This document shows, piece after piece, positions 1 through 33,570 of a DNA stretch of 33,570 nucleotides (within the stretch, counting starts at the first letter, position 1; each line of letters begins with the position of its first letter). The stretch is from the IMG/VR virus record IMGVR_UViG_3300009431_001364, positions 1 through 33,570 of that record; one strand, given 5' to 3'. The position numbers and the translations under genes were made by a program. The stretch comes from a virus. The notes below the pieces were generated by a model. It ran no database searches, was not told the DNA's origin, and saw only the letters and a list, made by a program, of their open reading frames with translations.

Positions 1-1233
1 ATGTCCTTTTACAAGCCAGCGCGCGGCTACGCGCTTCTGGGCGCATTCTTACTCTTGTTTCTTGTTGGATGCGATTCAGGTGGAGATGATGGTGGAGAGT
101 TCTGCGGCAATGGGTACTGCGGGTCGGGGGAGAACATCTCCAACTGCCCAGTTGATTGTGGAGGGGGTGGTGAAACCTGCGGCAATGGGTACTGCGGATC
201 GGGCGAGAATGTATCGAACTGTCCAGCGGATTGTGCTGGCAGTGGTGAAACCTGCGGCAATGGTTCCTGCGGATCAGGCGAGAATGTATCGAACTGCCCC
301 GCTGACTGCAGTACAGATGAAACGGACTGTGGCAATGGTATTTGTGAAAATGGGGAAACAGCGTGGGATTGTCCTGCAGACTGCGGAGATTGCACTCACG
401 ATTCCGACTGTGCACCTGACGAGGCGTGCATTGAAGGGACATGCAAATCAAATGATGTCGCTCAGTTCGCATTCCGTGGTGAAGTGCGAGACTGGTTGAC
501 TGGCCAAGGGGTGTCTGGAGTAACGGTGCATCTATCAAGTTCCCTATCCGAAAAGACGGATGGTGTCGGAAATTTTGCATTTCCTACTCTGTCAGAAGGA
601 ACATACGCAGTTGAGTTTTCTCATCCGAAATATCAGGAAAAGACTGTTGAAGTTGTTCTTTTCGGTGCCGACAAAGATATTGTTGTTCAGTTTCTCCCAA
701 AAGAACTCGTCGAGGTTAGGGTCAACGGTTCACTGCAGAGCGGAGCGGTTGTCTACGACAATTCAACACAGGTAGCGATAGTTGTTCAAGACTGGGAAAA
801 GATGACTGGCTGTGCCCGTAAATCCGACGCCGGTTCTGCTTGTAAAGAATACAACACTGACTTACGCATTGTGCTGGAGCGATCCGCTGGCGGATTCCAA
901 CAAACAGCGCAGGTTAGAGCGTGGGCAGAGGGCAAGTACAAGGGAGGCAATGTCAACACTGATACTCGAGGGGGGTGCACCAGTGTTGTGCCCGTAGACA
1001 TAGAACGCGAAACCGTTGAGGGTTCATCCTATATTGTTGGTGGCTTCGTGTCGGCTGTGACTGTTTTCGACACGTGCTGTTGTCATCATAGCGCGTATGA
1101 CGATAATCCTAGCTGCGGTGGCAACTATACATACACAGATCCTGCTTGCGAAGAGGAGCTCGAGCCGTTTGAGGACGCGCTGCAGTTGAGTGTTGAGTTC
1201 TTTCTGTTCAGCGAATCGTTGCCAACGTATTAG
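1..1233 (+). CDS. Cys-rich repeat lipoprotein with carboxypeptidase-regulatory-like domain
   Basis: The protein has 410 residues. An N-terminal signal peptide ends in the lipobox LVGC with the lipidated Cys at residue 24, so it should be exported and lipid-anchored; Asp at +2 would act as an inner-membrane retention signal if E. coli Lol rules apply. Residues 35-128 hold four 25-residue repeats of the form CGNGxCxxGEx...CPxDC, a pattern common in secreted proteins of Myxococcota-like bacteria. Residues 131-148 add another Cys motif. Residues 157-232 resemble a carboxypeptidase-regulatory/Ig-like beta domain (GVSGVTV...TDGVGNFAF). The rest, with a CCCHH cluster near 359-363, is unrecognised. 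Base composition is less GC-rich than in the phage genes that follow, and the gene is convergent with them. Function is unknown; surface binding is only a guess. The ATG is the first base of the window, so an upstream start cannot be excluded. Confidence 0.85.
   Translation: MSFYKPARGYALLGAFLLLFLVGCDSGGDDGGEFCGNGYCGSGENISNCPVDCGGGGETCGNGYCGSGENVSNCPADCAGSGETCGNGSCGSGENVSNCPADCSTDETDCGNGICENGETAWDCPADCGDCTHDSDCAPDEACIEGTCKSNDVAQFAFRGEVRDWLTGQGVSGVTVHLSSSLSEKTDGVGNFAFPTLSEGTYAVEFSHPKYQEKTVEVVLFGADKDIVVQFLPKELVEVRVNGSLQSGAVVYDNSTQVAIVVQDWEKMTGCARKSDAGSACKEYNTDLRIVLERSAGGFQQTAQVRAWAEGKYKGGNVNTDTRGGCTSVVPVDIERETVEGSSYIVGGFVSAVTVFDTCCCHHSAYDDNPSCGGNYTYTDPACEEELEPFEDALQLSVEFFLFSESLPTY
103..384 (+). 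repeat. 75-bp in-frame tandem repeat (four units)
   Basis: Four copies of a 75-bp unit, the last one partial, encode the 25-residue Cys-rich repeats of the lipoprotein. Units 2 and 3 are the most alike at DNA level, and unit 4 has diverged (CENGETAWD), which suggests expansion by slippage or unequal crossing over. Each unit carries four Cys in C-x5-C-x8-C-x3-C spacing, plausibly disulphide-bonded outside the cytoplasm. Confidence 0.85.
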
Positions 1234-1333
1234 CTCGGCCTGCCGGCGAAATCGGTGTTAGGTAGCGAGCCTTTCTTCTGCCATTCGGAGCGAAAAGGAT
1301 TTGGATCAGAAGTACAGAGGAGTCTGAATTGGC

Positions 1334-2173
1334 TCAGTTTGCAGCTGCTGTGCAGCGGCACCCCGGATGCTTTGGCGGCCCCTCCACCTCATCAATCCCG
1401 AACACCTTCCCGTCCAGCGCCCGGCAGATCGGACATGTCCTCGAATCGTCGGCAATGAGCCAGCGGACCTTGGTGATGCCGACCTGCCGGTAGAAGACCT
1501 TCCGGCCCTCGTTGTGGGCGCGGAGAGTTTCGGTGCGGGCGATGAGGGTGGCGCGGCGCTGGGCGGTCTTGAAGACGGTTTTACCGGCGCGGCGGAACGC
1601 GTCTTTGTCCTTTACGACGCGGCCGATGTCCCGGGCCACCTCGGGGATGGACTTGCCGGTCAGCACTCCCTGGGTCACGGTGCGCTTGATGCCGGAGGCC
1701 AGCTCGGCCAAGACGTCACCGAGGAGTTGGACCTGGTAGTTGGCCAGGAAGTCCACCGCGGCCCGATCGATGGTTGCAAAGGTGCGCTTGACCATCGCGT
1801 TGCGTGAGACGTCGGTGAAGTCCTGGAAGTCGGGCATCTCCATGGCCTCGAGATGGGAGACCCCGTCCTCGATGCCGAGACGCATGGACTCCTTCACGTT
1901 ATCCCGGATGCCGACCTTCCAGTTGACTTTCAGCTCCTTGGCGATGCCCTCGACCTCCTTCTCCAGGTCCCGCAGGATCGCCAAGCGCATCTCCTGCCAG
2001 GGCTTGAGTGCAGCCTTCTCCTCGAACCGCCGGATCTGCTTCGCTACGTCGTTGGCCGCGCCGTCTAGAGTTTTCAGGAGGTCGCCGACGCGGTCCTCAG
2101 CATACCTGTCCCGGCGCTTGATGGCTTTGTCCACGGCCTTGCTGATGCGGCGCTGCTGCTCTGTCTCAGCCAT
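1334..2173 (-). CDS. Phage minor head / head morphogenesis protein (Mu gpF / SPP1 gp7 type)
   Basis: This 279-residue protein is the last gene of the packaging operon. The C-terminal third has the family hallmark: ARTET followed by an Asn/Gly segment, then WLIADDSRTCPICRALDG and PPKHPGCRC, that is, a C-x2-C...H-P-x-C-x-C metal-binding-like motif. The first ~130 residues are charged and helical. Family members are minor capsid components that associate with the portal during procapsid assembly. I chose ATG 2173 (MAETEQQRR) because it follows the stop of the upstream gene by 5 nt and has an AAGGG element in front; the longer open frame upstream reads through the neighbouring gene and is not phage-like. 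No capsid gene follows: the next gene is the convergent lipoprotein. Confidence 0.88.
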   Translation of the reverse strand: MAETEQQRRISKAVDKAIKRRDRYAEDRVGDLLKTLDGAANDVAKQIRRFEEKAALKPWQEMRLAILRDLEKEVEGIAKELKVNWKVGIRDNVKESMRLGIEDGVSHLEAMEMPDFQDFTDVSRNAMVKRTFATIDRAAVDFLANYQVQLLGDVLAELASGIKRTVTQGVLTGKSIPEVARDIGRVVKDKDAFRRAGKTVFKTAQRRATLIARTETLRAHNEGRKVFYRQVGITKVRWLIADDSRTCPICRALDGKVFGIDEVEGPPKHPGCRCTAAAN

Positions 2174-2178
2174 TGCCG

Positions 2179-3132
2179 TCACCCTTCCAGTACGAGGGGC
2201 AGGTCCGGCGCGCCGGCCAATGGTCCCCACTCGCTCTCCCCGGATTCCGGGATGTCGGCCATGCCGTAGCAGGTCCAGGGCCCCGTCTCGCCAGGCCGCA
2301 CCCGACGCCAGGTCCACGGCCGACCGAGCGTGGCCTTGCTGCCGTCCGCTGCCAGCCGGTACAGACCGGGTACTGCGGGGAGGCCTGTGCGAGGGTCCTT
2401 GCACCCCATGCTCGGGCCGATGCGAAGGACGCAGATGACGTGTCCGCTGCGGCGCTGGCAGAGGTACCACTGGGATCCGTGCCGGGGCTTGGCGAGGTCG
2501 GCGAGCTCTACGACGGTGCTAACCGAGGTTGTGTATTCCTTGAGGCCGCGGCAGAGCTTCCCCCTGATGACCTCGCCCTCCACGCTGCACAGGGGCAGCA
2601 TCCGGTTCGGCATGCTGCTCGTCGGGCCCCGGCCGGTCCGCCAGGTGGGGTAGAGTCCGTTGTCCGGGTGCATCGCCCGCATCCACCAGGAAGTCAGGAG
2701 CCAGGCCGCATGGCCGCAGGTGGCTCCGTGCCGTCCGGAGCCGTCGCTGGACAGGGGAACAACGTAGGCCTGTTCCTTCCCGGCTTCCATCCGCTCCCAA
2801 GCGGCGATACTGCTTCTCCTGTACTCTGGGGTCATCCGGTGGCGCTCGACGTCGAACAGAACAGCCAGCCCCCGTGAGAGGCGCTCTGCGCGGGGAGACG
2901 GGTCAGGGATCACCTCGCCGCTCGATTCTCCTGCCAGCCGCGGCCAGGTCTTTCCTCCGCTGTAAACAACCACACCGTCCACGGCCAGGCCCCGGTCCTC
3001 CTGGTAGGCCCGCACAGAGCGGTCGAGCTCCGCATCGAACAGAGTCGCATCGGGCAGGGCGTAGCCGGCCCCGCGCATCAGCGCCCTTAGCTCCATGACT
3101 GCTTTCGAGTCCGTTCCAAGTCGTAGCAACAT
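2179..3132 (-). CDS. Peptidoglycan-binding protein with putative cysteine peptidase domain
   Basis: The protein has 317 residues. Residues 1-68 match a PG_binding_1 domain (LRLGTDSKAVMELRALMRG...FDAELDRSVRAYQ...LAVDGVV), which binds cell-wall glycan or peptide. The C-terminal part (about 100-317) is not a family I can name. It has a helix-capping Cys at 139 (GATCGHAAWLL) and a later SGHVICVLRIG with His 231, the order and surroundings expected of a papain-fold NlpC/P60 or CHAP-like wall hydrolase; this assignment is inference. ATG 3132 has a strong Shine-Dalgarno sequence (GAGGAG, 7 nt). An alternative ATG at 3159 overlaps the portal stop (ATGA). The gene sits between portal and minor head protein, where a virion-associated wall hydrolase, or an endolysin out of its usual place, would be unexpected. 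Confidence 0.75.
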   Translation of the reverse strand: MLLRLGTDSKAVMELRALMRGAGYALPDATLFDAELDRSVRAYQEDRGLAVDGVVVYSGGKTWPRLAGESSGEVIPDPSPRAERLSRGLAVLFDVERHRMTPEYRRSSIAAWERMEAGKEQAYVVPLSSDGSGRHGATCGHAAWLLTSWWMRAMHPDNGLYPTWRTGRGPTSSMPNRMLPLCSVEGEVIRGKLCRGLKEYTTSVSTVVELADLAKPRHGSQWYLCQRRSGHVICVLRIGPSMGCKDPRTGLPAVPGLYRLAADGSKATLGRPWTWRRVRPGETGPWTCYGMADIPESGESEWGPLAGAPDLPLVLEG

Positions 3133-3155
3133 CGTCTTCTCCTCTTTGCTCCGGG

Positions 3156-4553
3156 TCATCGCCCGGTCGTCTTCTCTCGGTTGCGGGCGTAGAGCCTCTT
3201 GACATCGGCCTGGGCTGCGTCTTCGTGTGCGTCCTCTGCCTTCTTCATCAAGCCCAGCCGACCGCGGGCCTCGTCCACGGTGAGGACCTCGAGCGCAACG
3301 AGCTGGGAGATGTCCTTCACGGACCAGTTGGTGTCCACGACAATCTCTTCGCTCTCCTGCTCCTTGGTCTCGACGTCCGGGGAGAGGCCCATCTTCTGCT
3401 GGAGCGTGTTCTTCGAGATGAGGCCGCGGTCGTAGAGCTCGACGAGCAGCCGCTTCTGATCCGTTTCCGCGGTGAGATCCATGTCCGAGAACTGGTAGTG
3501 GAGCTCCTCGTCTTCGAAGCCCTTGCGCTCCATCCACTCGTCGAACACCCAGTCCAGGATGTTGCGCGCCACCTGCTTGATCTCCTTGAGCTGGACGATC
3601 ATCTTCTGCATCGATACCGATGCGGTGGCGAAGTTGGGGCCGTCGCCGGTGACGATGCTGCGGGCCATCCCGAGTGCGACCAGGATGTCCTCCTTGACCT
3701 CCCGCACCTTCTGTTCGGTGTTCAGGGCCTTGCCCTCGATCCCGTAGGTCTCCGCTTTGACGAAGAAGGGGACGACCATGCCGGACTTCATGTCCATGTG
3801 GTTCATCTCGTCGCGGATGCTCTCCAACATGGCCTGGTCCGGGGTGATGAGCTTGCCACCGAAGCTGCCGCCCACCTGGATGAACCGGAGCGGTGTGGTC
3901 CAGCGTTCGGCGATGGCCTGCTCGGCCTTGCGGTACTTCCTCAGCAGCTCGATGGCCTCGAACGCGGGCAGGACCATGGAGTTGCCCCTGGACTCGAACT
4001 CCGGTGCGTTCCACTTCAGGTGGAGCATCTGGTCGAGAGCCAAGGAGACCTCATCGCCGTAGGAGCCGTCCGGATTCTCCGGGCGTTGGATCGCCTCGAC
4101 CAGTTCATCGTTCTCGTAGACGAGTCTGACGCTCACCGGGTTCACGCAGATGGCGCGTTCCACGTCGTCGCCGCCCTTGCTGCGAATGAAGTATCCGACC
4201 GCGTCGCCCTTGATCAGGAGCTGGAGGACCATGTCCTTGACGAAGCTGTTGAGGTCCAGCCGCTGGAATGCCTCCCGGGCCTCGTTCCTGAGTTCCTCGT
4301 CGTCGCTGTTGAGCCCGATCTCGTCACCCAGGGCGAAGGTGCGCCACGCGTTCAGCGCGTTGGCCACGAGGGGCTCCTCCTGGTAGTACTCCACCGCTTT
4401 GCGAGCTCGGTCTTCCCATGACTCCGGCACCGCGCCCGTGGTCGAGACCGTGTTGAAGAGCCCTGGTGACAACGCCGCCGCGGTTCCGAGCCGGGCCGGC
4501 GCGGCCCCCGTGGTCCGGGCACCTCTGCTCCGCTTCTGCTTCTGCTTTCCCAT
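3156..4553 (-). CDS. Phage portal protein
   Basis: At 465 residues it has the usual length for a portal, the dodecameric ring at the capsid vertex through which the terminase pumps DNA. Visible family features include the early segment EEPLVANALNAW, an LLIKGDAVGYFIRS strand (the 'G-x-A' core typical of portals), the NPxSVRLVYEN region, a central helical stem (ITPDQAMLESIRDEMNHM) and a charged C-terminus with an acidic Glu-rich stretch. It lies between the large terminase and minor head genes, the standard packaging order. I prefer ATG 4553 (MGKQKQK): GGAGGG lies about 7 nt upstream of it but almost touches the other candidate, ATG 4559. The basic N-terminus (KQKQKRSRGAR) may be disordered. 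Confidence 0.85.
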   Translation of the reverse strand: MGKQKQKRSRGARTTGAAPARLGTAAALSPGLFNTVSTTGAVPESWEDRARKAVEYYQEEPLVANALNAWRTFALGDEIGLNSDDEELRNEAREAFQRLDLNSFVKDMVLQLLIKGDAVGYFIRSKGGDDVERAICVNPVSVRLVYENDELVEAIQRPENPDGSYGDEVSLALDQMLHLKWNAPEFESRGNSMVLPAFEAIELLRKYRKAEQAIAERWTTPLRFIQVGGSFGGKLITPDQAMLESIRDEMNHMDMKSGMVVPFFVKAETYGIEGKALNTEQKVREVKEDILVALGMARSIVTGDGPNFATASVSMQKMIVQLKEIKQVARNILDWVFDEWMERKGFEDEELHYQFSDMDLTAETDQKRLLVELYDRGLISKNTLQQKMGLSPDVETKEQESEEIVVDTNWSVKDISQLVALEVLTVDEARGRLGLMKKAEDAHEDAAQADVKRLYARNREKTTGR

Positions 4554-4566
4554 GGTCATTCCCTCC

Positions 4567-6150
4567 TCAGAAGATCGGGTCGGTGCATACCGGCCGTAGG
4601 TTCACGAAGATCTCGACGGGGTCGTAGTCGCCGTCTCTTTCCTGTGCTTGCCGCAGGAGCGCGCAGCGCATGGCATCCACGATGTGGTCGTTGCCCTTGG
4701 AGTAGACCATTCCCCGGTCGGTCAACACGTAGGTCTGGGTGCAGAGCTGGTCCTCGACATCGTGGTCCTGCTCGGGCAGCACGAGCTTCTGGGTGCCGAG
4801 CGCCTTGTTGATGAGGTTGGTCATCTCCTCCTTGGTGCGCTTCTTGATGGGACGGCCCCGCTCGTCTTCTCCCACCGTGATGGAGCTGCCGAAGTCGTAG
4901 CCCACGAGACGACCGGCGAAGTGGCGATCCTGGAACTTGTCCAGGCCCATCAGCTCCTGCACTACGCTCATGCCGTTGCCCCCGCGGTCTACGCCGATAC
5001 CAACCGGCGAGTACACCCGGTCCATCAGGGCGATGACCTCGCTGATGACCGGATAGGGGATCTGCTCCGCGTGGATGCGGAGAACCAAGGTGAGTGTTTC
5101 GTTCCTGACGTCCTCCTCGAACATCAGGAGCTCGGTCGGATCCGACGTGTACCCGAGATCCCCCCCCACCCAGAACGTGCCGTGAAGGCTCTGGAGGTGG
5201 AGGACATCCTGTAGTCGTGTCCGGATCTCGGACTCGTTGGCGCAGCCCTTGAGCACGTCCCCAGTGATGGACACTTGGCGGTAGTTCTTGATCTTGCTGA
5301 GAGCGTCGATCACCAGCACCGGATCGAACGCGCCGTACGTCGGTTTGCCGTGCTCGCCGGCCACCTCGTGCTGCCAGCCCGGGGTGCCCTTGCCGCCGTA
5401 GAAATCCTCGAGTTCCTTCTCGCGCTCCGGCGACCAGTCCGGCGAGGTCCAGGAGGGCCAGTGGAACCGCTTCCAGATCTTGCTCTGCGTGATGCGGTAG
5501 TAGTACGTGTTTCGCAGTCCGTTGGGTGTGCTGTAGACCCGGAACTGCCCGTTCGGGTTCAGGCATTGGCGCAGGGCCTCCCACGCGACCTCCGGTATCC
5601 AGGCAGCCTCATCCACCAGGAGCAGGTCCACATGCAGTGAGCGAAACGCGTAGCCACCAGTTCCCCCGGGGCGGAAGTACACGTTGGCCCCGTTGGTGAA
5701 GCCCACCTCGAAGTAGGGCTTGCGCTTGATCTTCGGGGAGCCGTTGGCCTTCAGCGCGACGCTATCGCGCAGAATGTCGTTGGTGTTGAGCTGGTGCTCC
5801 ACCTCTTCGATGATCGTGTCGAGGTGCCCCTGGTACGGTGCGGCCACCAGCACGGACTTGCCCGGGTGCATGAACGCGTACCACAGGACCATGGTGCTGA
5901 GGTCCACGGTCTTGCCCACGGACCGCCCGTCCCGGTGCACGATCTTCGGAGCAGTGCATTCCAGGTCCTCCCGCTGGTAGTCCCGGTATCGGCGCTGGCT
6001 GCCATCCCGGTTGGTCAGGGTCGCCTCGCCCCACGTGGCCGGACTGAGCATTGCCTCGGCCATGATGCGTTCCTCGGGCGAAACACCGTCCAGAAGTGAC
6101 GTTTCACGTCGCTTGGACTGACGTTTGTGGGCTGAACCTTTCTTAGACAT
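4567..6150 (-). CDS. terL: Phage terminase large subunit
   Basis: This 527-residue packaging motor-nuclease cleaves concatemeric DNA and drives it into the prohead. The ATPase domain has a Walker A-like GRSVGKT (residues 75-81), Walker B LLLVDE (176-181) and coupling motif YSTPNG (206-211). The RNase H-like nuclease domain has the acidic series GGDLGYTSDP (Asp 331), GVDRGGNG (Asp 388) and NDHIVDAM (Asp 488). All key residues are present, so the enzyme looks intact. ATG 6150 (MSKKGSAHK) is chosen because AAGG lies 7 nt upstream; ATGs at 6168 and 6210 are possible but poorly preceded. It is the first gene of the leftward packaging operon and is followed within about 7-13 nt by the portal gene. 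A candidate small subunit is encoded far away at 10048-10665. Confidence 0.93.
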   Translation of the reverse strand: MSKKGSAHKRQSKRRETSLLDGVSPEERIMAEAMLSPATWGEATLTNRDGSQRRYRDYQREDLECTAPKIVHRDGRSVGKTVDLSTMVLWYAFMHPGKSVLVAAPYQGHLDTIIEEVEHQLNTNDILRDSVALKANGSPKIKRKPYFEVGFTNGANVYFRPGGTGGYAFRSLHVDLLLVDEAAWIPEVAWEALRQCLNPNGQFRVYSTPNGLRNTYYYRITQSKIWKRFHWPSWTSPDWSPEREKELEDFYGGKGTPGWQHEVAGEHGKPTYGAFDPVLVIDALSKIKNYRQVSITGDVLKGCANESEIRTRLQDVLHLQSLHGTFWVGGDLGYTSDPTELLMFEEDVRNETLTLVLRIHAEQIPYPVISEVIALMDRVYSPVGIGVDRGGNGMSVVQELMGLDKFQDRHFAGRLVGYDFGSSITVGEDERGRPIKKRTKEEMTNLINKALGTQKLVLPEQDHDVEDQLCTQTYVLTDRGMVYSKGNDHIVDAMRCALLRQAQERDGDYDPVEIFVNLRPVCTDPIF

Positions 6151-6309
6151 ATCGCCGCCTTGGGGCATCGAGCCCAGGAGTGTCAGTTGTGGTGTCAAAG
6201 AAGGGCTCATTTCGCCGACCCTCCCCCGGAGGCCTGATTCTGTCCGAGAGGAAACTTAGTGATAACGCAGAGTTGGGGCCGCTGAGATTCTCGCCCCCGG
6301 GCCCGACGG

Positions 6310-6325
6310 TGGCACACCCCCTGCA
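6310..6325 (+). promoter_or_regulatory. Sigma-54-like promoter upstream of the small-gene operon
   Basis: The sequence TGGCAC-N6-TGCA has the GG and GC dinucleotides separated by exactly 10 bp, as in -24/-12 promoters; the -12 element deviates at one base (CTGCA instead of TTGCA). It lies about 34 bp before the ATG at 6359, leaving room for a start near 6337 and a short leader. No enhancer-binding protein gene is seen in the window, so this rests on sequence match alone. Confidence 0.4.
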
Positions 6326-6358
6326 ATGTACATGGAGTGACTTGAAAGGGAGGGCACC

Positions 6359-6586
6359 ATGAAGAGCACGATCAGGACGACGAAGAGAGGGAAGCAGCAG
6401 GAAGCCCGCCCCCTGGCAGGCATCGGCGGCGAGATCTACATCTCGACCCTGAACTGGCCGAGCCTGGGGATCACCCCCGACGCGCCCGAGTATGGGATCC
6501 GGACGGCGGCTGGGCCACTGGCCTTCTCCAGAGACCGGGACGCTCTGGTCGCCTGGGCCAAGCGCAACTACATCCACGCCCAATGA
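6359..6586 (+). CDS. Small conserved phage-type protein, 75 aa
   Basis: This is the first gene of the rightward small-gene operon, divergent from the terminase operon. An AAAGGGAGGG ribosome-binding site lies 5 nt before the ATG. The N-terminus is basic (KSTIRTTKRGK), followed by a compact domain with several aromatic residues (EIYISTLNWPSLGI, YGIRTAAGPLAF, ALVAWAKRNYIHA). I do not recognise the family. Its position among accessory small genes and its operon layout support that it is real; function is unknown. Confidence 0.6.
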   Translation: MKSTIRTTKRGKQQEARPLAGIGGEIYISTLNWPSLGITPDAPEYGIRTAAGPLAFSRDRDALVAWAKRNYIHAQ

Positions 6587-6587
6587 A

Positions 6588-6601
6588 GGGAGACGACGAT
6601 G
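6588..6601 (+). repeat. Repeated ribosome-binding leader, copy 1
   Basis: A 14-bp stretch, GGGAGACGACGATG, including the start codon, is identical to 6774-6787 in front of the second-next start. It is a translation-initiation cassette shared by neighbouring small genes, consistent with tandem duplication or module shuffling. Confidence 0.6.
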
Positions 6602-6772
6602 AGAAGCAACCTCGACAAGAGAATCGACGCAATGAGACCTGGCCAGAGCATCGAGATCAGCCGGACCGAGACTGGCCACTGCACCGCAGAGCGCAGCGGC
6701 GATGGCAAGACGATCCGATTCGTCAGGCACACGACGACCGGATGGACGGTGTTCAAGACCAGCGCCTACTGA
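6599..6772 (+). CDS. Small protein, 57 aa
   Basis: A short gene with start ATG 6599 and stop TGA 6770-6772, preceded by AAGGGAG at 6 nt. The product begins MRSNLDKRIDAMRPGQSIEI and continues through a basic C-terminal part with FVRHTTTGWTVFKTSAY. The pattern looks like a small mixed alpha/beta fold. It starts 12 nt after the previous stop, and its leader (GGGAGACGACGATG) is repeated exactly in front of the next gene. No family recognised. Confidence 0.6.
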   Translation: MRSNLDKRIDAMRPGQSIEISRTETGHCTAERSGDGKTIRFVRHTTTGWTVFKTSAY

Positions 6773-6773
6773 G

Positions 6774-6787
6774 GGGAGACGACGATG
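6774..6787 (+). repeat. Repeated ribosome-binding leader, copy 2
   Basis: Second exact copy of the 14-bp GGGAGACGACGATG leader, ending in the start codon of the gene at 6785. The Shine-Dalgarno core is GGGGAG, 6 nt before the ATG. Confidence 0.6.
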
Positions 6788-6994
6788 AAGACCAAGCGAA
6801 CCAAGACCTCGACGCAGGCCTACCGGGAGAACCTGGGCAACACCCGCAAGACCATGAAGCGCATCGAGCAGCTCCTGGCGAAGCACGAACGAGAGGCCGG
6901 CGCGACACCAAACTGGGGCCATGTGGGCGACATGAGCTACGCCCTGGACCTGCTCCACCAGACTGCGGCCTTCCTGGCCGACGAGGAGATGTAG
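6785..6994 (+). CDS. Small helical protein, 69 aa (paralogue A)
   Basis: The product starts MKTKRTKTSTQAYRENLGNT and contains KTMKRIEQLL, then ATPNWGHVGDM and a C-terminal amphipathic helix (ALDLLHQTAAFLADEE). It shares the framework T-x-A-Y...K-R-I...ATP-[ND]-W-G-x-V-G-D-[ML]...L...A-x-F with the next gene, so the two are tandem paralogues. Mostly helical; no catalytic motif. Strong ribosome-binding site. It is 3 nt from its paralogue. Function unknown; such small acidic/basic helical proteins in phage early regions are often regulators or inhibitors, but nothing here shows that. Confidence 0.65.
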   Translation: MKTKRTKTSTQAYRENLGNTRKTMKRIEQLLAKHEREAGATPNWGHVGDMSYALDLLHQTAAFLADEEM

Positions 6995-6997
6995 ACG

Positions 6998-7222
6998 ATG
7001 AAGAACTGCACCGCCACCGAAGCCTACAACGAACACGTCGAGAGAGCCCGGCAGAACCTGAAGCGGATCATGGAGGGTCTCGGAGCCCATATCGCCAAGA
7101 CCGCCACGACGCCCGCGGGCACCTACGCTGCGACGCCCGACTGGGGCGACGTCGGAGACCTGGAGCATCTCAACGAGCTGCTGGAAGAGGCGGCTCGGTT
7201 TATCAACGGCGAGGGCGAGTAG
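6998..7222 (+). CDS. Small helical protein, 74 aa (paralogue B)
   Basis: Paralogue of the preceding gene: TEAYNEHVERARQNLKRIME, then AATPDWGDVGDLEHLNELL and ending AARFINGEGE. Compared with paralogue A it has a few extra residues (TTPAGTY) before the shared ATP-[ND]-W-G block. The DNA has diverged widely although the protein pattern is kept, so the duplication is old and both copies appear to be under selection. GAGGAG lies within the end of the previous gene, suggesting translational coupling. Confidence 0.65.
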   Translation: MKNCTATEAYNEHVERARQNLKRIMEGLGAHIAKTATTPAGTYAATPDWGDVGDLEHLNELLEEAARFINGEGE

Positions 7223-7246
7223 CCCCGCAAACAGGAGGTCGGAGTC

Positions 7247-7654
7247 ATGACGAAGACGACGGAACTCAGCATCGGCATCGAGGAGTACATCGAACACCTG
7301 ACGGACATCGGCAAGAAGGCCAGCACGGTGGGGACGGCCAAGCGGACCATGGCCTTGTTCCAGGAGAACCTCGGGGCCAAGAAGGTCATCGCCAAGATCA
7401 TGCCGGTCCATGTGGCCGGGTTCTTCAAGAGCGACGCGGCGACCACGCTCCGGGACAAGCCCCGCGCCAAGGCAAGCATCCTCCAGATTCGGCGCATCGT
7501 CCGCGGCGCGCTGGTGTTCTGGCAGGAGCGGGGCTACCTGGACAACGTGCCGCTGCCGAAGGATGAGAAGAAGCTCCTGGAGCCCCGCAAGAGCCCGAAG
7601 GCCAAAGCCGAGACCTCCGATGCACAGCCCGAGCTGGCTGGCGACACCAAGTAG
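7247..7654 (+). CDS. Orphan SAM-like core-binding domain of tyrosine recombinase type
   Basis: The protein has 135 residues. Residues 5-110 resemble the N-terminal helical core-binding domain of phage integrases: IEEYIEHLTDIGKKASTVGTAKRTMALFQENLG, then HVAGFF and a helix with ILQIRRIVRGALVFWQERGYLDN. There is no catalytic domain: none of the R-K-H-R-H-Y residues occur and the protein ends with a Lys/Ala-rich tail. Ribosome-binding site AGGAGGT. It lies 400 bp before a complete tyrosine recombinase. It could be a DNA-binding accessory (excisionase-like or decoy) factor, or a remnant of a second integrase; the intact frame and good ribosome-binding site favour a functional small protein. Confidence 0.6.
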   Translation: MTKTTELSIGIEEYIEHLTDIGKKASTVGTAKRTMALFQENLGAKKVIAKIMPVHVAGFFKSDAATTLRDKPRAKASILQIRRIVRGALVFWQERGYLDNVPLPKDEKKLLEPRKSPKAKAETSDAQPELAGDTK

Positions 7655-7663
7655 GGGGCGACC

Positions 7664-8077
7664 ATGCCAGACGTGCAAAAAGGCGACAGAGTGAGAATGA
7701 TCCACATGCCCGACGACCCGGATCCTATCCCTGCTGGAAGCACCGGAACGGTCACCAGGGTGACGACTGGGCCGCTCGCCCAGGTGTCGGTGGACTGGGA
7801 CAACGGGCGATCCCTGAACCTGGTCCCCGGTACCGACGAGTTCGAGGTCATCGAGCGGGGGGACAGGAGCTCCAACGCAGTCCTGGTACCCAGAGCTGTG
7901 CTCGACGGGATCACTGCGGTGCGGGACTCGGGGATGTTCAACATGCTGGATCTGCCCGCGGTCGCAGGCCTCGCCCGCCAGCTGGGCTTCGACGAGGCCG
8001 CTGATTGGTTGACCGACCGCGGCAACCGCTCCACATACTCGCTGGGCGTCTTCCAGGGCTTCCGGGCCGCAGAGTAG
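7664..8077 (+). CDS. DUF4314 / DUF5049-type phage protein
   Basis: This 137-residue protein has two small domains. Residues 5-65 match the DUF4314 pattern (KGDRVRMIHMPDDPDPIPAGSTG, TVTRV..., a Trp, SLNLVPGTDEFEVI), an SH3-like barrel found in phages and integrative elements. Residues 78-135 match the DUF5049-like pattern (AVLDGITAVRDSGMFNML, AVAGLARQLGFDEAADWL, YSLGVFQGF). Both are of unknown function. GGGGG precedes the ATG. The gene lies 3 nt before the tyrosine recombinase, so the two are probably co-translated. Confidence 0.7.
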   Translation: MPDVQKGDRVRMIHMPDDPDPIPAGSTGTVTRVTTGPLAQVSVDWDNGRSLNLVPGTDEFEVIERGDRSSNAVLVPRAVLDGITAVRDSGMFNMLDLPAVAGLARQLGFDEAADWLTDRGNRSTYSLGVFQGFRAAE

Positions 8078-8080
8078 CCC

Positions 8081-8965
8081 ATGCTCCTCTCTCAAGCCAT
8101 CGAGCAGTTCACCACGTACCTCCAAGCGAATCGCCGAAGCCCCCACACCATCTCCTGCTACCGGCGGGACCTGGCCGGGCTGGAGCGGTTCGCCGGAGAC
8201 GTGGACATCTCCGCGCTGACCGCGGATCTGCTGCACGGGTTCGTGGTGTCGGACGCGGTCCAGCTCAAGCCGGACGGCGCGGCCCGCTCCGAGGTGACCG
8301 TCAACCGCTGCAAGGCTGCGCTGCGGTCCTTCGGGGCGTGGCTGGTCCAGACCGGAGCGGCCGACCGCAATCCAGCCGGTGGACTCGATGTCCGTCGCAC
8401 CATCAGGCAATCGCCGTCTTCCCTCTCGGAGGCCGAGCGGAAGCGAATGCTGCGCGAGGTCGGCGCTCGGAAGGGGGTTGCCGCGACCCGGGATCGGGTG
8501 ATGCTGGAGGTTCTGCTGGGTACGGGGATCCGGCTCTCGGAGTTGGTCGGCCTGGACATCGCCGACGTGGATCTGGACAGCAAGCGGATCAGCATCCACG
8601 CCAAGGGCGGCGACACCGAGACACGCTTCCTGAACGCTGACCTGCGCAGACGCCTGCGACGGTATGTGCGGCAACGGAACCAGGCGGGCACCGAGTCGCC
8701 GGCCCTCTTCCTCTCCAACCGCGACACCAGGATCTCCACGCGCCAGGTCCAGGCCCGATTCCGGCTCTGGCTCCAGTGGGCAGGCATCGACCGTGAGGGG
8801 CTGACGGTGCACAGCACGCGGCACACATTTGCTTCGAGGTTGTACCGGAAGACCCACGACCTGATCCTGGTGGGGCGTGCAATGGGGCACAAGACCGTTG
8901 AGGCAACACAAGTGTACGTCCGGTCCAGCGACGACGAACTCGAAGAGGCCCTGGAGTCGCTCTAG
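8081..8965 (+). CDS. Tyrosine site-specific recombinase (XerC/D-like)
   Basis: At 294 residues it is XerD-sized. An N-terminal core-binding domain (about 1-100) is followed by a catalytic domain with all expected residues: Arg 151 in GTGIRLSELVGL, Lys 175 in HAKGG, His 244 and Arg 247 in HSTRHTFAS, His 270 in AMGHKT and the nucleophile Tyr 279 in ATQVYVRSS. It should cut and rejoin DNA at specific sites, either as the integrase of this element or as a resolvase. It starts 3 nt after the previous stop with almost no ribosome-binding site of its own, which implies translational coupling. It converges with the HNH gene with 2 nt between the stops, leaving no space for an att site directly downstream. 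Confidence 0.93.
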   Translation: MLLSQAIEQFTTYLQANRRSPHTISCYRRDLAGLERFAGDVDISALTADLLHGFVVSDAVQLKPDGAARSEVTVNRCKAALRSFGAWLVQTGAADRNPAGGLDVRRTIRQSPSSLSEAERKRMLREVGARKGVAATRDRVMLEVLLGTGIRLSELVGLDIADVDLDSKRISIHAKGGDTETRFLNADLRRRLRRYVRQRNQAGTESPALFLSNRDTRISTRQVQARFRLWLQWAGIDREGLTVHSTRHTFASRLYRKTHDLILVGRAMGHKTVEATQVYVRSSDDELEEALESL

Positions 8966-8967
8966 CA

Positions 8968-9630
8968 TCATCCCGCCCCGCGGCAGGCTGCTGTCGCCTC
9001 ATGAAGGTCATCTCTTGATAGCCGGGCCAATCGCGACAGCGCTTGGTGGTACTCGCTGTGGGCGACCCTGGTCATTACGGCGAGGTTCAGTATCCGGTTG
9101 TCAGTCTTGTTCCCGTTGATGTGATGTACGACTTCGTTGCTTCGGAGCGTCCTGCCGAGCGTTATTTGCATGACAAGTCGATGCTCGAAGATGTGCCCCT
9201 CAGCATCGGCACCAGGGTAGTCGCGACCCACAAGGATACGAACATATCCGCTACTTGTGATTCGTCTCCCTCCACGCCAGTGCGGGCTTGCCTCTCGACG
9301 GAGTCCCCTGGGCGGTGGCTCACGGGTCAGGCCCAGTCGCGTGATGCATGTCGTGACGGCGGTCCGTCCACAACCAAAATGCGCTGCCATCCTCTCCAGT
9401 GGCATTCCATTCGCAAACAGCCACCGTACATGGTCCTCGTCGAAATCGATTCTGCGGGGGTGTGGCCGTCCCCGATAGGGACCGGGACGCTTGCGGACCC
9501 AGCCCCGCTCCCTGATGAACCTGCTAACGGGCGGGCGGGAGCAGCCGAAGTGCTGTGCTATCGTCTCCAGCGGAACCCCGGCATCGAAAAGACGCTTCAA
9601 GACCTCCTCGTCCAACTCAATCGCTTTCAT
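8968..9630 (-). CDS. HNH endonuclease with tandem helix-turn-helix domains
   Basis: This 220-residue protein carries two similar HTH repeats (residues 6-42 with LETIAQHFGCSRPPVSRFI and 62-100 with LERMAAHFGCGRTAVTTCI), then an HNH_3-type nuclease domain: EHRLVM (149-154), VVHHINGNKTDN (167-178), NLAVM and a final His 191. This is the architecture of phage homing-like endonucleases, where the HTH repeats read a longer target. AAGGTGAG precedes the ATG. It is the last gene of the leftward operon. Such genes are often selfish passengers beside terminase or recombination genes, though some assist packaging. Confidence 0.88.
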   Translation of the reverse strand: MKAIELDEEVLKRLFDAGVPLETIAQHFGCSRPPVSRFIRERGWVRKRPGPYRGRPHPRRIDFDEDHVRWLFANGMPLERMAAHFGCGRTAVTTCITRLGLTREPPPRGLRREASPHWRGGRRITSSGYVRILVGRDYPGADAEGHIFEHRLVMQITLGRTLRSNEVVHHINGNKTDNRILNLAVMTRVAHSEYHQALSRLARLSRDDLHEATAACRGAG

Positions 9631-9636
9631 AGCTTC

Positions 9637-9843
9637 TCACCTTGTCTGCCGCTCGCATCGCTCTCTCACCTGGATTGCCACCGCCTCCGTGCCGGTGCCT
9701 TTGGTCAGCGCCCCGAGTGGGAAGCCAGGCATCGTTGCGCCGCAGGCTCCACACCTCACGGTGCCCATGTCATCGCCGCAGCCAGAGCAGCCGATCCACT
9801 CGGCCTGGCCTCCGCACATCGGACACAAGACGTTCACGTTCAT
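9637..9843 (-). CDS. Lar-like zinc-ribbon protein
   Basis: A 68-residue protein with CPMCGG (Cys 7, Cys 10), CSGC (19, 22) and CGAC (31, 34) and a C-terminal EAVAIQVRER. The order CPxCGG...VxCxxCGA...EAxA-x2-[NR]-R is that of Lar-type restriction-alleviation proteins, small zinc proteins of prophages that modulate type I restriction-modification; an extra CxxC is present here. The Shine-Dalgarno sequence is strong (GGGAGGTG, 5 nt). It is followed by the HNH gene 6 nt later. Annotation as Lar is by pattern only; a generic zinc-ribbon of other function is possible. Confidence 0.6.
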   Translation of the reverse strand: MNVNVLCPMCGGQAEWIGCSGCGDDMGTVRCGACGATMPGFPLGALTKGTGTEAVAIQVRERCERQTR

Positions 9844-9943
9844 CGTTCACCTCCCGGCAGGACGCTGGCGGTGCCGGTCTGCCATTCATGGGAAAATCCG
9901 TCAGTCTGGTGGTGGTGGGCGGCCCCGGAACATCGCGCAGAAC

Positions 9944-9958
9944 ACGTCTTATGCGACG
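9944..9958. repeat. 15-bp direct repeat, copy 1 (possible operator/promoter)
   Basis: ACGTCTTATGCGACG, identical to 10010-10024 and 66 bp away from it. It lies in the 204-bp gap upstream of the Lar-like gene. On the minus strand it reads CGTCGCATAAGACGT, with a CATAAG box. It may be a repeated regulator-binding site or a pair of promoters. Confidence 0.5.
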
Positions 9959-10009
9959 TTCCGGCAATCCTGGATCGCCAGGGCACGTGGACTTCCGCGC
10001 CGGCCAGAG

Positions 10010-10024
10010 ACGTCTTATGCGACG
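10010..10024. repeat. 15-bp direct repeat, copy 2 (possible operator/promoter)
   Basis: Second exact copy of ACGTCTTATGCGACG. Just beyond it, 10027-10039 holds a short palindrome (AGAAC-TGC-GTTCT). The rest of the gap 9844-10047 shows no plausible gene. Confidence 0.5.
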
Positions 10025-10047
10025 AAAGAACTGCGTTCTGCACGGCT

Positions 10048-10665
10048 TCAGCCCTCCTTCTGCGTGTCATCGGTCTCCACCTCGACCGCTTCGACATCGA
10101 TGACCTCTGCTTCTGCTGGCTTCGGAGCCGATAGCATTCCTCGCTCGCGCATCCTTCCAAGCAGCGCCCCCATCACTTCAGCTGGCGTGGCGCCGGTCGT
10201 CCGAGTCGTTTCCTTGGATTCCCTGGTGACCTGGAGGGCCTTCAGATTCCGGTTGAGCAGCCGGTCCAGAACGTCCAGTGCGTCGGCCTGAGCTCCACCG
10301 GCCACTGCCACTCGCAGCTTGGTCTCGTAGAGGGCCAGACGCTCGAGGGTCATCAAGTCGGTTTCGGAGGGCTCGTGGACGTCCTCCTTGTATCTGGCCA
10401 GCAGCTCCTCGTAGATCGGGATCTCCTCGGCCGGCAGCCGCGATGAGTAGGCCCCGTGCTTCACCGCATTGGTGTTGCCTTTGGGAGGTGGCCCCCCTGC
10501 ACCAGGGGGCTTAGGACTGCCCTTCGGACGACCCTTGCCTCCTCTGCTTCCAACCGCTCCGCCGCCATGGAACTTGCAGTAGTCGCTACCGGGCACCGCC
10601 TTGTTCTTGCATGGGAGGCCGGTTCGCCTCGAGAATCCCTTGCAGATTCGCTTCACCTTGGCCAT
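10048..10665 (-). CDS. Small-terminase-like phage protein (GNxNAxKHG family)
   Basis: A 205-residue protein. The N-terminus has a zinc-knuckle-like series (C-K-G-F-S-R-R-T-G-L-P-C, then SDYCKFHGGG), followed by a Gly/Pro/Lys-rich linker and PPKGNTNAVKHGAYS, a signature of proteins encoded beside terminases and often annotated as small terminase subunits. Residues ~90-170 are helical (ETDLMTLERLALYETKL, DVLDRLLNRNLKALQV) and the C-terminus is acidic. The small subunit recognises the packaging site and loads the large subunit. I chose ATG 10665 (MAKVKR), which has AGG-containing sequence upstream; ATG 10677 is an alternative. Unusually, it is in the leftward replication operon, 4 kb from the large terminase gene. 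Confidence 0.55.
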   Translation of the reverse strand: MAKVKRICKGFSRRTGLPCKNKAVPGSDYCKFHGGGAVGSRGGKGRPKGSPKPPGAGGPPPKGNTNAVKHGAYSSRLPAEEIPIYEELLARYKEDVHEPSETDLMTLERLALYETKLRVAVAGGAQADALDVLDRLLNRNLKALQVTRESKETTRTTGATPAEVMGALLGRMRERGMLSAPKPAEAEVIDVEAVEVETDDTQKEG

Positions 10666-10689
10666 GTCACGCCTCATTCATTGGTCTGT

Positions 10690-10977
10690 TCACTGCTGTT
10701 GACCGCTTCCGGCTGGGGCGGAGGGGGCGCGCCGCGCCTTCTCCTTCGCCAGCACCCGCCACACCGTCCGTTCCGAGATGAAGAGTCGGCCTGCGATATC
10801 CGCCGCCGAGTGCCCCTCCTCCTGGAGCCGGACGATGTAGCGGTCGCGCCCGAGCCGATTCAGGTTCTTGCGCGCCGGTACCCAGAGGCAGCAGGCTCCT
10901 CCACCCAGAGCATCGCTGAGCTGGTTGAGCAGTTCCTCGGGTAGCACCCGGGCTGCGCTCAGGTACCGGTCGGTCAT
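10690..10977 (-). CDS. CD3324/Mor-like helix-turn-helix protein
   Basis: A 95-residue protein. Residues 5-60 (LSAARVLPEELLNQLSDAL, GACCLWVPAR) followed by RDRYIVRLQEEGHSAADIAGRLF and ISERTVWRVLA match the small CD3324-type HTH proteins related to the Mor/C activator fold: an N-terminal dimerisation helix and a C-terminal HTH. It probably binds DNA as a regulator of element genes. The ATG overlaps the upstream stop (ATGA), so it is translationally coupled. The C-terminal tail is Ala/Pro/Gln-rich. Confidence 0.7.
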   Translation of the reverse strand: MTDRYLSAARVLPEELLNQLSDALGGGACCLWVPARKNLNRLGRDRYIVRLQEEGHSAADIAGRLFISERTVWRVLAKEKARRAPSAPAGSGQQQ

Positions 10978-11306
10978 GACGCCGCCTCGAAGATGTCCAC
11001 GGGCTCACCGTTGGGCTCATAGACGATCTGCTCGAGGGGCAGGGTCGCGGACAGGTCCCGGAGGAACAGCCGGTGATCCTCATCGCTCTCCAGCATCGAG
11101 ACGTAGTCGGTGCACTTGCGTGTACGGCGGGCCAGGATCCGATGGAGGTCGCAGGTCCCATGGCTGCGTCCGCGCTTCCAGTGTCCCTTGGTGCAGGTCA
11201 CCTTGAGGATATATCGCCCCGTGGCCTGGTTGACCTCCCTGTACTGCTTCGCGTGCAGGCAGGTGGCGCACTTGATGAGGGGCTTCTTCTTTGTGTTGTC
11301 AGTCAT
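10974..11306 (-). CDS. Cys-rich small protein, possible zinc finger
   Basis: A 110-residue protein with CATC (Cys 13, 16), VTCTKGHW (Cys 38), GTCDLH (Cys 52) and KCTDY (Cys 65), consistent with one zinc-binding module near the N-terminus. The C-terminal half is acidic (MLESDEDHRLFLRDL, VYEPNGEPVDIFE). Family not recognised. The start overlaps the upstream stop as ATGA, and GAGGTGAG lies in front. Its place among small regulators of the leftward operon suggests a nucleic-acid-binding or protein-interaction role, which is inference. Confidence 0.65.
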   Translation of the reverse strand: MTDNTKKKPLIKCATCLHAKQYREVNQATGRYILKVTCTKGHWKRGRSHGTCDLHRILARRTRKCTDYVSMLESDEDHRLFLRDLSATLPLEQIVYEPNGEPVDIFEAAS

Positions 11307-12088
11307 GCTCTCACCTCATTGCGGTAGAAGCGCAGGGAGTGACCTCCTCTGCATACGAGTTCGATATTCCTGTCCGTGACCTTGCCGAGGCGTTGGTCGC
11401 GGTCGATGAAGCAGACGACGCCGTAGCCTGGGCCGCAGGGATGTGTGAAGCGTCCACGGGTTGCGTAGAGCTCGGGGTCGGTCCAGCCGAGAGCGAGGGC
11501 TTGATCTCGGATGGCATCGACCTCGCCCAGGGCGTGGAAGGTCACCTGCCGTCGACGTGGGAGCTCGCTCTCTTCGGGGTAGTCGAAATTGGAAAGCCGA
11601 TCGAGGAGGCCGGTGGATTGGTTGGGCGACTCCATATTGGCGTTGGTGAGGCGATTGCGAGCGGCCTTGAAATCCTCAGAGGTGTACGCTTCGTGCGCGA
11701 GCTTGTGGACTGTGGCGAAGCGCTCTGCGAATGCCTTGGTCTCCTCGCTCTCCTTCCCTGCCATGCCCACCTTGGCCTGGAATGTGGCGAACCGTTTCTC
11801 GAGCCACAGGAAGAAGTCGGGAGAGAGCCGTCTGAAGGCCTTGCTGCCCCGAATGACGTCCTCGGTGTTCGGCTGCCGGCCCGCGAGATTCAGGGTGGAC
11901 AGGTCAGTGCTGACCCACACGGAGCAGTCGTGAGCGCAGCAAACGCGGACTCGCAAAGCGGAGTGACCTGCTGCCAGGCGAGCATCGGCCTCACGAGTGG
12001 GACCTGATGGGAGCTTGCCCACTGCCGGAGAGGAAGCGGTCCCCTCTCGGGTCGGTTGCCCTGATGCACCTGCACTTGCGAACGACAT
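11303..12088 (-). CDS. Conserved phage/element protein of unknown function, 261 aa
   Basis: The ATG is preceded by AAGGAGG, among the best ribosome-binding sites here. Three parts can be seen: a low-complexity N-terminus; residues 88-140, a helical segment (LSPDFFLWLEKRF, AFAERFATVHKLA); and residues 181-258, a compact module (HALGEVDAIRDQALALGW, ELYATRGRF, GYGVVCFI, LGKVTDRNIEL, HSLRFY). I recall similar modules in hypothetical proteins of deltaproteobacterial elements but cannot name a domain. Cys 50, 51 and 55 may bind metal. It is the third gene of the leftward operon, after the primase-helicase and a 115-bp gap that contains part of a large hairpin. Confidence 0.7.
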   Translation of the reverse strand: MSFASAGASGQPTREGTASSPAVGKLPSGPTREADARLAAGHSALRVRVCCAHDCSVWVSTDLSTLNLAGRQPNTEDVIRGSKAFRRLSPDFFLWLEKRFATFQAKVGMAGKESEETKAFAERFATVHKLAHEAYTSEDFKAARNRLTNANMESPNQSTGLLDRLSNFDYPEESELPRRRQVTFHALGEVDAIRDQALALGWTDPELYATRGRFTHPCGPGYGVVCFIDRDQRLGKVTDRNIELVCRGGHSLRFYRNEVRA

Positions 12089-12171
12089 GACGAAACCTCC
12101 TTCGGTTCGGAGGTCCGCCAGCCTTCGCTTGTTGCGACGGGTTGGTGGAACCTGTTCTGGCTGTCAATCCA

Positions 12172-12260
12172 GGGGGGCGTGTCCCGGTTCACTGTAGTAA
12201 GAGTTAAGCATTAAGCAGTATGCCATTCTCTTCTACAGTGAACCGGGACGCGCCTCCCCC
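12172..12260. repeat. Large inverted repeat (hairpin) at the end of the primase-helicase gene
   Basis: Perfect 17-bp arms GTCCCGGTTCACTGTAG (12181-12197) and their complement (12233-12249) are extended outward by an imperfect G-run/C-run pairing and inward, after one bulge, by AAGAG/CTCTT. The loop has a tandem TTAAGCA pair. The right arm encodes the last residues of the primase-helicase and the loop contains its stop codon. No T-run follows on either strand, so it is not a simple terminator. The GTCCCGGTT core recurs in the 42-bp motifs at 17175 and 21644. It could be a small mobile element (MITE-like), an operator pair or an RNA-processing structure. Confidence 0.75.
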
Positions 12261-15200
12261 GTTCTTCTCTTCCGATTGGTCTTTTGCCTCTTCGGGATTG
12301 CCCAGCGGATGGTCCTTCAGGAAGCGCTGGGCCGCCTCCAAGCAGCGTTCGTCGCGGCCCCATACTTCGACCGCGACTCTGCCACTTCCGGATATCAAGA
12401 CTACTTCGAAGCGCTCGAAATCGCAAATGCGTCGCACCTGCTCCTTGGCTTCGTAGAACCGGCTGCGGGTGTAGCGGGAGTCAAGAGGCACAGGTGGCGC
12501 ACAGCCGCTTCTCACGAGGGCTTTGCGGATGCCGATGTGCTGATCTGACTCGGGGCCCACGAGGGGCCAGAGCGTCCTGGCCGGTGAGACGAAATCGAGA
12601 TTGGCGTACTGGAGCTGGGCGAGCTGCACCAGGTGGTCGCGCCGTAGGTTCTTTCGCTTCGTCGGCTTGCGGTCCAGCATCTCCCGCACCGACAGCAGAG
12701 TGGTCACCGGGAGCTCTGGCACGACCAGGTTGGTGAACAGGATGATGTCCTTGTCCGCGTCGAGGCCGGGTCGGATGCGGTGGATGGACTGGAGCACCTC
12801 GTCCTCCCGGGCGGTCTCTGCGATGGCTTGAATGAGGGGCTCCTTGTACACCATCACCTGCACCCCGACATCGTTGCCCACGTAGCGCCTGACGACGAAC
12901 TCGGCGTCGGTCACCAGGTTGTCCTGGTAGTAGAGGGCGCCGGCGTATCGCTGGACCGTGTCGGGCGTCATGCCGGGCATGCCAAAGATGACGACCCGCT
13001 TGAAGTCCTTGAACGCGTTGGAGCCGCGGTTGCCGTAGAAGTGTGCGACGTCGGCCAGCGGCGGGAGGTGCGGCCGGATGTGAGGCTCCAGGGCTTGCTT
13101 GCAGATGACCAGCGTCCTGGGTTCCTCAGCGACTACCTTGCGCAGCAAGTCGAGCATGCGCTTACGGAAGACGGCCTGGCGTAAGGACTCGTAGCTGCCC
13201 GAGGTGGAGTACACCTGGGCCACTCGGTTCTCGAGGCGCATCGTGGGGGCGTAGACCCGCGGTCGGATCCCGAAGAGGCGCTCGTAGATCTCTGACTTGC
13301 CGGTCGCATCGAGGATGACGGTGGGGACAGGCAGGGGAGGGGGATCCGCCTTGCTGACGACCTCGAGCACGTTGGTGAATCGTCGTCGGCCCTTGTCCTC
13401 CCCGTCCTTCTCGGGGATCCGGACGCTCTGGAAATGGAGGCGTGAGAGGTTCGACTTCGGATCCCGGACGAACAGCTCGTAGCGCAGAACAGGGAGGAGC
13501 GCGTTCAGGAACTGTAGGGGGATGACGGCCTGGGGATCCCGGGGGTCGAAGTGCAACTGCTCCACCACGGAGTCCAGGGACCTCGGGATGGCCTTCATCG
13601 CCTCATCCAAGGTGATGGGGATGGCAAGGGAGCCAGTGCCCTCGTAGAGGGTTCTGTGGGCCTCGTCCATGCGTTGGCGCAGAGGGGTGCCGGTAATCGG
13701 CTGGGTGACCCGAGTATCGGCCAGCATGGAGGCCAGCCCCTCCAGGAAGCAGATCAACGACGTCAGCTTGGCAGCCTCGTTGTAGCTCTGGAATGACTCC
13801 AGCTCAGTCCGGAGCTCCTCGAGCATGTCCGCGACCTGCCGGACATCGCGCTCCCTGATGCGGACCTCCTCGATGAACTGCCCGAGGACATCCTCGTCGA
13901 AGACCACCACATCGAACCCCTGGGCGTAGTCCTTGACCTTGTGGAGGTACATGGGCTGCTGGACGAAGAAGCTGCTGACGCGATCCTCGAACTGGAGGAA
14001 GTAGCCACATCCCCCCCTGTGCTCACAGGTACGGCAGAGGCGCTGGTTGACGTTGATGCGGCGCTCCCTGAGACGGTGGGCCAGGTCCGGGTAGTGGCAG
14101 TTGGCGGGGAGGACCTCGCCTGAGGGGAGCGTCGCTTCCCCATGCCGACCCTCGATGCGTCGCCAGTGCGGCTTGAGGTACTGAGGGATGTTGTCGTACA
14201 AGTCGAGGCGCGTAGCGATCCACAGGGTCCGCAGTCCAAGGTCTGCCAGGAGGTTGAAGACCGTGGTGGTCTTACCTGAACCAGCTGGGCTCTTCACGAG
14301 GAGGGGAACGATGCGGCCTTCGCCGTGGACCCCGCCCCGGGCCTCGCTGATGTAGTCGGTCACCCGCTGGGCCATATCAGCCCGAAGAACCTTCACATCG
14401 GAGAACTCCATGCGCTCCGGCTCGAGGCGTGGAGCCTCAACTCTCGTCTCGGTCACCTTGTGCAGGCGTCGGGAGGTGGCAGTCTCGCGGGTGTGTGCGT
14501 GCAGCTCGCAGGTGTCGTTGCATTCGAAGCCGAGACGTCGGGCCGTGAAGCAGTTGAACTGATACCGGTCGTGGCGGAAGACAGTGGTCACCGCAGTGCG
14601 GGTGGAGCCGGCGATTTCCTGGGGCGAGGAGTGCGAGAACGGAGCGAGCACCTTGAGCGCGTGGCGCACCAGGAAGTCGGTACTCTCATCGAGTTTCCGG
14701 CCGATGGCCTTCAGGTAGCTGGCGAGCAAGACCGAGACCTGATTGCGGTTTGCTGTCGCAGGGTCCGGCACTCCAGTTGTGAGAGCCTCCCGGATGCAGG
14801 GCGGGTGCACCAACTCGTTGAGACCAGCGACAACTACGTAGTCTGCCTCGCCCAGGTCGTCGAACACGACCCGCGGCTGGGATTGCCTGGCGGCCGGGAG
14901 GCACTTGAGCCGTGAGGAATCTACGACGAACCGCTTCTGCGACCTCACTCTGGCTGCGCCCAGTGCATACAGACCGGCCAGGTACTCACAATGCCCCTCG
15001 GGCAAGGGCGGGACCGTGACCGGGTTCTCGGCCAACTGCAGGATGTGTTTTCTGCCGGCCTCAAGGTCAGCGCGTGTGAGAGCGATCTTGAACAGGCCCG
15101 TCTTCTGGTGCCTGGTGTTGGGCAATCGGAACTGTCTGCGGTTGGAGTAGATGGCCCAGTCGATATGGATGTCGCCCGTTTCTTCCTGGATGAGCTGTGC

Positions 15201-15902
15201 GATTCGGCGGTTGACCAGGTGGTTGTCCTCGGCCAAGGGCTGGGCGAAGGCCGTATGCGGGATGACGACGTGGAACCCCCGCCCCCCGGAGAAAAAGAGC
15301 TGGTGCGGGATCTCGTAGAGGCTGCAGAAGTCGAGGAGCTTGAGGACCGAGGGGATGAGCCCATCGAGCCCGCCGTCCTCTTCCTCGTCACCAGCGTCGA
15401 AGTCGAAGGCGAGGTCCACGTGGCACTGCAGCGGGACCGTCTCTTTGGCCAGGTCCACGCGCTCCTGCAGCGCGGGGATCTGGACCGCCATCTGCTGCAC
15501 GTGCGCGTTCTGTCGAGCCAGCCACAGCTTGTACTCTGCAAGCATGACCTTGAGTCGTGCGTGCGCGTAGTGTAGCGGATATCGGTTGAGCGTCGTGTAG
15601 ACGTTGAAGCGGTCGTAGATGCTGCAGAAGGCGTTGATGGCCTCCTGCCTGTCCTCGAGGGGGAGCCATTTGATCCGGTAGGGGCTGGACCGCAGATGCT
15701 CGTTGTAGACCTGGGGGACCAGGTATCCGAGTTCCTCGCGGCTACGGTCTGCAAAGTCCGTTCTCGCAATGAAGCTGGCGAGCTGCTTCTTCGTGTGCGT
15801 GTGCCAGACCTCCCTGACCAGGGTCTCCGGCGGCAATCGGAGGAAGTGCCCCACCATCTCGTCGAAGAGGGGTGAGTAGTCCGGGCGGTCGCGAAAGCTC
15901 AT
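12204..15902 (-). CDS. Primase-helicase fusion (AEP primase + SF2-type helicase)
   Basis: A 1232-residue replication protein. The archaeo-eukaryotic primase domain shows motif I DLAFDFD (163-169), motif II SGGRGFH (205-211) and motif III around DWAIYSNRRQFRLPN (248-262). A Cys/His cluster (Cys 451, 461, 465, His 467) follows. The helicase part has Walker A SPAGSGKTT (538-546), Walker B DVVVFDED (664-671) and LDATG later. Between them lie Cys 602, 623, 626 and 632, positioned like the Fe-S cluster of XPD/DinG helicases. It would lay primers and unwind the element's DNA. The ATG overlaps the stop of the RecD2-like gene (ATGA), so the two are made together. The extreme C-terminus is encoded by one arm of a hairpin and may have been altered by it. 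Confidence 0.85.
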   Translation of the reverse strand: MSFRDRPDYSPLFDEMVGHFLRLPPETLVREVWHTHTKKQLASFIARTDFADRSREELGYLVPQVYNEHLRSSPYRIKWLPLEDRQEAINAFCSIYDRFNVYTTLNRYPLHYAHARLKVMLAEYKLWLARQNAHVQQMAVQIPALQERVDLAKETVPLQCHVDLAFDFDAGDEEEDGGLDGLIPSVLKLLDFCSLYEIPHQLFFSGGRGFHVVIPHTAFAQPLAEDNHLVNRRIAQLIQEETGDIHIDWAIYSNRRQFRLPNTRHQKTGLFKIALTRADLEAGRKHILQLAENPVTVPPLPEGHCEYLAGLYALGAARVRSQKRFVVDSSRLKCLPAARQSQPRVVFDDLGEADYVVVAGLNELVHPPCIREALTTGVPDPATANRNQVSVLLASYLKAIGRKLDESTDFLVRHALKVLAPFSHSSPQEIAGSTRTAVTTVFRHDRYQFNCFTARRLGFECNDTCELHAHTRETATSRRLHKVTETRVEAPRLEPERMEFSDVKVLRADMAQRVTDYISEARGGVHGEGRIVPLLVKSPAGSGKTTTVFNLLADLGLRTLWIATRLDLYDNIPQYLKPHWRRIEGRHGEATLPSGEVLPANCHYPDLAHRLRERRINVNQRLCRTCEHRGGCGYFLQFEDRVSSFFVQQPMYLHKVKDYAQGFDVVVFDEDVLGQFIEEVRIRERDVRQVADMLEELRTELESFQSYNEAAKLTSLICFLEGLASMLADTRVTQPITGTPLRQRMDEAHRTLYEGTGSLAIPITLDEAMKAIPRSLDSVVEQLHFDPRDPQAVIPLQFLNALLPVLRYELFVRDPKSNLSRLHFQSVRIPEKDGEDKGRRRFTNVLEVVSKADPPPLPVPTVILDATGKSEIYERLFGIRPRVYAPTMRLENRVAQVYSTSGSYESLRQAVFRKRMLDLLRKVVAEEPRTLVICKQALEPHIRPHLPPLADVAHFYGNRGSNAFKDFKRVVIFGMPGMTPDTVQRYAGALYYQDNLVTDAEFVVRRYVGNDVGVQVMVYKEPLIQAIAETAREDEVLQSIHRIRPGLDADKDIILFTNLVVPELPVTTLLSVREMLDRKPTKRKNLRRDHLVQLAQLQYANLDFVSPARTLWPLVGPESDQHIGIRKALVRSGCAPPVPLDSRYTRSRFYEAKEQVRRICDFERFEVVLISGSGRVAVEVWGRDERCLEAAQRFLKDHPLGNPEEAKDQSEEKNGGGASRFTVEENGILLNA

Positions 15903-17125
15903 CGCACCGTCCCTCCGGTCGCGGCCAGGATGGTGCGGCGGTCATCCACGCGTTGGATACGCGCAGCTCGATTGATTCCTTTGCGGTCACCGATGATGAT
16001 CGCCCGGTCCCTGGCCCTGGTCACCGCCGTGTAGAAGATGCCGCGGTTCAGCATGAAGCTGTGGCTGGAGTGCATGATGCACACGGCGCACGGGATCTCG
16101 GAGCCCTGGTATCGGTGAATCGTTGTCGCGTACGCCAGCATCACGCGCTGGATCTTCTGATGGTCCAGGTCCACGGGGCCACGGTCCTCGAAGTCCACCA
16201 CCCACCGCTTCTGCCTGGGGTCGGCCTCGACGACGTAGCCGATGTGGCCATTCATGACGTCGATGCCGTAGTCGTTCTTGGTCTGGATGACTTTGTCGCC
16301 AGGGTAGAGCGGCGGCCGGCGGTTCGCTGGGACAGGAGGGATACTGCGACCGAAGAGCTTCTTCTGGACTACTGCCTGCAGAGCGAGGTTCAGGTTCTCC
16401 ACCCCGAGCGTGCCTTTTCGCTGCGGGGCCAGGACCTGGACATCGCGGAGGATGTCGTAGCCGAGACGCTCGGCGAAGACCTCCTGGAAGAGTCGCAGCA
16501 GGTAGTTGAGCCCGTCGTCGGCATCCTTGAACCGTGGGATCACGTTCCAGTCCGGCGTCACTGGATCGCTCTTGCGGAGCCCTACGACGCGGCCCTTCAG
16601 GATCTCGAGGCTGTTGTGCCGCAGTGGACCGGCCTGCCGAACGACTTCGTCCAAGACCGTGTACGGGATCAGGTCGAGGGCCAGGATGTCCCGGAGTACG
16701 TTGCCCGGGCCAACGGGGGGGAGCTGGTTGTGGTCGCCGGCGAGGATGAGGCGGGTCTCCCGGAAGTCGATGGCGGAGAGCAGGCGGTACATGAGGGGGA
16801 CGTCGCACATCGATACCTCGTCAGCGATGACGACATCGGCCTCGAGGGGATTTTCGCTGTCGTGCTGCCACTCCTCTCCGTTGTAGCCGAGGAGCCGATG
16901 GATGGTCTGTGCGCGCCGGCCGGTGACTTGTTCGAGTCGCTTGGCGGCCTTGCCTGTGGGGGCAGCGAGCTCGACGGTCTGGCCTCGACTCTGGGCCTCG
17001 TCCACCACCTTGTTGATGACGAAGGTCTTCCCTGTGCCGGCAGGGCCGGTGATGACGTACATGCGGTTGCGGAGTACGCCATCGAAGGCCTCGTGCTGGC
17101 AGGCTGTCATTTCATGGACCGGCAT
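15899..17125 (-). CDS. RecD2-type helicase, motor half (split gene)
   Basis: A 408-residue SF1B helicase core: motif I GPAGTGKT (27-34), Ia APTGKAAKRL (55-64), II DEVSM (102-106), III LAGDHNQLPPVG (128-139), V HRYQGSE (337-343) and VI YTAVTRAR (365-372). It corresponds to the C-terminal motor of RecD2 (5'-3' helicase). The N-terminal OB/HhH domains normally fused to it (about 300 residues) are missing here; the matching piece is encoded at 25014-25940 on the other strand. I chose ATG 17125 (MPVHEMTACQHEAF) with AAGGAG 8 nt upstream; this begins exactly where the RecD2 motor begins. The open frame upstream runs into the promoter-like repeat. First gene of the leftward replication operon. Confidence 0.9.
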   Translation of the reverse strand: MPVHEMTACQHEAFDGVLRNRMYVITGPAGTGKTFVINKVVDEAQSRGQTVELAAPTGKAAKRLEQVTGRRAQTIHRLLGYNGEEWQHDSENPLEADVVIADEVSMCDVPLMYRLLSAIDFRETRLILAGDHNQLPPVGPGNVLRDILALDLIPYTVLDEVVRQAGPLRHNSLEILKGRVVGLRKSDPVTPDWNVIPRFKDADDGLNYLLRLFQEVFAERLGYDILRDVQVLAPQRKGTLGVENLNLALQAVVQKKLFGRSIPPVPANRRPPLYPGDKVIQTKNDYGIDVMNGHIGYVVEADPRQKRWVVDFEDRGPVDLDHQKIQRVMLAYATTIHRYQGSEIPCAVCIMHSSHSFMLNRGIFYTAVTRARDRAIIIGDRKGINRAARIQRVDDRRTILAATGGTVR

Positions 17126-17455
17126 ACCGGGTCTCCTTGTGTCAGGGGCCGGCGTAGAACTCCGGCCTCCTACATGGACTATGTGGGGGCAGAACGCGGA
17201 ACCGGGACATCTCACCCCTCATTTAGGGCACGCACATGGATTGCCGAAAACCGGAACAAGATAAGATTAGAGAAGTCCCGAGAGTCTGGTGAAAACGGAA
17301 GTGGGGGCGCCGATTATGCTCTGTGTTGATGCCGGATACAGCAGACTCCATCGTTGACCCCTCCGGCCAGTATTTGCGATAATTCAAGTGTTTCCGGTCC
17401 AGCGCCTGCGCCCCAGGGGCACAGAGCGACAACATTGGCCGTTTACGAGGGGGAC
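17126..17455. other. Intergenic control region between divergent genes
   Basis: These 330 bp separate the leftward replication operon from the rightward unknown ORF at 17456. They hold the leftward copy of the 42-bp motif (17175-17216) and the ribosome-binding site of the RecD2-motor gene. The remainder is AT-richer than its surroundings near 17250-17300 and shows no gene I can support. Confidence 0.6.
17175..17216 (-). promoter_or_regulatory. 42-bp conserved promoter-like motif, leftward copy
   Basis: Read leftward, GATGTCCCGGTT, 7 variable bases, then CTGCCCCCACATAGTCCA. It is 37/42 identical to 21644-21685 in the same orientation relative to its operon. CCCGGTT and CATAGT are 16 bp apart, which fits a promoter with an unusual -35 and a -10 resembling TATAAT at 4 of 6 bases. 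The motif ends 49 nt before the RecD2-motor ATG. The two copies form an inverted repeat around 17175-21685, so terminal repeats of an insertion are the alternative. Confidence 0.6.
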
Positions 17456-18280
17456 ATGGCAGATTGCACAGAATGTCAGCCGCCCATCATTCGACTCCGC
17501 GAAGGCGAGGAACTCATGACCGAGTTCTCGGCCCGCCAGAATTTCTGGTCAGCAGTTCAAACTGTCCGGCCTGAATGCATCGAGGACTTGAGAGACAGCG
17601 TGCTGCCCGTCTACGTTCGTTCGAGCATGGTGGACGAGGACGCCGATTTTCCAGAGTGTTGGGCGTTCCGCAGTTTGCAGGATTTCAAGGACGGAGAATT
17701 CGTGGGCACACTTGAACAGTGGCGAGGGCGATGGAAGTTGACGGTGGACTGGATCGTCCCCCATGTCGACGGCACACTCGAGGATTTGGCACGAGGACGA
17801 TACAACAAGCCAACGCTCAAGTCGGGCAGACGGTCTCCTTCTGTTCCTTGCGAGATGGGGAAAGACAACCCGAAATGCTTGGTAAACATGATTGCGAGAT
17901 GGGAGGAAGAGGGCAAGGCGAAGCATCGCGAGGAGGCCCCCGAGGAACTCGCTTTCCGCTTCGAGGAGTGGTGGTACTTGCCCCGAGGCGAGACTCGGGA
18001 CGAAGCAAGAGAGAGGATCGCCGACAGGTTTCACGAGGAACTGTCAGCCTACCTGTTGCGGGTCCAAAACTTCTATGCACCGCAGATGCGCAAGTTCCAC
18101 TATGCGCACTTCCTGTGGCTCGCTCAGAGAGTCGTTCCCGATCATTCCGGTCGCCGTGCTCGCGTGACCGACATCAAGCATGACCGAAGTGAGGTTAGCC
18201 GGAAGACGAAACGGCTCGCAGAGTTTATCGTTCTTGATATTCCCCCGGCGCCGCGAGGCAAGAACACAGTCTCTAGCTGA
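17456..18280 (+). CDS. Hypothetical protein, 274 aa
   Basis: ATG 17456 (MADCTECQPPIIRLREG) is preceded by GAGGGGG; the frame is open 102 nt further upstream but without a good start. The protein is rich in Trp, Arg and Glu, with CTEC near the N-terminus, FRSLQDFKDGEFVGTLEQW, a segment TVDWIVPHVDGTLEDLARGRY and a C-terminal helical part (YAHFLWLAQRVV, VSRKTKRLAEFIVLDI). No signal peptide or membrane segment. Not recognised. It lies between the two copies of the 42-bp motif, in a region that also contains gene debris; codon pattern and length argue for a real gene, possibly cargo. Confidence 0.55.
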   Translation: MADCTECQPPIIRLREGEELMTEFSARQNFWSAVQTVRPECIEDLRDSVLPVYVRSSMVDEDADFPECWAFRSLQDFKDGEFVGTLEQWRGRWKLTVDWIVPHVDGTLEDLARGRYNKPTLKSGRRSPSVPCEMGKDNPKCLVNMIARWEEEGKAKHREEAPEELAFRFEEWWYLPRGETRDEARERIADRFHEELSAYLLRVQNFYAPQMRKFHYAHFLWLAQRVVPDHSGRRARVTDIKHDRSEVSRKTKRLAEFIVLDIPPAPRGKNTVSS

Positions 18281-18337
18281 GCGCAATTGCCTTCTCTCCG
18301 AGTTGTCATGCCCCTCTGACCTCAAGAAAGCGTGCGT

Positions 18338-18748
18338 CTAATCATCTGAATTGCACGCGTCGCATCCCGCACCGCAGCCAATAGCATGGAACCAGGGTCG
18401 AGAGCCGATCTCGCTGCCGAAGTATAGAAGGGAAATGCTCTTCTCCTTCTCGGCTTCGGGCACGGTTGATGAAGGAAGACGAGGATGACGACTGGCGCAG
18501 ACAACCTGGCCATTCCCAACGGCACGAGCCACGGCGCTTACAAGTTCCTGAACGCCGAGCACCTCATCGCCGGAGCCGGCGTTTTCCGCAACCCATACTT
18601 CCCATCCGAGCTTCTCGAACCGCTTTCTCTGATTGGAGGCCCCGACACTATCGGGACCTTCCCGGTAGATAACGAAGTAGGGGGCGGCTCCAGCATTCCA
18701 TCCTCCAAGGGAGGCCAGATGACCACCGTGCATGCGGCCACGAGCCAC
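18338..18748 (-). CDS. Possible hypothetical protein, C-terminus perhaps altered
   Basis: The minus-strand frame of 136 residues contains a protein-like stretch, APYFVIYREGPDSVGASN followed by RKRFEKLGWEVWVAENAG and GVQELVSAVARAVGNGQVV. After that the sequence becomes basic and Cys-rich and no longer looks like the same domain. Codon third positions in the middle part are consistent with coding in this frame rather than in the overlapping plus-strand frame. No convincing ribosome-binding site is seen before the ATG at 18748 or the internal one at 18733. It could be a remnant of a longer gene. Family unknown. Confidence 0.4.
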   Translation of the reverse strand: MARGRMHGGHLASLGGWNAGAAPYFVIYREGPDSVGASNQRKRFEKLGWEVWVAENAGSGDEVLGVQELVSAVARAVGNGQVVCASRHPRLPSSTVPEAEKEKSISLLYFGSEIGSRPWFHAIGCGAGCDACNSDD

Positions 18749-19501
18749 CAGAACTTGGTGGACAGAATTCCGACGAGAGGGCAGTCGACCGGATTCCCTG
18801 CATCGAGGTGGACTTCGGGGTGGGCTACATCATCGATACCGAGACCTTCTGTGACTTGGTTCGAGTTGCAGCGCCCTTGGGGATGTTGGCTGTCTCCTCT
18901 TGAGACTCCCGGTACGAAGCCAGCTCTCGACGAGGGATGGGGCGGGAAAGCGAATTTCCGCCGAGCCGATCTGGTCACTCATGTATTCGTCCGTGACTTC
19001 GGTTCGGAGCACCGTGTTGACGACTTTCAGCAGGTTCGAGGGGTTGACAGGCCCCATTCTGCGGGGGACCATCTTTTTGTTCCCAATCAGCGTTGGCCCT
19101 GAAAAAGACCGCATCGGCAAGTGCGGAGTGTTGGCTGCTGTGCCGTGCGGCCACGGTGCGCCCACGAGAACAGGGGCGGTGCAGGCCCTGGAGCGGAGGT
19201 GAAGCGATGCCAAGTGGAGAAAGCCTGTCACACTTCACGGTTCAGACCTGCGTTTACCAGTTGAAGGGGGCCGAGGCTGACATGAGTCAAGTCGAATGTC
19301 ATAGCAGCTCGTTTTACAGCCGCGGGAACGGCATGCATGTTTGCGGCTGGCGGCCAGCTGGGCCCTTGGCATTGGGCAAGGAGCGACAAGAAATAAGTCC
19401 CCTTGTCACCCAACCCGATTGGACGGTGCCCTGTGATTGAGGCCACGATTCGAGTCTGAAGCCACCCGCTGCGGGGGCAGGCAACAGGAGGCAAGAAGCC
19501 C
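18749..19501. other. Region without a confident gene
   Basis: The 753 bp hold only broken coding-like fragments. On the plus strand a short frame ending at 18903 reads VDFGVGYIIDTETFCDLV. On the minus strand around 18880-19070 a frame reads GPVNPSNLLKVVNTVLR and TDEYMSDQIGSAEIRF. Neither has a supported start or full domain. The composition and the nearby aldolase fragment suggest decayed genes. Confidence 0.5.
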
Positions 19502-19850
19502 ATGTACTTCCGAATCTGTCAGCAACTGCTGCACACCGTGCGACTCGCTGGAACGGGATACCTGTTGCTTCTGCCCGTTGACCAGGGGATCGAGCACTCC
19601 ACCGGAGAGTGCTTCGCGCCGAACCCCCTCTACTTCGATCCCGAGAACATCGTCAAGCTGGCCATCGAGGGCGGCTGCAACGGAGTTGCCACGGCCCTTG
19701 GCGTTCTTGGCTCCGTGGCCCGGGAGTACGCGCACCAGATTCCGTTCATTCTCAAGTTCAACCACAACGAGATGCCTGCCCTGATCGCGGTCGGCGCGAC
19801 AGTCTACTTCGGGTCGAGTATTGCCCATCATCAGGACTTCTTCGCAACTA
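19502..19850 (+). pseudogene. fbaB: Fragment of class I fructose-bisphosphate aldolase (FbaB/DhnA family)
   Basis: The frame from ATG 19502 matches the family from about its residue 50 on: RLAGTGYLLLLPVDQGIEHS, NPLYFDPENIVKLAIEGGC, ALGVLGSVAREYAHQIPF and KFNHNE. Then about 25 expected residues are missing before AVGATVYFGS, after which similarity ends. The N-terminus (~50 residues) and the C-terminal half, including the Schiff-base lysine region, are absent, so it cannot be an active aldolase. The frame stays open to 20542 but that sequence is not aldolase-like. A strong AGGAGG lies upstream. It is a rearranged metabolic gene stranded inside a phage-like element. Confidence 0.8.
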
Positions 19851-20538
19851 GTCCCGCCAACTCAGAATCCGAGACCATCGTCGCTCTGGCTCACAAGAAC
19901 AACGACATCCGCCTCGCCTCGCTGGCACCCGAATTGCCGGATGTAGTCATAGGCGTAGAAGCCAGAAATGTCGGCGGGGAATTGATACGAGGCAGAGCCA
20001 CCGGCGGGATGGAGGTCTACGCCGACCTCATCAAGCACGCGGCGGTCTACCGCCAGATGTCCCCCAGGGTGAAAACATCGTGTTGCGGGCGTCATAACTA
20101 CGTCAGGAGCATTTCAGGCCCTCTATCCTTTTCATTCGCTTGGAGGACAACGTCGGGGGTCTCCTGGAAGGTAGTCAGCGAGACACGAAATGGCGCATCT
20201 TGTCCTTTAGCAGCAACGATCGTAGGCAAAATGGGTTTCCGCAAACACTTGCTTGCTATCGTCGCTATTCGGGCCAAGACGCGGCGAGCTACTGGCTGGC
20301 GTTCAACTGGCGTTTTCTTGACAAACTGCAGCGAAATTGGCTACCAAGACTGTACTTCCCTTAGACGCTCAATCTGGTCTGCAAGATCCAATGGACAGGC
20401 GATTTGGAGAGGTCCGCACTCCAATCGCATATGTATCTGCGGGACGGCGTTGCGCCGCAATGAACGAACGAAGCTATGTCCCCTGCAAGGCAGCCGTGGG
20501 CCTCTTGGGAATGGGGTTGATACGAGGAGGAAGTGGTC
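19851..20538. other. Region without a confident gene, downstream of the aldolase fragment
   Basis: These 688 bp continue the aldolase frame with unrelated residues (for example ALAHKNNDIRLASLAPELPD and GMEVYADLIKHAAVYRQM) and then become low in coding character with several stop-interrupted frames. No RNA gene or mobile-element gene is recognisable. Probably decayed sequence. Confidence 0.5.
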
Positions 20539-20748
20539 ATGAGGCAGAAACGAGCCCGAAGTCGAGACCAGCTGACATGCACCCAATGCGAGGCGTTGCT
20601 CGGCGTCGTCCGCGACGCTGGCATTGAGATCCGGCGCGGCGATGTGCAGGCCATCGCAGACAGGAGGGTAAGCATCGTCTGCTATCGGTGTCGCACGCTG
20701 AATGTGTTCGTTCATCCAAGCGTTCGCAAGCCAGATTCGGCGGCGTAG
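20539..20748 (+). CDS. Com-like zinc-ribbon protein
   Basis: A 69-residue protein with a treble-clef/zinc-ribbon: CTQC (Cys 14, 17) and CYRC (Cys 48, 51), followed by RTLNVFVHPS. The layout C-x2-C...(I/V)-x-C-x2-C-x-T-L-N resembles the phage Mu Com family, small zinc proteins that bind mRNA to control translation. The distance between the pairs (about 30 residues) is longer than usual. A strong GAGGAGG sits 8 nt before ATG 20539; a GTG six bases earlier is a weaker start. Partner mRNA unknown; a general zinc-ribbon is possible. Confidence 0.6.
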   Translation: MRQKRARSRDQLTCTQCEALLGVVRDAGIEIRRGDVQAIADRRVSIVCYRCRTLNVFVHPSVRKPDSAA

Positions 20749-20767
20749 TCGCTGATTGAATGACATC

Positions 20768-20784
20768 GGTCGGGAAGCCCGACC
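20768..20784. other. Short perfect hairpin
   Basis: GGTCGGG-AAG-CCCGACC forms a 7-bp stem with a 3-nt loop, 19 nt after the Com-like stop. No T-run follows on the plus strand, so it may slow transcription or stabilise an mRNA end rather than act as a strong intrinsic terminator. Confidence 0.45.
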
Positions 20785-20858
20785 CCCAACAGAGGTGCAA
20801 CGACACCCTTTGACGACCTAACGAGGCGCATGAAGCCCGGTCATAAGGCCGGCGTTCC

Positions 20859-21650
20859 ATGCGTAGCCCCTGGTTGTTCCTCTGTGATGAGTTCCGCAAA
20901 TCCACCGACACTACCTCCTTCGGGAGGGCATTCGACAAAGCCAAGGAGGGAGTTCCGCTCCTCCTGATGTTCAACAATCCAGACGGTCTTCTCCGACACC
21001 AGCGCAGCCTGGTTCCCGGTGACGGGCAGACAGACATGGTGCTCCACTCCCTCATCCAGGGATACAAGCGGGGCGGTGCTGCAGGTGCGGCCGCAGGCAC
21101 CCTGGCCTTCCTTGCCCTGGAGCCAGCGCTCACCGTGATCTTCTTCCGGGCGCGCAAGGCCTACAACTCCGACGAGGAATGCGCAGGCGAGGTGTGCCTG
21201 GCCTTCTTCGAGAAGCTGGCTCGTTGGGATCTGGAGAACATGTCGCGCATCGCGGCCAACCTGCAGCTTTCCACGCTGCATCGGGTCTTGAGGTCGCGCA
21301 CCCGGCAGATCGATGATGACCGCCGCGTCGCGGAAGGCCTCCTCCAGGCCCAGGCCCTGACCGAGGCTGATGGGCACCAGGAGATCTCCATCGGCCATCT
21401 CTGGAGCGTCCTCTCCAGCAAGGAGTCTCCCTACACCCTTGATGAGCCCGAGGTCGTTGCCCTTCGAAAGGCCTTGGCGGAAGAGTTGCCGCTGTCCCCT
21501 ACCGATGTCGAGCTGCTGGTACTGCGGGGCCCTTGCCGTCTGCCCTGGAAGCAGATCGGTGAGCGTCTCGATATGCAGCCGGAGAGCGCACGCCGGCGGC
21601 ACCGGCGTCTCAAAGACCGCTGGCAGCACCACCCCTTCTTCAAGGTGTGA
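20859..21650 (+). CDS. Sigma-70-like factor encoded by the element
   Basis: A 263-residue frame. The central part (about 60-150: MVLHSLIQGYKRGGAAG, DEECAGEVCLAFFEKLARWD, ENMSRIAANLQLSTLHRVLR) resembles the region-2-like helices of divergent sigma-70 proteins found in phages and integrative elements. The end (212-258: LSPTDVELLVLRGP, PWKQIGERLDMQPESARRRH) is a region-4-type HTH that would read a -35 element. It may redirect RNA polymerase to element promoters. The first ATG has a weak ribosome-binding site; a later ATG at 20967 (MFNNPDG) is possible and would drop a non-conserved N-terminus. The stop codon lies inside the rightward copy of the 42-bp motif. Confidence 0.6.
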   Translation: MRSPWLFLCDEFRKSTDTTSFGRAFDKAKEGVPLLLMFNNPDGLLRHQRSLVPGDGQTDMVLHSLIQGYKRGGAAGAAAGTLAFLALEPALTVIFFRARKAYNSDEECAGEVCLAFFEKLARWDLENMSRIAANLQLSTLHRVLRSRTRQIDDDRRVAEGLLQAQALTEADGHQEISIGHLWSVLSSKESPYTLDEPEVVALRKALAEELPLSPTDVELLVLRGPCRLPWKQIGERLDMQPESARRRHRRLKDRWQHHPFFKV

Positions 21651-21685
21651 TGTCCCGGTTTCTCGACCTGCCCCCACATAGTCCA
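21644..21685 (+). promoter_or_regulatory. 42-bp conserved promoter-like motif, rightward copy
   Basis: GATGTCCCGGTT, 7 variable bases, CTGCCCCCACATAGTCCA; 37/42 identical to the leftward copy. It ends 42 nt before ATG 21728, the first gene of the rightward recombination operon. Conservation of the two blocks with divergence only in the 7-bp spacer and one flanking base suggests a protein contacts both blocks. The final 5 bp of the sigma-like gene overlap it. Confidence 0.6.
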
Positions 21686-21727
21686 GGTGTAAGGGGCGGA
21701 AACGAATCCGTCCCGTCAGGAGGAAAG

Positions 21728-21982
21728 ATGGCAATGGCAACCGACAGCGCACAGGCGGTCACGCAGTTCTTCGGAGAGGTCGTCGCCGAGCTGGCCCACG
21801 GTCTGTCGCATCTCGACGTCGGGGATGAGGCTACGTGGGAGCTCTCCCGCCGGCTGCACAGCATCTGGCGCGAGACCATCCGTAGGTCCCGGGTGCGGGA
21901 TTCTGAAGACATCCCCGTCCCCGAGGGGCATCCCGCGTTCACCGAGCTGAAGCGACTCGTCGACGTGGAGGTACAGGAATGA
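21728..21982 (+). CDS. Small acidic protein, 84 aa
   Basis: First gene of the rightward recombination operon. ATG 21728 follows AGGAGG closely; a second ATG lies two codons later. The product (MAMATDSAQAVTQFFGEVVA...) is mostly helical, with a Trp-containing segment ATWELSRRLHSIWRETIRRS and an acidic end (KRLVDVEVQE). No family recognised. Its stop overlaps the next start (ATGA), so it is part of a coupled series. Longer frames starting at 21647 would read through the promoter motif and are unlikely. Confidence 0.65.
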   Translation: MAMATDSAQAVTQFFGEVVAELAHGLSHLDVGDEATWELSRRLHSIWRETIRRSRVRDSEDIPVPEGHPAFTELKRLVDVEVQE

Positions 21983-22308
21983 GCTCACGCACGAGAAGGA
22001 ACCTGTCTCCCGCCTGGATGCAGCTCGTCGAGCTGTGCCGGGAGATCAACTTCGGCCACATCGAGGACATCGAGTTCCGGGACGGATCCCCCGTGAGCTA
22101 TGGCGTGGTCGTCAAGACCATCAAGCCGGGACCCAACATGCTCAATGGGCCCGCCCCCATCCCGGGTCCTCCGCTCCGCCCGCAGTGGACCCAGGTGTTT
22201 GCGGTGGCGCAGGCCGAGCCGGTGGTTCGGGTGTGTCGCTTCGAAGTGGCGCACGGCAACCCCCTCAAGCTCCACGTCCAGACCGAAGGAGGCGCTTTCG
22301 ATGGGTAA
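21979..22308 (+). CDS. Conserved small element protein, 109 aa
   Basis: The start overlaps the previous stop (ATGA). Residues 14-50 (MQLVELCREINFGHIEDIEF, GSPVSYGVVVKTIKPG) resemble small beta-rich proteins I have seen in deltaproteobacterial phages (NFGxIExxxxxDGxPV), function unknown. The rest has PAPIPGPPLRPQW and a C-terminal beta segment (RVCRFEVAHGNPLKLHV). It overlaps the nuclease gene by 8 bp, and that gene's ribosome-binding site lies within its last codons. Confidence 0.65.
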   Translation: MSSRTRRNLSPAWMQLVELCREINFGHIEDIEFRDGSPVSYGVVVKTIKPGPNMLNGPAPIPGPPLRPQWTQVFAVAQAEPVVRVCRFEVAHGNPLKLHVQTEGGAFDG

Positions 22309-23341
22309 GCGAATCCTGACGTACTCGTCCATTCGGAACTTCCGCAACTGCCGACGCAGGTATTTCCACCGCGTCGTGGAAGAGCTGGTCCCGCTGCAGA
22401 CCGACTCCAACCTCCGCATCGGCAGCATCTTTCACGAGTGTCTGGAGCGTTGGGGCCAGCTCGACCTGGAGGGCCAGCCACGCGACGAGGCAGCGGTCCA
22501 CGAGATCCTGGCCCATATCGACCAGTCGTACCCCAACCGCGCCGGGGACCCCGAGCAGAACCGCCAGTGGCACCTCATCCGCTCCATGTTCCTCGGGTAC
22601 ACCCGTCAGTACGCGGTGGAGCCGTTCCGGGTGTTGGCCGTCGAGAAGACCTTCGACTGCCCCATCATCAACCCGGTCACAGGGTATCCCTCCCGCTCCT
22701 TTCGCATGGCCGGCAAGGTCGATGGGCTCGTGCAGATGAAGGAGACCGGGGAGTTCTTCATCATCGAGCACAAGACCGCTGCCCAGATCACCGGCGACTA
22801 CATCGAGCGGCTCCCCCTGGATTTCCAGGTTCTGCTCTACGCGAACTACCTGGCCCGGGCCATGGGAATCACCATCGCGGGTGTGATCTACGACGTGGTG
22901 GGTAAGGCCCAGCTCAAGCAGAAGCAGGGAGAGACCGAGGAGGAGTTCGGAGCTCGGAGGGCAGAACTCCTCGCGAAGTCGAAGACCGGCAAGACCTCCG
23001 CCAAGCGCCGGATGCCAGAGGCCGACGAAGACTACCAGGAGCGGCTGGCAGAGAAGTACCGCGACTCTGCGATGTTCCACCGGGAGATCCTCTACGTGTC
23101 CCAGTCCGACATCGACGACGTCATTGCCGAGGTGTGGGATCTCACTCAGCAGCTCTTGCGGGCCTACCATGACGGCCGCTGGTATCGCAACGACAGCATG
23201 TGCTTCCACTACGGCCGCCCCTGCCCCTACTTCCCGCTGTGTCGCTCCGGGGGCAACCCCAACCTGCTGGAGAACCTCTACGAGAGGAAATCCGCGCACA
23301 TCGAACTCGCAACCAACGGCGATGAGTCGCCGGCTTTCTAA
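22301..23341 (+). CDS. PD-(D/E)XK exonuclease, Cas4/AddB-like with Fe-S cysteines
   Basis: A 346-residue RecB-family nuclease. Active-site residues: His 45 in GSIFHECLERW, Asp 141 in GKVDGLV, Glu 156 and Lys 158 in IIEHKTA, and the QxxxY helix at Gln 176/Tyr 180 (FQVLLYANY). One Cys before the core (Cys 17, FRNCRRRYF) and three after (Cys 301, 308, 314; CFHYGRPCPYFPLC) match the four-Cys iron-sulphur arrangement of Cas4 and AddB. It would resect DNA ends to give single strands for annealing or recombination. AAGGAGG lies 9 nt before ATG 22301; the open frame upstream is the other gene's shadow. It is followed by Sak4-like and ssDNA-binding genes, making a recombination cassette. Confidence 0.88.
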   Translation: MGKRILTYSSIRNFRNCRRRYFHRVVEELVPLQTDSNLRIGSIFHECLERWGQLDLEGQPRDEAAVHEILAHIDQSYPNRAGDPEQNRQWHLIRSMFLGYTRQYAVEPFRVLAVEKTFDCPIINPVTGYPSRSFRMAGKVDGLVQMKETGEFFIIEHKTAAQITGDYIERLPLDFQVLLYANYLARAMGITIAGVIYDVVGKAQLKQKQGETEEEFGARRAELLAKSKTGKTSAKRRMPEADEDYQERLAEKYRDSAMFHREILYVSQSDIDDVIAEVWDLTQQLLRAYHDGRWYRNDSMCFHYGRPCPYFPLCRSGGNPNLLENLYERKSAHIELATNGDESPAF

Positions 23342-23353
23342 GGAGATCCAACC

Positions 23354-24088
23354 ATGGGAGTCCTACCAGACAAGAAGACACCGACGAAGACCAGCCCGGC
23401 AGACCTGACGATGCTGTTGTACGGGGCGCAGAAGCTGGGGAAGTCCACCCTCTGCTCCCACGCGGACGGAGCGTTGTTCCTGGCCACGGAGCCGGGACTG
23501 AACCACCTGGAGGTCTTCCAGGTGCCTGTCTCGAGCTGGGAGGAGCTGCTGGGGGCACTGTCTGATGTGGCGAAGGGGGACCACTCGTTCCGCACCGTCA
23601 TCATCGACACCATCGACAACGCGTACAAGTTCTGCACCGAGTACGTGTGCGCGCAGCATGGCGTCAAGCATCCCAGCGACCTCTCGTACGGCAAGGGATA
23701 CGCGCTCGTGAACAACGAGTTCCACCGGGTCATCAACAAGATGGCCCTGCTCCCCTACGGTCTGATCATGACCAGCCATGCCCATGAGAAGGAGGTCGAG
23801 AATCGCGACGGAAAGTACACCAAGGTGATGCCCACGCTCCCGGACGGAGCCCGCAAGATCCTGTTGGGGTTCGTGGACATCATCCTCTTCTGCGACCTCG
23901 AGACCGACACGGACGCGGAAGGGGAGACCACCTACCGGAGGGTGCTGCGCGCCAGGCCCAACAAGCACTTCGAGGCCGGGGACCGGACGGGCAAGCTGCC
24001 CGCCGTTCTGCCGATGGACTACGCGGCCTTCGCCGCAGCCCTGGACGGGGAGCGCCTCCGCCCGGGAAAGACAACCGACAGCCAGTAG
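23354..24088 (+). CDS. Sak4-like / AAA_24 phage ATPase
   Basis: A 244-residue RecA-fold ATPase with Walker A GAQKLGKST (24-32), Walker B-like TVIIDTIDNA (81-90) and a later LIMTSHAHEKEV, the pattern of phage nucleotide-binding proteins (AAA_24) that include the single-strand annealing protein Sak4. With the preceding nuclease and the following DUF669 protein it would form an exonuclease-annealase-SSB set for recombination. AAGGAG is 8 nt before the ATG. The spacing of 12 nt on both sides indicates one transcript. The P-loop and acidic residues are intact. Confidence 0.82.
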   Translation: MGVLPDKKTPTKTSPADLTMLLYGAQKLGKSTLCSHADGALFLATEPGLNHLEVFQVPVSSWEELLGALSDVAKGDHSFRTVIIDTIDNAYKFCTEYVCAQHGVKHPSDLSYGKGYALVNNEFHRVINKMALLPYGLIMTSHAHEKEVENRDGKYTKVMPTLPDGARKILLGFVDIILFCDLETDTDAEGETTYRRVLRARPNKHFEAGDRTGKLPAVLPMDYAAFAAALDGERLRPGKTTDSQ

Positions 24089-24100
24089 CAGGAGAAGACC

Positions 24101-24571
24101 ATGACAGACGACAGAGACAACGTGTTCGACCTGGAGCAGTTCGACGATAACTATGCCACCGCCAAGCCAGACTTCGGCGGAGAGGGCGTGGACCTGCCGG
24201 ATGGCAAGTACCAGATGATCGTCGAGAAGGCGGAGCTGCAGAAATCCACCAAGGGCAACGCCATGCTGGTGTGGCGGATGCGGGTACTGGGGCCGCGCTA
24301 CGCTGGGGCGAAGCACTGGCACCGCAACATGATCGTCACCCGGAAGAACATCGACTGGCTCAAGCGGGATCTGGTGCTGGCCGGCCTCGAACTGGCCAAG
24401 CTGTCCGACCTCGAGAAGCGCGCCGGGGAGTTGGTTGACGTGGTCCTGGAAGTCCAGCTCAAGACCAAGGGCGACAGGCAGAACAGCTACGTCAACAAGC
24501 GGGTCCGCAACTCGGAAGGAGCGCAGGGTGCCCCGAATCCTGTGGCTTCGGACGACGATTTCCCCTTCTGA
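24101..24571 (+). CDS. DUF669-type ssDNA-binding-like protein
   Basis: A 156-residue protein. The core (LPDGKYQMIVEKAELQKST, NAMLVWRMRVLGPRYAG, HWHRNMIV, LDLEKRAGELVDVVLEVQL-like region) is that of DUF669 proteins, phage proteins with an OB-like fold usually encoded next to Sak4/RecA-type annealases. The acidic C-terminal tail DDDFPF is strikingly like the tail of bacterial SSB (DDDIPF), which recruits repair enzymes. AGGAG precedes the ATG. Its stop overlaps the next frame. A role as phage SSB is inference from context and tail. Confidence 0.8.
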   Translation: MTDDRDNVFDLEQFDDNYATAKPDFGGEGVDLPDGKYQMIVEKAELQKSTKGNAMLVWRMRVLGPRYAGAKHWHRNMIVTRKNIDWLKRDLVLAGLELAKLSDLEKRAGELVDVVLEVQLKTKGDRQNSYVNKRVRNSEGAQGAPNPVASDDDFPF

Positions 24572-24585
24572 TGCCGGAGGACGCC

Positions 24586-25017
24586 ATGGCCCCGATGACC
24601 ATCGCCATCGACACGCGGGAGCAGCTCCCCTTCGAGTTCTCGTCTGGAGTCGCTGTCGTCCGCGCGACCCTGAAGACCGGCGACTATTCACTCGTGGGGA
24701 TGGAAGATCAGGTGGCGTTCGAGCGCAAGAGCCTCGACGATCTGGTCAGCTCCGTCATCCACGATAGGAAGCGGTTCGGCGCGGAGCTGGCCCGCCTGGT
24801 TCCCATGAAGCACCGGGCGGTGGTCGTCGAGGCCGACGTGGGCGATGTCGTCAACCGCCGCTATCGCAGCGAGGCCCACCCCAACGCCGTGCTGGCCGCG
24901 GCAAACTCGATCTTCCTCCACTACGGGGTACCCGTCTTCTTCTGGGGCGATCGGCCCCACGCCCGGCTCCTCCTCGAGGACCTCCTCTCCCGCATCTGGA
25001 AGGGGCGCAAATCGTGA
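24586..25017 (+). CDS. ERCC4-domain nuclease
   Basis: A 143-residue minimal ERCC4/XPF-type nuclease: IDTREQ (8-13), TGDYSLV (31-37) and FERKSLDDL (45-53) supply the G-D-x(n)-E-R-K-x3-D active site. No helicase or HhH domain is fused. XPF-family nucleases cut branched DNA next to duplex/single-strand junctions; in phages short versions are found in recombination cassettes. I prefer ATG 24586 because GGAGG lies 5 nt upstream; ATG 24571, which overlaps the DUF669 stop, is an alternative adding five residues. The next gene (RecD2 N-half) starts within its stop. Confidence 0.85.
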   Translation: MAPMTIAIDTREQLPFEFSSGVAVVRATLKTGDYSLVGMEDQVAFERKSLDDLVSSVIHDRKRFGAELARLVPMKHRAVVVEADVGDVVNRRYRSEAHPNAVLAAANSIFLHYGVPVFFWGDRPHARLLLEDLLSRIWKGRKS

Positions 25018-25940
25018 GGACAGAGCCCACCATGCAACCCGCCTCCGTTACCCTCCGCGGCCGCATTGAGAGGGTCTTCTTCTCGGGGCCGAAGTTCACA
25101 GCCGGTCTCGTCGAGAGCGAAAGCGGCACCATTCGCTTCGCCGGCCCATTCGCTGTGGCCGAGGACGATGCCGTCGTCTTCGAAGGGAAGTACGAGAGAA
25201 CCAAGTGGGGACTCCAGCTCAAGGTCCACAAGTACAAGCCGGATCTCAAGCTCGACGCCCACGGTTTGATGCGCTTCCTGGCCGGCAGCAAGCGGTTCAA
25301 AGGGGTCGGAGAGGTCCGGGCTCGGGAGTTGGTCCAGCGGTTCGGTGAGGACTTCGACCGTATCGTGGTGGAGGCTCCGGAGCGTCTCATGGAGGTGCGG
25401 GGAATCACCCGAGACGTCGCAAATGGGGTGCGGGAGGAATGGCTCAGGCGGAGGCAGCAGGCCCACGCCATCTCATTCCTGGCGGCCTTCGGCCTCACCC
25501 CGTTCCAAGTGGACAAGCTCCTCGAGGTGTTCGGGGATTCCGCGGTTCGCGTTGTCCAGGAGAATCCCTACGTTCTCATGGAGAAGGTGGACGGATTCGG
25601 GTTCCGGCGCGCAGACGATGTGGCGCTCAAGACGGGCGTTGCCAGGGACAACCCCCATCGCGTTCGGGCAGGCCTGTTCTACGCGGTGCAGAAGGCCTCG
25701 GAGGATGGCCACACCTGCCAGCTCAGGACCGATCTTCTACGGCAGGCCGTCGAGATGCTCATGCTGGATTCGAACAACGCGTTTTCTCTGGTGGAGGGCT
25801 CGCTCGGCACCTTGGTCTCGGAGAAGGAGCTGGTCGAGTTTCCTGGGCGGGATGGCAACACCTATGTCTCCCTCGCCAGACTCCATCGCATGGAGACCTA
25901 CATTGCTGGCGTCTTCGTCCGATGGGGGGCTGAGCGATGA
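25014..25940 (+). CDS. RecD2-type helicase, N-terminal OB/HhH half (split gene)
   Basis: A 308-residue protein matching the non-motor half of RecD2: an OB-like N-terminus (VTLRGRIERVFFSG, FAGPFAVAEDDAVVFEGKY), tandem helix-hairpin-helix elements (FKGVGEVRARELV, LMEVRGITRDVANGV, FLAAFGLTPFQVDKLLEVFG), then NPYVLMEKVDGFGFRRADDVA and VRAGLFYAV, GHTCQLR. It ends with GNTYVSLARLHRMETYIAGV, the linker that in RecD2 directly precedes the motor; no P-loop follows. The matching motor is at 15899-17125 on the other strand. Probable GTG start at 25014 (GTGA overlap, AAGGGG upstream); ATG 25032 is an alternative. It would bind DNA and could complement the motor in trans. Confidence 0.85.
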   Translation: MRTEPTMQPASVTLRGRIERVFFSGPKFTAGLVESESGTIRFAGPFAVAEDDAVVFEGKYERTKWGLQLKVHKYKPDLKLDAHGLMRFLAGSKRFKGVGEVRARELVQRFGEDFDRIVVEAPERLMEVRGITRDVANGVREEWLRRRQQAHAISFLAAFGLTPFQVDKLLEVFGDSAVRVVQENPYVLMEKVDGFGFRRADDVALKTGVARDNPHRVRAGLFYAVQKASEDGHTCQLRTDLLRQAVEMLMLDSNNAFSLVEGSLGTLVSEKELVEFPGRDGNTYVSLARLHRMETYIAGVFVRWGAER

Positions 25941-26131
25941 CGACCACCCTTGTCCGCGAAATCGCAGACCTCCTTGTCCTCGGCTACCTCCGCTATCGCA
26001 AGCGCCAAGCCCGCAAATGCGTGGTCGAGAAAGAGGCGCCCCGGGCGGAGAACCCCCTTGATGATGTCGCCCCCGAAGGGAGGGTACCCCTGCCGGAGAA
26101 TCGAACTCCGGAGAACGGGGGGAAGCCATGA
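25937..26131 (+). CDS. Small hypothetical protein, 64 aa
   Basis: The ATG overlaps the stop of the RecD2 N-half (ATGA) and the stop overlaps the next start (ATGA), the same coupling seen across this operon, which is the main support. The N-terminus is hydrophobic-basic (TTTLVREIADLLVLGYLRYRKRQARK) and the rest is Pro/Glu-rich and probably disordered. Not recognised; a short membrane-associated or amphipathic helix is possible. Confidence 0.5.
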   Translation: MTTTLVREIADLLVLGYLRYRKRQARKCVVEKEAPRAENPLDDVAPEGRVPLPENRTPENGGKP

Positions 26132-26619
26132 ACGACGGAAACAGCAGCAGCAAGGGTAGGGAGGGGATTCTGCGCCAGCTCGCGGAGCTGGACGACCTGC
26201 CCACCGACGAACTCAAGGCCCGGTGGCGGGCCCTGTACGGGAAGGAGCCGCCGCGGTTCAATCGGCAGTTCCTCATCAAGAGATTGGCCTACCGTATCCA
26301 GGAACTGACCTATGGCGGGATGCCCGACGAACTGCGGGACCGGATGGACCGGCTGCTTGAGGCCGAGGGTTACAACGAGCTGGGCGTGAAGGTGCGGGAC
26401 CGGAAGCCGGCGACCGACAGGCCCATCCCGGGCACGATGTTCATCCGGGAATGGGAAGGAGAGCGGCACGAGGTGACGGTGCGCGAGGACTGCTTCGAGT
26501 ATCGCAGCATGCCGTATCGGTCCCTGTCGGCCATCGCCAGGAAGATCACCGGCACCCGATGGAACGGACCGGCGTTCTTCGGACTGCGCAAGGCTGGGGG
26601 AGCCCATGGAACGAAGTAG
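26128..26619 (+). CDS. DUF2924 protein
   Basis: A 163-residue DUF2924-family protein: LRQLAELDDLPTDELKARWR, PPRFNRQFLIKRLAYRIQEL, then PIPGTMFIREWEGERHEV, FEYRSMPYRSLSAIARKITG and TRWNGPAFFGL. The second half resembles a small DNA-binding-like module repeated in restriction and recombinase-associated proteins. Family members nearly always precede a serine recombinase in phages and integrative elements, as here, where the two genes overlap by 14 bp. It may assist or regulate recombination, but the family has no established function. Confidence 0.85.
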   Translation: MNDGNSSSKGREGILRQLAELDDLPTDELKARWRALYGKEPPRFNRQFLIKRLAYRIQELTYGGMPDELRDRMDRLLEAEGYNELGVKVRDRKPATDRPIPGTMFIREWEGERHEVTVREDCFEYRSMPYRSLSAIARKITGTRWNGPAFFGLRKAGGAHGTK

Positions 26620-28621
26620 CCTGCAGATCGCAGAATCATCCCCTGAGACACGGCCCCAGATCCGATGCGCCATCTACACTCGAAAGTCCACGGATGAGAA
26701 CCTCGACTCGGATTTCAACTCCTTGGACGCGCAGCGCGAGGCCGGGGAGAACTACATCCGGTCACAGCAGCACGAGGGATGGGTAGCACTGGCTGGCAGG
26801 TATGACGACGGCGCGTACTCAGGGGCCACTCTGGAGCGACCTGCGCTGAAACGCCTGATGACCGACGTCCGCGCCGGCCGGCTCGATACCATCGTGGTCT
26901 ACAAGATCGACCGGCTCTCCCGGTCCCTGATGGACTTCACCAAGCTGGTGGAGCAGCTGGAGCGGCACAAGGTCTCCCTGGTCGCAGTGACCCAGCAGTT
27001 CAACACCACGACCAGCATGGGTAGGCTCACGCTGAACATCCTCCTGAGCTTCGCGCAGTTCGAGAGGGAGGTCTGCGCGGAGCGCATCCGGGACAAGATC
27101 GCGGCAGAGAAACGGCGCGGTCGATATCTCGGCGGGGTGCCCCCACTGGGGTACGACGTCGACCGCGAGCGGAAACTGTTGCTTGTGAATCCTGAAGAGG
27201 CCGCGCTGGTGCGCCTGATCTTCCGGCGATTCCTGCAGCTCGGATCCGTGGTCGCCCTCATCAAGGAACTGAACGAGAAGGGGCACACTACGAAATCGTG
27301 GACCACGAAGAAGGGCAAGGTCCGCCCTGGCGTCCCCTGGAACAAGAACCACGTCTACCGGCTGCTGAACAACCCCATCCTCATCGGCCTGATCCCGCAC
27401 AAAGACAAGACGTTCCCAGGCCAGCACGAGGCCATCATCGAGAAGTCCTTGTGGGATGAAGTGCAGGAGAGCCTCAACGACGGGGGCCAGCGCGCCCGGG
27501 CCAACGCGACCAGGTCGAAGACGCCCGCGATGCTGAAAGGCGTCATCCGGTGCGGGCACTGCGGCACCAGCATGGGGATTACCTTCACTCGCAAGAACGG
27601 CCGGACTTACCGGTACTACCTCTGCGACCGGGCCAACAAGAACGGGTACGACGCCTGCCCCGTGAAAAGTGTCCCCGCCGGCGACGTCGAGAAAGCGGTC
27701 ATGATGCAGGTGCGTCGGGTCTTCCAGGCACCTGAAATCCTGGTCGAGGCGCTGACCTGCATTCAGAAACGGGAAGGAGAAGAACATGGTCGACTGGCCG
27801 CGGAGCGGGACGCGCTGCAGGCCGAGATCGCTACGACCAAGGCCAACGCCCAAAGGCTTATCGCCAGCCATCTGGGCGGAGACGATGGCGGCACATTCGT
27901 CTCCGAGGAGATCGCCCGTATGGAGCGTACCGTCGAGGATCTCAACCGCAAGCTGCGGATGGTCACGGCCGAGCTCGACATGCTGGAGCGTACACCGACC
28001 ACCGAGGCCCGGCTCATGGAGGAGCTCCAGGTCCTCGACCGCATCTGGGACGAGCTCTTCCCTGCGGAGAGGGAACGCCTCATCCGTTTGGTAGTGGACA
28101 GTCTCACCGTGAACTCGGATGGATTGCTCCTGGTGCTGCGGGCGGATGGGCTGGGGAGCCTGATGGCGGAGTTAGGGACGATGGAGGCGGCGCTGGAATC
28201 AGGGGGTACGAAGGGACGCAGGCCAAAGCGCGGCCAGCCACGGGCCGAGGTCGACGCCGACGCAGGCCGGATCACCCTGCGCTTACCGATGAAGTTCAAG
28301 AGGAAGGCTGGGCGCAAGCAGGTGATCCTGCCTGATGAGGCAGGGGTTCATTCGGAGCACTCTCCGGTGCAGGGCGCTTTGGCCATCGCTGTTGCCCGTG
28401 CGCATCGCTGGCTGCAGCTCCTCGAGGACGGGCGATTCTCATCGCTCAGCGAGTTGGCCGAGGCCGTGGGCATGGACCCGTCCCTGCTCCGTCGGCACCT
28501 CAATTTGACCCTACTGAGTCCGAGAATGGCGAGGCGGGTGCTGGATGGGACGGAGCCGGAGGGGTGGTCGAGGCGTGGGTTGAGTCGAGACGTCCCTATG
28601 CAATGGGACCTGCAGTCCTAA
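26606..28621 (+). CDS. Large serine recombinase
   Basis: A 671-residue protein. The resolvase domain has catalytic Ser 28 (IYTRKSTDE), SLDAQRE (39-45) and the conserved YKIDRLSRS (99-107); the recombinase domain follows (VPPLGYDVD, NNPILIG), then a zinc ribbon with Cys 316, 319, 340, 351, a coiled coil (~390-470) and a C-terminal HTH (FSSLSELAEAVGMDPSLLRR, around 577-596). This is the standard large serine integrase layout with a long C-terminus; all key residues are present. It can integrate or excise DNA between att sites. It is the last gene of the rightward operon and is coupled to DUF2924. A second, tyrosine-type recombinase is encoded in the same window. Confidence 0.93.
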   Translation: MERSSLQIAESSPETRPQIRCAIYTRKSTDENLDSDFNSLDAQREAGENYIRSQQHEGWVALAGRYDDGAYSGATLERPALKRLMTDVRAGRLDTIVVYKIDRLSRSLMDFTKLVEQLERHKVSLVAVTQQFNTTTSMGRLTLNILLSFAQFEREVCAERIRDKIAAEKRRGRYLGGVPPLGYDVDRERKLLLVNPEEAALVRLIFRRFLQLGSVVALIKELNEKGHTTKSWTTKKGKVRPGVPWNKNHVYRLLNNPILIGLIPHKDKTFPGQHEAIIEKSLWDEVQESLNDGGQRARANATRSKTPAMLKGVIRCGHCGTSMGITFTRKNGRTYRYYLCDRANKNGYDACPVKSVPAGDVEKAVMMQVRRVFQAPEILVEALTCIQKREGEEHGRLAAERDALQAEIATTKANAQRLIASHLGGDDGGTFVSEEIARMERTVEDLNRKLRMVTAELDMLERTPTTEARLMEELQVLDRIWDELFPAERERLIRLVVDSLTVNSDGLLLVLRADGLGSLMAELGTMEAALESGGTKGRRPKRGQPRAEVDADAGRITLRLPMKFKRKAGRKQVILPDEAGVHSEHSPVQGALAIAVARAHRWLQLLEDGRFSSLSELAEAVGMDPSLLRRHLNLTLLSPRMARRVLDGTEPEGWSRRGLSRDVPMQWDLQS

Positions 28622-28755
28622 CCACGGATGAACTCGTAGATCTCAGTCAGCACCGAGACATCGAAGCCCTGGATTGCTCTGGTATTTCTTGCCCATTTCG
28701 TGTTAATTGAGCACTTAGGCTGGCCTGATCCACCGAAGGTACGCGTAGGGGCACG

Positions 28756-31407
28756 ATGAGCACGTTGTTTGAGAGACTCGGAGAGGAAGTTGCCTCCTGG
28801 AAAGAGGCTGGATATCCAGTTGAGGACTGCCCGGCCCTCGGGGAGATCCTCGACTGGGCCCGCATCGAGCAGACTGAGACGCTGCGCTTCCTCCGGCCGC
28901 CCCAGTTGCGTGCGTTGGAAGTCTACTGGTATCTGCGTCTGGTTAAAAAGACGCCCCATGTGCTCGAACTCTACCAGGACCTGTTCTCAAAGCAGTCCGA
29001 GCGGCTTGCGGCACTCGGGTTGGAGGGCGAGGGCATAAGCCGAATCATCATTGACGATGGCATCGATGCCCTCTGGGAGGCCGTCCGGTCCGACGACGAG
29101 TTCGTCCACTCCATGAAGTTGGAATCTCTTAGGGAGACACTGACGCTGGACTACCCCAGCTACATCCTTGCTCTGGCTATGGGGGCCGGTAAGACCATTC
29201 TCATCGGAGCCATCATCGCCACCGAGTTCGCCCTGGCCCTGGAATACCCTGGCGGCGAGTTCGTGCACAACGCTCTCGTATTCGCTCCCGGAAAGACCAT
29301 CATCGAGTCGCTGCGCGAGCTGGCCGATATCCCGTACGAGAAGCTCTTGCCGCCACGGCTCCATAAGCCCTTCGCTGCATCAGTGAAGCTAACGTTCACC
29401 CGGGACGGCGAAAAGGACGTGCCCGTTATTCGGGGCTCCTCCTTCAACTTGGTAGTGACAAACACCGAGAAAATCCGCATCCAGAAGGAGACCATCCGCA
29501 AGTCGGACATCGGCAGGCTGTTTACTGCCGAACAGGAGGACGAGGCTAAGGCGGAAGTGGCCAACCTTCGCCTCCAGGCAATTGCAAGTTTGCCCCACCT
29601 GGCAGTCTTCTCCGACGAGGCGCATCACACCTACGGGCAGTCTCTGGACAAGGGACTCAAGAAGGTACGCAAGACGGTTGACTACCTTGCCCAGAACACC
29701 AGCCTCATCTGCGTCGTCAACACGACAGGGACTCCCTACTACCGCCGGCAGCCTCTCAAGGACGTGGTGGTCTGGTACGGTCTGTCCGAAGGAATCCAGG
29801 ACGGCATCCTGAAAGATCTGGCCGGGAACGTTCAAGCCTACGATTTCGAAGGCGACGCTGCAAACTACGTGCGGCACGTCATCCTCAACTTCTTCGAGGA
29901 CTACGGCGACGTCCAACTCGCCAATGGGGCGCCGGCCAAGCTGGCGCTGTATTTCCCACAGACCAAGGACCTGGCTGAACTCAAGCCAGTTATAGACCAT
30001 GCGCTTGTCGAAGTGGGCCTGAGCCCCGCACTAGCTTTGGTGAATACTTCCGACGACAAGCTCACTTCCCAGGCTGATATCGACGCTTTCAATCGGCTCA
30101 ACGACCCGTCGAGCCCGCATCGTGTTGTGCTCCTGGTGAACAAGGGGACCGAAGGCTGGAACTGCCCGAGCCTGTTTGCATGTGCCCTGGCCCGGAAACT
30201 GAAGACCTCCAACAACTTCGTCCTCCAGGCATCTACCCGTTGCCTGCGTCAGGTTCCGGGCAACGACCGCAAGGCCAGGGTGTACCTGTCGAAGGACAAC
30301 TTCTCCATTCTGGACCGCCAGCTCCGGGAGACGTACGGAGAAACCATTGAGGATCTCAATCGCTCGGGCCAGGAGATGAAGCGGGCCCAGATTGTGCTTC
30401 GCAAGCTGGATATTCCGCCCCTTGTTGTGACCCGGATCGTGCGGACCGTCGTAAGGGGTGAGATGGAGATGGGGGCATTGGCCCTGACTAGACCGAAAGC
30501 CACAACTACCGAAGGTCTCACCAGACAGACGTTCACGGTTGCCGAACAGCAGGCCACCCAAGGCGTCCTCCTCCAAGTTGGCGATACGGACATCATCGAA
30601 GAGGTCGCAGACGTCCTGGACCCCTATGCCGCTGCGGTAGAGTTGGCCGGTCTTTACAGGCTTGCCCTTTGGGATGTCTACGACGAGGTTCGGCGGCTCT
30701 ACGGTCAGGAAGAGATTACCCTAGCCGAGTTTCGAGACCTGGTCAGGCAGGTGGAAGAGCAATCTCGCAACTATGAAGTGACCGAGGAGAAGGTGGATAT
30801 AGCGCTGGCCTTAGTCAGACCCGTCGATGGGTTTGACCGGGGAGAGGACGAGACCGGAGCAGAGGTCTTCACTGCGGACATCGTGTACCCCCGCGACCGC
30901 GCGCATCTCCTCCTCCACCGTGACAAGCTGCAAGGGCAGAACAAACACGACTTCGGTTTTCACTACACCCCATACGAGTTCGATTCGAACCCCGAGCAGT
31001 CTTTCTTCGAGCAGCTCCTCATGGAGCTCAACCTCCATCCCGAGGAGGTTGAGGACATCTACTTCACCGGGGCCCTGACCGACCCGAGCAAGACCGATTT
31101 CTTCGTTGAGTACAAAGACGATAAGGGTAAGTGGCGACGCTACACTCCTGATTTCGTTGTTCGCCGCAAGCCAGCCCCTGGGAAGCCCGCAGGAACTGGG
31201 AAGGCGTACATCGTGGAGATCAAGAAGGCTCACGACCGAGAACACCCGGTGGATGGCGCAACCGGGCGCAAGGCCATGGCCATCAGGAAGTGGGAGGAAC
31301 TCAATCCTGAGCGGCTGAAGTACGAGATGATTTTCACGGATGGTGCGACCATCGCTGCGAATCAGCTCGCCGCTGTCAGGGAGTTCGTGCGCGGAGGCCG
31401 GGATTGA
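28756..31407 (+). CDS. res: Type III-like restriction enzyme, Res (helicase-nuclease) subunit
   Basis: An 883-residue protein. SF2 translocase: Walker A AMGAGKT (141-147), DEAH at 287-290 (FSDEAHH), motif III TTGTPYY, and C-terminal helicase motifs with NKGTEGWNCPSLFACALAR and LQASTRCLRQ. The C-terminal nuclease has P-D at 798-799 (YTPDFVV) and E-x-K at 821-823 (IVEIKKA), the PD-(D/E)XK motif of type III enzymes. It would hydrolyse ATP and cut unmodified DNA together with Mod. The length is typical. Start ATG 28756 after a GGGG element. GC is somewhat lower than in the upstream operon, suggesting separate acquisition. It lies upstream of mod, the reverse of the common order. Confidence 0.9.
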   Translation: MSTLFERLGEEVASWKEAGYPVEDCPALGEILDWARIEQTETLRFLRPPQLRALEVYWYLRLVKKTPHVLELYQDLFSKQSERLAALGLEGEGISRIIIDDGIDALWEAVRSDDEFVHSMKLESLRETLTLDYPSYILALAMGAGKTILIGAIIATEFALALEYPGGEFVHNALVFAPGKTIIESLRELADIPYEKLLPPRLHKPFAASVKLTFTRDGEKDVPVIRGSSFNLVVTNTEKIRIQKETIRKSDIGRLFTAEQEDEAKAEVANLRLQAIASLPHLAVFSDEAHHTYGQSLDKGLKKVRKTVDYLAQNTSLICVVNTTGTPYYRRQPLKDVVVWYGLSEGIQDGILKDLAGNVQAYDFEGDAANYVRHVILNFFEDYGDVQLANGAPAKLALYFPQTKDLAELKPVIDHALVEVGLSPALALVNTSDDKLTSQADIDAFNRLNDPSSPHRVVLLVNKGTEGWNCPSLFACALARKLKTSNNFVLQASTRCLRQVPGNDRKARVYLSKDNFSILDRQLRETYGETIEDLNRSGQEMKRAQIVLRKLDIPPLVVTRIVRTVVRGEMEMGALALTRPKATTTEGLTRQTFTVAEQQATQGVLLQVGDTDIIEEVADVLDPYAAAVELAGLYRLALWDVYDEVRRLYGQEEITLAEFRDLVRQVEEQSRNYEVTEEKVDIALALVRPVDGFDRGEDETGAEVFTADIVYPRDRAHLLLHRDKLQGQNKHDFGFHYTPYEFDSNPEQSFFEQLLMELNLHPEEVEDIYFTGALTDPSKTDFFVEYKDDKGKWRRYTPDFVVRRKPAPGKPAGTGKAYIVEIKKAHDREHPVDGATGRKAMAIRKWEELNPERLKYEMIFTDGATIAANQLAAVREFVRGGRD

Positions 31408-31536
31408 CCACTGCGGGCGAACACGATTCGGCAGGAAGTGGCCCCGGCAGAAACGGGAGTCAGGGTCCCAGAAGTTTGGAACAAGCGGCCCTGGTTCAGG
31501 GGCGTCGGCAGAGCTGAAGAACGCGGAGCGACACGC

Positions 31537-33570
31537 ATGAGCGAAGAGAAGATTACTGTTACTAAGGCGAAGGGACGGCCAATGCTGACATGGGTGGGCA
31601 AGCGCCCCCTGTCACATGTGACCGCATTCCCTGCACAACATATTGAGACGTTCGACCCCGCAGGCGATCTGGGCAAGAAGCGGCATCAGCCGGAATTCTG
31701 GGCAGATTGGCCTGCAGCGTACCCGAAGGGTGGGCTTCTCTTCCACGGAGACAACAAGGAAGTTCTGGCGCATCTGCTGGCAAACGGGTTCCGAGGAAAA
31801 GTAGACCTTGTCTACATCGATCCTCCTTTCGACAGCGGTGCTGACTATGTTCGGAAGGTCAATCTGCGAGGAGGGCCTGGAACGGCCAAGATTGATGGCG
31901 AGCGCTACGCGGTGGGCGAGCAAGTCCAGTACACGGACATTTGGGCCAACGACAACTATCTTCAGTTCATGTACGAACGCCTGCTCCTGCTGCGGGAGTT
32001 GCTAGCTGAAGATGGCACGATCTATCTTCACTGCGATTGGCACAAGAGCCATTTTCTTAGATGCATAATGGACGAAGTGTTTGGGCCGGAGAGCATCCTC
32101 AATGAAGTGATTTGGAAGCGTACTTCTGCAAGGAGCGATTCCAGTACCTTCAATCACATTCACGACGCACTGTTCGTGTACCATAAGGGGACCTACCGGT
32201 TCAATCGCCTGTACTTGCCTCACGACCCGCGGTACGTAGCGAAGTACTTCACCTATAGCGACTCCGACGGGCGGCTTTATGCGACGATTGATGCCACCCA
32301 GGCGGGCCTCAGAAAAGGCTCGTCCGGAGATCCGTGGAGAGGTTTTGAGCCTTCTTCAAAGGGGAACCACTGGAAATTCGCTACGGCAGAGCTAGACAGG
32401 TTGGACGGAGAGGGGCGCATCTACTGGCCAAAAAAGGACGGAGGATGGCCCCGCTTGAAGAGCTATCTTGATGAGGCGAAGGGGGCTGCTGTACAGACGA
32501 TCTGGACAGACATCAAGGCCGTGAATAGCCAAGCGGAGGAACGTGGCGACTATCCGACACAGAAGCCCGAGGCGCTCCTCGAACGGATTATCTCAGCTTC
32601 ATCAAATGCTGGAGACCTCGTTCTGGACTGCTTCGTCGGGTCTGGTACTGCGGTAGCCGTAGCGCAGAAGCTCGGCCGTCGATGGATTGGATGCGATATC
32701 AACAAGGGGGCAATTCAGGCAGTGTCTACAAGGGTACACTCAGTAGTTGACGAGCAACAGAACGAGTCGCGTGGTGCATCGGTGGAGACTCCATCGTTGC
32801 CTGGAATAGAGAAGCCCAGCGACGACAGCATTTGCCCGCCCGCAGCGCAGGCAGCGTTCACCGTCTGGCGCGTCAATGACTACGACCTGTCCGTTCAGCA
32901 CAACGAGGCCGTGAATCTTGCATGCGAGCACATCGGTGTAGAGCGCGCCCGTTCTGACAGCTACTTCGACGGGACACGAGGGTCCTCATTGGTGAAGATT
33001 ATACCGTTTGGGCACCCGCTTTCTCCCCTGGACCTTGAAGAACTGAAGAAGGAACTTGAGGCTCGGCCGGACGAGGACAGGCGCATCACGGCGGTGTGTC
33101 TCGGAATCGAGTTGGCCGCGGTTGCCTGGGTCGAGGATTGGAACCGTCTCCGCAAGGCTGAAGATTCGGTCAACCGGATTGATGTCATCGAACTGCGCAG
33201 CGACCCGAAGTACGGCAGGTTCATCAAACACGAACCGGCCACGGCCAGAGTAACGGTGGAGCGGAAGGCCGGCAAACTTCTGGTAGATGTCGTTGATTTC
33301 ATCTCGCCCACCATCATCGAGCGCCTCAAGGATCAGGCTGGCCTGCTGGCACCGAAGATCGACGACTGGCGCTCCATGGTTGACTGCGTGATGATCGACA
33401 CGGCCTACGACGGCCAAGTTTTCAACGTGAAGCTGTCCGACGTGCCCGAGAAGAAGAACGATCTCGTGCTCGGCAAGTACGAACTGCCCGTCCCCGATGG
33501 CGAAACCACGGTAGCCGTGAAGGTCATCGACATGTTGGGGGAAGAGGTTCTTGCTATTAAGATCGTCTGA
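31537..33570 (+). CDS. mod: Type III-like modification methyltransferase, Mod subunit
   Basis: A 677-residue N6-adenine methyltransferase. The catalytic motif DPPF (95-98, VYIDPPFDSG) comes before the SAM-binding motif DCFVGSGTAVA (364-374), the order of beta-class enzymes such as Mod. TQKPEALLERII (341-352) and a target-recognition region between the motifs are present. The C-terminal ~280 residues are not recognised beyond possible Res contact. I chose ATG 31537 (MSEEKITVTK), with GGAG 9 nt upstream; the frame is open to 31438 but without a good start. The stop ends exactly at the last base of the window, so the gene is complete. Forms a restriction-modification pair with Res, 129 bp upstream. 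Confidence 0.9.
   Translation: MSEEKITVTKAKGRPMLTWVGKRPLSHVTAFPAQHIETFDPAGDLGKKRHQPEFWADWPAAYPKGGLLFHGDNKEVLAHLLANGFRGKVDLVYIDPPFDSGADYVRKVNLRGGPGTAKIDGERYAVGEQVQYTDIWANDNYLQFMYERLLLLRELLAEDGTIYLHCDWHKSHFLRCIMDEVFGPESILNEVIWKRTSARSDSSTFNHIHDALFVYHKGTYRFNRLYLPHDPRYVAKYFTYSDSDGRLYATIDATQAGLRKGSSGDPWRGFEPSSKGNHWKFATAELDRLDGEGRIYWPKKDGGWPRLKSYLDEAKGAAVQTIWTDIKAVNSQAEERGDYPTQKPEALLERIISASSNAGDLVLDCFVGSGTAVAVAQKLGRRWIGCDINKGAIQAVSTRVHSVVDEQQNESRGASVETPSLPGIEKPSDDSICPPAAQAAFTVWRVNDYDLSVQHNEAVNLACEHIGVERARSDSYFDGTRGSSLVKIIPFGHPLSPLDLEELKKELEARPDEDRRITAVCLGIELAAVAWVEDWNRLRKAEDSVNRIDVIELRSDPKYGRFIKHEPATARVTVERKAGKLLVDVVDFISPTIIERLKDQAGLLAPKIDDWRSMVDCVMIDTAYDGQVFNVKLSDVPEKKNDLVLGKYELPVPDGETTVAVKVIDMLGEEVLAIKIV

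Follow-up and report, generated by a model that had tools for sequence, protein, structure and literature searches.

The gene at positions 3132-2179 (minus strand) of the window, by which we mean the whole 33,570-base stretch of an IMG/VR virus record that was analyzed, encodes a putative lysin of 317 aa, as defined by translation, Pfam and a 16-sequence alignment. We favor, without holding it firmly, the reading that this protein hydrolyzes peptidoglycan, is modular and most likely serves as the endolysin of the phage, its gene having come to reside in the head operon in this group of phages. The polypeptide has two parts and carries no fusion to a structural protein; a wall-binding domain followed by a second, candidate catalytic domain is the organization of an endolysin, if the second domain is catalytic as we infer. 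The C-terminal domain is an uncharacterized candidate catalytic domain, and the place of the gene is uncommon and does not define its function.

The operon in the window reads, on the minus strand, TerL (terminase large subunit; 6210-4567, phrog_2, E 4.6e-27), portal (4559-3156, phrog_2739, E 2.7e-46), putative lysin and the MuF-like minor head gene (1334..2173, Phage_Mu_F, E 1.2e-20). The lysin ATG at 3132 was preceded by a Shine-Dalgarno-like GAGGAG, and the MuF ATG (2173) was read from the sequence five bases past the lysin stop. An earlier reading of the sequence alone (the sequence-only reading) had put the gene between portal and minor head genes, and the portal and MuF matches on its two sides agreed with this. 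Its coordinates and residue numbers were also correct; the strand, which it had left unstated, is minus.

Full-length relatives were found solely in IMG/VR among the databases searched. Clade A comprised the window and nine contigs with 67-79% identity; one relative had 45% identity (L014, in record G001); and clade B held five distinct proteins at 25-28% identity in the 16-sequence alignment (L027, L028, L029, L147 and L149), spread over six contigs (13-183 kb). When IMG/VR was re-scanned with the full 16-sequence alignment, no new contigs were obtained. Exactly one copy of the family was detected with the family profile in each of 14 virus records searched. No clade-A record was shown to be a complete genome, so a second lysin in clade A is possible.

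The N-terminal domain was assigned to PG_binding_1 (PF01471), which matched residues 10-55 in Pfam with an E value of 7e-6 and 26.6 bits against a curated cut-off of 23 bits, bearing out the peptidoglycan-binding domain (PGBD) proposed earlier. It was the sole Pfam match above cut-off in the window protein, and its place calculated from the gene start is 2968..3105 (minus strand). PG_binding_1 was found in four further members tested, namely L014, L027, L028 and L029 (E 9.9e-6 to 2.8e-21), and a match was present in 6/6 relatives' records searched, five of the six lying over the cut-off. NCBIfam matches of the window protein were to the PGBD parts of other hydrolases and fell far under cut-off. 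PHROG endolysin families matched the protein over the PGBD only, and the best of these matches was phrog_1224 (E 3.1e-5), described as endolysin and placed in the category head and packaging. With a three-member profile of clade B, the PGBD matched the PDB entries 7rum (Endolysin), 9xps (Endolysin gp144) and 3bkh (lytic transglycosylase). We take 9xps to represent the modular endolysin of the phiKZ gp144 type. Endolysins of this type likewise have the PGBD first and the catalytic domain second in one polypeptide, with matching PGBD sequences. Going by the name under which it was deposited, 3bkh has a lytic transglycosylase as its catalytic domain, whereas the protein described here pairs its PGBD with an orphan domain whose Cys-His-Asp set is invariant.

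The orphan domain was searched as residues 76-317 (2182..2907, minus strand). No Pfam or PHROG family matched this part of the window protein at E 10, and only one weak Pfam match (YuA_Gp49, 0.021) and one weak PHROG match (0.27) were obtained when 11 family members were scanned. A profile of 11 family members retrieved no PDB chain at E 10, and NCBIfam likewise gave no match to the C-terminal domain. The second domain, which the sequence-only reading had called unrecognized, thus stayed without a Pfam, PHROG, NCBIfam or PDB-sequence match. Neither NlpC/P60 (PF00877) nor CHAP (PF05257) was matched in Pfam by the window protein or the 11 members, and a C39 match was absent in all 11. In the phage database, the window protein had weak matches (E 3e-3 at best) that started N-terminally in the best 20 of 36 records, and the two longest among the matches listed ended at residues 131 and 145. 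Searching with the 45% relative's C-terminal domain gave one chance-level match there (E 7), and a full-length clade-B protein matched 38 records, all inside its first 99 residues. No plasmid match was found below E 2, and two matches in bacterial genome contigs were both limited to the PGBD, in pattern-based scans that can miss distant relatives. A convincing match to the C-terminal domain was therefore absent among the phage, plasmid and bacterial records searched.

Cys139, His231 and Asp246 were identical in 16/16 distinct sequences, down to 25% identity. The sequence-only reading had picked out Cys139 and His231 in papain-like order and had tied its case to their conservation among homologues; both residues were present in that order in every sequence, together with Asp246, which it had not mentioned. 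The calculated codon positions on the minus strand are 2716..2718 for Cys139 (candidate nucleophile), 2440..2442 for His231 (candidate general base) and 2395..2397 for Asp246, the candidate third member of the triad, which stands in a DP motif. Thirty positions of the alignment were invariant, including His135, Gly136, Thr138, Cys139, Arg165, Gly167 and Arg168 as well as His231, Asp246, Pro247, Asp263 and Lys266, and Cys139 was the sole invariant Cys. Clade A has 92 residues from Cys to His, clade B 84 and L014 96, and the distance from His to Asp was 15-17 residues across the 16 sequences; in papain-like enzymes the third residue usually lies about 15 to 17 residues after the His. The order Cys, His, Asp with Asp-Pro, as in C39-type peptidases, occurred in 16/16 sequences. 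The median dN/dS was 0.23 and the highest 0.41 (45 pairs, ten clade-A genes), indicating that the putative lysin gene is under constraint by purifying selection.

The structure models obtained with AlphaFold2 were unusable, with a mean pLDDT of 31.8 from the single sequence and 38.8 from 11 sequences, an input that lacked the divergent clade B. In these low-confidence models a helix lay around or just after Cys139 and strands lay on either side of His231, a placement that suits the papain order but is no evidence for it. The family was also compared by hhalign with five papain-like families (C39, C39_2, NlpC/P60, CHAP and transglutaminase) using family alignments drawn from genomes. Cys139, His231 and Asp246 were aligned with the family Cys, His and Asp in both C39 and C39_2, with hhalign probabilities of 2.4% (C39, PF03412) and 0.4% (C39_2, PF13529), neither of them significant. 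The best score, 20.4 with C39, was reached by 0/60 column shuffles and the C39_2 score of 14.5 by 2/60; for NlpC/P60, CHAP and transglutaminase the query score was reached by 22, 7 and 15 of the 60 shuffles, respectively. The reversed query scored higher than the true query for NlpC/P60 (14.7 vs 13.6) and lower for the other four families. As a control, true relatives were joined by the same method (C39 with C39_2 at 98%, NlpC/P60 with CHAP at 77-90%). However, two of eight unrelated natural profiles from the same phages outscored the query, a TerL segment reaching 23.4 with C39 and a portal segment 14.8 with C39_2, showing that the C39 score is no evidence of membership. The register of the triad alone is suggestive of a C39 likeness.

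NlpC/P60 and CHAP are Cys-His wall hydrolases of the broad papain-like group. The window family differs from both in having no Pfam match to them and in hhalign scores that shuffled columns often reached. With C39 and C39-like peptidases (PF03412, PF13529) the window protein has in common the order Cys ... H ... D-P. C39 motifs are expected to have a Gln at about position -6 relative to the Cys. The window family, in contrast, had Gly (11/16), Pro (4/16) or Ala (1/16) and no Gln at position -6, and an invariant His135 at position -4, and its profile match was insignificant. Filing the protein as a C39 peptidase was therefore dropped, given the insignificant hhalign match, the higher scores of unrelated segments and the absence of Gln at -6. 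The C-terminal domain may work like a C39 peptidase; its conserved residues follow a papain-like order nearest to that of C39 peptidases (C...H...DP), and its fold may be papain-like. A Cys-His-Asp set also fits a protease, and together with the head-operon location it would suit a cysteine protease with a job in head maturation or assembly, whose PGBD-like domain had been reused as a protein-binding module. We consider this improbable, since distant relatives retain PG_binding_1 and the gene lies far from the head genes in the 45% relative.

Portal and MuF flanked the gene in 10/10 clade-A records, the window included (the L004 contig has just the end of the portal gene). This fixed slot counts against the endolysin reading, since it may point to a function in the particle. 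The protein might be a virion-associated hydrolase, packaged beside portal and MuF, ejected with the DNA and opening the wall at entry, and both the constant slot and a MuF start only five bases away speak for such a role. However, the lysin is not fused to a structural protein, and in G001, the record of the 45% relative, its gene was found at 27.4-28.4 kb, adjoining a DNA methyltransferase gene, whereas phrog_2 placed TerL at 2.5-4.0 kb (1.4e-29) and phrog_267 placed the major head protein at 6.7-7.6 kb (7.4e-50), about 20 kb from the lysin gene. In clade B, a firm structural assignment was obtained for 0/10 flanking ORFs tested in L027, L028 and L029. One weak portal match (E 0.032) was seen in the L028 flank, in an ORF to which Pfam gave a weak HTH match (0.0084). 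The portal family search gave no match in five clade-B records; the search with the window TerL also gave none in five, a result that shows little as it had no positive control. On balance, the role at entry seems possible but doubtful.

The gap of some 20 kb between lysin and capsid genes in the 45% relative indicates that the family does not depend on a place among head genes for its function. The head location characterizes clade A rather than the whole family, and this favors a lysin gene that is mobile over one that was ancestrally a head component. Of the two readings offered from the sequence alone, the displaced endolysin thus fitted better and the virion-associated hydrolase less well. 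Clade A may have recruited the lysin into the virion. A combined reading would make the family a new Cys-His-Asp hydrolase family that is head-borne in clade A, anchored at the portal and ejected along with MuF, so that the protein is an endolysin elsewhere and an entry enzyme here; we regard this as rather unlikely. We give still less weight to a cargo (moron) gene or effector that travels in the head operon and is directed against the host envelope or competing phages. Gene content immediately behind MuF does differ among these phages, but the variable genes sit after MuF and the lysin keeps to the operon's constant part in 10/10 records, under purifying selection, so that such a role is very improbable.

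If the protein is the endolysin, as we prefer, it would be made late, alongside the head proteins, and kept in the cytoplasm until lysis, consistent with a hydropathy scan in which no transmembrane segment was seen in the window protein. A separate holin would then release it to the wall at lysis, where the PG_binding_1 domain would tether it. His231 would activate Cys139, with Asp246 orienting, and Cys139 would attack peptidoglycan at an amide or peptide bond.

No holin or spanin was recognized beside the window gene, which counts against the endolysin reading. Ten ORFs tested with Pfam in the right half of the window were assigned to replication, recombination or restriction, or to no function, and included no lysis partner. 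In L027, an ORF resembling LLH holins was found some 1 kb away from the gene on the other strand, in a match that fell short of the cut-off (E 0.0097). No known lysis gene was found among ten ORFs tested in G001. G001 and G002 have a lipoprotein in common (37% identity over 100 residues) with no Pfam family above cut-off. These candidates from L027, G001 and G002 are weak and do not decide the endolysin question. The lipoprotein of the two lysin-carrying phages lies at 2671-3222 in L040 and 4601-4948 in L014, and that of G002 is preceded in the same ORF by an N-terminal hydrophobic segment, possibly part of a holin or spanin.

A wall hydrolase among virion genes is described for T7 gp16 (PMC6116005). 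T7 gp16 is a capsid-core protein that acts from the inner core, whereas the present one is a separate 317-aa PGBD protein known from its gene alone. In a phage lysin survey, an N-terminal wall-binding domain was exclusive to lysins from phages of Gram-negative hosts, PG_binding_1 was commoner in Gram-positive lysins, and Peptidase_C39_2 was restricted to Gram-positive lysins (PMC8223927). We count the PG_binding_1 figure among the points against the endolysin reading. On the last count, a C39-like lysin would be unusual if the host were Gram-negative. The portal-lysin-MuF arrangement was not described in the titles or abstract openings of the papers listed for lysins associated with portal or head genes. 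If our reading holds, phage wall-cutting enzymes would gain an additional catalytic domain, unmatched in Pfam, PHROG, NCBIfam and PDB sequences. The defined candidate triad and the two divergent clades offer a choice of proteins for assay, and the portal-MuF slot is a testable case of whether a head-operon lysin is merely parked or is part of the particle.

The slot right after MuF differed between phages (window 1-1233, L002 6639-8853, L042 10247-14349, L003 7481-10479). It was occupied by a lipoprotein-like ORF rich in Cys and bearing a CarboxypepD_reg domain in the window, two lipoprotein-like ORFs (by eye) in L002, a GmrSD_N protein (E 4.1e-14) and a transposase-like ORF (by eye) in L042, and other ORFs in L003; in L017 the next ORF followed directly after MuF. 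L003 carried extra truncated copies of the MuF C-terminus at 8996-9178 and 10213-10416 (73% and 78% identity to the window MuF), downstream of the full MuF and amid inserted ORFs, as if cargo had entered by recombination at the MuF end.

A 1179-aa ORF in L002 (9074-12613) contained two D12 adenine-methyltransferase stretches (Pfam, E 1.5e-33), and its C-terminal part appeared prohead-protease-like by eye only. In the window, a 1232-aa ORF at 12204-15902, which looked like a primase-helicase by eye, adjoined a RecD-like helicase and had no Pfam family at E 0.001. The region 26606-33570 encoded a large serine recombinase and then a ResIII-type restriction subunit, followed at the record end by a methyltransferase-like ORF (by eye), a restriction-modification pair on a virus contig.
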